A program made the position numbers and the translations under genes. Under the pieces are notes generated by a model that worked only from the letters and a program-made list of their open reading frames with translations, made no database searches and was not told where the DNA came from. This document shows positions 1 to 64,000 of a stretch of DNA of 64,000 nt, one piece after another. The stretch's first letter is position 1. Every line of letters begins with the position of its first letter. The stretch comes from Sanguibacter keddieii DSM 10542 (GTDB lineage: Bacteria; Actinomycetota; Actinomycetes; Actinomycetales; Cellulomonadaceae), in assembly GCF_000024925.1 (NCBI RefSeq), contig NC_013521.1, positions 1,550,001 to 1,614,000 of the forward strand. The letters are read 5' to 3'.

Positions 1-2
1 CG

Positions 3-452
3 GTGCCGGACCCGCTGGTCGGAGCCTCCGACCAGCTGGTCTCCTGGGTGAGGTCGTTCTCCCTGCTCGCCAGCCCCGACGACCAGGTGTGGTTCCTCTC
101 GGCGGACAGCTATGCCGGTGGGGTCAGCGACGAGGCGTTCCCGTGGGACGCGTTCCGGCACGAGAGCCTGGCGGCTGCTCCCGGCGAGGCTGAGCGCTCC
201 GCCGTCGACGCCTTCTGGTCCTCCCACATCCCGATCCTGCTGTCGGTGCGCGACGGGTACGAGTACCTGGCCGTCGCACCGGACGGCAGGGTCGTCCGTG
301 GAGGAGAGCCGGAGTACGAGGAGGTGACGGTCGTCGCCGCCGGTCTCGACGCACTGCTCCGGTGCGTCGCCACCGGGACCAGCACAGGAGACCTCCTCAC
401 CGACGCCCTGCTCGGTACGGTGGGCGCCGCCCGGCCGGACGACGACCGTTAG
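3..452 (+). CDS. SMI1/KNR4-like (SUKH) small protein, 5' end possibly outside window
   Basis: The reading frame opens at the window edge with a GTG and ends in TAG, giving 149 residues; the true start may lie upstream. The C-terminal half resembles the SUKH (SMI1/KNR4) fold: strands 'IPILLSVRDGYEYLAV', a 'GRVVRGG' turn and a closing helix 'GLDALLRCV'. Bacterial SUKH proteins are small cytosolic proteins, many of them immunity proteins for polymorphic toxins, but no toxin is visible here, so no role can be assigned. It converges on the lipoprotein gene with a 38-nt gap. The family call rests on pattern only. Confidence 0.5.
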   Translation: MPDPLVGASDQLVSWVRSFSLLASPDDQVWFLSADSYAGGVSDEAFPWDAFRHESLAAAPGEAERSAVDAFWSSHIPILLSVRDGYEYLAVAPDGRVVRGGEPEYEEVTVVAAGLDALLRCVATGTSTGDLLTDALLGTVGAARPDDDR

Positions 453-490
453 CCCCCACGGGGAGCCGCGGTCTGGGGTCAGCGGCCGGT

Positions 491-1192
491 TCAGCTCTCG
501 TCTGTGCTGACGTCCACCACGAGGCGTGTGGGCTCGGTGAGCGTGAACACGCGGAACGGGGCCTGGGCGTCCAGCCCGACGAAGGTGCTGCTCCAGCCCT
601 CGAAGATGCCTGTGGCGAACACGTCCTGGACTACCTCGGCCTGGCTGGCGTCGTAGTGGCCTTCTGCCATCTGGCTCAGGTCGAGCTCGCCCTCGGTCAG
701 GGGGAGGCTCACCCCGCTCACGCTGACCCGGACGATGGCGTCTCCGGCGAGGTCGACCTCACCGACCACCTCGTCAGAGACGACCTCCTCGACGTACTCC
801 GCGCGCCAGCCGGGAGTGCCGGTGCCCTCGAAGTCGATCACCACCCGGTCGAAACCGTCGTGGTGTGCCACCCGGGCGCCGGTGGAGAACAGGGGGCCCT
901 CGTCGCCGGGCGACACGGGGTGCTCAGGACTCTCCTGCGCCTCCGTGCTGAACTCGGCACCTGCGGGCTCCTCTGCCTCGTCCGCCGGTGCGTCCTCCGG
1001 CTCCTCGGCGGTCGGCAACGGTTCGGGCTCTTCCGTCGCGGCGGGCGTCGTCTCCGTCGGCTGCGGTGCCGTGGTGGTCGGTGCCGTATCGGTCGGCTGC
1101 GTCGCCGTCGGCTCAGGGTCGGTCCCGGAGGAGCTGCACGCCCCGAGGGCGAGAGCTGCAGCGACGACGGCGGGCAGAACGGTCCTGCGCAT
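491..1192 (-). CDS. AMIN-like domain lipoprotein
   Basis: A 233-residue secreted lipoprotein. Residues 1-19 form a lipoprotein signal peptide (MRR start, hydrophobic core, lipobox 'LGAC' with Cys19). A Thr/Pro/Glu-rich linker follows (about 20-95). A C-terminal domain of about 135 residues contains 'HHDGFDRVVIDFEG' and 'GWRAEYVEEV', typical of the AMIN-like domain of actinobacterial lipoproteins. It should be anchored on the outer face of the membrane with the domain in the cell-wall zone; AMIN-type domains are thought to bind envelope polymers. The ATG at 1192 is preceded by an AAAGGT-type ribosome site. It is a single gene, apparently not in an operon. Confidence 0.72.
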   Translation of the reverse strand: MRRTVLPAVVAAALALGACSSSGTDPEPTATQPTDTAPTTTAPQPTETTPAATEEPEPLPTAEEPEDAPADEAEEPAGAEFSTEAQESPEHPVSPGDEGPLFSTGARVAHHDGFDRVVIDFEGTGTPGWRAEYVEEVVSDEVVGEVDLAGDAIVRVSVSGVSLPLTEGELDLSQMAEGHYDASQAEVVQDVFATGIFEGWSSTFVGLDAQAPFRVFTLTEPTRLVVDVSTDES

Positions 1193-1269
1193 GTGAGGTG
1201 ACCTTTCAGAGCGGAGTGCTCGAACCTATCCACACGCGCCCGGCTCCGCACCCTCAGCGCACCAGCGGC

Positions 1270-1764
1270 TTACCGGACCATGCGGGCGTCGGTGATCGAC
1301 GGGGCCTGCGGGTCGACCTGCTCGGTGCCGTCGAAGACGAAGCCGTTGCGTGCGTAGAACGCGGTAGCCCGAGGGTTCTGCTTCGCCACCCAGAGCATCG
1401 CCGGACCGGCCCCGATCGCCTGGTCGAGCAGTGCCTGGGCTGCGCCACTCCCGTGGTGCGACTCCGCGAGGTAGATCGCGTAGAGCTGACGCTGTCGCGG
1501 GAGCGCTTCGTCTCCGTCGCCGATACCCGGTCCAGCCCAGGCGAAGCCGACGAGCGTCCCGTCAGCCTCGGCGACCCGCACGGTGACGTCGTCGCGGGGG
1601 TGGGACAGGACGTGCTCCCACATCCGGTGACGACCCTCGACGTACTCCGTCGAGAAGTAGTCGTGCGGCAAGAGGTGGGTGTACGCCTCGCGCCAGGTGC
1701 TGACGTGGAGCTCGGCGAGGTGGGGTGCGTCCTGAGCCGTCGGCTCGCGGATGGTGAAGTCCAT
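1270..1764 (-). CDS. GNAT-family N-acetyltransferase
   Basis: A 164-residue cytosolic acetyltransferase of the GNAT superfamily; the substrate is unknown. It starts 'MDFTIREPTAQDAPHLAELHVSTWREAY', the usual first strand and helix. The acetyl-CoA loop is at 'YLAESHHGSGAAQALLD', and a late 'NPRATAFYARNGF' matches GNAT motif B. The frame stays open for 39 more codons upstream, but those residues do not look like the family, so the ATG at 1764 is preferred. A CATGAT hexamer lies 6 nt before this ATG and there is no Shine-Dalgarno, suggesting a leaderless message. Confidence 0.8.
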   Translation of the reverse strand: MDFTIREPTAQDAPHLAELHVSTWREAYTHLLPHDYFSTEYVEGRHRMWEHVLSHPRDDVTVRVAEADGTLVGFAWAGPGIGDGDEALPRQRQLYAIYLAESHHGSGAAQALLDQAIGAGPAMLWVAKQNPRATAFYARNGFVFDGTEQVDPQAPSITDARMVR

Positions 1765-1835
1765 CCGGTCATCATGACAGGGCGAGCGCCCCTGCTGGCC
1801 CGTGCCCTCGACCACCGGCTCATGCAGACGACGAC

Positions 1836-1877
1836 GAGCCTGGACCAGCGCACACGTCGGTGCGTCGGTCCAGGCTC
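1836..1877 (-). terminator. Stem-loop terminator after glutamine synthetase
   Basis: The arms GAGCCTGGACC (1836-1846) and GGTCCAGGCTC (1867-1877) are perfectly complementary, and a smaller CGCAC/GTGCG stem sits inside the loop. The structure lies 59 nt beyond the minus-strand stop of the glutamine synthetase gene and before the acetyltransferase gene. There is no clear U-tract, which is common for actinobacterial terminators. Confidence 0.6.
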
Positions 1878-1935
1878 GCATCTCTCGGTCCGGTCTCCGG
1901 GCGGGCGTCGTCAGCCTGCTCGGGGGACTGGTGCC

Positions 1936-4110
1936 CTACTTGATGAAGAGCATCTCGCGGTACTTCGGCAGCGGCCAGACGGCGTCGTCGACCTGGGCCT
2001 CGAGGGCGTCCGCGTAGCCGCGAGCGGTCTCCATGAGGCCCCTGATCGAGGTCGCCGAGTGCTCCATGTGCGCCTTGGTGTCGGCGAAGTCGTGCGACTC
2101 CAGCGCGGACTCCAGCTGGGTCGCGGTCGACAGCAGCAGGTTCGCGTTCTCGGCGATGATCTTGACCTGGGCCGTGTCGAAGGAGATCCCGACCTCGTTG
2201 GCCGCGGCGTACGTGGTGGCGAGGTCAGCGGCGTACTTGAGGGCGGCCGGGTAGATGACGGTCCGCGCCATGTCGACGACCAGACGGGCCTCGACCGCGA
2301 TCGAGTTGATGTACTGCTCGGAGTACACCTCGTACCGGGCGTTGAGCTCGACGGCCGACAGCACGCCCGTCCGCTCGAACAGGTCAATGACGTCCGGCTC
2401 GGTGTAGACAGGGAGAGCCTCGGCGCTGGTCGGCAGGTTGCGCAGACCGCGCTCCGCCACAGCAGCCTCGTGCCACTCGGAGGAGTAGCCGTCGCCGCCG
2501 AAGACGGCGTCGCCGTGCAGCTCCATGAGCTCCTTGACGACGACCGCGACGGCCTCGGGGCGCGTCAGGCCCTTCTCGAGCTGCGTCTCGAGCTGGTCGG
2601 CGACCCAGGTGAGGGAGTCGGCCAGCATCGTGTTGAGCGCCGTGAGGGGACCGGAGATCGACTGCGAGGAGCCGACCGCGCGGAACTCGAACCGGTTGCC
2701 GGTGAAGGCGAACGGGGAGGTGCGGTTGCGGTCGCCCGGGTCGCGCTGGAAGTTGAGGATCTGCGACAGGCCGAGGTCCATCACGCCACCGTCGGAGGAG
2801 ACCGAGATCTTCCCGGCCTTGATGTCGTTGTAGACGCCCTCGAGCTGGTCGCCGAGGTACACCGACAGGATCGCCGGCGGGGCCTCGTTCGCACCGAGAC
2901 GGTGGTCGTTGGACGCCGACGCGATGACGGCGCGCAGCAGCGGGCCGTACTTGTGCACGCCGCGGATGACCGCACCGCAGAAGAGCAGGAAGTTGAGGTT
3001 GTGCTCGGGCGAGGTCCCCGGGTCGAGCAGGTTGCCCTGGGTGGCGTTGCCCACCGACCAGTTGACGTGCTTGCCCGAGCCGTTGAGGCCGGCGAAGGGC
3101 TTCTCGTGCAGCAGGCACAGGAACCCGTGCTCCGCAGCGGTCGCCTTCATCACGGTCATGAGCAGCTGCTGGTGGTCCGCGGCGACGTTCGCGGCCTCGT
3201 GGTACGGCGCGATCTCGAACTGGCCGGGGGCCACCTCGTTGTGGTGGGTCTTGGCGGGGATGCCCAGGCGGTAGAGCTTCTCCTCGAAGGCCTGCATGAA
3301 GACCTGCACGCGCTCGGGGATCGCCCCGAAGTAGTGGTCGTCGAACTCCTGGCCCTTGGCGGGCGGGGCGCCGAAGAGCGTCCGGCCGGAGAGCAGCAGG
3401 TCCGGGCGAGCGGCCGCGAAGTGCTGGTCGACGAGGAAGTACTCCTGCTCGGGGCCACAGCTGGCGTTGAGCGGGGCGATGTCCGTCTCGCCCATGAGGG
3501 TGAGGACGCGGCGCGCGGAGACGTCCATGGCGGAGATCGAGCGCAGCAGCGGGATCTTCTTGTCGAGGGACTCGCCGGTCCACGACATGAAGACCGACGG
3601 GATCATGAGCGTCGCGCCGTTGGCGGTCCACATGATGTACGCGGGGCTGGTGGGGTCCCAGGCGGTGTACCCGCGGGCGGCGTTCGTCATGCGCAGCGAG
3701 CCGTTGGGGAACGAGGAGCCGTCGGGCTCGCCCTTGATGAGCAGGCTGCCGGTGAACTCGGTGATCGCCTGACCGTCCGAGTTGGTGACGATGAACCCGT
3801 CGTGCTTCTCGGCCGTGATGTTGGTGAGCGGGTAGAACACGTGCGAGAAGAACTTCGCACCCTTGCTCATCGCCCAGGTCTTCATCGCGGCGGCGACGAT
3901 GTCGGCCGTGGCCGGGTCGAGCGGCTCTCCGGTCGTGACGGTCTTCTTGACCGCCTTGAAGGCGGTCTTGGAGAGCGCCTCCTCCATCTTCGTGAGGTTG
4001 AAGACGTCGGTCGCCCACGTCTCGCTCAGCGGACGGGTCTCAGCCGTCTGCACGGCGGGGCGGGTGAGCACCTCGGTGATCGCCTGGCTTCGGACGTGGT
4101 TGGCAGTCAT
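1936..4110 (-). CDS. glnN: Glutamine synthetase type III
   Basis: Catalyses ATP-dependent glutamate + ammonia to glutamine. At about 724 residues it has the length of the GSIII class, against about 450-470 for GSI. The GSIII-specific N-terminal region (to about residue 230) is followed by the catalytic domain with '[10 protein letters not shown]', '[17 protein letters not shown]', the ATP-site stretch '[14 protein letters not shown]' and '[19 protein letters not shown]', then the GSIII C-terminal helical extension. Three in-frame ATGs exist (4134, 4125, 4110). The one at 4110 has GGAGAG at good spacing and gives the usual N-terminus, so it is chosen; 4134 is an alternative. Direct repeats of GTGTTACGGG upstream may mediate nitrogen control. 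A strong stem-loop follows the gene. Confidence 0.93.
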
Positions 4111-4145
4111 GATCCCGCTCTCCATCGTAGACATTCGCTCCGGGC

Positions 4146-4190
4146 ACCGTAGGGCCCTCGTGTTACGGGGAAGGGCTCCTGTGTTACGGG
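4146..4190 (-). promoter_or_regulatory. Promoter region and 21-bp-spaced direct repeats upstream of glutamine synthetase
   Basis: Two exact copies of GTGTTACGGG (4160-4169 and 4181-4190) are spaced 21 bp apart, two helical turns. On the minus strand they precede a -10-like TACGGT (4151-4146), about 36 nt before the ATG at 4110. No good -35 is present, which fits an activator-dependent promoter. The GTTAC cores resemble GlnR half-sites, but the spacing and the second half-sites do not fit the textbook box, so the regulator is uncertain. Confidence 0.45.
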
Positions 4191-4207
4191 CATGTTTCGT
4201 GGAGCGG

Positions 4208-5101
4208 CTACCCGGCCCGGAGGTCGTAGACGTCCTCCGAGGTCGCGGTCGGGTCGAACAGGGAGGTCGACAGGACGCGGCGCCGGGCGGTCTCGTGCAG
4301 CGTCTCGGCGCCCTCGTCTGCGAGGTACCGGGCCAGAGCCAGGACCCCCAGGTGAGAGAGCGTCGAGTCGGTCAGACCCGGGTCGTCGGCCGGGTCGCCG
4401 TCCGGCGAGGAGTAGACCAGCTCGCGCCGTGCAGGCAGAGTCCCGGACGTCACCCGCACCGTCGGACCGGCGGACGACCTGACGGCATCCGTCAGCTTCT
4501 CGAGGGTGCTCGCCCGCACCGGAGACAGCGCACGGTGAGCGAGGCGCAGCCGCGCCGCAGCGCCCTGCGTCGACACGGTCCACGACTCATCGACCAGCTC
4601 GACGCCCTCGGACTGGAGAGCGTCCACCAGAGTCCGGTCGAGGTGAGGGAGGTCGACCGCCATCGCCGTGAAGGTCTCCTCGAGGTCGTCGGTGCTCGAG
4701 GAGACCTCGAACGGCACCTCCGCGGCGACCCAGTGCGCAGGGCCCGCCTCGCTCACCGCAGCCACGAGACCCGCAGGGTCGCCGGTCGCCACGCGTTCTG
4801 CGAGGTCGAGGTAGAAGTCCTCCATGGCCCTGCGCATCGCGAGCTGTCCGCGGTGATCGTCGAACCGGAACCGCCGGTCGGCGTGGAGGTCGTCGAGCGG
4901 CAGCCGTGCTCGACGCAGGAGATCGAGGGTGATGCCGTCGCGCAGCTGGTCGGCGTCGTACGAGCGGTAGCCGGTGGTCGGGTCGACGGCAGCCGGGACG
5001 AGGATCTCTCGGTCTGCGTACAGGCGGAGCGCCTTGTCCGAGAGGCCGGTCATCGACCGGAACCGTCCCGCGGAGTAGTCGGTGCTGGTGTTGTCTGTCA
5101 T
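4208..5101 (-). CDS. MerR-family transcriptional regulator
   Basis: A 297-residue one-component regulator. Residues about 12-75 form a MerR winged helix-turn-helix ('[19 protein letters not shown]' and '[20 protein letters not shown]'), followed by a dimerisation helix and a ligand domain of about 200 residues that I do not recognise. Regulators with a large effector domain usually bind small organic ligands. A GTG at 5110 is possible, but the ATG at 5101 is preferred: CAGAGT lies 7 nt before it, another leaderless-type arrangement. Its stop is 97 nt upstream of the glutamine synthetase start on the same strand. Confidence 0.82.
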
Positions 5102-5156
5102 GCCGTCCACTCTGGGCCACGCCCCTGGGGCGACCTCAAGCCGCGTCTCGGACGCG

Positions 5157-5564
5157 TCAGTCGCGCACCGCGGCCACGGCCTCGATCTCGACGAGCTGGT
5201 CGTCGTAGCCGAGGACGGTGACGCCCAGCAGCGTGCTCGGGACGTCGTGGTCCCCGAAGGTCTCGCGGACCACGTCCCAGGCCTCCACCAGGTCTGCCTG
5301 GCGGGTCGAGGCGACGAGCACCCGCGTGCTGATGACGTCCTCGACGGTCGCGCCGGCCGCAGCGAGGGCGACGGTCATGTTCTCGAGGCACTTCGCGGCC
5401 TGACCCGCGTAGTCGCCGACAGCAGCCGTCGACCCGTCCGCCTCGAGAGGGCACGAGCCGGCGAGGAAGACGAGGCGGGCGTCGGCGGGCGCGGTGGCCG
5501 CGTAGGCGTACTCGGCGGCATCCGACAGGGCTGCGGAACGGATGAGGGTCACGGCAGACGGCAT
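5157..5564 (-). CDS. RidA-family protein (YjgF/YER057c/UK114)
   Basis: A 135-residue trimer-forming protein of the Rid family, whose archetype hydrolyses reactive enamine/imine intermediates of amino-acid metabolism. Visible features are 'RLVFLAGSCPLEADG', the family's 'GDYAGQAAKCLENMTVALAAAG' helix and 'DVISTRVLVAS' with the conserved Arg. The C-terminal 'LVEIEAVAAVRD' is a typical end. The start at 5564 gives the normal family length and has GAGAG upstream. It lies 55 nt before the MerR gene on the same strand. Divergent from the next gene. The exact Rid subfamily is not assigned. Confidence 0.85.
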   Translation of the reverse strand: MPSAVTLIRSAALSDAAEYAYAATAPADARLVFLAGSCPLEADGSTAAVGDYAGQAAKCLENMTVALAAAGATVEDVISTRVLVASTRQADLVEAWDVVRETFGDHDVPSTLLGVTVLGYDDQLVEIEAVAAVRD

Positions 5565-5676
5565 GGTTCGCTCTCGTCGTACGGGGATGGGGATCGTCCA
5601 TCCTCTCATCGACCCGCTGGTCAGAGCGGATGGACGACTCCGGCCGCACGAAGCAGGTAAGGGTAGCCTCGCTCCG

Positions 5677-6648
5677 ATGACTGCGAAGGAGACCGACGAC
5701 GGGCGCCCCAGGCCACGACGCGTCGGCTGTGCCCTGATCTCGCGCGACCTCGACGAGCCGATGGTCGGTGCCGCCGGCCGCGCGGACGCGTGGGTGCTCG
5801 TCGAGCACCCCGGCCCCTGGCCCTCCGAGGCACCCGAAGGAATCTTTCCGGACGAGGTGGTCGAGCACCTGGGGCAGCCCGGTGTGCGGGTGGTGCTGAT
5901 CCGCCGACCGCGCTCGCGGACCGTCACCCGACCGGTGTGCTTCGTCGCGGCGACGCACCCTGCCGGGCCGTGGGTGCGCCGGTTCGAGATCGACACCTAC
6001 GACGAGCTCCTGGCGGTCGACGTCACCGCCGCCGTCGCCGGAGACCGCCCCACCCAGGGAGAGACGCACGACCTGCCCCTGGCGCTCGTGTGCACGCACG
6101 GTCGTCGCGACGTGTGCTGCGCCGAGCTCGGCCGACCGCTCCTGCCCGGCATGGCGGCCCGGGACGACGTCGACGTGTGGGAGTGCACGCACGTGGGCGG
6201 CGACCGCTTCGCCGCCAACGTCGTGCTGCTCCCGCACGGGCTGCACTACTCCCGCCTCGTCGACGAGACCGCTGCCGCGGTGCTCGACGCCTACGTCGAC
6301 GGCCGTGTCGTCTCCGAGCACCTCCGGGGCCGCTCGGCCTTCAGCCAGCCCGCCCAGGTCGCCGAGCACGCCGTGCGCCAGCTCACCGGCATCACCGAGG
6401 TCGACGGCTTCGAGGTCCTGGACGAGACCGTGAGCGACGACGGCACGAGCGCGCGCGTCGAGATCCGGCACCGCAGCGAGACGTTCGTCGTGAACGCGGA
6501 GCGGACCCCGACCCCCGGGGCGCCGACGACGCACGCCTGCGTCCGGGGCGCCGAACCAGCCGGGTGGAGCTCGTGGCGCGCCGTGACCGTCGTCTCCCCG
6601 GTGACGGACCGCCTCACCGCTGGTCGCGGTGGGATACTGGGGGCATGA
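5677..6648 (+). CDS. Sucrase/ferredoxin-like family protein (thioredoxin-fold [2Fe-2S] protein)
   Basis: A 323-residue protein of the sucrase/ferredoxin-like family. Despite the name, the recognisable part is a thioredoxin-like ferredoxin fold: 'LVCTHGRRDVCCAELGRPLL' supplies Cys ligands and 'WECTHVGGDRFAANVVLLPHGLHYSRL' is the family signature. It is probably cytosolic and redox-active; no substrate is established. The ATG at 5677 has no Shine-Dalgarno; TAGCCT (5664-5669) lies 7 nt before it, suggesting a leaderless transcript. Its TGA overlaps the dusB ATG (ATGA), so the two genes are translationally coupled. Confidence 0.82.
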   Translation: MTAKETDDGRPRPRRVGCALISRDLDEPMVGAAGRADAWVLVEHPGPWPSEAPEGIFPDEVVEHLGQPGVRVVLIRRPRSRTVTRPVCFVAATHPAGPWVRRFEIDTYDELLAVDVTAAVAGDRPTQGETHDLPLALVCTHGRRDVCCAELGRPLLPGMAARDDVDVWECTHVGGDRFAANVVLLPHGLHYSRLVDETAAAVLDAYVDGRVVSEHLRGRSAFSQPAQVAEHAVRQLTGITEVDGFEVLDETVSDDGTSARVEIRHRSETFVVNAERTPTPGAPTTHACVRGAEPAGWSSWRAVTVVSPVTDRLTAGRGGILGA

Positions 6649-7865
6649 CTTCCGCGACCACCCTCGAAGCGACCGGCGCGCCCACGGACGGGACCGGCAC
6701 GTCTGCGCAGGCCACGCCGCTGCTCCCGCCGCTGCGCATCGGTCAGTACACGGTGCCGTCGCCGGTGGTGCTCGCGCCGATGGCCGGCGTCACGAACACC
6801 GCCTTCCGCAAGCTGTGCCGTGAGCACGGCCCCGGCGGTCTGTACGTCGCCGAGATGGTGACGTCGCGCGCCATCGTCGAGCGCAACGAGCAGGCGCTGC
6901 GCATCGTCACCTTCGAGGACGGCGAGTCGCCCCGCTCCGCGCAGGTCTACGGCGTCGACCCGGCCACGGTCGGTGCGGCCGTCGAGATCATCGCGGGTGA
7001 GGGACGGGCCGACCACGTCGACCTCAACTTCGGCTGCCCCGTCCCCAAGGTGACCCGCAAGGGCGGGGGAGCGGTGCTCCCCTGGAAGCGCGAGCTCTTC
7101 ACCCGGATCGTCGACGCGGCCGTCGAGGCCGGTGCACGTCACGACGTCCCGGTGACCATCAAGATGCGCAAGGGCATCGACGACGACCACCTCACGTACC
7201 TCGAGGCCGGGCTCATCGCCGAGCAGGCCGGCGTCGCCGCCGTCGCGCTGCACGCGCGCACCGCCGCCGACTACTACTCCGGCACGGCCGACTGGTCGGC
7301 GATCCGCCAGCTCAAGGAGACGGTGACGAGCATCCCCGTGCTCGGCAACGGCGACATCTGGTCGGCCGAGGACGCCCTCGAGATGGTCCGCCAGACCGGT
7401 TGCGACGGCGTGGTCGTCGGGCGCGGCTGCCAGGGGCGCCCGTGGTTGTTCGCCGACCTCATGGCTGCTTTCAACGGCTCGGACGAGCGGGTCAAGCCCG
7501 GTCTGCACGAGGTCGCCGAGACCATCTACCGGCACGGTGAGCTCATGGCCGAGTTCTTCCAGGACGAGGACAAGGGCACCCGCGACCTCCGCAAGCACAT
7601 GGCCTGGTACCTCAAGGGCTACGCCGTGGGCGGCGACGCACGACGCGCCCTCGCGATGGTGTCGTCCCTCGCCGAGCTGCGCCAGCACCTCGACGCCCTC
7701 GACCACGACGAGCCGTACCCGGGCGAGCGCGCCGAGGGGCAGCGCGGACGCCAGGGCAGCCCCAAGAAGCCGCACGTCCCCGACGGCTGGCTGTCCTCGC
7801 GCGAGCTGAGCGACGAGCACCGCGCCAAGCTCCTCGAGGCCGAGCTGAGCGTCTCCGGCGGCTGA
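6645..7865 (+). CDS. dusB: tRNA-dihydrouridine synthase DusB
   Basis: An FMN- and NADPH-dependent enzyme of 406 residues that reduces uridines in the tRNA D-loop. Signatures are 'VLAPMAGVTNTAFRKLCREHG' near the N-terminus, 'DHVDLNFGCPVPKVTRKGGGAVL' with the catalytic Cys, 'VTIKMRKGIDDDH', 'LHARTAADYYSG' and 'VVVGRGCQGRPWLFADL', all in the order expected of the TIM-barrel FMN enzyme. A helical RNA-binding tail follows; the last 40 residues are charged and poorly conserved. The start overlaps the upstream stop (ATGA). A GATACT hexamer (6633-6638) 6 nt before the ATG may give an additional leaderless transcript. A strong terminator follows. Confidence 0.95.
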   Translation: MTSATTLEATGAPTDGTGTSAQATPLLPPLRIGQYTVPSPVVLAPMAGVTNTAFRKLCREHGPGGLYVAEMVTSRAIVERNEQALRIVTFEDGESPRSAQVYGVDPATVGAAVEIIAGEGRADHVDLNFGCPVPKVTRKGGGAVLPWKRELFTRIVDAAVEAGARHDVPVTIKMRKGIDDDHLTYLEAGLIAEQAGVAAVALHARTAADYYSGTADWSAIRQLKETVTSIPVLGNGDIWSAEDALEMVRQTGCDGVVVGRGCQGRPWLFADLMAAFNGSDERVKPGLHEVAETIYRHGELMAEFFQDEDKGTRDLRKHMAWYLKGYAVGGDARRALAMVSSLAELRQHLDALDHDEPYPGERAEGQRGRQGSPKKPHVPDGWLSSRELSDEHRAKLLEAELSVSGG

Positions 7866-7914
7866 CGCAGGGCTCCGCCCGCACCCGACGTCGCCTCGAG
7901 CGCAGAGGGATCGG

Positions 7915-7955
7915 GCACGGAGAGATCACGCACGGAGAGACCGTGCACAGAGAAG
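7915..7955. repeat. Three imperfect direct repeats of GCACGGAGAGA
   Basis: Three head-to-tail copies starting at about 7915, 7930 and 7944 (GCACGGAGAGA, GCACGGAGAGA, GCACAGAGAAG) with a period of 14-15 bp lie between dusB and the terminator stem. They may be a by-product of slippage; no function can be assigned. Confidence 0.5.
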
Positions 7956-7990
7956 GAGGGCAGTCCCGACCGGGACTGCCCTCCTTCTCT
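7949..7990. terminator. Bidirectional terminator between dusB and the alpha-glucosidase gene
   Basis: A 20-bp perfect inverted repeat: the left arm 7949-7968 begins AGAGAAGGAGGGCAG and the right arm is 7971-7990. It lies between two convergent genes, so it can stop both transcripts. Confidence 0.85.
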
Positions 7991-8031
7991 CGTCGGTGCC
8001 GCGGGCAGTCAGCCCGCGGCACCGTCAGACG

Positions 8032-9849
8032 TCAGACCTGCACCCACACCGTGGTGTCCTGCGGGACCGCGGTGCGGTCGCCGGCGGTGGTCAGCGGGCC
8101 GCTCGTGATGAGCACCTCCGCGCCCTCGGGCAGGGCCACGGGGGCCTCGCCGAAGTTGGTGACGACCAGGACGTCGTTGTTGACGAAGGCCAGCACCGAG
8201 GGGGACGAGGCGAAGTCCTCGACCCAGCCGAGGGAGCCGAGCCCGAGGTCCTTGGCGCGACGCGTCGCGAGCGCTGCCTTGTACATGGAGTACGTGGAGC
8301 CCTCGGTGGTGCGCTGCACGTCGGCGGCGCACTCCTTGTAGGTGTCCGGCTGCGGGAGCCAGGTCTTGCCGGTCGGGCCGAAGCCGTAGCCGGGGGCGTC
8401 GGCGACCCAGGGGAGCGGGACGCGGCAGCCGTCGCGGCCGGCCTCGGTGTAGCCGGAGCGCCACCAGGCCGGGTCCTGACGGAGGTCGTCGTCGAGGTCG
8501 GTGTGCTCGGGCAGACCGAGCTCCTCGCCCTGGTAGACGTACGCCGAGCCGGGCAGGCCCAGCATCTGCAGGGTCGCGGCGCGAGCGCGGCGCAGGCCGA
8601 GCTCGGCGTCGGGCTGCGGGTCGTTCTTGCCGATGCCGTTGGGGCGGACCGCGGCGCCGGTGAGGCCCATGCGGGACGCGTGACGGATGACGTCGTGGTT
8701 GGACAGCACCCAGGTGGTCGGCGCGCCGACGGCGTCCGAGGCCTCGAGCGACGCGGTGACGACGCCGCGCAGCGCGGCCGCGTCCCACGCGGTGGTGAGG
8801 TACGAGAAGTTGAAGGCCTGGTGCATCTCGTCGCTGCGGACGTAGCGCGCGAGGCGGCTCAGCGGCTCGACCCAGGCCTCGGCGACGAGGGCGCGGTCGC
8901 CGTCGTACGGCGCGAGGACCTTGTGCCAGGCGCGGTAGATGTCGTGCACACCCTCCTGGTCGAACATGGGGCCGGAGTTGCCGGCGCCGGTCGAGCCGTC
9001 CTCGGCCGCCTCGTGCGGCTCGGTGTCGACGGCACCGGGAGCCTCGGAGGAGCCCTCGACCATCGCGACGTCGCCGTCCCAGTCGGGGAGGCCGGGGGCC
9101 TTGACCATGCCGTGCGCCACGTCGATGCGGAATCCGTCGACGCCGCGGTCGAGCCAGAAGCGCAGGATGTCCTCGAACTCGCTGCGGACCTCGGGGTGCT
9201 CCCAGTCGAGGTCGGGCTGGCGGGTGTCGAACATGTGCAGGTACCACTGGCCGTCGGTGATGCCGTCCGTGGCCGCGGCGGCGCGCTCGCTCACGCGCGT
9301 CCACGCCGGACCGCCGAAGATCGACTTCCAGTTGTTCGGGGGCAGCTCGCCGTGCTCGCCCTGGCCCTCGCGGAACAGGTAGCGGGCGCGCTCGGCGCTG
9401 CCCGGCCCGGCAGCGAGCGCGGCCTGGAACCAGGCGTGGTCGTCCGAGGTGTGGTTGGGGACGAGGTCGGCGATGACCTTGAGGCCGCGGGCGTGAGCCC
9501 CTTCGAGGAGCGCCTCGAAGTCGGCGTTGGTGCCGAACAGCGGGTCGACCTCGCGGTAGTCGGCCACGTCGTAGCCGGCGTCGGCCTGGGGCGAGCGGTA
9601 GAACGGGGACAGCCAGACGGCGTCGACGCCGAGGTCCACGAAGTGGTCCAGCTTCGAGGTGATGCCAGGGATGTCACCGATGCCGTCGCCGTCGGCGTCG
9701 GCGAAGGAACGCGGGTACACCTGGTAGATGACGGCGGTGCGCCACCACTCCCGGGCGACGTCGCTCGCCGCGTGGATCACCGAGACGGTGGGGCTGGTGG
9801 TGGTCAGCTCGAGAGCCTGAGCGGCTGAGGTCGAGTCGAGGTGGGTCAC
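8032..9849 (-). CDS. Alpha-glucosidase, GH13 family
   Basis: Hydrolyses terminal alpha-glucosidic bonds of maltodextrins imported by the neighbouring MalEFG system; 605 residues, no signal peptide, so cytoplasmic. The GH13 barrel starts 'EWWRTAVIYQVYPRSFADADGDGIGD'. Catalytic residues are Asp243 ('DGFRIDVAHG', nucleophile), Glu324 ('LVAEAWVEP', acid/base) and Asp386 ('LSNHDVIRH'). A Gly/Glu-rich loop of about 35 residues (258-292) is inserted between the nucleophile and the acid/base. The start is the GTG at 9849, with AAGGA upstream. It lies 58 nt downstream of the LacI-type gene on the same strand, so both are probably co-transcribed. Exact linkage specificity (alpha-1,4 or alpha-1,6) cannot be read from the sequence. 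Confidence 0.92.
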   Translation of the reverse strand: MTHLDSTSAAQALELTTTSPTVSVIHAASDVAREWWRTAVIYQVYPRSFADADGDGIGDIPGITSKLDHFVDLGVDAVWLSPFYRSPQADAGYDVADYREVDPLFGTNADFEALLEGAHARGLKVIADLVPNHTSDDHAWFQAALAAGPGSAERARYLFREGQGEHGELPPNNWKSIFGGPAWTRVSERAAAATDGITDGQWYLHMFDTRQPDLDWEHPEVRSEFEDILRFWLDRGVDGFRIDVAHGMVKAPGLPDWDGDVAMVEGSSEAPGAVDTEPHEAAEDGSTGAGNSGPMFDQEGVHDIYRAWHKVLAPYDGDRALVAEAWVEPLSRLARYVRSDEMHQAFNFSYLTTAWDAAALRGVVTASLEASDAVGAPTTWVLSNHDVIRHASRMGLTGAAVRPNGIGKNDPQPDAELGLRRARAATLQMLGLPGSAYVYQGEELGLPEHTDLDDDLRQDPAWWRSGYTEAGRDGCRVPLPWVADAPGYGFGPTGKTWLPQPDTYKECAADVQRTTEGSTYSMYKAALATRRAKDLGLGSLGWVEDFASSPSVLAFVNNDVLVVTNFGEAPVALPEGAEVLITSGPLTTAGDRTAVPQDTTVWVQV

Positions 9850-9907
9850 GGCGGAAGAGTCCTTCGTGGGTCGGAGACGGTGGATCGGGGGGTGGTCTGC
9901 GTGCCGG

Positions 9908-10978
9908 TCAGCTGGTGCGCTGCGCGGCGTGGATGCGCATGTCGGGCGAGGCGCCCGTGGAGTTGCGCACGATGAGCTCGGGGTGGAACAGCAGCTCGGA
10001 CCGGGGGGCGCTGCCGCCGTTGAGCAGGGCGACGAGCGCGCTGATCGCGGCGTGGCACATGGCCGAGACAGGTTGACGGACGGTGGTGAGCGGCGGGTCG
10101 GTGAAGGCGATGAGCGGCGAGTCGTCGTAGCCCACGACCGACAGGTTGTAGGGGACCGTGAGCCGGCGCTGGTGGGCGGCGCGGACGACGCCGAGGGCCA
10201 TGAGGTCGGAGCCGCAGACGATAGCGGTGTGCCCGGAGTCGATGAGGTCGCCTCCGGCGGCCTGGCCGCCCTCGACGGTGAACAGCGACGTGGCGACGTG
10301 CGGGCTGGCGTCCTCGATGCCGAGGTGACGCTGGACGGCGTCCTGGAAGCCCTCGAGCTTGCGGCGCGCGGTGATGAAGCGGTCCGGGCCGGTGGCCAGG
10401 CCGATCTTCTGGTGCCCGAGCGACACGAGGTGGCGGACGGAGAGCTCCATGGCGGCGGTGTCGTCGGCGGAGACGAAGGGCGCCTCGATGTCGTCGGCGT
10501 AGCCGTTGATGAACACCAGCGGGATGCCGCGGGCCAGGAGCCTGTCGTAGCGGGCGCGGCTCGCCTGGGTGTCTGCGTGCAGCCCGGAGACGAAGATGAT
10601 GCCGTCGATCGAGTGGTCGAGGAGCATCTCGATGTACTCGTCCTCGGTGGTGCCACCGGGGGACTGGGTGCACAGCAGGGGGGTGTAGCCGCGCTGGGAC
10701 AGCATGCTCTCGATGGTCTGCGCGAAGGCTGGGAACACCGGGTTGGTGAGCTCGGGGACGATGAGCCCGATGAGCCCTGCCGACCGGTTGCGGAGCTTCT
10801 CGGGGCGCTCGTAGCCGAGCACGTCGAGGGCGGCCAGCACGGCCTGGCGGGTCTCGGACGCGACGCCGACCTTGCCGTTGAGGACGCGCGACACCGTGGC
10901 GGTGCTGACGCCCGCCTGCTGGGCGAGGTCGGTCAGGCGGGTCTTGCCACCTGAGCCTTCGGACGGGATGAGAGACAC
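9908..10978 (-). CDS. LacI-family regulator of the maltodextrin cluster
   Basis: A 356-residue repressor-type regulator. Residues about 13-60 form the LacI helix-turn-helix ('RLTDLAQQAGVSTATVSRVLNGK') and hinge. A periplasmic-binding-protein-like sugar domain follows ('GLIGLIVPELTNPVFPAFAQ', 'GIIFVSG', 'CGSDLMALGVVRA', 'SVVGYDDSPLIAFTDPPLTTVRQP'). The GTG start is preceded by AAGGAGG at ideal spacing. It is divergent from malE. Identical operator-like sequences lie near each of the two divergent starts, so it probably represses itself, the alpha-glucosidase gene and malEFG until maltodextrin is present. A MalR-type role is inferred from context. Confidence 0.9.
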   Translation of the reverse strand: MSLIPSEGSGGKTRLTDLAQQAGVSTATVSRVLNGKVGVASETRQAVLAALDVLGYERPEKLRNRSAGLIGLIVPELTNPVFPAFAQTIESMLSQRGYTPLLCTQSPGGTTEDEYIEMLLDHSIDGIIFVSGLHADTQASRARYDRLLARGIPLVFINGYADDIEAPFVSADDTAAMELSVRHLVSLGHQKIGLATGPDRFITARRKLEGFQDAVQRHLGIEDASPHVATSLFTVEGGQAAGGDLIDSGHTAIVCGSDLMALGVVRAAHQRRLTVPYNLSVVGYDDSPLIAFTDPPLTTVRQPVSAMCHAAISALVALLNGGSAPRSELLFHPELIVRNSTGASPDMRIHAAQRTS

Positions 10979-11050
10979 ACCAGACCTCCTTGTCGTGCGT
11001 CAGGGCTCTCGTAGCGCTGATGGGCGTGATCCGGGTTGACCCGGGAGCTG

Positions 11051-11065
11051 TTGCAAGCCGTTGCA
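11051..11065 (+). promoter_or_regulatory. LacI-type operator, copy 1
   Basis: TTGCAAGCCGTTGCA, a pseudo-palindrome around a central CG, 73 nt upstream of the LacI-family gene start. Its exact reverse complement occurs at 11175-11189. Confidence 0.7.
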
Positions 11066-11139
11066 GAGCGACAGCCAGCGCCTCATGCTACGACAGATCG
11101 GCGCGATCTCTAAAGAATCCGGGGATCTCATCCACGATC

Positions 11140-11163
11140 TTGCAACGTGCACGGCATCGTTGC
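11140..11163. promoter_or_regulatory. Possible weak auxiliary operator half-sites
   Basis: TTGCAACG (11140-11147) and CGTTGC (11158-11163) are half-sites like those of the two main operators, facing each other between them. They could be an auxiliary site for looping; weak on sequence alone. Confidence 0.35.
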
Positions 11164-11174
11164 CTGAAAGTTAC

Positions 11175-11189
11175 TGCAACGGCTTGCAA
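11175..11189 (-). promoter_or_regulatory. LacI-type operator, copy 2, overlapping the malE promoter
   Basis: TGCAACGGCTTGCAA, the exact reverse complement of the copy at 11051. Its final TTGCAA (11184-11189) can serve as a -35; a TACGGT follows 18 nt later (11208-11213) as a -10. A bound repressor would therefore occlude the malE promoter. Confidence 0.65.
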
Positions 11190-11290
11190 CCTGAGGATGC
11201 GAGAGGTTACGGTCTGGGCTATCAGGGCCAACGACGGTGGATCTCGCCGTAGACGGCCGGACCCATCCACTCACCCTGGGAGTACAGACG

Positions 11291-12529
11291 ATGCGACGAA
11301 GCATCCTTCTTGCCGGAGCGCTGGTCACCAGCCTCACCCTCGCTGCCTGCGGCTCGAGCGACGACGACACCCCCGCGGAGGGGACCGCGACGTCGGCGGC
11401 CGGCGCTGACGCGGCCGGCTCCATCACGATGTGGGTCGACGAGGTCCGCATCAACGACTTCCGCGGCGTCGCGGAGACCTTCACCGCCGACACCGGCGTC
11501 GAGGTCAACATGGTCCAGAAGGCCTCGGGCGACATCGGCCCGGACTTCGTCCAGCAGGCCCAGACCGGTGAGGGCCCCGACGTCATCATCACCGCCTCGG
11601 ACGGCCTCGGTGAGCTCGTCACCAACGGCCTCGTCGCACCCGTCGCCCTCGGCGACGCGTCCTCCGACTTCGTGGCCTCGGCCGCGAGCGCCTTCGTCTA
11701 CGACGGCCAGAACTACGGCGTGCCGTACTCGATCGAGAACATCGCGCTCGTCCGCAACAACGCTCTCGCGACCGAGACCCCGGAGACCTTCCAGGAGCTC
11801 GTCGAGCAGGGCAAGGGCCTCGGCACCTACCCGATCCTCATCCAGCAGGGCATCGAGGGCGACCCGTACCACATGTACCCGATCCAGACGTCCTTCGGGG
11901 CGACGGTCTTCGAGCAGACCGAGGACGGGTCGTACACGGACCAGATCGCCATGGGCGGCGAGGCCGGGGAGAACTTCGCGACGTTCCTGCGCGAGATGGG
12001 CGACGAGCGCATCTTCGACGCCTCGATCGACGGCGACATCGCCAAGCAGGCCTTCATCGACGGCGAGAGCGCCTACACGATCACGGGCCCGTGGAACACG
12101 ACGGCGTTCACCGATGCCGGCATGGACATCACCGTCCTGCCGATCCCGAGCGCCGGTGGCGAGCCTGCTCGTCCCTTCGTCGGTGTGCAGGGTGCGCTCG
12201 TCAACGCGTACGCCAAGAACCCGGTCCTCGCGAACGAGTTCGTCGCCAACTACCTGACGACCGAAGAGGCGCAGGACGCGCTGTACGAGGCCGGCGGCCG
12301 CTCGCCCGCGCTCACCGCGTCGGCCGAGAAGGTCGAGGACCCGATCCTCGCCGGCTTCGGCGAGGCCGGTGCCGAGGGCTTCCCGATGCCGTCCATCCCC
12401 GCCATGGCGTCGGTCTGGACCTTCTGGGGCGTCGGACAGGCTGAGGTCTTCACCGGTGCTGCCAGCGACCCCGTCGCCGGCTGGAACACGATGATCTCCA
12501 ACATCGAGTCGGCCATCGCCGGTTCCTGA
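11291..12529 (+). CDS. malE: Maltose/maltodextrin ABC transporter substrate-binding lipoprotein
   Basis: A 412-residue extracytoplasmic sugar-binding lipoprotein. The signal peptide ends in the lipobox 'LAAC' (Cys20). A Ser/Ala/Asp linker is followed by a solute-binding family 1 domain: 'GSITMWVDEVRINDFRGVAETF', 'PYSIENIALVRN' and 'ESAYTITGPWNT', features of maltose-binding proteins. The start at 11291 follows GGGAG; an upstream in-frame ATG at 11237 would spoil the signal peptide. It is the first gene of malE-malF-malG-GH13. A stem-loop after its stop may keep it more abundant than the permeases. Specificity for maltodextrin is inferred from two neighbouring GH13 enzymes. Confidence 0.9.
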   Translation: MRRSILLAGALVTSLTLAACGSSDDDTPAEGTATSAAGADAAGSITMWVDEVRINDFRGVAETFTADTGVEVNMVQKASGDIGPDFVQQAQTGEGPDVIITASDGLGELVTNGLVAPVALGDASSDFVASAASAFVYDGQNYGVPYSIENIALVRNNALATETPETFQELVEQGKGLGTYPILIQQGIEGDPYHMYPIQTSFGATVFEQTEDGSYTDQIAMGGEAGENFATFLREMGDERIFDASIDGDIAKQAFIDGESAYTITGPWNTTAFTDAGMDITVLPIPSAGGEPARPFVGVQGALVNAYAKNPVLANEFVANYLTTEEAQDALYEAGGRSPALTASAEKVEDPILAGFGEAGAEGFPMPSIPAMASVWTFWGVGQAEVFTGAASDPVAGWNTMISNIESAIAGS

Positions 12530-12548
12530 TCCCGCACCACAGCACCAC

Positions 12549-12581
12549 CAGGGGTGGGAGCCACGACGGCTCCCACCCCTG
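12549..12581 (+). terminator. Stem-loop between malE and malF (attenuator or mRNA stabiliser)
   Basis: 14-bp perfect arms, CAGGGGTGGGAGCC (12549-12562) and its complement (12568-12581), around a 5-nt loop, 19 nt after the malE stop. An intra-operon stem at this place commonly limits read-through or protects the 3' end of the binding-protein mRNA. Confidence 0.7.
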
Positions 12582-12646
12582 CCCCTGAGCACCAGGGCGC
12601 CGGACGTGGTCGTCCGGGGCCCGCACCTTTTCCCGGAGGGAAGACC

Positions 12647-14254
12647 ATGCCCGACCAGCCGACGGTCGTCCGACCGCCCGAGGCGGACGCCGTGCGCGAG
12701 CCGCAGCCGCGGCCCGACCACGCCGCCGCCCGCGCCATGAAGCCCGGTTTCATCGTCAAGCTCGTGCTCATGGCGATGGTGAACGCCTTCGGGCTCTACG
12801 GGATCCTCGCGGCCGCAGCCGTCGGCTCGTGGGGCATCGCGGTGTTCCTCGTCCTGGCCGTCGCGGTCGCGGACTGGGCCTACTTCAGCCGCCGGGCGGT
12901 GCCGCTCAAGTACCTCATCCCCGGGCTGCTCTTCCTCTTGGTGTACCAGCTCTTCACGATGGTCTACACCGGCTACATCGCTTTCACGAACTACGGTGAC
13001 GGGCACATCCTCAACAAGACCGACGCGATCGCGTCGATCGAGCTGCAGACCGAGAAGCGTGTCGAGGGCTCGGCCTCCTACCCGCTCACGGTGCTCTCGG
13101 ACGACGACGGTCTCGCCTTCGCCATCGTGCGCGACGGCCAGCCGCTCGTCGGCTCTGAGGACTCGCCGCTCGAGGTCGCGTCCGACGCGACCGTCGCCGG
13201 TGCCTCGGTCACCGCGGTGCCCGGCTACGACGTCCTGACCTTCGCCGAGGTCGCCCAGCGCCAGGCCGAGGTCACCAGCCTGCGCGTGGAGTTCCCCGAG
13301 GACCTCGGCGGCGGCAGCCTGCGCACGCAGGACGCGTCGAACGGCTTCGTGTTCGCCCCGACCCTCGCCTACGACGAGGCCACGGACACGTTCACGAACA
13401 TCGAGGACGGCACGGTCTACACCCCGGACGACCGCGGGAACTTCGTGTCGGCCGACGGCCAGCGCCTCACGCCCGGCTGGCAGGTCACGGTCGGCTTCGA
13501 GAACTTCACCACGATGTTCACGGACTCGCGGATCTCCGGTGCGTTCCTGCAGATCACCGTGTGGACCTTCGCCTTCGCGTTCCTGTCGGTCGCGACCACC
13601 TTCGTGCTCGGCCTCGGCCTGGCCCTCGTGTTCAACGACCCGCGCATCCGCGGTCGCAAGCTCTACCGGGCGCTGATGATCCTCCCGTACGCCTTCCCCG
13701 GGTTCCTCGCGGCGCTCGTGTGGCGCGGCATGCTCAACGAACGCTTCGGGTTCATCAACGAGATCATCTTCCAGGGCGCGGACATCCCGTGGCTCACCGA
13801 CCCGTGGCTCGCCAAGCTGGCGATCCTCGGCGTCAACCTGTGGCTCGGCTTCCCGTACATGTTCCTCATCTGCACGGGTGCCCTCCAGGCGATCCCGGGC
13901 GACGTCATCGAGTCGGCCAAGCTGGACGGCGCGAGCCCGTTCCGGGTGGTCACGCGGATCATCTACCCGCTGCTCCTCATCTCGGTCGCGCCCCTGCTCA
14001 TCTCGTCCTTCGCCTTCAACTTCAACAACTTCACGTTGATCTACATGCTCACCGGGGGTGGTCCGAACTTCCCGGGCTCACCGCTGGTCATCGGCTCGAC
14101 CGACCTGCTCATCTCGATGGTCTACTCGGTCGCCTTCGAGAGCGGCGTGAAGCAGTACGGACTCGCGGCCGCGGTGTCGATCCTCATCTTCATCGTCGTC
14201 GGTCTCATCTCGTGGCTCGGCTTCCGCCGGACCCGTACCCTCGAGGAGCTCTGA
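12647..14254 (+). CDS. malF: Maltodextrin ABC transporter permease MalF
   Basis: A 535-residue inner-membrane permease. After a charged 30-residue N-terminus come three membrane segments (about 36-115). A large external loop of about 170 residues (about 116-285) corresponds to the MalF P2 loop that touches MalE. The conserved binding-protein-dependent permease domain follows, with the EAA motif 'VIESAKLDGASPFRVVTRIIYPLL'. The ATG at 12647 has GGAGGG upstream. MalG starts 1 nt after the stop codon. No ATPase gene is present in the cluster; a shared MsiK-type ATPase encoded elsewhere is the usual actinobacterial solution, which is inference here. Confidence 0.93.
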   Translation: MPDQPTVVRPPEADAVREPQPRPDHAAARAMKPGFIVKLVLMAMVNAFGLYGILAAAAVGSWGIAVFLVLAVAVADWAYFSRRAVPLKYLIPGLLFLLVYQLFTMVYTGYIAFTNYGDGHILNKTDAIASIELQTEKRVEGSASYPLTVLSDDDGLAFAIVRDGQPLVGSEDSPLEVASDATVAGASVTAVPGYDVLTFAEVAQRQAEVTSLRVEFPEDLGGGSLRTQDASNGFVFAPTLAYDEATDTFTNIEDGTVYTPDDRGNFVSADGQRLTPGWQVTVGFENFTTMFTDSRISGAFLQITVWTFAFAFLSVATTFVLGLGLALVFNDPRIRGRKLYRALMILPYAFPGFLAALVWRGMLNERFGFINEIIFQGADIPWLTDPWLAKLAILGVNLWLGFPYMFLICTGALQAIPGDVIESAKLDGASPFRVVTRIIYPLLLISVAPLLISSFAFNFNNFTLIYMLTGGGPNFPGSPLVIGSTDLLISMVYSVAFESGVKQYGLAAAVSILIFIVVGLISWLGFRRTRTLEEL

Positions 14255-14255
14255 C

Positions 14256-15173
14256 ATGGCCACCACGACCACGTCGACCGTGACGAGCGCGACCGGTGAG
14301 ACGGTCACGTACCGCAGCGACGCACCCACGGGCATGAAGTGGTGGCGCGAGGTCGGCTGGCGGCACGTCGTCGGCGTCGTCGTCATCATCTACTGCGCGC
14401 TGCCGCTGCTCTACGTGGTGTCGGCCTCGCTCAACCCGGGCGGCACGCTCACCGGGTCCAACAACCTGTTCCGCACCTTCAGCCTCGCCAACTTCCAGCG
14501 GCTGTTCGAGACGGACTTCGCGTCGTGGGCGATCAACTCGCTGGTCATCTGCTCGGTGACCGCCGTCGCGACGGTGCTCATGGGTGGGGCCGCGGCCTAC
14601 GCCTTCTCGCGGTTCCGCTTCCGTGGGCGCCGCGCCTCGCTCACCGCGCTGCTGCTCATCCAGATGTTCCCGCAGATGCTCGCGGTCGTCGCGATCTTCC
14701 TCGTGCTGCTGACCCTCAAGGACGTCTTCCCGATCCTCGGCGTCAACAGCCAGCTCGCGCTGATCTTCGTGTACCTCGGTGGGGCGCTCGGCGTGAACAC
14801 CTTCCTCATGTACGGGTTCTTCAACACCGTGCCGCGCGAGATCGACGAGGCCGCGAAGATCGACGGCGCGAGCCACGCGCAGATCTTCTGGACCATCATC
14901 CTGCGCCTGGTCGCACCGATCCTCGCGGTCGTGGGCCTGCTGTCCTTCGTCGGGACCTACGGCGAGTTCATCATCGCGCGCACGGTGCTGCAGAGCACCG
15001 ACAAGCTCACCCTCGCGGTGGGGCTCTACCAGTGGGCCTCCGACGAGCGCAACGCACCGTGGGGCCAGTTCGCCGCCGGTGCCGTGCTCAGCGCGATCCC
15101 CGTGATCCTGCTCTTCCTGTTCCTCCAGAAGTACATCGTCTCCGGCCTCACCGCCGGCTCCGTCAAGGGATGA
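14256..15173 (+). CDS. malG: Maltodextrin ABC transporter permease MalG
   Basis: A 305-residue membrane permease paired with MalF. About six membrane segments are visible, the first at 'HVVGVVVIIYCALPLLYVVSAS'. The EAA motif is 'EIDEAAKIDGASHAQIFWTIIL', which docks the ATPase. The C-terminus 'QKYIVSGLTAGSVKG' is nearly invariant in MalG-type permeases. It starts 1 nt after the malF stop (TGACATG), and the GH13 gene begins 10 nt downstream, so all are one operon. Confidence 0.95.
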   Translation: MATTTTSTVTSATGETVTYRSDAPTGMKWWREVGWRHVVGVVVIIYCALPLLYVVSASLNPGGTLTGSNNLFRTFSLANFQRLFETDFASWAINSLVICSVTAVATVLMGGAAAYAFSRFRFRGRRASLTALLLIQMFPQMLAVVAIFLVLLTLKDVFPILGVNSQLALIFVYLGGALGVNTFLMYGFFNTVPREIDEAAKIDGASHAQIFWTIILRLVAPILAVVGLLSFVGTYGEFIIARTVLQSTDKLTLAVGLYQWASDERNAPWGQFAAGAVLSAIPVILLFLFLQKYIVSGLTAGSVKG

Positions 15174-15183
15174 CCCTCTCCAC

Positions 15184-17058
15184 ATGAGCTCTGCGCACCC
15201 CCAGCCCGCCCGTCACCTCGCCCAGCCCGGCACCGCCGGTGCGGGACACCTCCTCGGTGACCCGCACCACGACGGCTCGGCGCTCTACGTGTCGAACCCG
15301 ACGCCGAGCCTGGGGGAGTCCGTCACCGTGCGGGTCCGGGTCCCGCTCGCCGGCACCGAGCGCGGGATCCACCTACGCGTCGTGCGGGACGGCGAGCCGC
15401 GCATGTCGGCCGCCGAGCTGGTCGAGACCACGTCGACCGACCGCTGGTACGAGGCGCAGGTGCTGGTGCACAACCCGGTGACGAGCTACAGGTTCTTCGT
15501 CAACGAGCCCGGCGGCTACCGCTGGCTCAACGGCAAGGGGCTGTTCTCCCGCGAGGTGCCCGACGTCTCCGACTTCCGGCTCACCGTGTTCGACGCGGCG
15601 CCGGAGTGGATGACGGGCAGCCTCGTCTACCAGGTGTTCCCCGACCGCTTCGCGCGCGGGATCGCCGAGAAGCCGACGCCCGAGTGGGCGCAGGACGCGG
15701 AGTGGGCCGACGAGCCCATCGGCTCCGGTCCGGGCGTCGGCACGCAGCTGTACGGAGGTGACCTGCCCGGGATCGAGCAGCACCTCGACCACCTCGAGGA
15801 CCTCGGTGTCGGGACGCTCTACCTCACACCCGTGTTCCCGGGGCGCTCCAACCACCGCTACGACGCGAGCAGCTTCGACGAGGTCGACCCGCTGCTCGGT
15901 GGCGACGAGGCGCTCGCGTCCCTGTCGGGCGCCGTGCACGAGCGTGGCATGCGCATCATGGGCGACATCACCACCAACCACACCGGCGACGGGCACGAGT
16001 GGTTCCGCCGTGCGCAGGCCGACCGGTCCAGCCCCGAGGGGTCCTTCTTCTACTGGCAGGACGACGAGCCCGGCTACGTCGGGTGGCTCGAGCACGCCTC
16101 GCTGCCCAAGCTCGACTACAGGTCGCCCGAGCTCGCGCGCCGCATGATCGACGGGCCCGACTCCGTCATCGGGCGCTGGATCTCCGAGCCCTTCGCGCTC
16201 GACGGCTGGCGTGTCGACGTCGCCAACATGACCGGCCGGTACGCCGACCAAGACATGACGCACGAGGTCGCCCGGACCGTCCGTCGCACCATGCAGGACA
16301 TCAACCCCGACGCGGTGCTGGTGTCTGAGCACTTCCACGACTCCGGCCTCGACATGATGGGCGACGGCTGGCACGCCAACATGAACTACTCGGCGTTCAC
16401 CCGGCCCGTGTGGTCGTGGGTCGTCGCCGAGGACAGCGCCGTGCCGGCCCTCGGGCTGCCCACCTCCCTGCCGCGCCGATCCGGGCGCGACATGGTCGCC
16501 GCCATGCGCGACTTCGACTCCGTGGTCCCCTGGAAGGTCGTCGCGTCGCAGTGGAACATGCTCGGCTCGCACGACACCCCGCGCCTGCGGTCCCTGGTCG
16601 GCAGCCTCGACATGGTCGAGGTCGCCGCCGGCCTTCTCTTCACCTACCCGGGCACGCCCGTGGTCTTCGCCGGTGACGAGATCGGCGCCGAGGGTCTCAA
16701 CGGCGAGCACGCACGCGTCACCATGCCGTGGGACGAGCCGGACCGCTGGGACGGGGACACCTTCGACGTGTACCGCCGCCTCGTCGCGCTGCGCCGCTCC
16801 TCGGTCGCCCTGCGCACCGGTGGCCTGCGCTGGGTGCTCGTCGAGGACGACGCCGTCGCGTTCCTGCGCGAGTCTCCGGACGAGACGGTCCTGGTGCTCG
16901 TCGCCCGCGCACCCTGGTGCGGTGCGGTGCTGCCCGAGGCCATCGCGCCCGACGGCGCACCCGTCACCCTCTACGGCGACGCGGACCTCGAGCCCGTCGA
17001 CGGCGGCTACGCCCTCCCCGCCGGCGGCCCCGGAGTCCACGCCTGGCGCCTCCGCTAG
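15184..17058 (+). CDS. GH13 neopullulanase / cyclomaltodextrinase-type enzyme
   Basis: A 624-residue cytoplasmic glycoside hydrolase, last gene of the malEFG operon. Residues about 30-135 form a beta-rich N-terminal domain like CBM34 of maltogenic amylases and neopullulanases ('RWYEAQVLVHNPVTSYRFFV'). The barrel begins 'WMTGSLVYQVFPDRFARG'. Catalytic residues are Asp345 ('DGWRVDVANMTG'), Glu382 ('VLVSEHFHD') and Asp464 ('LGSHDTPR'). It lacks a signal peptide, so it should trim imported maltodextrins or cyclodextrins. Neopullulanase, cyclomaltodextrinase and maltogenic amylase cannot be told apart from the sequence. A terminator follows. Confidence 0.88.
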   Translation: MSSAHPQPARHLAQPGTAGAGHLLGDPHHDGSALYVSNPTPSLGESVTVRVRVPLAGTERGIHLRVVRDGEPRMSAAELVETTSTDRWYEAQVLVHNPVTSYRFFVNEPGGYRWLNGKGLFSREVPDVSDFRLTVFDAAPEWMTGSLVYQVFPDRFARGIAEKPTPEWAQDAEWADEPIGSGPGVGTQLYGGDLPGIEQHLDHLEDLGVGTLYLTPVFPGRSNHRYDASSFDEVDPLLGGDEALASLSGAVHERGMRIMGDITTNHTGDGHEWFRRAQADRSSPEGSFFYWQDDEPGYVGWLEHASLPKLDYRSPELARRMIDGPDSVIGRWISEPFALDGWRVDVANMTGRYADQDMTHEVARTVRRTMQDINPDAVLVSEHFHDSGLDMMGDGWHANMNYSAFTRPVWSWVVAEDSAVPALGLPTSLPRRSGRDMVAAMRDFDSVVPWKVVASQWNMLGSHDTPRLRSLVGSLDMVEVAAGLLFTYPGTPVVFAGDEIGAEGLNGEHARVTMPWDEPDRWDGDTFDVYRRLVALRRSSVALRTGGLRWVLVEDDAVAFLRESPDETVLVLVARAPWCGAVLPEAIAPDGAPVTLYGDADLEPVDGGYALPAGGPGVHAWRLR

Positions 17059-17077
17059 GACCACGGCCCAGACCGTC

Positions 17078-17112
17078 AGAGCCCGGGTGCCCACAAGGTG
17101 CACCCGGGCTCT
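17078..17112 (+). terminator. Terminator of the malEFG-GH13 operon
   Basis: 13-bp arms AGAGCCCGGGTGC (17078-17090) and GCACCCGGGCTCT (17100-17112), perfectly complementary, 19 nt after the stop codon. Confidence 0.85.
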
Positions 17113-17190
17113 GCCCGTCTCCGGAGCAAGGCGTCACCCGACGGCTGGCCGGTCTGCGACGTCGCGTAGAGCACCTGGTCAGCCGCTGGC

Positions 17191-17196
17191 TACGCT
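17191..17196 (+). promoter_or_regulatory. -10 element of a leaderless dgt transcript
   Basis: TACGCT, preceded by TGGC (extended -10 character), ends 6 nt before the GTG start of dgt. No Shine-Dalgarno lies between them. Confidence 0.6.
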
Positions 17197-17202
17197 TGTC
17201 CT

Positions 17203-18495
17203 GTGCCACACACCCACGAACGCGACACCGCCGAGTCCGGCTACACGCAGGCCGACCGTCTGCGGTGGGTCGACGAGGCTCCCAAGAGCAAGGCGCGGAC
17301 CCCCTTCGAGCGGGACCGCGCGCGCATCGTGCACTCCTCGGCGCTGCGCCGCCTCGGGGCCAAGACTCAGGTCCTCGGCCCGGCGTCTGACGACTTCATC
17401 CGCACCCGCCTGACCCACACCCTCGAGGTCGCGCAGGTGGGTCGCGAGCTCGGCAAGGCGCTCGGCTGCGACCCCGACGTGGTCGACACCGCCTGCCTGG
17501 CGCACGACCTCGGGCACCCGCCCTTCGGGCACAACGGCGAGCGCGCCCTCGCCGAGATCGCCAAGGACATCGGCGGCTTCGAGGGCAACGCCCAGACCCT
17601 GCGCCTGCTCACCCGCCTCGAGGGCAAGGTCTTCGCCGACGACGGCCGCGCCGTCGGCCTCAACCTCACCCGTGCGAGCCTCGACGCGTCGGTCAAGTAC
17701 CCGTGGGCGTACCGGCAGGGCCCGCTGCGCCTCGACGGTCGCCCCACCCACAAGTTCGGCGTCTACGCCGACGACATGCCCGTCTTCGAGTGGCTGCGCG
17801 ACGGCGCCCCCGAGGGCGTCAAGTGCCTGGAGGCGCAGGTCATGGACCTCGCCGACGACATCTCGTACTCCGTGCACGACGTCGAGGACGGCATCGTCGG
17901 CGGACGCTTCGACCTCAAGATCCTCGAGGGCGACGAGGAGCGCGCCCGCGTGATCGACGCCGTGCAGACCTGGTACGGCCACCTCGTCTCGCCCGACGGC
18001 CTCCGCGACGCCATCGAGCGCCTCGACGACGCCGGCCTGCTGGTCCAGGGCTTCGACGGGTCGCGGCGCGCCCTCGCCACCCTCAAGGACACCACCAGCC
18101 AGCTCATCGGCCGGTTCGCCAAGGCCGCCGAGCGCGCCACCCGCGCGCAGTACGGCGACGGCCCGCTCACCCGGTACGCGGCGATGCTCATCGTCCCCGA
18201 GGAGACCCTCGCCGAGATCCTCGTCCTCAAGGGCCTCGCCGTCGCCTACATCATGGCGCCGCGCGAGGGAGAGCCCCTCTACATCCGTCAGCGCGAGCTC
18301 GTCGCCGACCTCGTCGAGGTCCTCAGCGACCGCGCCCCGATCGCCCTCGAGCCGTCGTTCGCGATCGACTGGAAGGAGGCCGAGGACGACGCCGCCCGCC
18401 TGCGTGTCGTCGTCGACCAGGTGGCCTCCCTCACCGACGTCTCAGCCGCCCAGTGGCACGCCCGCCTCGTCCAGCCGGGCAAGCTCGACGTCTGA
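17203..18495 (+). CDS. dgt: Deoxyguanosinetriphosphate triphosphohydrolase (dGTPase)
   Basis: Hydrolyses dGTP (and other dNTPs in some members) to deoxynucleoside and triphosphate; 430 residues. HD-domain metal ligands are visible: His72 ('TRLTHTLEVAQ'), His101-Asp102 ('LAHDLGHPPFGHNGE') and a later Asp in 'DLADDISYSVHDVEDG'. The opening 'FERDRARIVHSSALRRLGAKTQV' is the family's conserved nucleotide-binding start. The start is the GTG at 17203 with the -10 directly upstream, so the mRNA is probably leaderless. In other actinobacteria dgt is next to dnaG; here dnaG lies 7.8 kb downstream. Confidence 0.95.
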   Translation: MPHTHERDTAESGYTQADRLRWVDEAPKSKARTPFERDRARIVHSSALRRLGAKTQVLGPASDDFIRTRLTHTLEVAQVGRELGKALGCDPDVVDTACLAHDLGHPPFGHNGERALAEIAKDIGGFEGNAQTLRLLTRLEGKVFADDGRAVGLNLTRASLDASVKYPWAYRQGPLRLDGRPTHKFGVYADDMPVFEWLRDGAPEGVKCLEAQVMDLADDISYSVHDVEDGIVGGRFDLKILEGDEERARVIDAVQTWYGHLVSPDGLRDAIERLDDAGLLVQGFDGSRRALATLKDTTSQLIGRFAKAAERATRAQYGDGPLTRYAAMLIVPEETLAEILVLKGLAVAYIMAPREGEPLYIRQRELVADLVEVLSDRAPIALEPSFAIDWKEAEDDAARLRVVVDQVASLTDVSAAQWHARLVQPGKLDV

Positions 18496-18568
18496 CCTCG
18501 ATCTGCGTGGACGAATCTCGCCCGTCCGGGAATGTACGGGGTAGACCACCCCACGACCGGAGGCAGAC

Positions 18569-19108
18569 ATGCAGATCGACGACCTGGACACCTTCCTTGA
18601 GGACGCCGACCCGGCAGGCGACCTGACCCCGGACGAACGCCGGCAGGTCGCGGCGATGGCGGCCCGCTCGGCGCCCGCCCGCAGGCGTCGTCCCGCACGC
18701 CCTGTCGCCGCGGCGGCGATCGCGGCGTCCCTCCTCGGGGTAGGCGCCGTCGCCGCAGCGGCTGCGGGCAGCCAGTGGTCTCCCTGGGCGCAGGACGACC
18801 CGCTCGTCTCGATCAGCTACGTACCGCCGAGCGGTGCGACGTGCGAGCTCCGCTTCGGCAACCTCACGGCGGTCTCCGAGGAGTTCGGCGAGGTGATCCG
18901 TGACACGGTCGCCAGCACCCGCCTCACGGACGCCGACGTCGCGGCAGCCTTGGAGCACCACGACGTGCCGCACGACTTCTTCCCCGAGGACAAGGGCTAC
19001 GACATCGGGGTCTCCATGGCACTCCAGCTGCGGATCCGTGCAGCGTTGGAGGCGCACGGCATCCTCGGGCAGTCGGCGAGCTACGAGTCCGAGCTCGTCT
19101 GCTCATGA
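18569..19108 (+). CDS. Membrane-anchored protein paired with an ECF sigma factor
   Basis: A 179-residue protein with one membrane helix at about 50-68 ('PVAAAAIAASLLGVGAVAAAAA'). The cytosolic N-terminus is acidic then Arg-rich, and the extracytoplasmic domain has two Cys (in 'ATCELRF' and the final 'LVCS'). Its stop overlaps the sigma-factor start (ATGA), so the two proteins are coupled. Topology and context suggest an anti-sigma factor or signal sensor, but the zinc anti-sigma HxxxCxxC motif is absent and I recognise no family. The start has GGAGG 7 nt upstream. Confidence 0.65.
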   Translation: MQIDDLDTFLEDADPAGDLTPDERRQVAAMAARSAPARRRRPARPVAAAAIAASLLGVGAVAAAAAGSQWSPWAQDDPLVSISYVPPSGATCELRFGNLTAVSEEFGEVIRDTVASTRLTDADVAAALEHHDVPHDFFPEDKGYDIGVSMALQLRIRAALEAHGILGQSASYESELVCS

Positions 19109-19602
19109 CCTCGACCAGATCCCGGCAGCTCCTCACCGCGGCGCTCGGCGAGTGCTCGGACGACCTCCTGCGCTACTTCCTCCGGCGCCTCGACCGCGAG
19201 GACGCCGCCGACGCCCTCGCGGACGTGATGACCACCGCCTGGTCCCGCGTCGACGCGCTCCCGACCGCGCCGACCGAGGCCCGCATGTGGCTGTTCGGTA
19301 TCGCCCGCAACGTCCTGCTGCACGCGCAGCGAGGGTCGTCGCGCCGGTCCCGGCTCGCTGACCGCCTCCGGTCGACCCTGGGCCAGCGGACCGCGTCGTC
19401 CGCCGACCACGGCGTCGAGATCCGCGACGCGATCGACAGGCTCGACCCGGACCTGGCCGAGCTCGTCCGGCTCGTCCACTGGGACGGGTTCTCGCTCACG
19501 GACGCCGCGGACCTGCTGGGGATCCCCGCCTCGACCGCCCGAGGGCGGTACCAGCGGGCGAAGGAGACCTTGCGCGACGTGCTCGCCCCTACGCCCCGGT
19601 GA
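19105..19602 (+). CDS. RNA polymerase ECF sigma factor (sigma-70 family)
   Basis: A 165-residue alternative sigma factor. Region 2 spans about residues 10-75 ('DDLLRYFLRRLDREDAADALADVM' and 'MWLFGIARNVLLHAQR') and region 4 about 105-162 ('LVHWDGFSLTDAADLLGIPASTARGRYQRAKETL'). It lies downstream of, and overlaps, a gene for a single-pass membrane protein; the usual order is sigma first, then anti-sigma. Its 3' end overlaps the convergent Nudix gene by 14 nt. The signal it answers is unknown. Confidence 0.88.
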   Translation: MTSTRSRQLLTAALGECSDDLLRYFLRRLDREDAADALADVMTTAWSRVDALPTAPTEARMWLFGIARNVLLHAQRGSSRRSRLADRLRSTLGQRTASSADHGVEIRDAIDRLDPDLAELVRLVHWDGFSLTDAADLLGIPASTARGRYQRAKETLRDVLAPTPR

Positions 19603-20203
19603 GGTCGGTGAGCTCGGCCAGGACTCGCGCTAACCGGCCGTGGAGCTGCGGGGGCACCTCGGCGGGCAGGGCGTCGACCGGCCACCACGCGACGTCGTCG
19701 CTCTCCTCGCTGACCACCGGGACGCTGTCCGCTGGCACGAGCGCCACGTAGCCGACGTCCCAGTGCACGGCGCAGCGCCCGAAGGCGTCGCCCAGGCCGT
19801 GGCGGTCGAGGTCGACCGGGGTGCGGCGGAGCAGCCCGAGGTCCACCAGCCCGCTCTCCTCGTGCGCCTCGCGGGCGGCCGCAGCCGCGACGTCGGAGTC
19901 GCCCGGCTCGACGTGCCCGCCGACCTGGACCCAGAACTGGCCCTTGCGGTGGAAGCAGAGCAGCACCTGCCGCAGGTCCGGGCTGAGGACGAAGGTGCTC
20001 GCCGTGAGGTGCTGCGGGGAGGCGTCGCGCGTGGCCGTGCCGCCGTCGGCGAGGTACGCCAGGTACTCGACGCGCAGCGTCGCGAGGTGCGGGGACCGGG
20101 GTGCCCACGACGCGAGCTGCTCGGCGAGGACCACGGTCCGCGGGTCGTCTCCAGGCCCAGAGGCCGTGGACGGGAGAGGGTGCGGGGCAGGCGTCTCGGT
20201 CAC
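19589..20203 (-). CDS. Nudix hydrolase
   Basis: A 204-residue hydrolase of nucleoside-diphosphate-linked compounds; substrate unknown. The Nudix box is at about residues 95-119 ('VGGHVEPGDSDVAA', then 'REAHEESGL' with the metal-binding Glu residues), in the variant with one extra residue common in actinobacteria. An N-terminal extension of about 40 residues precedes the fold. The start is the GTG at 20203; TAGTGT lies exactly 6 nt upstream and there is no Shine-Dalgarno. It converges on the sigma-factor gene with a 14-nt overlap. Confidence 0.88.
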   Translation of the reverse strand: MTETPAPHPLPSTASGPGDDPRTVVLAEQLASWAPRSPHLATLRVEYLAYLADGGTATRDASPQHLTASTFVLSPDLRQVLLCFHRKGQFWVQVGGHVEPGDSDVAAAAAREAHEESGLVDLGLLRRTPVDLDRHGLGDAFGRCAVHWDVGYVALVPADSVPVVSEESDDVAWWPVDALPAEVPPQLHGRLARVLAELTDLTGA

Positions 20204-20209
20204 CCGACG

Positions 20210-20215
20210 ACACTA
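20210..20215 (-). promoter_or_regulatory. -10 element of a leaderless Nudix transcript
   Basis: TAGTGT on the minus strand, 6 nt before the GTG start at 20203. Confidence 0.55.
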
Positions 20216-20283
20216 GCGGGCGGTCGGGACCCGTCGAGTGCCCAGCCCCAGCACGGTGCCCACCCGTCCGCCAGACTGGACCG

Positions 20284-21249
20284 ATGCACCTCACCCACCT
20301 GCCCCCGACGCCCGAGCAGCAGTGGTCCCTCGCGATCCACGCCGGAGCCGGCCCGCGACCCCGTCCGCTGACACCCGAGGAGACCGCCGGCTACGAGGCC
20401 GGCCTGCGCCGTGCCGTCGACGCCGGTCGCGCCGTCCTGCACGATGGCGGCGCCGCCCTCGACGCGGTCACCGCGGCGGTCCTCGTCCTCGAGGACGACG
20501 AGCACTTCAACGCCGGGCGCGGCGCCGCGCTCACCAGCGCAGGCACCGTGGAGCTCGACGCGGCCGTCATGTCCGGCACGGACCGCTCTGTCGGCGCCGT
20601 CACCGGGTCGACGCGTGCACGCAACCCCGTCCTCGCGGCCCGGGCCGTCAGGGAGCAGACCCGGCACGTGCTCGTCGCCGACCCCGACGCCGACCTCCTC
20701 GCCCGCTGGGGCGTGCCGACCGCACCGCAGGACTACTTCGTCACCCCGCGCCGACGAGCCCAGCTCGACGACGCCCTCGGGGCCGACGCCTCGACGCCAC
20801 GCTGGCCGGCACCCGAGTCACCCGCCCCCGGCACGGTCGTCGGCCACGGGACCGTCGGGGCCGTCGCCCGCGACAGCCAGGGCAACCTCGCCGCGGCCAC
20901 CTCGACCGGCGGCGTGACCAACCAGATGGTCGGGCGCATCGGCGACGCACCCGTCGTCGGCGCCGGGACCTACGCCGACAACAGCACCGTCGCGATCTCC
21001 TGCACCGGTATCGGGGAGTTCTTCCTCCGCGGGGTGCTCGCCCACGACGTCGCCGCCCGCATCCGCTACCGCGGAGACACCCTGCACGACGCCGTCGAGT
21101 CGGCGATCGACGAGCACCTCGTCGCGACCGGCGGGGACGGCGGGCTCATCGCCGTCGACAGCGCCGGCGGCGTGGTCCTCGGCTTCTGCTCGGCCGCGAT
21201 GTTCCGGGGATACGCGACCAGCACCTGCGAGACCGAGGTCGTCGCCTGA
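20284..21249 (+). CDS. Isoaspartyl peptidase / L-asparaginase (Ntn-hydrolase)
   Basis: Hydrolyses beta-aspartyl dipeptides and asparagine; 321 residues. It is made as a precursor that cuts itself before the catalytic threonine, Thr190 in 'GHGTVGAVARD', giving alpha and beta subunits. Other signatures are 'LAIHAGAG' at the N-terminus, 'HFNAGRGAALTSAGTVELDAAVM' and 'ATSTGGVTNQMVGRIGDAPVVGAGTYAD' after the nucleophile. The ATG at 20284 has CAGACT 6 nt upstream and no Shine-Dalgarno, so it may be leaderless. It is convergent with the monooxygenase gene. Confidence 0.92.
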   Translation: MHLTHLPPTPEQQWSLAIHAGAGPRPRPLTPEETAGYEAGLRRAVDAGRAVLHDGGAALDAVTAAVLVLEDDEHFNAGRGAALTSAGTVELDAAVMSGTDRSVGAVTGSTRARNPVLAARAVREQTRHVLVADPDADLLARWGVPTAPQDYFVTPRRRAQLDDALGADASTPRWPAPESPAPGTVVGHGTVGAVARDSQGNLAAATSTGGVTNQMVGRIGDAPVVGAGTYADNSTVAISCTGIGEFFLRGVLAHDVAARIRYRGDTLHDAVESAIDEHLVATGGDGGLIAVDSAGGVVLGFCSAAMFRGYATSTCETEVVA

Positions 21250-21283
21250 GCGTCAGCCAGCAGGCACTGAAGGCCTCAGACGG

Positions 21284-22801
21284 TCACCCCGCCGCAGCGA
21301 GCCCGTACCCGTCCGGGTCGAAGCGCCCGTAGCGCTCGCGGAAGGTGAAGGCGAAGTCTGGCCACAGCAGCGTGAGGCGGCCGTTGCGGTCGTCGCGGTA
21401 CCAGCTGGTGCAGCCTCCGGTGCGCCACACCGTGCCGGCGCCGGCCTCGTCGAGCCACGCGGAGTACGACTCCTCGGCCTCGCGGGTCGCCTCGACCACG
21501 CCGTGCGACCGGACGTGGTCGAGGGCCCCGAGGACGTGCTCGATCTGCGTCTCGATCATGAACACCGCGGAGTTGTGCCCGAGGCTGGCCTGCGGGCCGT
21601 TGATGACGAACAGGTTCGGGAACCCGTGCACGCTGGTCGAGGCGTAGGCGCTCATGCCCGTGATCCACTGCTCGGCCAGGGTGCTGCCGTCCCGGCCGAC
21701 CACCTGCTCGGCCCACGGCGGGCGCGTCGACACGAAGCCCGTCGCGAGGATCAGGACGTCGAGCTCGTGGGCGGTCCCGTCGGCGGCCACGACGGTGTGC
21801 CCGCGGACCTCCTCGAGCGCGGCGGGGACCACCGTCACGACGGGTGAGGCGACCGCCGGGTAGTAGTCGTCCGAGAGCAGCACGCGCTTGCAGCCGATCT
21901 CGTAGTCCGGGGTGAGCGTCTCGCGCAGCGCGGGGTCGGGGACCTGGGCGGCGAGGTGCCCGAGAGCGGTCTCGCGCAGCCGGTCGACGAACCCGGGCAC
22001 GGCGTGCCGGGCGGCCAGCCCCTGCTCCATCTCCCAGAACAGCCGCGACCGCAGGCGCTCGACGGCCCCGGGGACCCGCTCGAGGCCGCGGCGCTCGGCG
22101 TCGGAATAGGCGCGGTTCCCGCGCGGCACTACATAGGGGGCGCTCCGCTGGAACAGCACGACCTCGCCGGCGTCGCCCGCGACCTGCGGCAGGATCTGCA
22201 CGGCCGACGCCCCCGACCCGACGACGCCCACGCGAGCACCGGCCGTCACGACCGAGTGGTCCCAGCGCGCCGAGTGGAACACCGGCCCGGCGAAGGTCTC
22301 CAGCCCGCGCGCCGAAGGCAGCCGCGGCTCCGACAGCCGCCCGGCGCACACCACGAGCGCGACGCACCGGAAGACGCCTGCCGACGACGTCACGTACCAG
22401 CGGGCCTCGGCCTCGTCCCAGCGCATCGACCGCACCTCGGTGCCCAGCCGCAGGTGCGGTCCGATGCCCTCGTCCTCGACGGTCGCCTCGAGGTACTCGC
22501 GGATCTCCTCGCCCGGTGCGAACACCGCGGACCACCCTGCGCGCGGCCGGAAGGAGTACGAGTACAGGTGCGAGGGCACGTCGCACCCGACGCCGGGGTA
22601 GCTGTTGTCCCGCCAGGTCCCACCGACGCCGTCGCCACGCTCGAGCACCACGAAGTCCGTGCGCCCGGCACGCGCCAGGCGGACCGCGGTCCCGATCCCG
22701 GCGAAGCCCGCCCCGACGACGACGGTCTCGACGTCGGTCGGGGTGCCGGTGGGCGTGCCGACGTGCGGCGCGTCTGCCGTGCTCGTCGTCGGGGCGCTCA
22801 T
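21284..22801 (-). CDS. Flavin-containing Baeyer-Villiger-type monooxygenase
   Basis: A 505-residue FAD/NADPH enzyme. The first Rossmann motif is 'VVVGAGFAGIGTAVRLARAG' (FAD, from about residue 27), the second 'VGVVGSGASAVQ' (NADPH, about 191). Between them lies the Baeyer-Villiger fingerprint FxGxxxHxxxWD at residues 170-181 (Phe170, Gly172, His176, Trp180, Asp181). A late 'LILATGFVS' motif is present. It probably turns a ketone into an ester or lactone, or hydroxylates an amine. It is the last gene of a coupled operon, its ATG overlapping the hydrolase stop. An esterase-like partner next door fits ketone degradation; the substrate is unknown. Confidence 0.88.
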   Translation of the reverse strand: MSAPTTSTADAPHVGTPTGTPTDVETVVVGAGFAGIGTAVRLARAGRTDFVVLERGDGVGGTWRDNSYPGVGCDVPSHLYSYSFRPRAGWSAVFAPGEEIREYLEATVEDEGIGPHLRLGTEVRSMRWDEAEARWYVTSSAGVFRCVALVVCAGRLSEPRLPSARGLETFAGPVFHSARWDHSVVTAGARVGVVGSGASAVQILPQVAGDAGEVVLFQRSAPYVVPRGNRAYSDAERRGLERVPGAVERLRSRLFWEMEQGLAARHAVPGFVDRLRETALGHLAAQVPDPALRETLTPDYEIGCKRVLLSDDYYPAVASPVVTVVPAALEEVRGHTVVAADGTAHELDVLILATGFVSTRPPWAEQVVGRDGSTLAEQWITGMSAYASTSVHGFPNLFVINGPQASLGHNSAVFMIETQIEHVLGALDHVRSHGVVEATREAEESYSAWLDEAGAGTVWRTGGCTSWYRDDRNGRLTLLWPDFAFTFRERYGRFDPDGYGLAAAG

Positions 22802-23553
22802 ACCTGCACCGTCGGGACGGCCCCGGGGTCCACACGACCGTCCACGAAAGCCTCGACGAGCGCGAGCACCTCCGCGGGTCGCTCGGCGAGCAGCGCGTGC
22901 CCGGCGTCGAGCACCGCGTACCGGACGTCGTCGAAGGACCCGACGAGCTCCTGCGTGAGCGCGGGGGAGACGAGCGCGTCGGCGCTGCCGGCCACCACGA
23001 GCGTGGGCGTGGTCCAGGCATCGGTGCCCGGTGCCGCCTCCGCAGCGCCCGAGACGTCGAGGGAGCGGGTGGCGGCGAGGCGCGCCGTGGCCGACGGGTC
23101 GGCGGCCAGCAGCGGTGCGCCTGGCGCCGTCGTCGCCGACGGGCTGAGCAGCAGCAGCCGTGCGAGGGCGGGCAGGAGCTCGGGCGACCGCTCGCCGACG
23201 GCGAGCAGCAGGTCGAGACCTTCGCGCAGCCGCGCGTCGGGCGCCACCCACCCGCCGAGCAGCACGAGACCGCGCACCCTCGGCTCGGCCGCAGCGACCG
23301 CGGTCGCCACGAGCGCCCCGGAAGACGCGCCGACGAGGACGACCGGGCCAGCCTGGGCGCGCACCACTCCCGCGACGCGCTCGACCAGCGCTGCGAGGTC
23401 AGCAGGGTCCGCACCCTCCAGGTCGACCACGACCGCAGGCCCGCGCCGCGCCAGCATCGGCTGCACGAAGGCGTACTCCGCGCCGCCACCCGAGAACCCC
23501 GGGACGAGCACCACCGGGGTCGGGCGGGACGGCTCGGCGACGGACGAGGTCAT
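22798..23553 (-). CDS. Alpha/beta-fold hydrolase
   Basis: A 251-residue cytosolic hydrolase. The oxyanion region is 'VVLVPGFSGGG', the nucleophile elbow 'VGASSGAL' with Ser78, and the acid and base are Asp192 ('AGSADALVSP') and His219 ('LDAGHALL'), so the triad is complete. Both ends overlap neighbours by ATGA, coupling it to fbiC upstream and to the monooxygenase downstream. Together with the monooxygenase it could cleave the ester product of a Baeyer-Villiger reaction; this is inference from context. Confidence 0.85.
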   Translation of the reverse strand: MTSSVAEPSRPTPVVLVPGFSGGGAEYAFVQPMLARRGPAVVVDLEGADPADLAALVERVAGVVRAQAGPVVLVGASSGALVATAVAAAEPRVRGLVLLGGWVAPDARLREGLDLLLAVGERSPELLPALARLLLLSPSATTAPGAPLLAADPSATARLAATRSLDVSGAAEAAPGTDAWTTPTLVVAGSADALVSPALTQELVGSFDDVRYAVLDAGHALLAERPAEVLALVEAFVDGRVDPGAVPTVQV

Positions 23554-25985
23554 CGCAGGCGCGCGCCGCTGATGAGGTCGGTGCGCAGCCAGGGCTCGAC
23601 AGTGGGGTGACCGTCCCCACCGCCGGTGAGGAGGTCCGACGTGTCGGCGGCCCCGTAGTCGGTGGTGCGCTGACGCACCGGGCGCCCGATCTCGTCGGCG
23701 AGGCGCACGACGTCGGCCCGGTCCAGGGCACGGTACGCCTCCGCCCCGACCTCGGGGTCGAGGGCACCGTCGAGCAGCAGCCCACCGAGGTCGTTCGCCC
23801 CGCCCAGCAGCAGCGTCTGGCTGGTGCGCATCCCGTGCTTGGTCCACGCCGTCTGCAGGTTGTCGATCCGACCGGTGAGCACGAGGCGGGCGACCGCGTG
23901 GACCGCACGGGTCTCGCGCAGCGAGGGTCCGCCGCGCGTCCCGGTGACGGTCGGCGCGTCGTGCGGCACGAAGGGCATGGCGATCATCTCGGTGAAGCCA
24001 CCGGTCGAGTCCTGGATCGCCGCGAGGCGGCGCAGGTGCGCCAGCTGCTGCTCCGGCGTCTCGACGGAGCCGTAGACGAGCGTCGCGGTAGAGCGCAGGC
24101 CGGCGCGGTGCGCGGTGAGGATCGCGCGCTCCCACGCGTCGACCGTCAGCACCGACGGACCGCCCAGGACCTCGCGGACGTCCTGGTCGAGGACGAAGGC
24201 CCCGGTCCCGGGCACCGTGTCCACCCCGGCCGAGCGCAGCACTGCGACGTACTCGTCGAGGGTCAGCCCCTGGCGGGCCGCGCCCGCGTACAGCTCGGCC
24301 GGCCGGAAGGCGTGCAGGTGCATCTCCGGGGCCTGCGTGCGGATAGCCCGCACGAGGTCGAGGTAGTCGTAGCCCGGCTCGCCGCTCACGGCGCCCTGTG
24401 CGCAGATCTCGGTGGCCCCGAGGGCCTGCGCCTCGGCGACCAGCTCCGTGACGCGACCGACCGTGAGGCGGCTCGGCGAGAACAGCGAGGCGTCGAGGTT
24501 GCGGTTGGCCACGAAGGTCACGTCGTCGCCGACGGACTCGCGTCGCACCGCGTCGGCGAGGGCAGCGAGGGCGTCGAGGTCGGCGCCGTCGGCGGAGAGC
24601 AGGACGAGGTAGTCCGCGTCGGAGAGCCCGGCCGGGGCGTCCGTGGCACGGGACAGCACGTCGGCGACCTCGCGGCTGAGGCGAGGGCTGGCTCCGGTGC
24701 CCGCCGGGGCGTCGGGGCTCCGGGGGGTCGCCCGAGAGACGAGCACGGGCTCGAAGGGCCTGCCGACGACCTCGGCGTCCTCGACGGCCAGGAAGGTCTC
24801 CGTGTCGGTGAGCGCGTCGAGGTGCGGGCGGATGCGGTCGTCGACCCAGGTCCCGGCGTCCGCGAGGTACGGCGGGTGGGCGGTGAGACGCTCGCGCAGC
24901 TCGAATCCGGCGGTCGCAGTCAACGCTGCGAGGTCGCCGATGTGCGGCCAGGGACGCTCGGGGTTCACGTGGTCCGCGGTGAGCGGGCTGACGCCGCCCC
25001 AGTCGTCGATCCCGGCGCGGACCAGCAGGCCGAGCTCGTGCGGGTCGGTGAGGTTCGGCGGTGCCTGGACGGTCGCGTCGGGTCCCATGACCACACGGGC
25101 GACGGCCACCGCGGCGATGTACTCCTGGAGCTCGAGGTCGGAGTCGTTCTGCATCGCGGTCCGCGGCTTCGCGCGGAAGTTCTGGACGATGGTCTCCTGG
25201 ACGTGCCCGTGGCGCTCGTGCGAGGCGCGGATGGCGAAGAGCGCCTCGGCGCGCTCGGCGTCGTCCTCGCCGATGCCCAGCAGCACACCCGTGGTGAAGG
25301 GGACCTTCGAGCGGCCGGCGTCCTCGAGGACGCGCAGGCGCAGCGCCGGGTCCTTGTCCGGGGACCCGTAGTGCACCCCGCCCTTCTCGGACCACAGGCG
25401 GGTCGCGGTCGTCTCGAGCATCATGCCCATCGACGGGGCGACCGGCCGCAGGCGCTGGAGCTCGGCCCACGACATCACGCCCGGGTTGAGGTGGGGGAGC
25501 AGCCCGGTCTCCTCGAGGACCAGCACGGCCATCGCCCGCACGTACTCGAGGGTCGAGGAGTACCCGTGCTCGTCGAGCCACGCCCGAGCGGACGGCCACC
25601 GGTCCTCGGGCCGGTCGCCCAGGGTGAACAGCGCCTCCTTGCAGCCGAGCGCGGCGCCGGCCCGGGCGACCGCGAGGATGTCCTCGGGCTCCATGAACGA
25701 CTGCTCGCCCGACGCGCGCAGGCTCCCCGGGGTCTCGACGAACACGCAGTAGTGGCAACGGTCCCGGCACAGCTTGGTGAGCGGGACGAACACCTTCTTG
25801 GAGTAGGTGATGACGCCGGCGCGGCCGGCACGCTCGAGCCCCTCGTCACGGATCCGGGAGGCGAGCACCAGCAGCCGCTCGAGCTCGTCGCCGCGCGCTG
25901 CGAGGAGGAGCGTCGCGTCGTCCTGGGTGGTCGTCCCGGACTGCTCGGCCCGGGTCAGGGCCGCGTCGATCGCATCGCAGGTCAT
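23550..25985 (-). CDS. fbiC: Fused FO synthase CofG-CofH (FbiC) with degenerate CofH radical-SAM site
   Basis: FbiC normally makes the FO chromophore of cofactor F420 from tyrosine and a ribityl-uracil, with two radical-SAM domains. Here the N-terminal CofG domain is intact: 'KLCRDRCHYC' gives the CX3CX2C triad Cys73, Cys77, Cys80. The C-terminal half is clearly CofH-derived ('VGDDVTFVANRN', 'MHLHAFRPAELYAGA', 'LLGGANDLGGLLLDG', 'RPVRQRTTDYG'), but the segment that normally carries the second CX3CX2C is replaced in frame by 'LDASLFSPSR' (about residues 493-502), with no Cys left. At 811 residues it is shorter than typical FbiC. The ATG at 25985 has GGAGG upstream. It is the first gene of the operon with the hydrolase and the monooxygenase. 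Confidence 0.85.
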   Translation of the reverse strand: MTCDAIDAALTRAEQSGTTTQDDATLLLAARGDELERLLVLASRIRDEGLERAGRAGVITYSKKVFVPLTKLCRDRCHYCVFVETPGSLRASGEQSFMEPEDILAVARAGAALGCKEALFTLGDRPEDRWPSARAWLDEHGYSSTLEYVRAMAVLVLEETGLLPHLNPGVMSWAELQRLRPVAPSMGMMLETTATRLWSEKGGVHYGSPDKDPALRLRVLEDAGRSKVPFTTGVLLGIGEDDAERAEALFAIRASHERHGHVQETIVQNFRAKPRTAMQNDSDLELQEYIAAVAVARVVMGPDATVQAPPNLTDPHELGLLVRAGIDDWGGVSPLTADHVNPERPWPHIGDLAALTATAGFELRERLTAHPPYLADAGTWVDDRIRPHLDALTDTETFLAVEDAEVVGRPFEPVLVSRATPRSPDAPAGTGASPRLSREVADVLSRATDAPAGLSDADYLVLLSADGADLDALAALADAVRRESVGDDVTFVANRNLDASLFSPSRLTVGRVTELVAEAQALGATEICAQGAVSGEPGYDYLDLVRAIRTQAPEMHLHAFRPAELYAGAARQGLTLDEYVAVLRSAGVDTVPGTGAFVLDQDVREVLGGPSVLTVDAWERAILTAHRAGLRSTATLVYGSVETPEQQLAHLRRLAAIQDSTGGFTEMIAMPFVPHDAPTVTGTRGGPSLRETRAVHAVARLVLTGRIDNLQTAWTKHGMRTSQTLLLGGANDLGGLLLDGALDPEVGAEAYRALDRADVVRLADEIGRPVRQRTTDYGAADTSDLLTGGGDGHPTVEPWLRTDLISGARLR

Positions 25986-26272
25986 CTGTCCTCCAGGCAC
26001 TGGGCGGCTCTCCGGCCGTCCGATCGTAGGTGCCCCCGGTGCCGGGCGGGCACCTGCTGGCGGTCTCGACCGCCGCGCCCAGCAGGGCTGGGACAGGTGC
26101 CTGCGACGGCGAGGGCAGCTGGAGGTGACTGTACCCGCGCGGGTGAGGTCGGGCCGGGTCTGACCGGCCGGAGGAGCATCGTGGCGTCGTGCCTTGGTCT
26201 GCTCGCGAGCGCTCCTCCACCCCGTCCTCCACAGGCGTAGACGCCGCGGTCGGCCGGCGGCCCCGGGAGGCC

Positions 26273-26278
26273 TAGACT
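26273..26278 (+). promoter_or_regulatory. -10 element of a leaderless dnaG transcript
   Basis: TAGACT, 7 nt before the GTG start at 26286. The rest of the 300-bp divergent gap to fbiC (25986-26285) holds no gene that I can support. Confidence 0.55.
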
Positions 26279-26285
26279 CGACGAC

Positions 26286-28256
26286 GTGGCTGGTCTCATC
26301 AAACGCGAAGACGTGGACGCCGTCCGTGACAAGGCGCGCATCGAGGAGATCGTCGGCGAGCAGGTCACCCTGCGCCCCGCGGGCGTCGGCTCCATGAAGG
26401 GCCTGTGCCCCTTTCACGACGAGCGCTCCCCGTCCTTCCACGTGCGCCCCCAGGTGGGCCGGTGGCACTGCTTCGGCTGCAACGAGGGCGGCGACGTCAT
26501 CTCCTTCGTGCAGAAGATCGACGGGCTCGGGTTCTCCGAGGCCGTCGAGTACCTGGCCGGGCGCGTCGGCATCCAGCTCCGCTACGAAGAGGGCAGCGGC
26601 CCGCGCCGCACCGAGGAGCCCGGAAAGCGCCAGCGCCTCCTCGAGGCCAACCGCATCGCCGGTGCGTTCTTCGCCGAGCAGCTGCTCACCCCCGAGGCCG
26701 CGACCGCGCGCGCGTTCCTCGCCGAGCGCAGCTTCGACCGCAACGACGCCCTGCACTTCGGCATCGGGTACGCCCCCAAGGGCTGGGACGCCGCCCTCAA
26801 GCACCTGCGCGGCAAGGGCTTCACCGAGGCCGAGCTCACCGCCTCCGGCCTTGTCAGCCAGGGCAACCGGGGGATCTACGACCGCTTCCGCGGCCGGCTC
26901 ATCTGGCCCATCCGCGACGTCACCGGTGAGACCATCGGCTTCGGCGCCCGCAAGCTCTACGAGGAAGACCAGGGCCCCAAGTACCTCAACACCCCCGAGA
27001 CCGCGCTCTACAAGAAGTCGCAGGTCCTCTACGGCATCGACCTCGCCAAGCGGGACATCGCCAAGAACAAGCAGATCGTGGTCGTCGAGGGCTACACCGA
27101 CGTCATGGCCGCGCACCTGTCCGGGGTCACGACGGCCGTCGCGACCTGCGGCACCGCCTTCGGTCCCGACCACGTGCGCTTCGCGCGCCGCCTCGTCGGC
27201 GACACCAGCGCAGGCGGCGGCGTGCAGCTCGCCGGCGGAGGGTCCTCGGGCGGCGAGATCATCTTCACCTTCGACGGGGACGCCGCCGGGCAGAAGGCCG
27301 CCATGCGCGCCTTCGGCGAGGACCAGAAGTTCTACGCCCAGACCTTCGTGGCCGTCGAGCCCTCCGGCATGGACCCCTGCGACCTGCGCCAGGCCCGCGG
27401 CCCGCAGGCCGTCCAGGCCCTCGTCGAGGGACGCCAGCCGCTCTTCGAGTTCGTCATCAAGACCACGCTCGCGACCTACGACCTCGACACCGCCGAGGGC
27501 CGCGTCGCCGCCCTGCGCGCGGCTGCACCCGTCGTCGCCGGGATCCGCGACACCGCGCTGCGCCCCGAGTACGCCCGCATGCTCGCCGGCTGGCTCGGTA
27601 TGGACGGCGAGTCCGTGCTGCGCGCGGTCCAGACCGCCGGTCGCGGCCAGGGCAACGGTCAGCAGCGCGGAGGCGACCGTGGTCGACCGAGCCGCCAGGC
27701 GCCCGAGCAGAGCGGCGACGGCGGCGCCCGCCTGCCCGGTGCCGACTCCGGCGACGGCTTCCAGCGGCCCAGCCAGTCCGACCCCATCGCCCGCCTCGAG
27801 CGCCAGACGCTCGAGGTGATCCTCCAGCACCCGCACCACATCCCCGCGGCCGCCGTCGACGACCTCCCGGGCGACGCCTTCACCGTGCCCGCCTGGCGGG
27901 CCGTCCACGAGGCGATCCGTGCCGCAGGCGGCCTCGCGACCGCCGCGCAGCGCCAGGACTCCGAGTGGGTCGGGCTCATCACCGAGGAGTGCTCACCTCC
28001 CGTCCTCGCCCTCGTCAACGAGCTCGCGGTCGCACCGCTGCCCGAGGACCGCCCCGGCGCGATCGACGACTACGTCCAGGGCGTCGTGCGCGCCTTCGTC
28101 GAGCTCGGCATCACCCGCAAGATCGGCAACGCCCGGTCTCGCCTGCAGCGCCTCGACCCCGTCGCCGAGGCTGAGGCCTACAACCAGGCCTTCACCGACC
28201 TGCTCACCCTCGAGCAGCAGCGCCGCGAGCTCCGCGAGCAGAGCGCCCGCGACTGA
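26286..28256 (+). CDS. dnaG: DNA primase
   Basis: Makes RNA primers for replication; 656 residues. The N-terminal CHC2 zinc domain has ligands Cys41, His44, Cys62 and Cys65 ('CPFHDERSPSFHV', 'WHCFGCNEGGD'). The RNA polymerase core includes the TOPRIM segment 'VVVEGYTDVMAAHL' and 'IIFTFDGDAAGQKAA', with a Gly-rich insertion ('GGGVQLAGGGSSGG') between them. A Gln/Gly-rich linker (about 455-495) leads to the C-terminal helicase-binding domain. The start is the GTG at 26286, apparently leaderless. Confidence 0.96.
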   Translation: MAGLIKREDVDAVRDKARIEEIVGEQVTLRPAGVGSMKGLCPFHDERSPSFHVRPQVGRWHCFGCNEGGDVISFVQKIDGLGFSEAVEYLAGRVGIQLRYEEGSGPRRTEEPGKRQRLLEANRIAGAFFAEQLLTPEAATARAFLAERSFDRNDALHFGIGYAPKGWDAALKHLRGKGFTEAELTASGLVSQGNRGIYDRFRGRLIWPIRDVTGETIGFGARKLYEEDQGPKYLNTPETALYKKSQVLYGIDLAKRDIAKNKQIVVVEGYTDVMAAHLSGVTTAVATCGTAFGPDHVRFARRLVGDTSAGGGVQLAGGGSSGGEIIFTFDGDAAGQKAAMRAFGEDQKFYAQTFVAVEPSGMDPCDLRQARGPQAVQALVEGRQPLFEFVIKTTLATYDLDTAEGRVAALRAAAPVVAGIRDTALRPEYARMLAGWLGMDGESVLRAVQTAGRGQGNGQQRGGDRGRPSRQAPEQSGDGGARLPGADSGDGFQRPSQSDPIARLERQTLEVILQHPHHIPAAAVDDLPGDAFTVPAWRAVHEAIRAAGGLATAAQRQDSEWVGLITEECSPPVLALVNELAVAPLPEDRPGAIDDYVQGVVRAFVELGITRKIGNARSRLQRLDPVAEAEAYNQAFTDLLTLEQQRRELREQSARD

Positions 28257-28265
28257 CGTCAGCTC

Positions 28266-29048
28266 CTAGTCGGGCTTCGTCGCGCGCAGCCAGAATCTCG
28301 TCTGCGTGAGCACGAATGCCTCCCCGCGTGCGGGCCCGGCCCGGTGGAGGTCGACGAGCACGTCGGCGTAGCGGTCCACGCCGAAGTCCTTGGGCACGTC
28401 CCACGGCACCATGCGGAAGTAGCGCACCAGCGCCCCGACGTCGTCGAACCGCGTCTCGCCCGACCACGACGCCGACTCCTCGACCTCGAGACCCGCCGCC
28501 GCGACCGACGCCGCCACCACGGGCAGCAGCATGTCGAGGTAGGCGAACGGAGCGCCGAAGAGCGCGTGCGCCTCGGCCGCGTCGTCCCCGCCCACCTGCT
28601 GGGTGAGCAGCACTCCACCCGGTGCGAGCACCCGGGCCACCTCGACCGCGTCGAAGGCCTCGTGCCGTGCGAGCACGAGGTCGAACCGCCCGTCCTCGAA
28701 GGGCATCGGCTGCGCGGGGACCGCCTCGGCGTCGTAGGCGACCACGTCGATCCCCAGCGGGGCGAGCGCCCGGCGCGCGACCGGCAGGTTCGGCTCCCAG
28801 CCCTCCGTGGCGGTTGTGTCCGACGGCAGCGCGTCCGCCAGGGTCGTCAGGTGCTCACCGCCCCCGGTCCCCATGTCGAGCACACGCGACGCCGAGCCCA
28901 GCAGCCGGCGCGTCTCGGCCGTGAGGTCCCACGGGACCTCGTCCTCGTGCACGCGCCCGGCGAGAGAGGAGAAGTCCCACCCCGAGGGCACGACCGACTC
29001 CTCCGCACGCCACAGCCGCAGCAGGTCGTCCGTTCCTGTGGAGGTCAT
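28266..29048 (-). CDS. SAM-dependent class I methyltransferase
   Basis: A 260-residue methyltransferase. The SAM-binding motif I is 'VLDMGTGGGEHL' (about residue 53), motif II 'GIDVVAYDAEAVPAQPMPFEDGRFDLVLARHEAFD', and 'VLAPGGVLLTQQVGGDD' marks the post-I strand. A C-terminal substrate lid follows. The acceptor is unknown. TAGGGT lies 7 nt before the ATG at 29048, and there is no Shine-Dalgarno, suggesting a leaderless mRNA. It is convergent with dnaG with only 9 nt between the stops. Confidence 0.85.
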   Translation of the reverse strand: MTSTGTDDLLRLWRAEESVVPSGWDFSSLAGRVHEDEVPWDLTAETRRLLGSASRVLDMGTGGGEHLTTLADALPSDTTATEGWEPNLPVARRALAPLGIDVVAYDAEAVPAQPMPFEDGRFDLVLARHEAFDAVEVARVLAPGGVLLTQQVGGDDAAEAHALFGAPFAYLDMLLPVVAASVAAAGLEVEESASWSGETRFDDVGALVRYFRMVPWDVPKDFGVDRYADVLVDLHRAGPARGEAFVLTQTRFWLRATKPD

Positions 29049-29103
29049 GAGAGGGACCCTAGCGGGGACCGTGTTCTGGTGACGAGGGCATTTTCTAGCC
29101 CCG

Positions 29104-29109
29104 TACGGT
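29104..29109 (+). promoter_or_regulatory. -10 element of a leaderless PAP2 transcript
   Basis: TACGGT, exactly 6 nt before the ATG at 29116. Confidence 0.55.
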
Positions 29110-29115
29110 GACCGG

Positions 29116-29826
29116 ATGCCCGGAACATCCCCTTCCCCGATGCTGTCAGCAACCACGGCTGCCCGCGCCACGCGTGCCGCGGTCCTCCTCGCCGCAGGTG
29201 CGCTCGTCATGACCGTCGCCTGGCTGCTGCGCAGACCCAGCCACGACCTCGTCCAGACCATCGTGCCCACCACCGTCGACCTCCCCGGGGTGGCCGCCGT
29301 CTCCGAGGTCGCCGTGGTGCTCCTCGGCCTGGCCTGCGCGGTCGCCGGGTGGCAGGCCCTGCGGCGCGGGGGAGCGAACCTCGCGCTCGCGGTCGCCGCC
29401 GGTGCGGGGGTCGTGGCCGCGTACGGCGCGAGCGAGGGCCTCAAGGCGTTCGTGCAGGCCGATCGCGTGTGCCGGGACATCGCCGTGGTCGACTGCCCGG
29501 GTGAGGGCAGCTGGGGGTTCCCGAGCAACCACACGACCATCGCCGTCGCGGGGGCGACCGCGGTGGTGCTCCTGGTGCGCTCCACGTGGCCCCGGTGGGC
29601 TCAGGCGTCCGTCGTGGTCCTCGCGGTGCTCGGAGGTGTCGGGAGGGTGCTGCAGGGCGTCCACGCGCCCCACGAGGTGGTGGCAGGTGTTGCGCTGGGC
29701 AGCGTGACGCTGCTGGTGGTCGTCCTGCTGCTCGGTCCCGTGCTGGCGTCGCCGCGTGTGGTCGAGCGGCTCGACGCGGTCAGTAGCCCTCTGCGCTCTC
29801 GATCACGTGCCGCAGCTCACCGATGA
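29116..29826 (+). CDS. PAP2-family membrane phosphatase
   Basis: A 236-residue membrane protein with about six helices, the first at 21-38. The three phosphatase motifs are present: Lys110-x6-Arg117, 'PSNH' at 136-139 (Asn where most members have Gly) and Gly176-Arg177-x5-His183-x3-Glu187. It probably dephosphorylates a lipid phosphate such as undecaprenyl pyrophosphate or phosphatidate; which one cannot be read here. It seems leaderless. Its last 47 nt overlap the convergent small gene. Confidence 0.82.
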   Translation: MPGTSPSPMLSATTAARATRAAVLLAAGALVMTVAWLLRRPSHDLVQTIVPTTVDLPGVAAVSEVAVVLLGLACAVAGWQALRRGGANLALAVAAGAGVVAAYGASEGLKAFVQADRVCRDIAVVDCPGEGSWGFPSNHTTIAVAGATAVVLLVRSTWPRWAQASVVVLAVLGGVGRVLQGVHAPHEVVAGVALGSVTLLVVVLLLGPVLASPRVVERLDAVSSPLRSRSRAAAHR

Positions 29827-30055
29827 CCTGCAGCCGGTCCACGCCGCGTGCCTGAGACAGCATCGTGACCGCCGCCTCGAGGGCGATGAAGCCTCCGAAG
29901 AACACGGTGCTGGTGTCGGGGGAGGACGTGACGATGTCGTCGAGCCCGGCCATCGCCGTCGCGATGCCGAGGACGGACGCGTCGTGGTCGCCGTCCTTCG
30001 CGGTGAGCGCGTCGAGGTACACCGTGCTGGCCTTCAACGGGTCGCTCGCGCTCAT
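29780..30055 (-). CDS. Conserved hypothetical protein, 91 residues
   Basis: I do not recognise a family. The protein is small, soluble and mostly helical, with 'LDALTAKDGDHDASVLGIATAMAGLDDIV' followed by 'FFGGFIALEAAVTMLSQA'. The ATG at 30055 has TACTGT exactly 6 nt upstream and no Shine-Dalgarno, supporting a leaderless gene rather than a chance frame. Its 3' end overlaps the PAP2 gene on the other strand by 47 nt. Confidence 0.65.
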   Translation of the reverse strand: MSASDPLKASTVYLDALTAKDGDHDASVLGIATAMAGLDDIVTSSPDTSTVFFGGFIALEAAVTMLSQARGVDRLQVIGELRHVIESAEGY

Positions 30056-30061
30056 GAGCCG

Positions 30062-30067
30062 ACAGTA
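30062..30067 (-). promoter_or_regulatory. -10 element of the 91-residue protein gene
   Basis: TACTGT on the minus strand, 6 nt before the ATG at 30055. Confidence 0.5.
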
Positions 30068-30117
30068 GTGGCGACCGCGCCAGTGCACCCGGCGAGCGCT
30101 CAGACCCCGGGTACGAC

Positions 30118-30157
30118 GAAGGCCCCTCATCTGCATTCCTGCAGGTGAGGGGCCTTC
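30118..30157 (-). terminator. Terminator after tRNA-Asn
   Basis: 18-bp arms with one G-T pair (30118-30135 and 30140-30157, GAAGGCCCCTCA at the base) around a 4-nt loop. It lies 4 nt beyond the CCA end of the tRNA on the minus strand. Confidence 0.8.
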
Positions 30158-30161
30158 TGTG

Positions 30162-30237
30162 TGGCTCCCGCGACTGGACTCGAACCAGTGACAATCCGAT
30201 TAACAGTCGGATGCTCTGCCAACTGAGCTACGCGGGA
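30162..30237 (-). tRNA. tRNA-Asn (anticodon GTT)
   Basis: The acceptor TCCCGCG pairs with CGCGGGA. The D-arm is GCTCAGTTGGCAGAGC, the anticodon loop CTGTTAA and the T-arm contains GGTTCGAGTCC. The discriminator base is G and the CCA end is encoded (30162-30164). Confidence 0.95.
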
Positions 30238-30256
30238 TCGACCGGGAGAAACTCTA

Positions 30257-30775
30257 TCAGGCTTCGGGTGGTGCTCCGGACGCCGACCTCAGACGGGCCA
30301 GCGCGGACCGCACCGCGGCCTGGACGAGCGGGTCAGACATGTCTGCCCCGGCATCCCCGACGACCTGTGTGACCAGGTTGCCGTGGAGATCTTTGCGCAC
30401 GGCGACACGTGCGGTCAAACCAGGCCCCAGCGCCACCGTCTCGGACATCACCACAGAGGCCTGGACGCGCTCCCTGAACACCCGCATGAGGGCCGTGCGG
30501 CGCGGGTCGGCGACCGTCAGGACCAGGGGAGGGGAGCCATCCACCCAGGTCACCGTGAGCGTCGCCGTGGTGGGGTCCCAAGCGCCCCGGTCGACGTCGG
30601 TCCAGGAGCACGCGGCTGTGCTGGTGCCGTCGGAGCGGATCAGTGACGCGGCGGTCGCGACTGCCCAGGAGCCGTCCTCGAGCCTGCCGTGGGCGAGGAC
30701 GCGGTCCCCGCGGTCGAGGTCCAGTGCAGCGCGCACGTCGGCCGGGAGCTTCTCGGTGCGTGACAGGAGACCCAT
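30257..30775 (-). CDS. Conserved actinobacterial hypothetical protein
   Basis: A 172-residue soluble protein without membrane helices. It begins 'MGLLSRTEKLPADVRAALDL' and contains a beta-rich centre ('VLAHGRLEDGSWAVATAASLI', 'ATLTVTWVDGSPPLVLTV') and a helical C-terminus. The central strands look like a PH-like or beta-sandwich fold, but I cannot name the family. TACGGT lies 6 nt before the ATG, so it seems leaderless. It sits between two tRNA genes on the same strand. Confidence 0.7.
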   Translation of the reverse strand: MGLLSRTEKLPADVRAALDLDRGDRVLAHGRLEDGSWAVATAASLIRSDGTSTAACSWTDVDRGAWDPTTATLTVTWVDGSPPLVLTVADPRRTALMRVFRERVQASVVMSETVALGPGLTARVAVRKDLHGNLVTQVVGDAGADMSDPLVQAAVRSALARLRSASGAPPEA

Positions 30776-30781
30776 CGACCC

Positions 30782-30787
30782 ACCGTA
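30782..30787 (-). promoter_or_regulatory. -10 element of the 172-residue protein gene
   Basis: TACGGT on the minus strand, 6 nt before the ATG at 30775. Confidence 0.5.
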
Positions 30788-30864
30788 GCGTGCGTGGATG
30801 TGCTCCGGCTCACACCGGCCCGCACGAGCCTGTGCATCGAGCCGGTGGTGCCGGTGCAGACGTC

Positions 30865-30941
30865 TGGTGCCCCGTGCCGGGCTTGAACCGGCGACCAGCC
30901 GATTATGAGTCGGACGCTCTGACCATCTGAGCTAACGGGGC
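30865..30941 (-). tRNA. tRNA with anticodon CAT (elongator Met, or Ile2)
   Basis: The acceptor GCCCCGT pairs with ACGGGGC. The D-arm is GCTCAGATGGTCAGAGC, the anticodon loop CTCATAA and the T-arm has GGTTCAAGCCC. Discriminator A and CCA are encoded. It is not initiator-like, because the first acceptor pair is matched. A CAT anticodon may also be modified to lysidine to read AUA (Ile2); the anticodon alone does not decide. Confidence 0.85.
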
Positions 30942-31027
30942 TCGCGGACGATCATATCGGGCAGCGGGGCAGGTCTCGGACGTGCGGCACGCCCGCAGAC
31001 GGTGCTCCGCGGCCGGTGCGCTCGTGG

Positions 31028-31033
31028 GATAAT
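31028..31033 (+). promoter_or_regulatory. -10 element of a leaderless def transcript
   Basis: GATAAT preceded by TGG (extended -10), 6 nt before the ATG at 31040. This is the clearest leaderless promoter in the window. Confidence 0.65.
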
Positions 31034-31039
31034 CGACGC

Positions 31040-31528
31040 ATGGCTATCAGAGAGATCCGTGTCGTCCCCGACCCCGTGCTCCGCACCCCGTGCGACGAGA
31101 TCACGGTCATCGACGACAGGGTCAGGGGCCTCGTCGAGGACCTCCTCGACACCGTGAACGACGACGGCCGCGCCGGCCTCGCTGCGAACCAGATCGGCGT
31201 GAGCCTGCGGGCCTTCTCGTGGAACATCGACGACGAGATCGGCTACGTGCTCAACCCGAAGATCGTCGAGCTCTCCGAGGACGAGTACCAGGACGGTGAC
31301 GAGGGCTGCCTCTCGGTCCCGAACCTCTGGTACCCGACCGAGCGCGCCTGGTACGCACGGGTCGAGGGAACGGACCTCGACGGCAACAAGGTCGTGGTCG
31401 AGGGCACCGAGCTCATGGCCCGCTGCCTGCAGCACGAGGTGGACCACCTCGACGGCTACCTCTACCTGGACCGCCTCGACAAGGCCGTCCGCAAGAAGGC
31501 GATGCGCGCCCTGCGCGAGTCCCTCTGA
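31040..31528 (+). CDS. def: Peptide deformylase
   Basis: A metalloenzyme that removes the formyl group from new polypeptides; 162 residues. The three motifs are present: 'GLAANQIG' at 46-53, 'EGCLS' with metal ligand Cys90, and 'QHEVDH' with ligands His132 and His136 and catalytic Glu133. Another in-frame ATG lies at 31016, but the promoter -10 lies between the two ATGs, so 31040 is the start. A terminator follows. Confidence 0.96.
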
Positions 31529-31550
31529 GACCTCGTCTCCGGAGGTCGGG

Positions 31551-31578
31551 GATCCCGGGAGCGCACGCTCCCGGGATC
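31551..31578 (+). terminator. Terminator after def
   Basis: 13-bp perfect arms, GATCCCGGGAGCG and its complement, separated by 2 nt, 22 nt after the stop. Confidence 0.85.
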
Positions 31579-31707
31579 TCTGCTGGTCAACTGCTGGTCC
31601 GTGGGGCATGATGGCCTCAGCAGTACGTAAACCGTGAAGTGCGTGACATCTCGTCCAGGTGCTTGAGGTCGTTGGGGAAGACGAATCTCGACTCTAGGAG
31701 GGGCTAC

Positions 31708-32208
31708 ATGCCTGGTGCCATCACCCGCGGTGTACTTTTCGTGCACTCCTCGCCGCGCGCGCTCTGCCCGCACCTGGAGTGGGCGGCGAGCAACGTCCTC
31801 GACTCGGTCGTGACCTTCGACTGGATCGAGCAGCCTGCCGCGCCCGGACTCTTCCGCTCCGAGTACTCGTGGCAGGGCCCTCAAGGCACCGGCTCGCGCA
31901 TCGCCTCGGCGCTCCGCGGGTGGACCCACCTGCGCTACGAGGTCACCGAAGAGGCCAGCTACGGCGTCGACGGCTCCCGCTGGAGCCACACCCCCGAGCT
32001 CGGCATCTTCCACGCAGCCACCGACGTCCACGGCAACGTCGTCGTCCCCGAGGACCGCGTCCGCGCCGCCCTCGCGCACGCCCACGACCCCGTCCGCCTG
32101 CAGGAAGAGCTCGGCCTCGCCCTCGGCCAGGCCTGGGACGACGAGCTCGAGCCCTTCCGCTACGCCGGGGCCGGGGCTCCCGTGCGCTGGCTGCACCGCG
32201 TCGGCTGA
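31708..32208 (+). CDS. DUF3145 family protein
   Basis: A 166-residue cytosolic protein of the actinobacterial DUF3145 family, function unknown. Typical sequence includes 'RGVLFVHSSPRALCPHLEWA', 'FDWIEQP' and 'WTHLRYEVTEEAS'. The ATG at 31708 has AGGAGGGG at good spacing, unlike the many leaderless genes nearby. The frame is open 69 nt further upstream, but those residues are not family-like. No operon partner is evident. Confidence 0.88.
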   Translation: MPGAITRGVLFVHSSPRALCPHLEWAASNVLDSVVTFDWIEQPAAPGLFRSEYSWQGPQGTGSRIASALRGWTHLRYEVTEEASYGVDGSRWSHTPELGIFHAATDVHGNVVVPEDRVRAALAHAHDPVRLQEELGLALGQAWDDELEPFRYAGAGAPVRWLHRVG

Positions 32209-32364
32209 CAGCCCCACCGCTCACCCCGGCCCCCAGGGCCCGCCCGGGCGTGACCGTTCCCAGGACCACGTGGCAGGCTGGTGCACCGGCGCGCCGTCCT
32301 TCGCGCCCCGACTGATCGCGACGCCCTCCAGACCGGCTCGCACACGCCGACCTGGGAGGCCTGC

Positions 32365-34533
32365 ATGACGAGCGCCCTCTCGCGTCCTGCCCCCGACGCA
32401 GCACCGGCCGGTCCCTCCGTGCGTCGCCCGACGGCGATCGTCCCCGAGATCCAGGCCCTACGCGCCCTCGCCGTCGCCGGTGTGGTGGTCTACCACCTCT
32501 GGCCGTCGGTGCTGCCCGCAGGGTTCGTGGGTGTCGACGTGTTCTTCGTGATCTCCGGGTACCTCATCACCTCGCACATGATCGGCGAGGTCGAGCGCAC
32601 CGGGCGCCTCGGGCTCGCCCGGTTCTACGCCCGCCGAGCCCGCCGGATCCTGCCTGCCGCGACGCTCGTGGTCGTCACCACGGCGCTCGCCGCGGTCGCG
32701 CTGCTGCCCGAGCTCCGCTGGGCCGAGGTGACGCGGCAGGGCACGGCGTCGCTGCTCTGGGTGCAGAACTGGCTGCTCGCGTCGGACTCCGTCGACTACC
32801 TCGCCGAGGGTGCGGCGCCGAGCCCGTTCCAGCACTTCTGGTCGCTGTCGATCGAGGAGCAGTTCTACGTCCTGTGGCCCGTGGCGCTCGTCCTGCTCCT
32901 GTGGGCGCGCTCGCGCCGCGGTGCACGACGACGCGCCGAGGCAGCCCCCAGCGGTGCCGCGGGTGCTCGCAGGTCTGCGCTCGTCCTCGTCCTGGTGCTC
33001 ACCCTGGTCTCCTTCGTCTGCTCGGTGGTGGTCACCGCGAGCGGCGACCCGGCGGCGTACTTCGTCAGCCACACGCGGTTCTGGGAGCTCGGGGTGGGTG
33101 CGCTGCTCGCCCTGAGTGCGCTGCGCACGTCCGACGCGCGGGTACGTGCCGCGACTGCGTGGCTCGGGCTGGTGCTCATCGCCGGCGGCATGGTCCTCGT
33201 GCCGCTCGACGGGTTCCCGGGAGCGCTCGCTCTCGTCCCGACCGTCGGTGCGGCCCTGGTGATCCTCGCGGCACGTTCTGGCGGCACACCGACGGTCCGC
33301 AGGCTGAGCTCCGGCAGGGCGGTGCTCTGGCTGGGCGACGTCTCGTACTCCCTCTACCTGTGGCACTGGCCGGTGCTCGTCCTCGCGCCCTTCGCGGTCG
33401 CCCGCGTCTCCGGTGCGACCTCGGTGGCCGAGGCCTCCACGACGGTGCTCGTCGGTGTCCTGGGTGCCTCGCTGCTGCTGGCCGGCCTCACGCGACGCGT
33501 CGTCGAGGTGCCCTTCCACCGCGGTCTGCGCCCGGGTGCGAGCGCACGGGCGGTTCTCGTCGCCGCCGCGGTGCTGCTCGTCGTCAGCGTCGTCGTGGTG
33601 CAGGTGCCCGGGCGGACCGCCGAGGCTCGGGCCGACGACCGTGCCGCCGGTGCGCAGGCACTGCTCGCGGAGGCCCCGGACGCCCTCGGCGCAGGCTCCC
33701 TGACCACCGTCGGTATCAACACCTTCGCGTCCACCAGCCGCACGATCGTCCCTGCACCCGAGAACCCCCGTGAGGAGCTCCCCGAGGGCGCTGAAGGGCG
33801 CTGCAAGGCCTCACGCGACGGGGAGGAGGTGGCGCCGCGCTGCGAGTTCGGTCCCGCGGACGCCGAGCGCGTCGTCGCGCTGGTCGGAGACTCGCACGCC
33901 GAGCAGTACCTGCCCACGCTCCAGGCGGTGGCCGCGGAGCACGACGTCCGGGTCATCACCTACCTGCGCAGCAGCTGCCCGTACTCGACGGCGCAGCCGA
34001 CCTCGGACGCGGAGCGCGGCGGACTCTGCGTCCGGTCGAACGACGCGACCACCGAGGCGATGCTCGCCGATCCGAGCATCGACGTGGTCGTCACCTCGAA
34101 CCGGACCGACGTCGACTTCGTCGCGACCGACAGCGTCGCCTCGCCCGTCGACGGTCTCGTGGAGGCCTGGACGCGGCTCTCCGAGGCCGGGCTGCCCGTC
34201 GTGGTGCTGTCCGACAACCCGCAGATGCTCCCCGAGGACGCCACCACCGAGTGCGTGGTCACGCACGCCGTCGACCCGTCGGTCTGCGCGCGGACCGCTG
34301 CGGACGCCCTCCCGCTCGACCACCAGGTCGCTGCGGCGGCCGAGACCGACGTGACGTTCGTGGACACCGAGCCGTGGTTCTGCGCGGAGGGCTCCTGCCC
34401 ACCCGTCATCGGCAGCGTCCTCGTCTACCGCGACTACCACCACATCACCCCCGCCTACGCCCGCACCCTCGCCCCGCTCCTCTGGGACGCGATGGCTGGC
34501 GTCGTGGGTGACAGCCCGGACGAGGAAGGCTAG
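32365..34533 (+). CDS. Membrane O-acyltransferase with SGNH domain (OafA/YrhL type)
   Basis: A 722-residue protein that probably transfers acetyl groups to a cell-surface polysaccharide or peptidoglycan. The N-terminal acyltransferase-3 domain (about 25-385) has some ten membrane segments, starting 'EIQALRALAVAGVVVYHLWP' with the catalytic-type His, and 'FVGVDVFFVISGYLITS'. The C-terminal extracytoplasmic SGNH domain (about 500-720) has 'VALVGDSHAEQYLP' (catalytic Ser510) and 'DYHHITPAYA' near the end. GGGAGG precedes the ATG at 32365. It is a single gene bounded by a terminator; the acceptor is unknown. Confidence 0.88.
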   Translation: MTSALSRPAPDAAPAGPSVRRPTAIVPEIQALRALAVAGVVVYHLWPSVLPAGFVGVDVFFVISGYLITSHMIGEVERTGRLGLARFYARRARRILPAATLVVVTTALAAVALLPELRWAEVTRQGTASLLWVQNWLLASDSVDYLAEGAAPSPFQHFWSLSIEEQFYVLWPVALVLLLWARSRRGARRRAEAAPSGAAGARRSALVLVLVLTLVSFVCSVVVTASGDPAAYFVSHTRFWELGVGALLALSALRTSDARVRAATAWLGLVLIAGGMVLVPLDGFPGALALVPTVGAALVILAARSGGTPTVRRLSSGRAVLWLGDVSYSLYLWHWPVLVLAPFAVARVSGATSVAEASTTVLVGVLGASLLLAGLTRRVVEVPFHRGLRPGASARAVLVAAAVLLVVSVVVVQVPGRTAEARADDRAAGAQALLAEAPDALGAGSLTTVGINTFASTSRTIVPAPENPREELPEGAEGRCKASRDGEEVAPRCEFGPADAERVVALVGDSHAEQYLPTLQAVAAEHDVRVITYLRSSCPYSTAQPTSDAERGGLCVRSNDATTEAMLADPSIDVVVTSNRTDVDFVATDSVASPVDGLVEAWTRLSEAGLPVVVLSDNPQMLPEDATTECVVTHAVDPSVCARTAADALPLDHQVAAAAETDVTFVDTEPWFCAEGSCPPVIGSVLVYRDYHHITPAYARTLAPLLWDAMAGVVGDSPDEEG

Positions 34534-34591
34534 CCCCACGGCCCGTACCCCGGCGGGCGACTACCCGCCAGGTCGGGTGGTCACAGTACGA

Positions 34592-34627
34592 CAGAGCGGT
34601 GCCGGCCCAGGAGGCTGGCACCGCTCT
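34592..34627. terminator. Bidirectional terminator between the acyltransferase gene and fabF
   Basis: 16-bp arms CAGAGCGGTGCCGGCC (34592-34607) and 34612-34627 with one G-T pair, between convergent genes. Confidence 0.8.
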
Positions 34628-34660
34628 GGCGGTGGTGCGGGTGGCGCGGGGCGCCGTGCG

Positions 34661-35905
34661 TCAGACGCTGCGGGCGATGAGGGCCACGTTGTGGCCGCCG
34701 AAGCCGAAGGAGTTGTTGATCGCGGCGATGTCGCCCTCGGGGAGCGCGCGGGGGGTGTCGCGCACCAGGTCGATGTCGAGCTCGGGGTCCGGGTCCGACA
34801 CGTTGATGGTGGGCGGTGCGGTGCGGTGGTGCACGGCGAGGACGGTGAAGACCGTCTCGAGCGCACCGGCGCCGCCGAGCAGGTGCCCGGTCATCGACTT
34901 GGTGGCCGACAGCGCGACGTGGTCCGCGTCGTCGCCGAGGAGCGTGCGGACGGCACGGGCCTCGATGAGGTCACCGACGGAGGTCGAGGTGGCGTGGGCG
35001 TTGACGTGCACGATGTCGCGCGTCGTCTGGTCGGCGTCCTTGAGTGCCGACTTCATCGCGGCGATCTGGCCGCGACCCGTGGGCTCGGGGGAGGTGATGT
35101 GGTACGCGTCCGAGCTCAGACCGACACCGGTGAGGCGCGCGTAGACGCGGGCGCCTCGGGCGGCGGCGTGCTCCGCGCTCTCGAGGACCACGACGGCTGC
35201 GCCCTCGCCGAGCACGAAGCCGTCACGGTTGACGTCGTAGGGCCGCGAGGCGCCGGCCGGGTCGTCGTTGCGCAGCGACAGGGTGCGCGACGCCGCGAAG
35301 GCGGCGAGGGGCATCGGGTGGATCGCGGCCTCGGTACCACCGGCGACCACGACGTCGGCGCGGCCGGAGCGGATCATCTCGATGCCGTAGCCGATGGCCT
35401 CGGCACCCGACGCGCAGGCGGAGACGAGTGCGTGCGCACCGGCGCGGGCACCGATCTCGAGCTCGACGTAGGCAGTCGGCGAGTTGGGCATGAGCATCGG
35501 GACGGTCATGGGAAGCACGCGGCGCCCGCCACGCTCACGGAGGGTGTCCCACGCGTCGAGGGTGGTCCAGATCCCGCCGATGCCGGACGACACCACGGCG
35601 CCGATGCGCTCGGGGTCGGTCTCGGGGCTGCCGGCGTCGGCCCACGCCTCGCGCGTCGCGATGATCGCGTACTGCGCGGAGGGGTCCATGCGCTTCATCT
35701 CGGGGCGGGGGAGCACGTCCTCGGCCTTGACCTTGAGCTGGGCGGCGAACTCGACGGCGATGCCGTACTTCTCTGCCCAGTCGTTGTCGAGGGTGCGCGC
35801 ACCGGACTCGCCGGCGAGGGCGGCCTTCCAGGTGGACTCCACGTCGCCGCCGAGTGGCGTGGTGGCGCCGAGACCGGTGACGACGACGTCGCGGGAGTTG
35901 CTCAT
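34661..35905 (-). CDS. fabF: 3-oxoacyl-ACP synthase II (KAS II)
   Basis: Elongates acyl-ACP with malonyl-ACP in type II fatty-acid synthesis; 414 residues. The catalytic Cys164 is in 'VSACASGAEA', His304 in 'VNAHATSTSVGD', Lys336 in 'SATKSMTGH' followed by His341, with the 'NSFGFGGHN' C-terminal signature. The ATG at 35905 has AGGAG upstream. It is the last gene of fasR-fabD-fabH-acpP-fabF and is separated from acpP by a stem-loop that may lower its expression. Confidence 0.96.
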   Translation of the reverse strand: MSNSRDVVVTGLGATTPLGGDVESTWKAALAGESGARTLDNDWAEKYGIAVEFAAQLKVKAEDVLPRPEMKRMDPSAQYAIIATREAWADAGSPETDPERIGAVVSSGIGGIWTTLDAWDTLRERGGRRVLPMTVPMLMPNSPTAYVELEIGARAGAHALVSACASGAEAIGYGIEMIRSGRADVVVAGGTEAAIHPMPLAAFAASRTLSLRNDDPAGASRPYDVNRDGFVLGEGAAVVVLESAEHAAARGARVYARLTGVGLSSDAYHITSPEPTGRGQIAAMKSALKDADQTTRDIVHVNAHATSTSVGDLIEARAVRTLLGDDADHVALSATKSMTGHLLGGAGALETVFTVLAVHHRTAPPTINVSDPDPELDIDLVRDTPRALPEGDIAAINNSFGFGGHNVALIARSV

Positions 35906-35990
35906 CAGGTGCTCCTGGGGGGAAGGCGGGGTCAGATGTCTTAGGGGTAGCGGTGCCGGCGCGGGGTGTGCTGCCAGGTCGACCGCAGGG

Positions 35991-36025
35991 CGCGGGGCCG
36001 AGGACGGTGCGTCCTCGACCCCGCG
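35991..36025 (-). terminator. Stem-loop between acpP and fabF
   Basis: 15-bp arms with one G-T pair (CGCGGGGCCGAGGAC at 35991-36005; 36011-36025), 12 nt past the acpP stop on the minus strand. It probably lets acpP mRNA outnumber fabF mRNA. Confidence 0.65.
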
Positions 36026-36037
36026 GTCAGGCGTACG

Positions 36038-36286
36038 TCAGGCCTGCGCGCCGTTGATGAAGCTCACCGCGTCGCCGACGGTCGAGAGGTTCTTGACCTC
36101 GTCGTCCGGGATGGTCACGGAGAACTTGTCCTCGGCGTGGGTCACGATCGTCATCATCGACAGCGAGTCGATGTCGAGGTCGTCCGTGAAGGACTTCTCG
36201 GAGGTGACCGAGTCAGCCGGGAGGCCGGTCTCCTCGGCGACGATCTCGGCGAGGCCCGCGAGGATGTCCTGCTCGGTGTAAGCCAT
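36038..36286 (-). CDS. acpP: Acyl carrier protein
   Basis: The 82-residue acidic carrier of growing fatty-acyl chains. Ser41 in 'DLDIDSLSMM' is the phosphopantetheine attachment site. The ATG has AAGGAG upstream. It is the fourth gene of the operon, between fabH and fabF, where it normally lies in actinobacteria. Confidence 0.96.
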   Translation of the reverse strand: MAYTEQDILAGLAEIVAEETGLPADSVTSEKSFTDDLDIDSLSMMTIVTHAEDKFSVTIPDDEVKNLSTVGDAVSFINGAQA

Positions 36287-36347
36287 GGGTGTGTCTCCTT
36301 GTGTTGGTGGAACTGCTGTGGGGTCGAGAGAAAGGTACTGGTGAAAC

Positions 36348-37352
36348 CTACGGCAGGACGACGACCTGCGCGGCGTAGACGAGGCCCGCGCCGAACCCGA
36401 TCTGCAGCGAGAGGTCTCCGGACTTCGCCTGGCCCTCGGCCAGGAGGCGGTCGGTCGCGAGCGGGATGGACGCCGCGGAGGTGTTGCCCGTGTCGGCGAT
36501 GTCCCGCCCGACCACCACGGTGTCGGGGAGCTTGAGCTGCTTGATGAACTGGTCGATGATCCGCATGTTGGCCTGGTGGGGCACGAACACCTGGATGTCG
36601 TCGGCCGTCACGCCGGCGGCGTCGAGCGCCTGCTGCGCTACCACGGGCATCTGGAACGCGGCCCACTTGAAGACCGTCTGGCCCTCCTGGCGCAGCGTCG
36701 GCCAGCCGAGCTCGGGCTGCGTGCGCAGCTCCTGCCAGGAGTGCGTCTGGCGGATGGTCTGCGCCTTGGAGCCGTCCGAGCCCCAGATGGTCGGGCCGAT
36801 GCCGGGCGTGTCGGACGGGCCGACCACGGCCGCGCCGGCGCCGTCGCCGAGCAGGAACGAGATGGAGCGGTCGGTCGGGTCGATGAAGTCGCTCATCTTC
36901 TCCGCGCCGATGACCAGGACGTTGCGAGCCGTGCCCGAGCGCACGAGCGCGTCGGCCTGGCCGATGCCGTAGGAGTACCCGGCGCAGGCGGCCGAGATGT
37001 CGAAGGCTGCGGCGGGGGTCGCCCCGATGCGGTCGGCCACGAGGGCGGCGCCGGCGGGGGTCTGGTGGAAGTATGTGACGGTCGACAGGATCACGGCGTC
37101 GATCTCCTGCGCCGTGATGCCGGCGGCGGCGATGGCCTTGAGGGCCGCCTCCTCCGCCAGGTCGATGACGGTGACGTCGGCGTCGGAGCGGCGGCGCGTG
37201 ATGATGCCGGTGCGCTGCTGGATCCACTCGTCGGAGGAGTCGATCGGGCCGGCGACGTCGTCGTTGGTGACGACGTTCGTGCCGCGCGCGGCGCCGAGGC
37301 CGAGGATCCGCGAGAACTCGGGACCGGTGGACTGCTTGAGCTGGAGGGTCAC
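36348..37352 (-). CDS. fabH: 3-oxoacyl-ACP synthase III (KAS III)
   Basis: Starts fatty-acid chains by condensing an acyl-CoA primer with malonyl-ACP; 334 residues. The triad is Cys123 ('ISAACAGYSYG'), His259 ('VPHQANMR') and Asn290 ('TGNTSAAS'). The start is the GTG at 37352, overlapping the fabD stop (GTGA), so translation is coupled. Primer preference for branched acyl-CoA is usual in this group but cannot be read here. Confidence 0.95.
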   Translation of the reverse strand: MTLQLKQSTGPEFSRILGLGAARGTNVVTNDDVAGPIDSSDEWIQQRTGIITRRRSDADVTVIDLAEEAALKAIAAAGITAQEIDAVILSTVTYFHQTPAGAALVADRIGATPAAAFDISAACAGYSYGIGQADALVRSGTARNVLVIGAEKMSDFIDPTDRSISFLLGDGAGAAVVGPSDTPGIGPTIWGSDGSKAQTIRQTHSWQELRTQPELGWPTLRQEGQTVFKWAAFQMPVVAQQALDAAGVTADDIQVFVPHQANMRIIDQFIKQLKLPDTVVVGRDIADTGNTSAASIPLATDRLLAEGQAKSGDLSLQIGFGAGLVYAAQVVVLP

Positions 37353-38335
37353 TTCGCGTCCTCTGCGGTGGGGGGAGTGGTGCCGGCGTGGCGGGCGACG
37401 AGGTCGCGGGCCGCGTCGAGGTCGGCGGGGGACTTCACGGCGACCGTCTCGACGCCCGGGAGCGCACGGCGCGCCAGCCCGGTGAGGACACCGCCGGGCA
37501 TGAGCTCGAGGAGCCCAGTGACGCCGGCGGCGGCGAGGCTCTCCTGGCAGAGGTCCCACCGCACCGGTGCGGTGATCTGCGCGGTGAGGCGGTCCAGCAC
37601 GTCGCGGCCGCTGCCGAGGGGCAGTGACGCGTCGGAGCTGATCGTCGCGTACGACGCACCGTCCGCGTTGGACAGGAACGGGACGCGGGGGTCTGCGGCG
37701 GTCCAGCCGGCGGTGACCTCGGCGAAGGCCGCGCGGGCGGACTCCATGAGGGGGGTGTGGAAGGCTCCTGCGACCTTGAGCGCGATGACGCGGGCCTTGG
37801 CCGGCGGGTTCGCGGCGAAGGCTGCGAGACCCTCGAGGGAACCGGCGGCGACCACCTGGCCACCGCCGTTGACGTTGGCGGGCCACAGGCCGGCGGCCTC
37901 GATCGCGGCGAGCACCTCGTCGGGGTCTCCGCCGAGGACGGCGGACATGCCCGAGGGGTTCGCGGCAGCGGCCTCGGCCATGACGGCGGCGCGGCGGGTG
38001 ACGAGGGCGACGGCGCTCGCGTCGTCGAGGACACCGGCGACGGCAGCCGCGGCGAGCTCGCCGACGGAGTGGCCTGCGGTGACGTCGACGACGTCGGTGG
38101 CGTCACGGCCGTCGAGCACGGCGCGCAGCGCGATGATCGACGAGGCGACGATGAGCGGCTGGGCGACGCGGGTGTCGCGGATGGCGTCGGCGTCGGCCTC
38201 GGTGCCGAGGGCACGCAGGTCGAGGTCGTCGGTCGACCACGCGGCGAGCTGCTCGGCGACTCCCGGCAGCTCGAGCCAGGGGGTGAGCATGGCGGGGGTC
38301 TGAGAGCCCTGTCCAGGGCACACGATGGCTAGCAC
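37349..38335 (-). CDS. fabD: Malonyl-CoA:ACP transacylase
   Basis: Loads malonyl groups onto ACP; 328 residues. The N-terminal 'PGQGSQ' and the nucleophile elbow 'AGHSVGE' (Ser90) and His193 ('GAFHTPLM') are all present. The GTG at 38335 opens directly on 'VLAIVCPGQGSQ', as expected. CAGAGT lies 6 nt upstream, so the operon mRNA may begin at this GTG. It is the first structural gene after fasR, 154 nt downstream of it. Confidence 0.95.
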   Translation of the reverse strand: MLAIVCPGQGSQTPAMLTPWLELPGVAEQLAAWSTDDLDLRALGTEADADAIRDTRVAQPLIVASSIIALRAVLDGRDATDVVDVTAGHSVGELAAAAVAGVLDDASAVALVTRRAAVMAEAAAANPSGMSAVLGGDPDEVLAAIEAAGLWPANVNGGGQVVAAGSLEGLAAFAANPPAKARVIALKVAGAFHTPLMESARAAFAEVTAGWTAADPRVPFLSNADGASYATISSDASLPLGSGRDVLDRLTAQITAPVRWDLCQESLAAAGVTGLLELMPGGVLTGLARRALPGVETVAVKSPADLDAARDLVARHAGTTPPTAEDAK

Positions 38336-38489
38336 GGTCTTACTCTGCCCGATCCTGTGGTGGTGCGGGCCGTCACGACCCGCACGAAGTGTCTCCGCGG
38401 TCCTTGTGCACACCCTACAAGCGAGGGGTGCGCGAGGTGGTGGTGCCGACGCCGGGGTGCGGATGCTCCCCGGCGCGGTGGCGACGGTC

Positions 38490-39683
38490 TCAGCGGGCCG
38501 CGGCGAGCCGCCCGACGGCCAGCGCGACCTGCAGCACGAAGGACTCGCGGGCGTCGAGCGGGTCCCAGCCGGTGATCTCGGCGACCTTGCGCAGGCGGTA
38601 CCGCACCGTGTTGGGGTGCACGTAGAGGTCGCGCGCCGCAGCCTCGAGGGAGCGGCCGTTGCCGAGGTAGGCGGAGAGCGTGTCGAGGACCGACCCGGTG
38701 GCCTCCGACAGCGGTGTGTAGGCGAGGCGCACGAGGGTGCGGCGCGCCTCGTGGTCCCCGGTGAGCAGCCGCTCGGGCAGCAGCTCGTCCGCGAGGACAG
38801 GCCGGGGGGCCTGCGGCCAGGCGGGGACGGCGCGCAGGCCGGCCAGCGCCGCGGTGGCCGAGCGCCACGCGTCGTCGAGGTTCTGCATCGACGGCCCGAT
38901 GATCACCGGGCCGGGCCCGAACCGCGGCAGCAGGGAGGTTGCGACGCCGATGAGGTCGCCCTCGCCGCCGAGCACGAGGACCACCCGGTCGCCCTGGATC
39001 CCGACGAGCACGTCGCAGGCCGCGCGGCTGGTGGCGCGGCGCAGCTCGGCGGCACGGATGTCGTCGAGGGGCGACGTGGTGGTCCCGACCATGACGAGGA
39101 CCTCGCCGAGGCCGCTCCACCCGAGCGCGGAGACGCGCGAGCGCAGCGAGTTGTCCTGGTCACCGCGGATGATCGCGTCGACGACGAGGGCCTCGAGGCG
39201 CGCGTCCCACGCGCCGCGGACCTCGGCGGCACGGGCGTAGACCTCGGCCGCCGAGAACGCGACCTCGCGGGAGTACCGGAGCACGGCCTCGCGCAGGTCG
39301 CGCTCACCGCCCGGGGCGGCGAGCTGGTCGGAGTGCGTCTCGACGACCTCGACCACGATCCGCACGAGCTGGAGGGTGTGCTGCAGGGAGATCGACCGGG
39401 TGAGGTCGGTCGGGGCCGCGGCGAAGATGTCGCCGACGCCGTGGGGCGTCTGGGAGCGGTCCGCGTACCAGGTGACGAAGGACGTGATGCCGGACTGGGC
39501 GACGAGCCCGACCCAGGAACGCTCGTCGGCCGGGAGGTCCCGGTACCAGGGGAGGTCCTCGTCGAGGCGGCGCAGCGCGGCGGCGGTGAGGAGGCCACTG
39601 CCGTCACGGACGCGCTGGAGGTTCGCGGCGGTCCCGGGGGTGCTGGCTGTCGGGACGTTCGCGTCGGGGGCAGCGGTGGGCAT
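38490..39683 (-). CDS. fasR: PucR-type regulator of fatty-acid synthesis (FasR)
   Basis: A 397-residue transcriptional regulator. The N-terminal two thirds form a ligand-sensing region; the C-terminal 60 residues hold the PucR helix-turn-helix ('SLEAAARDLYVHPNTVRYRLRKVAEI'). Its place directly before fabD-fabH-acpP-fabF, and the match of order to Streptomyces and mycobacteria, identifies it as FasR, a known activator of this operon that answers long-chain acyl-CoA. TATGCT lies exactly 6 nt before the ATG at 39683, indicating a leaderless mRNA. Confidence 0.88.
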   Translation of the reverse strand: MPTAAPDANVPTASTPGTAANLQRVRDGSGLLTAAALRRLDEDLPWYRDLPADERSWVGLVAQSGITSFVTWYADRSQTPHGVGDIFAAAPTDLTRSISLQHTLQLVRIVVEVVETHSDQLAAPGGERDLREAVLRYSREVAFSAAEVYARAAEVRGAWDARLEALVVDAIIRGDQDNSLRSRVSALGWSGLGEVLVMVGTTTSPLDDIRAAELRRATSRAACDVLVGIQGDRVVLVLGGEGDLIGVATSLLPRFGPGPVIIGPSMQNLDDAWRSATAALAGLRAVPAWPQAPRPVLADELLPERLLTGDHEARRTLVRLAYTPLSEATGSVLDTLSAYLGNGRSLEAAARDLYVHPNTVRYRLRKVAEITGWDPLDARESFVLQVALAVGRLAAAR

Positions 39684-39689
39684 CCCCAG

Positions 39690-39695
39690 AGCATA
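39690..39695 (-). promoter_or_regulatory. -10 element of a leaderless fasR transcript
   Basis: TATGCT on the minus strand, 6 nt before the ATG at 39683. Confidence 0.6.
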
Positions 39696-39827
39696 CGACC
39701 TGGTCGGCCCAGGACGAGCGGTGAGTTGTGGGGAAGCGACAAAGCCCGAGCGTGTCGCGGCGCCGCCGAGCAGGTGTCCGGCGGTGGCGTCCACGTCCCC
39801 CGACCGGTGCGTCGGGGCCTCAGCGGC

Positions 39828-39833
39828 TATCGT
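39828..39833 (+). promoter_or_regulatory. -10 element of the leaderless TPR-like gene
   Basis: TATCGT, 6 nt before the ATG at 39840. It lies about 130 bp from the fasR -10, on the opposite strand. Confidence 0.55.
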
Positions 39834-39839
39834 CGGCGT

Positions 39840-40526
39840 ATGGCACTCATGCCCAGACTCCGTCAGCTCATGCGCCGCAACACCTCGGCGTCCACGATCG
39901 GTACGCGTCGGCCGACCAAGGGTGACCGCCGCGGCGACACCCTGCACGAGGACGCGCTGCGCGCGATGCTCGTCGACGACCCCAACAACATCCGTGCGTT
40001 CCAGGCGCTGTCCGAGGTGGTGCGTCGACGCGCCGCCGACAGCACCCACAACGAGGACCCGCTCGCGGCCGAGGTCGCCGACACCGAGAAGCAGCGTGCT
40101 GCGGACCTCGCGGTGTGGGCGCTCGGCGAGGAGCTGGCCGGCAACCCGCGGGCCTGGTACCCGTTGATCGAGCTGGCACGGCTCTCGCTCGACGACGACC
40201 CCGAGGCGGCGATCCGCCGGCTCTCGACGGCTGCCGACCGCGACCCGACCGGTGAGGCGCTCGTCGAGGCCATCACCATGCTCCGTGAGGCCGGGCAGCC
40301 CGTCGAGGCCCTCGGCCTCGGTGTGGGCCACTGGCGCGCCAAGGAGCACACGCCCGAGGTCGGGCGTCAGGTGATCCTCGCGGCGCTCGAGGCGGACCGG
40401 CTCTTCGACGCCCGTCACCACCTCCAGTCGCTCGACCTGAGCCCGGACAAGCGTGCCGTGGCGAAGATCCGCCCGGACGTCCAGAAGGCCATCGCCCAGG
40501 CCGAGCAGAAGCTCGCGGGCACCTGA
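39840..40526 (+). CDS. TPR-like helical protein of unknown function
   Basis: A 228-residue soluble protein made of paired helices ('RAMLVDDPNNIRAFQALSEVVRRRA', 'AWYPLIELARLSLDDDPEAAIRRL', 'GEALVEAITMLREAGQPVEALGLG') that look like tetratricopeptide repeats; such proteins usually act as interaction scaffolds. The N-terminus is very basic. It is inserted in opposite orientation between fasR and aceE, which are adjacent in mycobacteria. No family name can be given. A leaderless start and a strong terminator define a single-gene unit. Confidence 0.75.
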   Translation: MALMPRLRQLMRRNTSASTIGTRRPTKGDRRGDTLHEDALRAMLVDDPNNIRAFQALSEVVRRRAADSTHNEDPLAAEVADTEKQRAADLAVWALGEELAGNPRAWYPLIELARLSLDDDPEAAIRRLSTAADRDPTGEALVEAITMLREAGQPVEALGLGVGHWRAKEHTPEVGRQVILAALEADRLFDARHHLQSLDLSPDKRAVAKIRPDVQKAIAQAEQKLAGT

Positions 40527-40569
40527 CCGTCTGACCGCAGCCGCTGGCTGGCCGTCCCGGCCTCAGCAG

Positions 40570-40619
40570 CATGCAGAAGGCCCCGCACCCTCCGTGGAGG
40601 GTGCGGGGCCTTCTGCATG
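40570..40619. terminator. Bidirectional terminator between the TPR-like gene and aceE
   Basis: A perfect 24-bp inverted repeat (40570-40593 and 40596-40619, CATGCAGAAGGCCCCGCACC at the left) between convergent genes. Confidence 0.9.
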
Positions 40620-40633
40620 TCAGCGGTGACCCG

Positions 40634-43378
40634 TCAGGAGTCGCCGCCCGCGTTGCCGGAGGTGCCGGCGTTCACGTCGTGGAGCTTGTACTTCTCGATC
40701 GCCTGGGCGGCGGCCTCTGCGGGGACCTCGCCGCGCTTGGCGAGCTGCTGCAGGGTGCGCACGACGACCGAGGGGCCGTCGATCTTGAAGTAGCGACGTG
40801 CTGCTGCGCGGGTGTCGGAGAAGCCGAAGCCGTCCGCACCGAGCACCGCGTAGTCGCCCGGGACCCACTGGCGCACCTGGTCGGGCACGAGGTGGTCGAA
40901 GTCGCTCGTGGCCACGAACGGCCCCTGGGCGTCCTTGAGCTTGGTCGTGAGGTAGGCCTCGCGCACCGGCTCGGACGGGTTGAGGAAGTTGTGCTGCTCG
41001 GCGGCGAGACCGTCGCGGCGCAGCTCGTTCCAGCTCGTCACGGACCACACGTCGGCCTGGACGCCCCAGTCGTCGGCGAGGAGCTGCTTGGCCTCGAGGG
41101 CCCACGGCACACCGACGCCGGACGCGAGGATCTGGGCCTTGGGGCCCTCGCCCTCGGAGGCCGCGACCTGGTGGATTCCACGGATGATGCCCTCGACGTC
41201 CACGTCCTCGGGCTCGGCCGGCTGGACCATCGGCTCGTTGTACACCGTGAGGTAGTACATGACGTTCTGGTCGCGCGACTCGTCCTTGCCGTACATGCGC
41301 TGCATGCCGTCGCGGACGATGTGCCGCAGCTCGTAGCCGTACGCCGCGTCGTACTGGACGATCGACGTGTTGGTGCCGGCGATGAGCGGCGAGTGGCCGT
41401 CGGCGTGCTGCAGGCCCTCACCCGTGAGGGTGGTGCGGCCGGCGGTCGCGCCGATGATGAACCCGCGGGTCAGCTGGTCGCCTGCGGCCCAGAACTGGTC
41501 GCCGGTCCGCTGGAACCCGAACATCGAGTAGAAGATGTAGAACGGGACGATGACCTCGCCGTGCGTGGCGTACGAGGTGCCCACGGCCTGGAAGGCCGCT
41601 GCGGAGCCGGCCTCGTTGATGCCCGTGTGCATGATCTGCCCGGCCTCGGACTCCTTGTAGGAGAGCATGAGGTCGCGGTCCACGGCCAGGTAGTTCTGGC
41701 CCTGGGTGTTGAAGATCTTCGCGGACGGGAAGATCGAGTCCAGACCGAAGGTGCGGGCCTCGTCGGGGATGATCGGCACGATGCGGTTGCCGAACTCCTT
41801 GTCCTTGATGAGGTCCTTGAGCAGGCGCACGAAGGCCTGCGTCGTGGCGACCTCCTGGTTGCCCGACCCCTTCTTGAGGATGTCGTACTTGGAGTCGGCC
41901 GGGAGCGTGACCTCCGACGACACCGAGCGACGCTCGGGGACGAACCCGCCGAGCTTCTTGCGGCGGTCCAGCATGTACTGGATCTCCGGCGCGTCAGCAC
42001 CCGGGTGGTAGTACGGCGGTGCGTACGGGTCGGCGTCGAGCTGCTCGTCCGTGATCGGGATGTGCAGCGAGTCGCGCAGCGTCTTGAGGTCGGCGAGGGC
42101 GACCTTCTTCATCTGGTGCGTCGAGTTGCGGCCGGCAAAGCCGGAGCCGAGCCCGTAGCCCTTGATGGTGTGCGCGAGGATGACCGTCGGCTGACCCGTG
42201 TGGGCCGTCGCCGCGGCGTAGGCCGCGTACAGCTTGCGGTAGTCGTGGCCACCACGCTTGAGGGCCCAGATGTCGTCGTCCGAGAGGTTCTCGACGAGCT
42301 GCTTGGTGCGCGGGTCGCGACCGAAGAAGTGCTCGCGGATGAACGCGCCGTCCTCGGCGCGGTACGTCTGGTAGTCGCCGTCAGGGGTCTCGCCCATGAG
42401 GTTGACCAGCGCGCGGTCCTTGTCGGCGTTGAGCAGGACGTCCCACTCGCGGCCCCAGATCACCTTGATGACGTTCCAGCCGGCGCCGCGGAACTGCGCC
42501 TCGAGCTCCTGGATGATCTTGCCGTTGCCACGGACCGGGCCGTCGAGGCGCTGCAGGTTGCAGTTGACCACGAAGGTGAGGTTGTCGAGCTGCTGCTGCG
42601 CGGCGAGCTGCAGCATGCCGCGGCTCTCCGGCTCGTCCATCTCGCCGTCGCCGAGGAAGGCCCAGACGTTCTGCTGGCTGGTGTCCTTGATCCCGCGGTT
42701 GTGCAGGTAGCGGTTGGTCCACGCCTGGTAGATCGCCGACGCCGGGCCGAGGCCCATCGAGACGGTCGGGAACTCCCAGAAGTCAGGCATCTGGCGCGGG
42801 TGCGGGTACGACGGCAGGCCGCCGCCCTCGTGCGAGTGCTCCTGGCGGAACCCGTCGAGGTCCTCGGCCGTGAGGCGACCCTCGAGGAAGGCGCGCGAGT
42901 AGACACCGGGGGAGGCGTGACCCTGGAAGTAGATCTGGTCTCCGCCGCCCGGGTGGTCCTTGCCGCGGAAGAAGTGGTTGAGGCCGACCTCGTAGAGGGT
43001 CGCCACAGAGGCGTACGACGAGATGTGCCCGCCGACGGCGATGCCGGGGCGCTGGGCGCGCGTCACCATGACGGCGGCGTTCCAGCGGTTCCAGGAGCGG
43101 TACTTGCGCTCCATGACCTCGTCGCCGGGGAAGTACGGCTCCTCGTGGACACCGATGGTGTTCACGTACGGGGTGTTGATCGAGGTCGGGATGGCGACGT
43201 TGCGCTCCCGAGCCCGCTTCAGCAGGTTGAGCAGGATGTAACGGGCCCGCGGGCCGCCACGCTCCTCGAGGAGCCCGTCGAAGGAGTCGATCCACTCCGA
43301 GGTCTCAGAGGGGTCGATATCAGGGACTTGGCTCAAGAGACCGTTGATCAACGGCCGAGTCTCGTCATGCGTTGCCAC
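40634..43378 (-). CDS. aceE: Pyruvate dehydrogenase E1 component (homodimeric AceE)
   Basis: The thiamine-diphosphate enzyme that decarboxylates pyruvate and acetylates the lipoyl E2; 914 residues, the length of the homodimeric type. The N-terminus '[10 protein letters not shown]' and '[18 protein letters not shown]' is typical. The ThDP/Mg motif is '[19 protein letters not shown]' with '[20 protein letters not shown]'. The GTG at 43378 has GAGG 6 nt upstream and is preferred to a GTG at 43390. In mycobacteria aceE also lies beside fasR-fabD, linking acetyl-CoA supply to fatty-acid synthesis. Confidence 0.95.
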
Positions 43379-43822
43379 CAGCAACCTCACATCGTGTTCA
43401 GAGCATTGTGGGGCGGTGTGCCCCGTCGCTCGCCTGGCCCGGTCGTCGCTCCCTCGCGCTCGTGTGTGCTGCGCGCAAAGGCTTCGTCAACTCCGGTCGA
43501 TCCGTCCATTCTCATCGCAACGCGAGGCGTAAAGCCACCTGCCGGGCCCCGGACGGGGCGTGACGTTCGTGACAGCGGGTGGTTCGTGGCGCTCTGGGCG
43601 GTATGGGGGTCAGATCTGGGGTGTCGTCGGGGGCGACGCGCCCGGGGTCGGCGGGGTGGCGGACGGCCCGTGCGGGCGCGACCGCTTGCCAGGTGGGCGA
43701 CACGTTCGCGATCCTGGAGGCATACCGGGAGCGACGTGGCGTGAGGTGGGCTACGTTTGCCACCATCGATCTATCCGGCGCGGACCTGCGACCGGCACTC
43801 GCGTGAAAGGAACGACATCACC
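43379..43822. other. 444-bp divergent intergenic region between aceE and the DUF3052 gene
   Basis: No convincing gene or RNA. On the plus strand TACGTT (43752-43757) is a possible -10 for the DUF3052 gene. On the minus strand a TTGACG near 43490 could be a -35 for aceE, but no matching -10 is clear. The short open frames here do not continue into recognisable proteins. Confidence 0.5.
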
Positions 43823-44236
43823 GTGGTAGCGACCACTGAGCCTCAGGATGCGGACCGTCTCGGTTTCGCCTCAGGGCTCGTTGTCCAGGAGTTCGGCTGG
43901 GGCGAGGACGTCGACGACGATCTTCGCGAGGCGATCGAGGAGATCACCCAGACCGATCTCGTCGACGAGGACTACGACGACGTCTGCGACGGCGTCATCC
44001 TCTGGTGGCGAGAAGAGGACGGCGACCTGACCGACGCCCTCGTCGACATCCAGACCGTCCTCGACGACGGTGGCATCATCTGGATCTTCACGCGCAAGCC
44101 CGGCCGCGACGGCCACGTGGGCCACAGCGAGATCCAGGAGGCCGGCACCACCGCGGGCCTGCACGCCACGACCACGTTCGCGATCGCGCCCGACTGGTCG
44201 GCGACCAAGCTCGCCACCCGCGGCCGCGGCAAGTGA
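43823..44236 (+). CDS. DUF3052 family protein
   Basis: A 137-residue acidic cytosolic protein of the actinobacterial DUF3052 family, function unknown. Characteristic sequence is 'LGFASGLVVQEFGWGEDVDDDLREAIEEI' and 'DDVCDGVILWWREEDGDL'. The start is the GTG at 43823 with AAAGGA upstream. The peroxiredoxin gene follows after 7 nt, so the two form an operon. A homologous pair lies divergently beside aceE in mycobacteria. Confidence 0.9.
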   Translation: MVATTEPQDADRLGFASGLVVQEFGWGEDVDDDLREAIEEITQTDLVDEDYDDVCDGVILWWREEDGDLTDALVDIQTVLDDGGIIWIFTRKPGRDGHVGHSEIQEAGTTAGLHATTTFAIAPDWSATKLATRGRGK

Positions 44237-44243
44237 CTCGCGG

Positions 44244-44735
44244 GTGACGACGACCGGCGCGGTCTCCGCCGCACGCCCGACGGCCCCGTCCGTCGGCGAC
44301 GCCGCACCCGACCTCGAGCTCAAGGACACGCACGGCACGCCCGTGCGCCTCAGCTCGTTGCGCGGGACGCCCGTGCTGGTCGTCTTCTACCCCTTCGCGT
44401 TCTCCGGCATCTGCACGGGAGAGCTCTGCGAGCTCCGCGACAACATCGCCGAGCTCGAGACCGCAGGCGTCCGCCTGCTCGCCGTGTCGTGCGACCCGAT
44501 GTACTCGCTCAAGGCCTGGTCCGAGCAGGAAGGCTTCGGCTTCGACCTGCTGTCCGACTTCTGGCCGCACGGCGAGGCAGCCCGGGCGTACGGCGTCTTC
44601 GACGAGGAGCGCGGCCGCGCGGTGCGCGGCAGCTTCCTGGTTGACGCCGAGGGCATCGTCCGCTGGGCCGTCGTCAACGAGGCAGGCCAGCGCCGAGACC
44701 TCTCGGGGTACCTCGAGGCCGTCGCGGCGTTGTAG
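44244..44735 (+). CDS. ahpE: AhpE-type peroxiredoxin
   Basis: Reduces hydrogen peroxide, organic peroxides and peroxynitrite; 163 residues, thioredoxin fold. The peroxidatic Cys57 sits in 'PFAFSGICTGELC', the AhpE form of the PxxxTxxC motif with Ser in place of Thr. A second Cys62 is close by, too near to be a classical resolving Cys. 'RGSFLVDAEGIVRWAVV' marks the C-terminal half. The GTG start lies 7 nt after the DUF3052 stop. tRNA-Val begins 21 nt downstream. Confidence 0.88.
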   Translation: MTTTGAVSAARPTAPSVGDAAPDLELKDTHGTPVRLSSLRGTPVLVVFYPFAFSGICTGELCELRDNIAELETAGVRLLAVSCDPMYSLKAWSEQEGFGFDLLSDFWPHGEAARAYGVFDEERGRAVRGSFLVDAEGIVRWAVVNEAGQRRDLSGYLEAVAAL

Positions 44736-44755
44736 TCTGTCCACCGCTCGTTCAA

Positions 44756-44829
44756 GGGCCTGTAGCTCAGCTGGTTAGAGCGCCACGCTTACACCGTGGA
44801 TGTCGGGGGTTCGAGTCCCTCCGGGCCCA
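44756..44829 (+). tRNA. tRNA-Val (anticodon TAC)
   Basis: The acceptor GGGCCTG pairs with CGGGCCC (one T-G). The D-arm is GCTCAGCTGGTTAGAGC, the anticodon loop CTTACAC, the T-arm GGGGGTTCGAGTCCCTC; discriminator A. The CCA is not encoded. Confidence 0.95.
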
Positions 44830-44922
44830 CTGCTCTGCCTGAGAGCCGACGCCCCACCCGTCTCCCATGGCTGGCCCCAGGCCGCTTGAGGCTCGGGTAG
44901 GCGACGTCTGGAGGATCCGTCG

Positions 44923-45171
44923 ATGAAGACCGTGTCCCAGTCCTACGCCCGCGATCACTATGCCGAGATCCTCGACTCGGTGCTCGAAGACCGTGAAGAG
45001 ATCATCATCGAGAGCGTAGGGCGCTCTGCTGCGGTGGTCGTCGCGCTGGCCGAGTACGAGTCGCTGAGAGAGACGCTTCACATCCTCCGCGAGCCCGCCA
45101 ATTCTCGGCGGGTCCTGGCCTCGATCAAGAGGCTGGAATCGGGATCCAGCGCATCGAGCTCCGACTGCTGA
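44923..45171 (+). CDS. Phd/YefM-type antitoxin without a toxin gene
   Basis: An 82-residue antitoxin-like protein. The Phd/YefM N-terminal DNA-binding fold is clear ('VSQSYARDHYAEILDSVLEDREEIIIESVGRSAAVVVALAEYESL'), with 'ANSRRVLASIKRLESG' as the linker helix. In complete systems a YoeB- or Doc-type toxin gene follows at once; here no toxin frame exists in the 116 nt to the next gene, and the tail 'SSASSSDC' is unlike the usual toxin-binding end. GGAGG precedes the ATG. It lies 93 nt past tRNA-Val, a common integration hotspot, so it may be a remnant of an acquired module. Confidence 0.8.
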   Translation: MKTVSQSYARDHYAEILDSVLEDREEIIIESVGRSAAVVVALAEYESLRETLHILREPANSRRVLASIKRLESGSSASSSDC

Positions 45172-45287
45172 CCAGCTGAGGAGCTGTCGGGTCGTGGGCG
45201 CTGGGCATCAAATCGCCTTTCCCGTGGTTGCGATGACCAACGGCTTCCGTCGTTCTATGCGTCATCCGCACTCGAAGGGGACTCTCC

Positions 45288-46082
45288 ATGCTCATCGACC
45301 TCCACGGCCGTACCGCGCTCGTGACCGGCTCGACCCAGGGGATCGGGCGAGCGATCGCTGCAACCCTCGCTGACGCTGGCGCGCGGGTGGCGATCAACGG
45401 CCGTAGTGCCGAGACGGTTGACGCCGTCGTCGCCGAGCTGCTCGCTGAGGCTCCCCAGCGGAACCTCGTCGCTGCCCCGGGAGACGTCACCGACGAGGCT
45501 GGCACCGACGCGGTCCTCTCCGCGATCGGGCACGTCGACGTCCTCGTCAACAACCTCGGCATCTTCGGCGCCGAGCCCGCCCTCGACATCACGGACGACG
45601 AGTGGCGGCGATACTTCGAGGTCAACGTCCTCGCTGCCGTCCGGCTGATCCGCGCGACGCTGCCGGGGATGAAGGAGCGCGGCTGGGGTCGGGTGCTCAA
45701 CATCGCGAGCGACTCGGCGATCGTCATCCCGGCCGAGATGATCCACTACGGCATGTCGAAGACCGCGCTGCTCGCGGTCTCGCGCGGGTTCGCCAAGGAC
45801 GCTGCGGGCACCGGTGTCACGGTGAACTCCGTGATCGCCGGCCCGACGCACACCGGGGGAGTCGAGAGCTTCGTCTACGAGCTCGTCGACCCCGCCCTCC
45901 CGTGGGACGAGGCGCAGCGCGAGTTCATGCGCCTGCACCGCCCGCAGTCCCTCCTCCAGCGGCTCATCGAGCCGCAGGAGATCGCGAACATGGTCGCCTA
46001 CCTGTCCTCACCGCTCGCCTCGGCGACGACCGGTGCTGCCGTGCGCGTCGACGGCGGGTACGTGGACTCGATCCTGCCGTGA
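45288..46082 (+). CDS. Short-chain dehydrogenase/reductase
   Basis: A 264-residue NAD(P)-dependent oxidoreductase. The cofactor motif is 'TGSTQGIGRAIA' near the N-terminus; 'VLVNNLGIFG' is the NNAG-type motif with Leu for Ala; the catalytic Ser-Tyr-Lys are in 'NIASDSA' and 'IHYGMSK'. It ends in the family-typical 'TTGAAVRVDGGYVDSI'. AAGGGG precedes the ATG. Substrate unknown. The upstream gap (45172-45287) holds no gene. Confidence 0.9.
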   Translation: MLIDLHGRTALVTGSTQGIGRAIAATLADAGARVAINGRSAETVDAVVAELLAEAPQRNLVAAPGDVTDEAGTDAVLSAIGHVDVLVNNLGIFGAEPALDITDDEWRRYFEVNVLAAVRLIRATLPGMKERGWGRVLNIASDSAIVIPAEMIHYGMSKTALLAVSRGFAKDAAGTGVTVNSVIAGPTHTGGVESFVYELVDPALPWDEAQREFMRLHRPQSLLQRLIEPQEIANMVAYLSSPLASATTGAAVRVDGGYVDSILP

Positions 46083-46090
46083 CCCGGCCC

Positions 46091-46116
46091 CGCGCCGCCC
46101 TGAACCGGGCGGCGCG
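46091..46116. terminator. Stem-loop between the SDR gene and the Atu4866-domain gene
   Basis: 10-bp GC arms CGCGCCGCCC (46091-46100) and 46107-46116 around TGAACC, between convergent genes. Confidence 0.65.
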
Positions 46117-46132
46117 GCCGGGGCCCCGGCCG

Positions 46133-46771
46133 TCAGGCTCGAGGCGGTACCCGGCGCAGCACGAACCTCGCGTGGTGCAGGACATCGTCGGCGCGCTGCC
46201 CGAAGGCCCAGAACCCGGTGTCGTCGAGGTAGGCGACCCAGTCCCGGTGCGCCCAGAAGCAACCCGTGTAGGCGTCGCGTCGGCCGCCACGGGTCTCGGA
46301 GTACCGGCCGTCGGCGCTGAGGTGCTGCGTCATGCCACGGGACGGGTCCGTCCAGGCGCCGACCCAGTCGGGCCCCGGGTCGTGCAGGTCGGCGGTGGAG
46401 CCGTCCCAGACGACCACCTGATCCTCGAGCACTACAGCGAGAAGGTCCTGCGGGTTGACCATGAGCATCTCGCCGACGCGCGACGCAGCGACCGCACCGC
46501 GGACCACAGCGAAGGTCGCAGGGCTCCTCGGCGTCAGCCAGGAACCGGTGTCGGAGCCACGGGCACGGATTGCGCCCTCGACCAGGATCGGCACCACGGT
46601 GGCCCCCGAGCCGTCCAGCACAAGAGCGTCCGGCGGGCGCGGCCCATCAGGTCCCACATGGGTAAGGACGCCGTCGGTGGCCACGACGTCCCCGCGCACC
46701 GACCGTGACCGCGTGACGTGCACGAGCGCGCCACGGACGACGACGGTGCGCGGCGCGGAGGGGGCACTCAT
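46133..46771 (-). CDS. Atu4866-domain protein with an amidohydrolase-like N-terminus
   Basis: A 212-residue protein in two parts. Residues 1-75 look like the start of an amidohydrolase ('TVVVRGALVHVTRSRSVRGDVVATDG', 'VLDGSGATVVPILVEGAI') without the metal-binding barrel. Residues about 125-210 match the Atu4866 domain ('WVGAWTDPSRGMTQHLSADGRYSETRG', 'YLDDTGFWAFGQ', 'DVLHHARFVLRR'), whose function is not known. Its ATG overlaps the stop of the aldo/keto reductase gene (ATGA), so it is coupled to it. An enzymatic role for the N-terminal part is doubtful because the catalytic histidines are missing. Confidence 0.75.
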   Translation of the reverse strand: MSAPSAPRTVVVRGALVHVTRSRSVRGDVVATDGVLTHVGPDGPRPPDALVLDGSGATVVPILVEGAIRARGSDTGSWLTPRSPATFAVVRGAVAASRVGEMLMVNPQDLLAVVLEDQVVVWDGSTADLHDPGPDWVGAWTDPSRGMTQHLSADGRYSETRGGRRDAYTGCFWAHRDWVAYLDDTGFWAFGQRADDVLHHARFVLRRVPPRA

Positions 46772-47832
46772 GCGAGCGCCGGGTTGTCGTTCACCGGCCG
46801 CCGAGACGCACGACGGTGGTCGGTCACCTCTCGCCACTGGTCGCCGTAGGCGAGGCCGATCATGTCCTCGCCGCGCATCACGTCGTGGGGGAAGCCGAGC
46901 ACCGGGGCGCTGAGCTCGTCGAGCCGGCGCAGCGTGCTGTCGTCGAGCGTGATGTCGGTGCTGGCGAGGTTGCTGGCCAGCTGCTGCTCGCTGGTGGCGC
47001 CGAGCAGCGGGATGATCGTCCCGGATCGTGAGCGCAGCCACGCGTAGGCGACCTGGGCCGGCGTCCAGCCGCCCGCCTCGGCGACGGCGACCACCTCGCG
47101 CACCACGTGGTCCTCGGCCGTCCCGCTGAAGTCCCACCCGCCGCGGGTCAGACGCCCCTCCCCGCCGTCGAGGTACTTGCCCGTCAGGCGTCCCTCGGCG
47201 AGCGGACCCCAGGCGAGGACGGCGAGGTCGTGCGCCTGCGCCATCGGCATCAGCTCGGAGTCGGGGGAGCGGCTCAGCAGGTTGTAGCGCAGCTGCACGC
47301 CGACGAACGGCGACCAGCCGCGCAGCTCCGCCAGGGTGTTGGCCTGCGCGATCTCCCACGCTGGCCAGTCCGAGACGCCCACGTGCAGGACCTTCCCAGC
47401 CCGCACCTGGTCGTCCAGCGCCCGCATGACCTCGGGCAACGGGGTGAGCGTGTCCCGGGCGTGGACCCACAGCACGTCGACGTGGTCGGTCTCGAGGCGG
47501 CGCAGGCTCGCCTCGAGGGACGTGACGAGGTTCTTGCGGTGGTTGCCCGCGGTGTTGAGGTCTCCGGGCTGGGTCTGCAACGAGTACTTGGTGCCGATGA
47601 CGAACCGGTCGCGCCGGCCTCTGAGTGTCGCACCAATGACCGACTCCGACGTCCCACCGGTGTAGGCGTCTGCGGTGTCGACGAAGTTCCCGCCGGCCTC
47701 GGCGTAGAGGTCGAGCAGGCGGGCACTGGTCTCCCGCGAGGCACCCCAACCCCAGTCGTCGCCGAAGGTCATGGTGCCGAGCGCGAGCTCGGAGACGCGG
47801 ATGCCGGACCGGCCGAGAAGTGTGTAGCGCAT
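46768..47832 (-). CDS. Aldo/keto reductase
   Basis: A 354-residue NADPH-dependent TIM-barrel oxidoreductase. The catalytic tetrad is visible: Asp and Tyr in 'FVDTADAYTGGTSE', Lys in 'VIGTKYSL' and His in 'VLWVHARD'. The C-terminal coenzyme region contains 'IIPLLGATSEQQLASNLAS'. AGGAGGG precedes the ATG at 47832. It forms an operon with the Atu4866-domain gene and is divergent (151 bp) from an XRE-type regulator, a frequent arrangement in actinobacteria. Substrate unknown. Confidence 0.92.
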   Translation of the reverse strand: MRYTLLGRSGIRVSELALGTMTFGDDWGWGASRETSARLLDLYAEAGGNFVDTADAYTGGTSESVIGATLRGRRDRFVIGTKYSLQTQPGDLNTAGNHRKNLVTSLEASLRRLETDHVDVLWVHARDTLTPLPEVMRALDDQVRAGKVLHVGVSDWPAWEIAQANTLAELRGWSPFVGVQLRYNLLSRSPDSELMPMAQAHDLAVLAWGPLAEGRLTGKYLDGGEGRLTRGGWDFSGTAEDHVVREVVAVAEAGGWTPAQVAYAWLRSRSGTIIPLLGATSEQQLASNLASTDITLDDSTLRRLDELSAPVLGFPHDVMRGEDMIGLAYGDQWREVTDHRRASRRPVNDNPALA

Positions 47833-47971
47833 GGGTGCCCTCCTGTCGGTGCTGGGCAGCGGACCGGGAGTCGTCCCGCTGCGACATCCAGACTCATCGG
47901 CTGCGCCCGGCTGGACCAGGGCGAGGACATCCTGGGTGCGACCCACCCAGGAATCCGGGCGGGCTGCGACG

Positions 47972-47977
47972 TACCCT
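47972..47977 (+). promoter_or_regulatory. -10 element of the leaderless XRE regulator
   Basis: TACCCT, 6 nt before the ATG at 47984. Confidence 0.55.
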
Positions 47978-47983
47978 CGAGCC

Positions 47984-48817
47984 ATGCAGAACGACGGGCT
48001 CGGCGCGTACCTCACGGCCCGGCGTGCGCAGGCGCAGCCGGACGCGACGACCGCCGCCAGCTCCGGCTACCGCCGGGTGCCTGGGCTGCGGCGCGAAGAG
48101 GTCGCCGTGCTCGCCGGTCTCAGCGCCGACTACTACACACGCCTGGAGCAGGGCCGCGAGCGGCACCCCTCGGAGCAGGTGCTGGCCGCGCTCGCCCGGG
48201 CCCTGGACCTGGGCGCCGACGCGCGGGCGCACCTGTTCCGGCTCGCGGGCTGCGCCGTGCCCTTCGGGTACGACCACCGTGACGGGGCGGTCAGCGACGA
48301 CCTCGCCCGGCTCATGAGCACCTGGCACTCGACGCCCGCCTACGTCATCGACCGGACCATGGACGTCCTCGCCGAGAACGACCTCGCGCGCGCCCTGCAC
48401 TCCGGTCTCACCGAGACCGACAACCTGGCCAGGACGGTCTTCCTCGACCCCGCGGGACGCGACTTCTACGTGGACTGGGAGCGCGCCGCCCACTCCGCCA
48501 CCGGCCACCTGCGCCTGGCGGAGGGGCACGACCCGCGCGACCCGCGGCTGCTCGAGCTCCTCGACGAGCTCACCCGTCGGAGCCCGGCGTTCCGGGACCT
48601 GTGGAGCCGCCACGACGTGCGGGGCAAGACCCGAGAGCCCAAGCTGTTCCGCCACCCTGACGTCGGCGTGCTGACCCTTACCTACGAGGCCCTCGACGTC
48701 CGCAGCGACCCCGGGCTGCAGCTGATCGTCTACCACGCCCCCGCGGGGAGCCCCAGCGCCGAAGCGCTGGCCCTCCTCGGGTCGCTCGCCGCGAGCCCGA
48801 GGCAGGCCGCCGACTAG
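47984..48817 (+). CDS. XRE-family regulator with MmyB-like ligand domain
   Basis: A 277-residue regulator. The N-terminal helix-turn-helix (about residues 22-80) is 'VPGLRREEVAVLAGLSADYYTRLEQGRERHPSEQVLAALARAL'-like in pattern, the hallmark of this group. The C-terminal MmyB-like domain (about 105-270) includes 'TPAYVIDRTMDVLAENDLARAL' and may bind a fatty-acyl ligand. These regulators usually control an adjacent oxidoreductase, here the divergent aldo/keto reductase. The frame is open upstream, but TACCCT 6 nt before this ATG marks the start. Its stop overlaps the rhamnosidase gene by 4 nt. Confidence 0.88.
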   Translation: MQNDGLGAYLTARRAQAQPDATTAASSGYRRVPGLRREEVAVLAGLSADYYTRLEQGRERHPSEQVLAALARALDLGADARAHLFRLAGCAVPFGYDHRDGAVSDDLARLMSTWHSTPAYVIDRTMDVLAENDLARALHSGLTETDNLARTVFLDPAGRDFYVDWERAAHSATGHLRLAEGHDPRDPRLLELLDELTRRSPAFRDLWSRHDVRGKTREPKLFRHPDVGVLTLTYEALDVRSDPGLQLIVYHAPAGSPSAEALALLGSLAASPRQAAD

Positions 48818-51099
48818 ACGACGCCGGGCCGCTCGACGAGCCGGCGGACGTGGGTCCCGGGCCCGAGGTCGCGCACCGACACCTCGCCCGTCGTGGCCGG
48901 GTCGAACCCGTCCGGCAGGACGAGCCGCGCCGAGCCGGCGGCCGGGACGACCACCCGCAACACGAGCCCCTCCTCGTCCCGTCGCCACGCCACGCTGTAC
49001 CTCCCCGCCGGGCTGTCATGGTGCGTCGATGCCGACTCCACCCCCTCGACCGGCGCCGGGGCGACCAGCGCGCGCTCCCACGCGACGCTCCCGACGTCCT
49101 GCCGCAGGCCGGCCACGGACCCGGTCAGCCAGTGCGCCACGTACCCGAGCATGAAGTGGTTCGCGGAGCCGTCGGTCGCGCGTCCCGTCCAGTGCTCGTG
49201 CAGCGTCGTCTCGCCGGCGGCGAGCATCGTGCCGTAGCTGGGGACGTCGAGCCGGGTGTACACGGTGCGCAGGAGCTCGTGCTCGCCGCGCTCGACGAGC
49301 ACCCGCTGCAGCGCCGCGAGGCCGATCTCCCCGACGGTGATGCGGTCACCGGCCTCGTGGATGCGGGCGACGAGCTGCTGGCCGGCAGCCTCACGGCGAG
49401 CGGCGCCGAGCGCCCCGAGGTCGACGAGCAGCGCCAGGCTGGCCTGGCTGCCGGACCCGACGACGAGGTCGCCGCCGTCACCGGACACGTACTCCTCCTC
49501 GAGCATCGCGCGCAGCTCGCCAGCCCGTCCCCGGAACCGCGCGGCGTCCTCGCTCCTCCCGAGCGCCTCGGCCACCTCGGTGGCGCTGTCGAGCATCCGC
49601 ACCCACCCGTAGGTCGCGACGAGCGGACGCGGGGTGCTGTCGTCGAGGGTGATCCAGTCGCCGAGACCGTGGTCCAGCAGGCCACCGCCCGCAGACCGCT
49701 CGACGTAGTCGAGGTACCGCACGCCCGCGTCCCAGGCCTGCCGGGCCGGGGCGAGGTCGCCATACTGGCGGTGCAGGTGCCGGGGGAGGTGCCAGACGAC
49801 CCCGCCCCAGCTGACGTCGTCGCGGAAACCGTCCTCGAAGACCACGAGCTCGGGGGCGATGTCGGGGATCAGCCCGTCAAGGGTCTGGGAGTCCAGCATG
49901 TGCGTGATCATGTCGGCGTAGTGCGCGGACACGTCGAACCGCGCGGAGACCGGCTCGAACACCTGGTCGAGCTGCTCGAGCCAGCCGAGCTTCTCGCGGT
50001 GCGGGCAGTCGGTCGGCACGCTGTAGAGGTTCGACTCGGCCGCTCGCACCACGAGGTCGTAGACCCCTTGGAGGGTCGCGTCCGAGGTGGCGAACCCGCC
50101 GACCACCGGGTCGTCGGTCATGATCTGCTCGGCGCTCACGTGCACGTCGTCGGTCGGCAGCACTGTGCCGTCTGCCGCGACCACGCGCAGCTGGAGGTAC
50201 CGGAAGCCGTGGTAGCAGAAGCGTGGTCGCCACGTCGCCGCGCCACCGGCCGCCGTGTAGCGGTCCACGATGGTGCGACCCGTGCTGCTCTGGTCGGCAC
50301 GGCCGTCGTCGTGCACGTACTCCGCGGGGAACATCTCGACCCGCGCGCCCGCGGGGAAGCCCGGTCCGAGCCGCAGCACCTGGCGACCGGCGAGGTTGCG
50401 CCCCAGGTCCACGGTCGCACCGTCGGGCAGCGGGAGGCGGGTGCGTTCCTCGACGACGTCGACGACGCGCATCGGCGGTGCCTGCCGCTCCCACGGCCGA
50501 GGGCCGTCCTGCGGCCCGCCGACCACGGCTGCCGGCTCCCACCCAGCGTCGGGCGTGCTGTCCGCCGTGTGCCAGCCCGCAGGATCGAGGCGTGCGTCGT
50601 AGTCCTCGCCGCCGTACCAGTGGCTCAGCGTCGTCGGCCCGAGCATCGCACCCCAGCGCGGCCCGGAGACGTGGCGCTCGGTGCGGCCGTCGGCGGTCTC
50701 GACGACGAGCGCGACGCGCGCTCGCGGAGCCACCCGCAGCCCGACGAACTTGGTGTAGCGGCCCTCGACCTCCCGGACGTGCGAGGGTCCCTCGCCGAGC
50801 TCGACCACGAGCTCGTTGACGCCCTCCCGCAGGAGCGACGTGACGTCGTGGCTGACGGTCGCCACCCGTGTGCGGGTCTCGGAGACGCCGGGCTCGAGCA
50901 CGTCGGCCGACGACGGTGCCCCGTTGACCCGCGCCTCCCAGACGCCGAGGCCGGCGACGGTGAGCCGTGCGGCACGGACGGGGGAGCCGACCGACCCCGA
51001 CCAGCGCAGCACGGGCGCCTGCAGCGGTGGGGTGCCGTCCGCCCAGGCGGGGTGGGTGATCCAGACGGCGTCGTCGATGTCGTGGAGGTGGGGGTGCAT
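48814..51099 (-). CDS. Alpha-L-rhamnosidase, GH78 family
   Basis: A 761-residue glycosidase that should release terminal alpha-L-rhamnose. N-terminal beta-sandwich domains (to about 330) carry 'ARLTVAGLGVWEARVNG' and 'HWYGGEDYDARLD'. The (alpha/alpha)6 barrel begins near 'DLVVRAAESNLYSVPTDCPH' and includes 'REKLGWLEQLDQ' and 'GTMLAAGETTLHEHWTG', where the acidic residues are the expected catalytic ones. A C-terminal beta domain follows. It has no signal peptide, so it is intracellular. GAGGACACC precedes the ATG. It is the last gene of the glycan operon, 21 nt after the GH35 gene. Confidence 0.88.
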   Translation of the reverse strand: MHPHLHDIDDAVWITHPAWADGTPPLQAPVLRWSGSVGSPVRAARLTVAGLGVWEARVNGAPSSADVLEPGVSETRTRVATVSHDVTSLLREGVNELVVELGEGPSHVREVEGRYTKFVGLRVAPRARVALVVETADGRTERHVSGPRWGAMLGPTTLSHWYGGEDYDARLDPAGWHTADSTPDAGWEPAAVVGGPQDGPRPWERQAPPMRVVDVVEERTRLPLPDGATVDLGRNLAGRQVLRLGPGFPAGARVEMFPAEYVHDDGRADQSSTGRTIVDRYTAAGGAATWRPRFCYHGFRYLQLRVVAADGTVLPTDDVHVSAEQIMTDDPVVGGFATSDATLQGVYDLVVRAAESNLYSVPTDCPHREKLGWLEQLDQVFEPVSARFDVSAHYADMITHMLDSQTLDGLIPDIAPELVVFEDGFRDDVSWGGVVWHLPRHLHRQYGDLAPARQAWDAGVRYLDYVERSAGGGLLDHGLGDWITLDDSTPRPLVATYGWVRMLDSATEVAEALGRSEDAARFRGRAGELRAMLEEEYVSGDGGDLVVGSGSQASLALLVDLGALGAARREAAGQQLVARIHEAGDRITVGEIGLAALQRVLVERGEHELLRTVYTRLDVPSYGTMLAAGETTLHEHWTGRATDGSANHFMLGYVAHWLTGSVAGLRQDVGSVAWERALVAPAPVEGVESASTHHDSPAGRYSVAWRRDEEGLVLRVVVPAAGSARLVLPDGFDPATTGEVSVRDLGPGTHVRRLVERPGVV

Positions 51100-51120
51100 G
51101 GTGTCCTCAGGTCGGGCTGG

Positions 51121-53529
51121 TCAGGGGAACGAGAGCGTGGTCGTGCGGAAGGTGAGCACCTCGGCCGACTGGATCTCGGCCGTCGGGCCGGTGGTGAGCG
51201 ACCTGGCGTGCTCGGCGCGCTCGGGCAGGCGGACGGGGGTCTGGTCGGTGATCGGGTAGACCAGCACGTCGACCACCCGCTCCTCGGCGTCCGTCGTGGG
51301 GGTGATGTCGACGTCCCACTCGGCGCCGTTCCAGAACAGGTCCTCGGCGCGACCGTCGAAGGTCGAGCGTGCGACGTCCCCGACGAGGTCGAGGCGCAGC
51401 AGCGACCTCTCGCCCGCCCGCGCGAGGCCCGTCACCGTCACGCGGTACCGGGCGGAACGTTCCTCGACGTCGGACGCGGTGGGTGCACTGGCGCGGTCCG
51501 GGACCGTGACGACCGCCGGTGCCGGCTCGCGTGCGGCGCGCACGAGCTCGACGGTGATCCGTGGCTCGACGACGTCGTGCGCGACGTCGTGACGCTCGTA
51601 GCCGGCGCCCGCGTCGATCCCGAGGACGTCGACGCTCGCCGGGCAGGACGTCAGGACCCGCAGCCCGGTGGCAGTATCCCCGGCGGCAGTCTCCCCGCCG
51701 GGAGCCTCGTAGACCGCCTCGGCGTCGGTGAGGACCAGGCGCAGCCGCCCGTCGACCGTCGGGGTCCAGGCGCGCAGCGCGTCCTCCTCGCTGAGCACGA
51801 GGATGCGGGCACGGCCCTGCGGCCCGTCGACCCGCACGACGGTCGTGGCCGACGGCACCACGTCCTTCAGGACGCTCTCGCCCGGGTCGCCGTCGACGAG
51901 GACGGCAGCCCGACCACCAGCACCGGCGCTCTCGGCACCGGTTCTCTCGACGGTCACCTCGTGGTCGGCCGGGAAGCCCAGGTGCACGGGCACCCCGGGG
52001 GCGGCGGTCAGCACGAGCAACGGCTCACCCTGGGGCGTGTCGAGCCGGGTGAGGACCGTCGCGGTCGCCCAGCGCAGCATCGTCTCGCCGAGGTCGAGCA
52101 TCACGGGCCAGGCCGCGGTCGCGCCGCTCGGGACGTCGACGGGCACGTGCGGGACACGCACCGTCTGCTCGTCGAGGTCGACCTCGAAGCGCGTCCCGTC
52201 GAGCCCGGGGAGCGAGGCGTACGGGCGGTGGGTGCTGAGGTACAGGAACCCGGACCGGCCGTCGCTGCGCAGCGCCCACTGCGCCGGGCTGCTGCCCGCG
52301 GTCGACGGCATCTGCGCCAGCCGGGAGCCGTAGGCGGCGAGGAAGGCGTGCTGCCCGCGCAGCCGGTGGAAGCTCTCGCGCAGCTGCAGGTGCGCTCCGA
52401 CGGGCGCCCGGAAGTCGTAGTTGAGCTCGGGCAGGTCGTTGGGGTACCCGGTCGCGTGCGACTCCTGCAGGTCGGGGCCGGGGTTCGTGCCGCCCGCGTA
52501 CATGTAGTACCCCTGCCACACCGACCCGCTCCCGGCCTTGCAGTGCGCGATGGCCGCGGTGTCACGGCCCTGCGCGTCGATGCGCCGGTGGTAGGCGCTG
52601 GCCATGCCACCGCCGAGCTCGCAGGTGGCCGGCGGGAACTCGGGTCGTGGCGCAGCCGCCGCCGACGCGTCGAGGACCGGCGCGGTGCGGCTGTCGCCGG
52701 CGAGGTCGGCGCCGATCTCGGGGGCGTCCCACTGGTCCGAGAAGCTGAACTGCCCGGCGAACCCGTGGTCCTCCCAGCGGTCGTGGGTGTCGAGCCAGAA
52801 CCCGTCCTGGTACCCGCCGTACATGGGGAAGACGTCGCCGACCGGGATGTCGGCCCCGCCCCAGGCGGTCGCCGTCCACAGCGGAGCCCGGATCCCGACC
52901 TCCCGTGCGATCTGCTTCAGGGTGCTGATGTGGTCGGGCTGGTCGTAGATCTCGTTCTCGACCTGCACGCCGACCACCGGTCCACCGGGCTCGCACCAGT
53001 CGCGCAGCTGGTCGCCGAGGTGGCCGAACCATGTCCGGACGTCCTCGAGGTACGCGGGGTCGTCGGTCCGCTCGGTGTACGGGGCCGCGACCACCCAGTC
53101 GGGGAGCCCGCCGTTGCGGACCTCGCCGTGGCACCACGGACCCACCCGCAGCACCACGTCCAGGCCCTCGGCCGCGGCCAGCCGGACGAGCTCGGCGACG
53201 TCGAGGCCGTCGTCGAACCGCGGCGCGGTGCCGCGCTCGGGCTGGTGGTGGATCCACGGCAGGTACGTCGCGACCACCGTGATCCCGCCGGCCCTCATGA
53301 GGCGCAGCGTCTCGGCCCAGCGGTGGCGGGGCACGCGGCTGTAGTGCATCTCGCCCGTCACCGGGACCCACGGCACCCCGTCGCGCGACAGGCACCGGTC
53401 GGTCACGGTGATGGTCGTCGCGCCGTCACGGGCGTCCGGCATGCTGGCCGCCCGCTCGGGCTGCGGCCAGCCAGCAGCGCGCAGCCGGACGAGGGTCTGG
53501 GGGGAGGTCGAGGCGGGAGCGGCAGTCAT
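51121..53529 (-). CDS. Beta-galactosidase, GH35 family
   Basis: An 802-residue cytoplasmic glycosidase. The GH35 barrel starts 'VPVTGEMHYSRVPRHRWAETLRLMRAGG'. 'VVGVQVENEIYD' holds the acid/base Glu193, and Glu303 in 'TCELGGGMAS' is the probable nucleophile. 'VGPWCHGEVRNGGLPDW' is a conserved family segment. A long beta-rich C-terminal half follows. It has no signal peptide. It lies in an operon with a LacI regulator and a GH78 rhamnosidase, which suggests that it removes beta-galactose from imported plant-derived oligosaccharides. The linkage is not known. Confidence 0.9.
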   Translation of the reverse strand: MTAAPASTSPQTLVRLRAAGWPQPERAASMPDARDGATTITVTDRCLSRDGVPWVPVTGEMHYSRVPRHRWAETLRLMRAGGITVVATYLPWIHHQPERGTAPRFDDGLDVAELVRLAAAEGLDVVLRVGPWCHGEVRNGGLPDWVVAAPYTERTDDPAYLEDVRTWFGHLGDQLRDWCEPGGPVVGVQVENEIYDQPDHISTLKQIAREVGIRAPLWTATAWGGADIPVGDVFPMYGGYQDGFWLDTHDRWEDHGFAGQFSFSDQWDAPEIGADLAGDSRTAPVLDASAAAAPRPEFPPATCELGGGMASAYHRRIDAQGRDTAAIAHCKAGSGSVWQGYYMYAGGTNPGPDLQESHATGYPNDLPELNYDFRAPVGAHLQLRESFHRLRGQHAFLAAYGSRLAQMPSTAGSSPAQWALRSDGRSGFLYLSTHRPYASLPGLDGTRFEVDLDEQTVRVPHVPVDVPSGATAAWPVMLDLGETMLRWATATVLTRLDTPQGEPLLVLTAAPGVPVHLGFPADHEVTVERTGAESAGAGGRAAVLVDGDPGESVLKDVVPSATTVVRVDGPQGRARILVLSEEDALRAWTPTVDGRLRLVLTDAEAVYEAPGGETAAGDTATGLRVLTSCPASVDVLGIDAGAGYERHDVAHDVVEPRITVELVRAAREPAPAVVTVPDRASAPTASDVEERSARYRVTVTGLARAGERSLLRLDLVGDVARSTFDGRAEDLFWNGAEWDVDITPTTDAEERVVDVLVYPITDQTPVRLPERAEHARSLTTGPTAEIQSAEVLTFRTTTLSFP

Positions 53530-53556
53530 GGTTCGGAGAGGTCCTTCGGTCGTGGG

Positions 53557-54549
53557 TCAGGTGCTCGTGCGGCGGACGAGCATGGTCGGGTTGAGGACCG
53601 ACCGGACGGTCTTGCCGTCGAGCAGGTCGGTGATGAGCGCGGCGGGCGAGGTGCCCGAGCCCACGGGGGCGACGGTGGTCAGCGGCGGGTTGGTCGCGAC
53701 GTTGTCGAAGCCCACCAGCGCCACGTCCTCGGGGATCCGGCGGCCGGACCGCTGGAGGTAGTCGGCCGCGCCGATCGCGAGGACGTCGGAGGCCACGTAC
53801 AGGGCGTCGAGGTCGGGGCAGCGCTCGAGCAGGACCCGCGCGGCCTCGTACCCGGCCGCGACCGTGAACGCAGCCGCCTCCTCGACGCGCTCGGCGGGGG
53901 CGCCGTCGAGCGCGTCGACGGCTGCCTGCAGCCGGGTGTGCGCACCCGGGGTGCGCAGCGGGCCGGAGACGACGCCGATCGCACGCCGCCCCGTCTCGAG
54001 CAGGTGCTCGACGGCCTGCGTGCTGCCCATCGCGTCGTCCACGCCCGCGTACGGCACGGGCCAGTCCGGGTCGTCGGACACCGGCCCGGTGGTGACCGTC
54101 GGGAAGCCGGTGCGCACCAGCTCGGTGAGCAGACGGCTGCCGGCGACCGGGGTCATGATGATGATCCCGTCGACGTGCCGGGCCCGGGCGTAGTGCAGCA
54201 CCCGTTCCTCCTCCTCGGGCGTCTGCGCGAAGAGCAGCACCGTCGAGCGCCCCGACACCGACAGCTCACGCGTGATGTCCTGCAGCAGCACCGCGAACAC
54301 CGGGTTCTCCGACAGCGACAGCATCGGCTCGGAGAACACGCAGCCCACGTAGTCCGTCCGCTGCTTGGCGAGCTTCTGCGCCGAGCCGTTCGGCACGTAG
54401 CCCAGGGCCTCGATGGCCTCGCCGACCGCGCGGGTCGCGTCCGGGCTCACCCAGCTCTTGCCGTTGAGGTGTCGGGAGACGGTGGCCTTCGACACCCCGG
54501 CCAGGCGGGCCACGTCGTCGATGGTCACTCGGCGTTCTTGTCCGGTCAC
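53557..54549 (-). CDS. LacI-family regulator of the glycan-use operon
   Basis: A 330-residue regulator. Residues 9-31 form the helix-turn-helix ('TIDDVARLAGVSKATVSRHLNGK' in pattern), followed by the hinge and a sugar-binding domain ('VDGIIIMTPVAG', 'DALYVASDVLAIGAADYL', 'VALVGFDNVATNPPLTTVAP'). The start is the GTG at 54549 with AGAGGA upstream. It lies inside the operon between the transporter ATPase (13-nt gap) and the GH35 gene (27-nt gap), so it would control its own transcription. Candidate operators are the palindromes at 60509, 60527 and 61606. Confidence 0.9.
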   Translation of the reverse strand: MTGQERRVTIDDVARLAGVSKATVSRHLNGKSWVSPDATRAVGEAIEALGYVPNGSAQKLAKQRTDYVGCVFSEPMLSLSENPVFAVLLQDITRELSVSGRSTVLLFAQTPEEEERVLHYARARHVDGIIIMTPVAGSRLLTELVRTGFPTVTTGPVSDDPDWPVPYAGVDDAMGSTQAVEHLLETGRRAIGVVSGPLRTPGAHTRLQAAVDALDGAPAERVEEAAAFTVAAGYEAARVLLERCPDLDALYVASDVLAIGAADYLQRSGRRIPEDVALVGFDNVATNPPLTTVAPVGSGTSPAALITDLLDGKTVRSVLNPTMLVRRTST

Positions 54550-54562
54550 TGGGTTCCTCTGC

Positions 54563-56296
54563 TCATCGGCGCGCGTACGCGCTCGGGTCGGGCACCGGCA
54601 CCGAGTCCAGCAGCATCCGCGTGTACTCGTGCTGCGGCTCGGCGAACAGGTCCGCCGTGGGGCGGGACTCCACGATCATCCCGTGCTGCATCACCGCCAC
54701 GCGGTCGCACACGGACTCCACGACCGACAGGTCGTGCGAGATGAACAGGTACGCGAGGCCGAAGTCGTCCTGCAGCCCGTTGAGCAGCTCGAGGATCTGC
54801 GCCCGGACCGACACGTCGAGGGCCGACACCGCCTCGTCGGCGACCACGAGGCGCGGCTCGGTGATGAGCGCCCGCGCGATGTTGACCCGCTGACGCTGCC
54901 CGCCCGAGAACGCGTGCGGGTACCGGTTCATGTGGTCCGCCTCGAGCCCCACCCGCTCCAGGGCTGCCGCCACGCGGTCCTGCATCTCGGAGCCTGACGC
55001 CAGGTGGTTGATGCGCAACGGCTCCGCGAGGATCTCGAGCAGCCGCATCCGCGGGTTGAGCGAGGTGTACGGGTCCTGGAACACCATGCGGACGTCGGTC
55101 CGGAACCCGCGCCGTGCCTCCTTCGACATCGCGACGAGGTCGTGCGTGACGCCGTCGGCGTCGCGGTAGACGACCGAGCCGCCCGTGGTGACCTGCGCAC
55201 CCACGACCGCCCGGCCTGTCGTCGTCTTCCCCGAGCCCGACTCACCGACCAGACCGAGGGTCTCGCCCGGCAGCACCTCGAGGGTCACCCCCGCGACGGC
55301 GTGCACCGGCTCGGCCCTGCGCGAGAAGGCCCGCGCCTTCCCGCCGAAGGTCACGTGCAGGTCGCTGACCTCCACGACCGGCAGCAGGTCCGCCGGAGCG
55401 CTCGCGCCGCTCTCGGCCCGCGGCTGTGCTCGCGCGTGCCGGGGCTTCACCGTCGACGCGCGCACCAGCTGCTGGGTGTACTCGTGCTGCGGGTCCTCGA
55501 AGACCTGCGCCGCCGGCCCGCTCTCCACGAGCGCCCCGTACCGCATCACCGCCACGTGGTCGGCCACCCGCGCGACCACACCGAGGTCGTGCGTGATGAA
55601 CAGGACCGACAGGTTCGACTCCGCCGTCGTCTCCTCCAGCAGGTCGAGGACCTTCGCCTGGGTCGTGACGTCGAGCGCCGTGGTCGGCTCGTCGGCGATG
55701 AGCAGCCGCGGGTCGCACGCCAGCGCCAGCGCGATCATCGCACGCTGGCACATGCCGCCCGACAGCTGGAACGAGTAGCTGTCCATGCAGCGCGCCGGGT
55801 CCGCGATGCCCACCCGCCGCAGCAGGGAGATGCCGCGCTCGCGGGCCTCGGCCTTGGTCATGCCCAGGTGGATGCGCAGGACCTCGACGATGTGCGCGCC
55901 GATGGTCTGCATGGGGGAGAGGGACGCCATGGGCTCCTGGAAGATCATGCCCACCTGCTTGCCGCGCACCTCGCGCAGCGCGGTGCTCTTGGGCCCGAGC
56001 TGCAGGAGGTCGACGGGTGCGTCGCCGGCGCCGGCGCGGAACAGGGCGGTGCCGGCCTCGACGCGCCCGCCGGGGTCGAGGATCCCCAGCAGGGAGCGCA
56101 CCGTCACGGACTTGCCGGACCCGGACTCGCCGACGACCGCGAGGGTCGTGCCCCGGCGCAGGTCGAGGTCGACGTCCTGGACGGCGTGGACCGGGCCGTG
56201 CAGCCCGGCGAAGGTGGTGCGCAGGCCGCGCACGGACAGGATGAGGTCCTCGGTGGCGTCGGCGGCCGAGCCGGTGACGGGCGTGGTGACGGTCAT
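54563..56296 (-). CDS. Fused dual ATP-binding protein of a peptide-type ABC importer (DppD-DppF fusion)
   Basis: A 577-residue protein holding two complete ABC domains. The first (about 18-275) has Walker A 'GESGSGKS' near residue 56, signature 'LSGGMCQR' and Walker B 'LLIADEPTTALD'. The second (about 315-565) has Walker A 'GESGSGKTTT' near 350, 'FSGGQRQR' and 'LVVADEAVSALD'. Each ends with an oligopeptide-transporter C-terminal segment ('PQHEYTQQLV', 'PQHEYTRMLL'). It powers the adjacent two permeases. Its ATG overlaps the upstream permease stop (ATGA). Glycosidases in the same operon suggest the cargo is an oligosaccharide. Confidence 0.93.
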   Translation of the reverse strand: MTVTTPVTGSAADATEDLILSVRGLRTTFAGLHGPVHAVQDVDLDLRRGTTLAVVGESGSGKSVTVRSLLGILDPGGRVEAGTALFRAGAGDAPVDLLQLGPKSTALREVRGKQVGMIFQEPMASLSPMQTIGAHIVEVLRIHLGMTKAEARERGISLLRRVGIADPARCMDSYSFQLSGGMCQRAMIALALACDPRLLIADEPTTALDVTTQAKVLDLLEETTAESNLSVLFITHDLGVVARVADHVAVMRYGALVESGPAAQVFEDPQHEYTQQLVRASTVKPRHARAQPRAESGASAPADLLPVVEVSDLHVTFGGKARAFSRRAEPVHAVAGVTLEVLPGETLGLVGESGSGKTTTGRAVVGAQVTTGGSVVYRDADGVTHDLVAMSKEARRGFRTDVRMVFQDPYTSLNPRMRLLEILAEPLRINHLASGSEMQDRVAAALERVGLEADHMNRYPHAFSGGQRQRVNIARALITEPRLVVADEAVSALDVSVRAQILELLNGLQDDFGLAYLFISHDLSVVESVCDRVAVMQHGMIVESRPTADLFAEPQHEYTRMLLDSVPVPDPSAYARR

Positions 56297-57447
56297 GAGC
56301 GCGCTCCTCCGAGGGACTGGGTCTGGTACGGGTCGGCGGCGTCGCGGAGCCCGTCGCCGATGAAGTTCATGGCCAGCACCGTGATGATCACGGCCAGACC
56401 CGGGAGGAGGAGCCACGGCGCGGTGGTGAGGGCGCGCAGGTTCTGCGCCTCCTGGAGCAGCACGCCCCAGCTGACGTCGGGCGGCTGGATCCCCAGCCCC
56501 AGGAACGACAGCGCGGTCTCGGCGAGGATCATCCCGGGCACCGACAGCGTCACCGAGGCGATGAGGTGGCTGGTCATGGACGGCACGAGGTAGCGGCCGA
56601 TGAGCCGCGGGGTCGAGGCTCCGTCGAGACGTGCTGCCACGACGTACTGCTCGTCGCGCAGCGACAGGAAGCGCCCCCGGACCACCCGAGCGAGGTCGGT
56701 CCAGCCGATGACGGCCACGATGAGCGTGATGGCGAAGTACCGCTGTGTCCCGCTCCACGACGTCGGCAGCGCGGCCGCCAGGCCGAGCCACAGCGGGAGC
56801 GTGGGCATCGACATGAAGAACTCGATGATGCGCTGGATGACCGTGTCGGTCCGCCCGCCGTAGTACCCGGACACGCTGCCGAGCACGATGCCGATGACGA
56901 AGGCGATCGCGACGCCGACCAGACCGATGGTCAGCGACGTCCGGGCGCCGTGCAGCAGCATGCTCAACATGTCGTGCCCCACCCGGTCCGAGCCGAGCAG
57001 GAACACGGTCTCGGACGGGTCCATGGGGCCGAAGAAGTGCCGGTCGACCGTCAGGCCGAGCAGCGAGTACGGCTCGCCCTGCACGAAGAACCCCAGGTCG
57101 ACGCGCTCGCTGGTGTCGGTCGACCAGGTGAGCTCGAGGGTCTCCGGGTCCTGCGTCGCGCTCTGCCCGTAGGCGTGGAGGCCGAAGCCCTCGTCGGAGA
57201 ACAGGTGGACGGCCTGGGGCGGGGCGTAGGTGCGGTCCGCCACCAGGTGCTGGGTGCTGTAGGGCGCGAAGAACCCGGAGAACATCGCGAGGACGTACGC
57301 GGCGACGATGACGAACAGGCTCGCGTAGGCCAGGCGGTGGCGCCGGAACGCCATCCAGACGAGCGTGCGCTGCGGCAGCTGAGGTGCCACCGCGGGCTTG
57401 CCGTCGTCGGACGGGACGGCAGAGACGGTCTGCAGGCTGGTAGCCAT
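56293..57447 (-). CDS. ABC transporter permease (DppC/OppC type)
   Basis: A 384-residue membrane permease. An N-terminal segment ('MAFRRHRLAYASLFVIVAAYVLAMFSGFFAPY') crosses the membrane first. An external stretch of about 90 residues follows, then five more helices with the EAA loop 'EQYVVAARLDGASTPRLIGRYLVP'. 'GSDRVGHDMLSMLLHGARTSL' and 'ALSFLGLGIQPPDVSWG' are signatures of the OppC/DppC class. The ATG at 57447 has GAGG 8 nt upstream; a GTG at 57456 is less likely. It lies 10 nt after dppB and overlaps the ATPase gene. Confidence 0.93.
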   Translation of the reverse strand: MATSLQTVSAVPSDDGKPAVAPQLPQRTLVWMAFRRHRLAYASLFVIVAAYVLAMFSGFFAPYSTQHLVADRTYAPPQAVHLFSDEGFGLHAYGQSATQDPETLELTWSTDTSERVDLGFFVQGEPYSLLGLTVDRHFFGPMDPSETVFLLGSDRVGHDMLSMLLHGARTSLTIGLVGVAIAFVIGIVLGSVSGYYGGRTDTVIQRIIEFFMSMPTLPLWLGLAAALPTSWSGTQRYFAITLIVAVIGWTDLARVVRGRFLSLRDEQYVVAARLDGASTPRLIGRYLVPSMTSHLIASVTLSVPGMILAETALSFLGLGIQPPDVSWGVLLQEAQNLRALTTAPWLLLPGLAVIITVLAMNFIGDGLRDAADPYQTQSLGGARS

Positions 57448-57457
57448 GGGAGGCACC

Positions 57458-58447
57458 TCACTGGTAGCTGAGTCGGATGCGGGGGTCCAGCAGCGCCAGG
57501 GCCACGTCGGAGACGAGCGAGCCGATGACGGTGAGCGTGCTGATGATGAGGATGATCGAGCCGGCGAGGAACATGTCCTGGCTGGTGAGGGCGCTGACCA
57601 GGAGCGGGCCGGTGGTGGGCAGCGCCAGCACCTGGGCCACGATCACCTCGCCCGAGATGAGCGCGGGCAGCACCCACCCGATCGTCGAGATGAACGGGTT
57701 GAGCGCCACGCGGAGCGGGTAGCGGACGATGAGACGACGCTCGGGGATCCCTCGCGCACGGGCTGCGGTGACGTACGGGCGGCGCAGCTCGTCGAGCAGG
57801 TTGGCGCGCAGGATCCGCATCAGCCCGGCCGTCCCGGCAGCACCGAGCACCACGATGGGCACCCAGATGTGCGCGAGGAGGTCGAGCACCTTGCCGAGGT
57901 TCCACGACGCGTCGACGTACTCCGCGGAGAACAGCCCGCCGATGGGTTGCCCGAACACCGACGAGCTGATCCACGCGAGGACGAGCGCGATGAGGAAGTT
58001 CGGGACGGCGATGCCGAGGAACGCGAGGACCGTGATGCTGTAGTCGCCCCAGGAGTACTGGCGCAGGGCCGAGTAGATTCCGGCCGGGAAGGCGAGCAGC
58101 CACGTGAAGAGCAGCGTGGTGACCGCCAGGACGATGGTCAGCGGGAGACGTTCGGCGAGCAGCGTCGAGACGGGCTGGTTCCACTCGAAGGACGTGCCGA
58201 AGTCGCCCTGGAGGACGTTGCCGATCCACTTGAGGTACTGGACCCAGATCGGCTGGTTGAGCCCGTACTGCTCGGCGAGCTGTGCCACCTGGGCGGCGTT
58301 GACGGCCTGGCCCGAGGCCTGCAGCCCGGCCACGTAGGTGGTGAGGTAGTCGCCGGGCGGCAGCTGGATGATCGCGAAGGCGGCGATCGAGATGAGGAAC
58401 AGCACCGGGACGGCGATGAGCACGCGCCGGAGGACGTAGCGGATCAT
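57458..58447 (-). CDS. ABC transporter permease (DppB/OppB type)
   Basis: A 329-residue membrane permease. It begins 'MIRYVLRRVLIAVPVLFLISIAAFAII', the conserved first helix of DppB proteins. The EAA loop is 'RPYVTAARARGIPERRLIVRYPLR', and it ends 'ALLDPRIRLSYQ', the typical C-terminus. Its ATG overlaps the stop of the binding-protein gene by ATGA. With the DppC-type partner it forms the membrane channel of the importer. Confidence 0.94.
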   Translation of the reverse strand: MIRYVLRRVLIAVPVLFLISIAAFAIIQLPPGDYLTTYVAGLQASGQAVNAAQVAQLAEQYGLNQPIWVQYLKWIGNVLQGDFGTSFEWNQPVSTLLAERLPLTIVLAVTTLLFTWLLAFPAGIYSALRQYSWGDYSITVLAFLGIAVPNFLIALVLAWISSSVFGQPIGGLFSAEYVDASWNLGKVLDLLAHIWVPIVVLGAAGTAGLMRILRANLLDELRRPYVTAARARGIPERRLIVRYPLRVALNPFISTIGWVLPALISGEVIVAQVLALPTTGPLLVSALTSQDMFLAGSIILIISTLTVIGSLVSDVALALLDPRIRLSYQ

Positions 58448-60459
58448 CCTGCGGTCGCCTCCATCGAGAACTGCTCGGGCCGCATCGGGCCGGGCGTGGG
58501 GTAGATGAAGCTGCTGATGAAGGTGCTGGGGAAGTTGACGAAGTCGTCCTGCACCACGGAGTAGTCACCGGCGGGCAGGCACACGCCGATGGTGTAGAAC
58601 TCGCGCTTGGCGATGGCGAGCACCTGGCGGAACAGGGCCATCTGCTCGTCCATGTCGAGGGTGCGTCCCAGCTCGCGGTACAGCTCCATCTGCTCGAGCA
58701 CGGGCGCGATGGGCTCCTCGCCCTCGGCGCCGTCCGTGATGAACCACAGCGCCCACAGCGGTGCCCACTGGCACTCGGCGTTGTGCGGCAGCCACAGGCG
58801 TGGGTCGTACATGGCGTCGAGCAGCCCGCCCCCGGCCGACCCGACGGCTGCGTCGAGCTGGTTGAGGGACCTGCGCTGGGTGAAGAGCGACCGGTCCATC
58901 GACTGGACGCGCATCCCGACGCCGACGCGGCGCCACTGCTGGGAGATGAGGTCGAGCGCGCTGATGGACGACGGGCGCTGGGTGATGACGGCCATGTCGA
59001 AGGTGAGCGGGACGCCGTCGCGGCGCAGCCGGAGGCCGTTGCCGTCGCGCTCGGTCAGCCCGAGCCCGTCGAGCAGCGCGTTCGCGGCGTCGAGGTCGAG
59101 GGCGGTGTGCTGGGTGGCCATCTCCTCGTCGTAGAACGGTGACTCGCGCCGTGGGGCGAGCTGCCAGGGCTCGCCCTGACGCTGGTAGACGGCGTCGATG
59201 ATCTGCCGGCGGTCGGTCGCGAGGGACAGCGCCACCCGGAAGTCGCGCTCGAGGAACACCTCGCGCAGGCCGAGGTCCTCGGTGTTGAGGTTGAGCTGCA
59301 GCGAGAGCTGGTTCTGCTCGGCCGTGATGGCCTCGACGAGGTGGTAGCGGCCGCGGTCCCGGTTGGCGGCGAGGACGGGCTTGTTGTCGAGGGTGGTGAC
59401 GTCGCTCTGCGGGAGGGTGATCTCGCCGTTGGACGCCTGGATGGTCATGAGCTGGGGGTCGCCGATGATCTCGAGGACCACCTCGTCGAGGTAGGGCAGC
59501 TGACGCCCGGACGGGTCGACCTTGTAGTAGTAGGGGTTGCGCTCGAGCACGAGGCGGGACCCTTGGCCCAGCGGTGTGCGGACGTTCCAGCACGCGACGG
59601 TCGGCAGCTCGGTGGTCTGCCAGCGGGGCAGGTCCCAGTAGCCGCGGCCGACCTTGGAGAAGAAGTGGTCGCCCCAGCCCCCGAAGCCGGCGTCCTGCGC
59701 GGCCTGGTCTGCCCCGGGCGTGTGGTCGGCGTGGAACTGCTCGAGGTAGTGGCGCGGGTAGAGCACGAGGATGTACCCGGTGGGCCCGGCGAGGTGGGCG
59801 AGGAACATCCCGTTGACGCCCTCGAAGCGGAAGGCGAACCGGCGGTCGTCGATCTTCTCGATGCGCCCGGGCGTCCCGTCGGTCGTGAACTCCTGCGGGG
59901 GCGAGACGAGCAGGTCGGGGTGGCTCATCACCTCGTCGTAGGCGAAGACGACGTCGTCGCTCGTGAACGGCTCGCCGTCGGACCAGCGGACGCCCTCGCG
60001 CAGCGTGAAGAGGAACGTCTTGCCGCCGTCGAGCACCTCGACGGACTCGGCGATGTCGGGGACGGGCTCGGTGAAGTCCGGGTCCCAGCTGAGCAGTGCG
60101 TCGCTCGCCGCGTAGGTGTAGGCCTGGTAGACGGAGACCGTCCCGAGCATGCCGCTGCGCCAGCGTCCGCCGTAGACGCCCTCGCGGTCGGTCGGCGTGA
60201 TGACCTGCGGGTCGACCGGGAGGCGCTGCTCGAGCGGCGGGAGCGTCCCGGCGGCGACGCGCGCCGCCAGCATGGGGGCCTCCTTCTGGCCGGGGAGCGG
60301 GGCGACGGGTGTCGACGAGACCCTCGGCTCGAGGGTCATGAAGGAGCAGCCGCTGAGGCTGGCGGCGGCCGCGAAGGCGCCGCCGAGCAGGACGGCGCGG
60401 CGGCTGATGCCGGTGCCCTGCGGGGGCGGGGTGGGGCGTGCGTCGGGTGGTCCCTCCAT
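58444..60459 (-). CDS. ABC transporter substrate-binding lipoprotein (family 5)
   Basis: A 671-residue extracytoplasmic solute-binding protein, first gene of the seven-gene glycan operon. The N-terminus has a twin-arginine-type stretch 'SRRAVLLGG' (Arg20-Arg21) and a lipobox ending at Cys38 ('SLSGC'), so it is probably a Tat- or Sec-exported lipoprotein. The family 5 domain contains 'LLSWDPDFTEPVPDIAESVEVLDGGKTFLFTLREGVRWSDGEPFTSDDV'-type sequence and 'RNPYYYKVDPSG'. Members bind peptides, nickel or oligosaccharides; the neighbouring glycosidases favour a sugar ligand. AGGAGGG precedes the ATG. Confidence 0.92.
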   Translation of the reverse strand: MEGPPDARPTPPPQGTGISRRAVLLGGAFAAAASLSGCSFMTLEPRVSSTPVAPLPGQKEAPMLAARVAAGTLPPLEQRLPVDPQVITPTDREGVYGGRWRSGMLGTVSVYQAYTYAASDALLSWDPDFTEPVPDIAESVEVLDGGKTFLFTLREGVRWSDGEPFTSDDVVFAYDEVMSHPDLLVSPPQEFTTDGTPGRIEKIDDRRFAFRFEGVNGMFLAHLAGPTGYILVLYPRHYLEQFHADHTPGADQAAQDAGFGGWGDHFFSKVGRGYWDLPRWQTTELPTVACWNVRTPLGQGSRLVLERNPYYYKVDPSGRQLPYLDEVVLEIIGDPQLMTIQASNGEITLPQSDVTTLDNKPVLAANRDRGRYHLVEAITAEQNQLSLQLNLNTEDLGLREVFLERDFRVALSLATDRRQIIDAVYQRQGEPWQLAPRRESPFYDEEMATQHTALDLDAANALLDGLGLTERDGNGLRLRRDGVPLTFDMAVITQRPSSISALDLISQQWRRVGVGMRVQSMDRSLFTQRRSLNQLDAAVGSAGGGLLDAMYDPRLWLPHNAECQWAPLWALWFITDGAEGEEPIAPVLEQMELYRELGRTLDMDEQMALFRQVLAIAKREFYTIGVCLPAGDYSVVQDDFVNFPSTFISSFIYPTPGPMRPEQFSMEATAG

Positions 60460-60508
60460 CGGGAAGCCCTCCTGGTCGGACGCGCTCTGCTCTGAGACGC
60501 GTGCTGCG

Positions 60509-60522
60509 GTTCACCTGTGAAC
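60509..60522. promoter_or_regulatory. Palindrome GTTCA-N4-TGAAC, downstream of the operon promoter
   Basis: GTTCACCTGTGAAC, a perfect 6-bp-arm palindrome between the promoter and the start of the binding-protein gene. The same GTTCA-N4-TGAAC form occurs in the GH2 promoter (61608-61621). Confidence 0.6.
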
Positions 60523-60526
60523 GACT

Positions 60527-60558
60527 GGACTGTAACCGGTTTTAGTCCGGCACCACAA
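60527..60558 (-). promoter_or_regulatory. Promoter of the glycan operon with an overlapping palindromic operator
   Basis: On the minus strand TTGTGG (60558-60553) and TACAGT (60534-60529) are separated by 18 nt, a good promoter. A 22-bp palindrome (60527-60548; outer arms GGACT/AGTCC, core AACCGGTT, 9 of 11 positions matched per half) covers the -10 and most of the spacer. The central CCGG fits LacI-family operators; the operon's own LacI protein is the obvious candidate ligand. Confidence 0.65.
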
Positions 60559-60676
60559 GAGCCTGTTGGAACGATTCAATGGATCGCCTGGTGAGAGGGT
60601 CGGTCAGTGCTACGCCTGGCAGGCTGATGACCAGCGCTATCGTCGGTAGAGACGTACCGGCCGGTGTCTGCCCGGT

Positions 60677-61510
60677 ATGGACCACGACGACCAGCCTGAC
60701 GACCGCCACACCCACGCGGCCCGACCGCCGCCCAGCCCTCTCTGGAGGACGATGTTCCGGCGACGCAAGATCAGCAAGCGGCTCGCGAAGGTGCAGCCGG
60801 GGGACCGGAGCGCGCTGAAGGACTTCCGGCTGTGGCAGGGGCTGCACCGGTCGCTGTTCTACCTCGACGACGCCGTCGAGCCGCAGCAGCCGGGGCCCGA
60901 GGGTGCCGCAGGTTCCGCGGGCACAGCCGAGCCCGCCGAGCCCACCCCGGTCTACGCCGTCGACGTCCACCACCTCGCGGACGAGCTCTCCGACCAGATC
61001 GGGGAGGAGGGAGCGAAGGACAAGAAGGTCACGAGCCCCGCCGCGCTCTACCGCGACGGCGTGCAGGTCCACCGGTCCGATCTCCCGGCAACCTTCCCGG
61101 TCCCCGGTGGCGTGGTCGACGTCGCGATCAGCATGTACGGCCTGACCCGCATGCACTACGTCCTCGACGACGGGACCGAGCGGACCCTGCGCCCCGACCG
61201 CACCTCGCTCGAAGGCCTGAGGGCTCGCTTCGGGCGCCGGTTCCCGCGCACCAGCTCGGCGATCGGCGCGGTCGCCGTCGTCGTCCTGCTCGTCGGCCTG
61301 GTGGTCGCCGCACCGCTGGCCCTCGAGATGGTGACCCGGCTCGACATCGTCTCCGATCGCTTCGGCACCTTCACGTCACCGATCAACCTGCCGGCCTGGG
61401 CCAACACCACGCTGCTGGTCGCCGGCATCCTCGCCGCCACCGAGCGGGCTCTCACCCTGCGCAACCACTGGCTGGTCGACCTCGACACCACCGGGACCGC
61501 GCTGGGCTGA
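60677..61510 (+). CDS. Membrane protein of unknown function, two C-terminal helices
   Basis: A 277-residue protein. The first 185 residues are polar and cytosolic, with a basic patch ('MFRRRKISKRLAKV') and 'VYAVDVHHLADELSDQIGEEGAKDKKV'. Two membrane helices lie at about 195-215 ('AIGAVAVVVLLVGLVVAAPLAL') and about 238-258. I recognise no family. The ATG at 60677 has no Shine-Dalgarno; the ATG at 60752 has GGAGG 3 nt upstream and would shorten the protein by 25 residues, so either start is possible. It lies between the glycan operon and the GH2 gene, with a 204-nt gap downstream. Confidence 0.65.
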   Translation: MDHDDQPDDRHTHAARPPPSPLWRTMFRRRKISKRLAKVQPGDRSALKDFRLWQGLHRSLFYLDDAVEPQQPGPEGAAGSAGTAEPAEPTPVYAVDVHHLADELSDQIGEEGAKDKKVTSPAALYRDGVQVHRSDLPATFPVPGGVVDVAISMYGLTRMHYVLDDGTERTLRPDRTSLEGLRARFGRRFPRTSSAIGAVAVVVLLVGLVVAAPLALEMVTRLDIVSDRFGTFTSPINLPAWANTTLLVAGILAATERALTLRNHWLVDLDTTGTALG

Positions 61511-61579
61511 CGGACCCCCGCCCGTCGGCGGTGCCTCTCCCCAGGTGCGTCTCGCGACGCGGACGGACGCCCGTCCGTG

Positions 61580-61623
61580 TTGAGCGCCGTCACCCGACCC
61601 CGATAGTGTTCATCGTTGAACAC
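61580..61623 (+). promoter_or_regulatory. Promoter and operator of the GH2 beta-galactosidase gene
   Basis: TTGAGC (61580-61585) and TAGTGT (61604-61609) are 18 nt apart. A perfect palindrome with 7-bp arms, GTGTTCA-TCGT-TGAACAC (61606-61623), overlaps the -10 and has a central CG as in LacI-family operators. Its core has the same GTTCA-N4-TGAAC form as the site at 60509. Confidence 0.7.
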
Positions 61624-61714
61624 GGCGACGACGCCCTGGCCTCTCCCCGCTCCGGCACCCCTGGTCGGCGCGACCTCGGGCGCCCGTCGCCGACACCGAC
61701 CTCGAGGAGCGCCC

Positions 61715-64000
61715 GTGCCCCGTCACGACACCGTCAGCCTGCCGACCGGGACCGTTCCCGCGCGGTTCCGCCCGCCGACAGGCGCCTCCGACGCCGCGTC
61801 GGTGAGCCTCGACGGCCCGTGGCGCTTCCGGCTGTTCCCGTCGGCCGACACCGGTGCCGACCCTGCAGACCGCGGCGACGAGTGGGACACCATCGAGGTC
61901 CCCGGGCACTGGCAGCTCGCCGGTGCACCCGACACCTGGCCCTACGGCACCCCGGCCTACAGCAACGTGCTCTACCCCTTCCCGGTCGAGCCGCCCTTCG
62001 TGCCCGACGCGAACCCGACGGGGGAGTACCGCCGGACCTTCGAGGTCCCGGCCGGGTGGGCCGCTGACGGTCGCGCCTACCTGCGCTTCGAGGGCGTGGA
62101 CTCGTGGTTCGAGGTGTCGGTCAACGGCGCCGTCGTCGCCACCTCGCACGGCTCCCGCCTGGCGACAGAGATCGACGTCACCGACGTCGTCGTCCCGGGC
62201 GAGAACCTGCTCTCGGTCCGCGTGACCCAGTGGTCGGCGCTCAGCTACGTCGAGGACCAGGACCAGTGGTGGCTGTCGGGCATCTTCCGCAGCGTGACCC
62301 TCGAGCACCGGCCGGAGGCGAGCGTCGCGCACGCGACCGTCGTCGCGGACTACGACCACACCACGGGGACCGGCTCGCTCACCGTCGAGGTCGAGGGATC
62401 TGCCGAGGCTCGCGTCACCGTCCCCGAGCTCGGCATCGACGTCGCGGCCGGCGAGACCGCGACTGCGCAGGTCGAGCCGTGGAGCGCCGAGCGGCCGCGT
62501 CTCTACGACGTGACCGTGACGACGCCGGGGGAGACCGTCACCCTCCGTGCCGGGTTCCGCACCGTCTCGATCGAGGACGGGGTCTTCCTCGTCAACGGCG
62601 CCCCCGTGAAGCTGCGTGGGGTCAACCGCCACGAGTTCGACCCGCTTCGTGGCCGCTCGGTCACCCCGGAGCGCATGCTCGAGGACGTCCTCCTCATGAA
62701 GCGTCACCACGTCAACGCCGTGCGCACCAGCCACTACCCGCCGCACCCGCACTTCCTCGACCTGTGCGACGAGCACGGCCTGTACGTCGTCGACGAGAAC
62801 GACCTCGAGACGCACGGGTTCATCGACGGGGGATGGGTCGGCAACCCCACCGACGACCCGGCGTGGGAGGACGTCCTCGTCGACCGTGTCACCCGGACCG
62901 TCCGCCGCGACGCCCACCACCCGAGCATCGTCCTGTGGTCGCTCGGCAACGAGGCCGGCAGCGGGTGCAACGTCGCCGCCATGACCGCGGCCGTCCGCGC
63001 CCTCGACCCGACCCGCCCGGTGCACTACGAGGGCGACTGGTCCTCCGACGACGTCGACGTGTACTCCCGCATGTACGCGACGAGCGAGGAGACCGAGCTC
63101 ATCGGCCAGGGCGTCGAGGCGCCGCTCGCCCGCGCCGAGGCCGACGCCCGCCGCCGTCAGATGCCGTTCCTGCAGTGCGAGTACGCGCACGCGATGGGCA
63201 ACGGTCCCGGCGGGCTGAGCGACTACGACGCGATCTTCGACCGGTACCCGCGACTCATGGGCGGGTTCATCTGGGAGTGGATCGACCACGGCCTCACGCG
63301 CCGCACCGACGACGGGACCGAGTTCGCGGCCTACGGCGGCGACTTCGGCGAGGACTTCCACGACGGCACCTTCATCGCCGACGGCCTCGTCCTGCCCGAC
63401 CGCACGCCGGCCCCGTCGCTCGTCGAGATGGCCGCGGTCTTCGCACCCGTGCGCCTCGACCCGACGGCCGACGGGACCACCCTGCTGGTCCGCAACCGGT
63501 ACGCCTTCCGCGACACCTCGCACCTGACCTTCGAGTGGACCCTCCACCACGGGGACGACGTCCTCGCCACGGACACCCTCGACGACCTCGTGCTCGCACC
63601 CGGTGAGGAGCGGAGCGTCGCCCCGCCCGCGGGCCTCGACCTGCCGTCGCCCGACCACACCCCGACCTGGTGGACGCTGCGTGCGGTCCAGCACGAGGCC
63701 GACCACCTCGACGCACCGTGGTTCGACGACGCGGCCGGGTCGTTCGTCGTGTCCAGCGGCCAGCTCGCCCTGACCCCGGCCGTCTCCCTGCCGGAGGCGA
63801 CCGGCCGCGCGCAGCAGACCTCGGACGGCTTCACCGTCGGGCACGCGCGCTTCGACGCGCGCGGCACCCTCCTCGAGCTGCACGGGCGCCCGGTGGCCGA
63901 GCTGCGCGTGGACGCCTGGCGCGCACCGACCGACAACGACCGTCGCGAGGGCAGCTGGGTCGACCTCTCGGACGAGAGCGTCTGGAAGGAGAGCGGCCTG
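61715..64000 (+). CDS. lacZ: Beta-galactosidase, GH2 family (3' end outside window)
   Basis: 762 codons are present before the window ends without a stop; full-length LacZ enzymes have about 1000. The N-terminal sandwich domain contains 'IEVPGHWQLAGAPDTWPYG' and 'YLRFEGVDSWFEVSVNG'; 'EDQDQWWLSGIFRSV' is a LacZ signature. The barrel holds the acid/base Glu413 ('LWSLGNEAGSG') and the nucleophile Glu489 ('LQCEYAHAMGNGPG'). The GTG at 61715 has GAGGAG 5 nt upstream. It has no signal peptide and is thus intracellular, like the GH35 and GH78 enzymes. The palindrome in its promoter matches one before the transport operon. Confidence 0.93.
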   Translation, partial: MPRHDTVSLPTGTVPARFRPPTGASDAASVSLDGPWRFRLFPSADTGADPADRGDEWDTIEVPGHWQLAGAPDTWPYGTPAYSNVLYPFPVEPPFVPDANPTGEYRRTFEVPAGWAADGRAYLRFEGVDSWFEVSVNGAVVATSHGSRLATEIDVTDVVVPGENLLSVRVTQWSALSYVEDQDQWWLSGIFRSVTLEHRPEASVAHATVVADYDHTTGTGSLTVEVEGSAEARVTVPELGIDVAAGETATAQVEPWSAERPRLYDVTVTTPGETVTLRAGFRTVSIEDGVFLVNGAPVKLRGVNRHEFDPLRGRSVTPERMLEDVLLMKRHHVNAVRTSHYPPHPHFLDLCDEHGLYVVDENDLETHGFIDGGWVGNPTDDPAWEDVLVDRVTRTVRRDAHHPSIVLWSLGNEAGSGCNVAAMTAAVRALDPTRPVHYEGDWSSDDVDVYSRMYATSEETELIGQGVEAPLARAEADARRRQMPFLQCEYAHAMGNGPGGLSDYDAIFDRYPRLMGGFIWEWIDHGLTRRTDDGTEFAAYGGDFGEDFHDGTFIADGLVLPDRTPAPSLVEMAAVFAPVRLDPTADGTTLLVRNRYAFRDTSHLTFEWTLHHGDDVLATDTLDDLVLAPGEERSVAPPAGLDLPSPDHTPTWWTLRAVQHEADHLDAPWFDDAAGSFVVSSGQLALTPAVSLPEATGRAQQTSDGFTVGHARFDARGTLLELHGRPVAELRVDAWRAPTDNDRREGSWVDLSDESVWKESGL

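Follow-up and report, generated by a model that had tools for sequence, protein, structure and literature searches.

Loss of the CofH cluster site beside a predicted flavin monooxygenase suggests a new O2-dependent F420 route in some actinobacteria

The head group of F420, FO, is made by two enzymes with radical-SAM domains, a mechanism that the accessible portion of a 2021 review presents as universal among all studied producers (PMC8498797). According to the same portion, CofH turns tyrosine into a p-hydroxybenzyl radical that it joins to ribityldiaminouracil, CofG then abstracts a hydrogen and closes the ring, and the two domains seem to work independently of each other, through diffusion (PMC8498797). 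In the literature that we searched, which took in few subscription papers and no preprints as such and included accessible portions of PMC8498797 and PMC3288000, neither an O2-dependent FO route nor a CofH-less FbiC was described. The closest known systems are the CofG-CofH fusion FbiC (NF006687, TIGR03550, TIGR03551), the radical SAM enzymes MqnE, HydE and ThiH, and the type I Baeyer-Villiger monooxygenases (BVMOs). In cofactor synthesis, HemF and HemN form an O2-dependent and O2-independent pair in which an O2-using enzyme replaces a radical SAM step.

Here we analyse 64,000 nucleotides of Sanguibacter keddieii DSM 10542 (contig NC_013521.1, positions 1,550,001 to 1,614,000; hereafter the window, in which positions are numbered from its first letter). 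Taken as a whole, the window is probably best explained as carrying an FO synthase operon, for the F420 head group, with a substitute for the radical-SAM step of CofH. Like FbiC, the product of the window's fbiC-like gene, P0001, has a CofG domain that exceeds its family cut-off and keeps its cysteine triad, a CofH fold, and NRN, TExCxQG and other motifs, and genes of the P0001 type stand beside F420 genes in some genomes. Unlike FbiC, the P0001 type has a CofH half that lacks the [4Fe-4S] triad and falls below the CofH cut-off, some of its lineages split the CofG and CofH-like genes, and a Baeyer-Villiger-type flavin monooxygenase (FMO) accompanies it in every such genome that was read. A model of the CofH half resembles MqnE (aminofutalosine synthase, PDB 6XI9/6XIG) more than any other PDB entry, but MqnE is a radical SAM enzyme and the cluster-less domain lacks the triad that would bind a cluster. 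The FMO of the window, P0003, shares its fold and the motifs FxGxxxHxxxW and GCKR with steroid monooxygenase (4AP3), phenylacetone monooxygenase (1W4X) and cyclohexanone monooxygenase, but it is about 26 to 30% identical to the best-matching type I BVMOs in structure alignments and belongs to a group of its own that is linked to the cluster-less CofH. The locus differs from HemF/HemN in retaining the radical-SAM fold itself, minus its cluster, likely with an oxygenase as partner. What seems to be new is that one step of the known F420 pathway is done by a new pair, a cluster-less CofH and an FMO.

The gene for P0001 lies on the reverse strand (23550 to 25985; coding frame 23553 to 25985, stop codon 23550 to 23552) and encodes 811 amino acids that join an intact CofG half to a cluster-less CofH half. 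The CofG domain (residues 60 to 389; reverse strand, 24819 to 25808) scored 475.8 bits against TIGR03550, well over the NCBIfam cut-off of 213.35, and its radical-SAM triad was read directly from the sequence as CRDRCHYC at residues 73 to 80 (reverse strand, 25746 to 25769). The CofH domain (residues 456 to 780; reverse strand, 23646 to 24620) did not reach the TIGR03551 cut-off of 374.1, with 318.6 bits (289.1 when the whole genome was searched), and the whole protein fell narrowly below the FbiC equivalog cut-off (NF006687; 1006.9 versus 1018 bits). At the site where canonical FbiC carries its CX3CX2C segment (residues 494 to 506; reverse strand, 24468 to 24506), NRN (494 to 496) is followed by LDASLFSPSR (497 to 506) and then by LTVG, and no CX3CX2C was found when the whole C-terminal half was read. 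Nearby motifs have drifted, with AQGA for MQGG and VYGSVE for MYGHVD, and the frame is uninterrupted until the stop. The first-pass annotation of this DNA had claimed an intact CofG triad, a CofH half without one, drifted motifs and an open frame that is no simple pseudogene, and each of these observations holds. Its further claim that CofH chemistry should be impossible stands for radical-SAM chemistry by the C-terminal half, which is excluded because the triad is missing. The in-frame loss of a segment that it described is real as a state but not as a single event, as the segment after NRN varies in length between relatives, being long in L035 and very short in L004; none of 30 triad-less rows aligned over it contained the triad. 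We conclude that the lost cluster segment is not one fixed deletion.

Loci were labelled D when the CofH domain lacked the triad and C (canonical) when the triad was kept. Among the best 80 relatives from a scan of 84,980 species genomes, which were ranked by score and so give no prevalence, 11 were triad-less and 69 had the triad. The 11 belonged to Frigoribacterium, Rathayibacter, Arthrobacter, Humibacter, Herbiconiux, Curtobacterium, Promicromonospora, Cryobacterium, Subtercola and two loosely named metagenome-assembled genomes, one of which is labelled Acidobacteriaceae. A family sample of 200 genomes gave 27 matches (one weak), 19 of them triad-less. An order sample of 396 genomes gave 63 matches, and the DNA of 51 was read; the remainder were a weak match, G462, and 11 genomes (G243, G244, G249, G252, G298, G311, G324, G332, G337, G363 and G398) whose triad state lay outside the reading and in which no FMO at E <= 1e-100 stood beside FbiC. 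Together the three surveys yielded 55 genomes with a triad-less CofH domain. A class-wide search with an FMO profile added 6, for a total of 61, and these 6 are not independent support because they were found through the FMO itself. The first-pass annotation had proposed a look at related species, and the triad-less state proved common to relatives across the 61 genomes, where the cluster-less domain occurs either as half of an FbiC or as a separate protein. The same-genus homologue (L002/L137) has the same state at 88% identity. Reading of the site was partial in broken drafts such as G110, and the CofG triad was intact at those D loci in which CofG was fully read.

The fbiC-like gene is followed on the reverse strand by an alpha/beta hydrolase (P0002, 251 amino acids; 22798 to 23553), the ATG of which overlaps the fbiC stop as ATGA, and by P0003 (505 amino acids; 21284 to 22801), the ATG of which overlaps the hydrolase stop in the same way. 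Three fragments in which the CofH site could not be assessed (L195, L196 and L204) were dropped from 59 triad-less rows to leave 56 loci, and tblastn detected an FMO at all 56 (55 genomes, as L043 and L144 belong to one genome). With the 6 genomes found through the FMO, it is the companion of the cluster-less CofH in 61 of 61. An FMO was detected by tblastn at none of 91 C loci, with flanks reaching to 6 kb or the contig end, so that a distant FMO was beyond reach; canonical loci with short flanks (L018 to L020, L023 to L026 and L030) stand outside that count. The CofH and FMO alignments of D loci were at most about 200 bases apart, or about 750 to 1470 bases at the seven loci with a hydrolase; the exceptions were the fragmentary L173, with 407 bases, and L152, with 2.6 kb that include a run of N. 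The FMO of L035 spans two overlapping frames, reflecting either a frameshift or an error. The hydrolase was considered as an essential partner and rejected, being present at just 7 of the 56 D loci (the window, L033 to L036, L059 and L137).

The best PDB sequence matches of P0003 were steroid and phenylacetone monooxygenase. Its model (pLDDT 90.5) matched the folds of cyclohexanone and phenylacetone monooxygenases at a TM of about 0.8, and alignment and fold search together found dinucleotide-binding motifs, a BVMO fold and the FxGxxxHxxxW sequence, which we take to be the BVMO fingerprint. This sequence was invariant in its G, H and W and nearly so in its F across 34 FMO rows (30 from D loci, 4 from loci that lack FbiC), and all of GCKR, presumably the motif of the catalytic arginine, was invariant in the same rows. 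P0003 is thus a predicted type I BVMO. The family is large (184 of 394 class genomes matched the profile), and the class-wide search yields no prevalence because many of its BVMOs stand without an adjacent CofH; FMO relatives with a hydrolase but no FbiC also occur (L197 to L200). The size of the family and these FbiC-free relatives mean that linkage to F420 does not by itself fix the FMO substrate. Comparison of 12 D loci showed no conserved neighbouring gene as an obvious source of a BVMO substrate.

The cluster-less CofH is encoded separately, directly before the FMO, in 17 genomes of families f14 and f8 and in G702; CofG has its own gene there. The order in G702 is CofH-like, FMO, CofG, and in two of the 17 (G241 and G297) CofG lies on a different contig. 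Quick trees with some long branches were built for CofG, CofH and the FMO, with L151, L152, L161 and L173 left out of the first two. In the CofH tree, all 51 D rows formed one clade (support 100, starred); shared loss of the motif columns was rejected as its cause, for the clade persisted once those columns were removed (98, starred). In the CofG tree, the D rows were spread over three places, with a large fused group in one, f8 next to the canonical G280 in another, and f14 among canonical members of f17, f18, f8 and f14 in the third. Forcing the CofG D rows into one clade was rejected (AU p 0.001), and with it a single origin of the whole CofG-CofH-FMO set. Forcing CofH of f8 and f14 to group with the kin of their own CofG was rejected at p 0.014 and 0.0008, respectively, for groups that were named after the trees had been seen. 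The D-linked FMOs also grouped together (support 91, not starred), with the FbiC-free BVMOs outside. The sole row marked as other within that FMO group, L161, is itself a D locus. The CofG tree offers only three independent pairs, too few for significance by a sign test (p 0.25). The trees indicate that the CofH-like domain travels with the FMO rather than with CofG, and because D CofH forms one clade while its CofG partners lie in three places, the module seems to have replaced CofH repeatedly. On a plain reading of the trees, a module of CofH-like domain and FMO moved by transfer and displaced the CofH half in at least two more lineages.

The genome of S. keddieii is a single contig of 4,253,413 bases, in which a search with P0001 matched P0001 alone (16 of 16 candidates scored) and TIGR03551 matched only its two halves. 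Among 54 D genomes, none had a CofH over the TIGR03551 cut-off: the best score, 331.7 bits, was that of the D domain itself, and matches beyond the D domain and CofG were stray, at less than 30 bits. Canonical control genomes scored 520.5 and 532.7 bits. A separate cofH, the first of two explanations offered by the first-pass annotation, is therefore not supported by the protein and TIGR03551 searches of this genome or by the TIGR03551 search of the 54. fbiA (cofD), which the annotation had suggested looking for, is present at 2,682,819 (330.9 bits), followed by cofC at 2,687,927 (137.3 bits) and cofE at 2,688,835 (235.2 bits); all three exceed their cut-offs, and some 1.1 Mb separates them from fbiC and the FMO. 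Judged by these family matches, the known F420 pathway genes are present except CofH. fbiA exceeded its cut-off in 59 of 60 D genomes tested of the 61 (in G132 it is split at contig ends), and two same-genus genomes without FbiC, G040 and G056, lack fbiA too. In 14 of the 61, fbiA and the FMO were less than 10 kb apart (G202, G203, G205, seven genomes of f19 and four of f45).

The cluster-less domain is under constraint. Between the window and the same-genus homologue, dN/dS was lowest for CofG (0.09), followed by the CofH-like domain (0.16), the FMO (0.21) and the hydrolase (0.35). Of the CofH columns that are near-invariant in canonical proteins, D retains 57 of 163 at a level of at least 90%; CofG, which is thus somewhat relaxed too, keeps 132 of 171. 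R561, T633, E642 and G740 were fixed in 51 of 51 D rows at positions where canonical proteins have S, S, D and E, respectively, and P744 occurred in 96% of D rows. The model of the CofH half (residues 425 to 811, pLDDT 89.7) aligned with MqnE at a TM of about 0.76, and MqnE was also the only PDB sequence match. We conclude that the cluster site is lost and that, as modelled, the CofH/MqnE fold is kept, and from the pattern of conservation the domain seems to have a new function under constraint. The second explanation offered by the first-pass annotation, a new role for the protein, is accordingly the better of its two, although it overlooked the FMO partner and the retained F420 pathway.

Most likely, P0001 still takes part in making FO and the CofH step is done another way. 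That CofH has been replaced by the cluster-less domain together with the FMO is well supported by the genomic evidence, and we regard it as likely. The intermediate given to CofG is probably the usual one, because CofG is kept and comes from several lineages; if it is the same, then the FMO and the cluster-less domain must form the bond between uracil C5 and the benzylic carbon. The predicted FMO, with NADPH and O2, would activate a tyrosine-derived compound, and the cluster-less domain would bind 5-amino-6-ribitylaminouracil and guide the bond from its C5 to the p-hydroxybenzyl carbon, giving the usual CofH product for CofG to cyclise to FO. The chemistry that we prefer can be offered only tentatively: Baeyer-Villiger oxidation of a tyrosine-derived 4-hydroxyphenylacetyl carbonyl compound (4-hydroxyphenylpyruvate, or its aldehyde or ketone) might give a p-hydroxybenzyl ester, which might lose its acid to form a p-quinone methide that the nucleophilic C5 captures, with no need for a radical. 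A common metabolite such as 4-hydroxyphenylpyruvate is a likely source because the 12 D loci have no conserved neighbour that would provide a substrate. A difficulty for that compound is that alpha-keto acids tend to lose CO2 with peroxides. For BVMO action on phenylacetaldehyde, the accessible portions of the literature searched held nothing useful. In other forms of the replacement idea, the FMO would oxidise the amine of tyrosine, or the diaminouracil would be oxidised.

Other readings share part of this evidence. The FMO and cluster-less domain could make or modify a head group of another kind, from which FbiA, CofC and CofE, all present, would produce an F420 analogue; both the CofG and CofH domains drift from the canonical state, and the residues invariant only in D point to a new function. 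We consider such an altered deazaflavin unlikely, given that FbiA exceeds its cut-off in nearly every D genome tested and that CofG, drawn from three places in its tree, probably sees its usual substrate because it retains most of its near-invariant columns. It is somewhat more doubtful still that CofG does both steps, or that the FMO acts with some other protein, while the CofH half serves solely for scaffolding or binding. The intact CofG triad at the D loci with a fully read CofG speaks for this; against it, the domain follows the FMO and not CofG in the trees, exists free beside the FMO and has conserved new residues of its own.

Uptake of FO from neighbours, with the fbiC/FMO operon having drifted to an unrelated catabolic BVMO role, appears improbable. 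Hydrolase and BVMO pairs without FbiC do exist (L197 to L200, with L198 in a setting that looks catabolic), and one genome, G520, has fbiA and no FbiC match; against this stand the exact pairing of domain and FMO in the loci read, the purifying selection on the domain and the proximity of fbiA in 14 genomes, and the words salvage, uptake and auxotroph are absent from the accessible portion of the 2021 review (PMC8498797). Finally, nothing in the window speaks for an assembly error or pseudogene, although the copies in drafts G110 and G132 are broken or gapped. The same state in the same-genus homologue and in 61 genomes means that it is no sequencing slip, and with the open frame, the dN/dS of 0.16 and the single-contig genome it rules out error, decay or a private deletion, to which we give a negligible chance.

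Replacement of the CofH step by the cluster-less domain and FMO is thus the reading that we favour, and it suggests that in some actinobacteria loss of the CofH cluster beside an O2-using flavin enzyme created a new O2-dependent F420 route. Sanguibacter keddieii ST-74 is described, in the accessible part of its report, as primarily aerobic and facultatively anaerobic (PMC3035225). If the reading is true, at least 61 genomes would share a conserved exception that gives cofactor biosynthesis an O2-dependent branch, a radical-SAM fold would be reusable without its cluster, annotation by the name FbiC alone would hide a different reaction, and FO and F420 production in industrial hosts might gain a less oxygen-sensitive route. 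In its fullest form, which we put forward as speculative, F420 synthesis would have a second, O2-dependent branch in which the CofH fold, rid of its cluster but with its pyrimidine site retained, turned into a C-benzylating enzyme that works without radicals and receives a p-hydroxybenzyl electrophile (p-quinone methide), made from a tyrosine metabolite, from a BVMO, the two-protein module moving between lineages and slotting in beside the resident CofG.

The D operon of Arthrobacter MYb23, Humibacter and Curtobacterium is clustered with fbiA, with genes that are cofC-like and cofE-like by sequence resemblance rather than family search, and with an F420-type dehydrogenase. In S. keddieii, a luciferase-like oxidoreductase adjoins cofE. 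It passes the F420-dependent family TIGR03557 (283.9 bits versus a cut-off of 210.4) and scores higher against the FMN-dependent family TIGR03885 (316.6 bits), yet below the cut-off of 398.7 for that family.

Pairs of a hydrolase and a Baeyer-Villiger-type flavin monooxygenase (FMO) were found at three loci, L197, L199, and L200, with no FbiC within the stretches and no fbiA over the curated family-profile cut-off in the corresponding genomes (G479, G322, and G514, respectively). The hydrolase-paired FMOs of these loci were 45 to 50% identical to the window FMO, and the FMO of L197, which shares the LGHNS motif with the F420-linked FMOs, was their nearest outgroup. FMOs paired with a hydrolase at L217 and L218 were 52% identical to the window FMO; there, no CofH match was found in the 4.4 kb read, and fbiA was present in both genomes (G809 and G624, respectively).

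In G520, a 2.7-Mb genome on one contig, fbiA scored over the cut-off and a search of the contig returned no match to the window FbiC-like protein. The organism may take up FO, the F420 head group. G520 also contains a hydrolase-FMO pair (L198), the surroundings of which look catabolic when judged by eye, with neighbors resembling an SDR, a malate/lactate dehydrogenase, a fumarylacetoacetate hydrolase, and an alcohol dehydrogenase. The FbiC of L183, in the fbiA-bearing genome G233, was strongly divergent, formed a long branch in both the CofG and CofH trees, and has both triads, CRDRCGYC and CTFKCRFC.

In the Arthrobacter MYb23 operon combining a triad-less CofH domain with an FMO, the FMO is read in two overlapping frames (L035:9172-10690), owing to a frameshift that either belongs to the gene itself or arose in its draft sequence. 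Another operon of this type, L040, is from a metagenome-assembled genome labeled Acidobacteriaceae and clustered with Promicromonospora-type (g7) sequences; it may reflect transfer or a wrongly binned contig.

In S. keddieii itself, a luciferase-like oxidoreductase adjoining cofE (L117:16591-17586) scored over the cut-off for F420-dependent TIGR03557; its score for FMN-dependent TIGR03885 was higher, yet under that family's cut-off. Upstream of the window fbiC-like gene, in divergent orientation, the neighboring gene at window positions 26286-28256 looks, from its sequence alone, like dnaG (primase).
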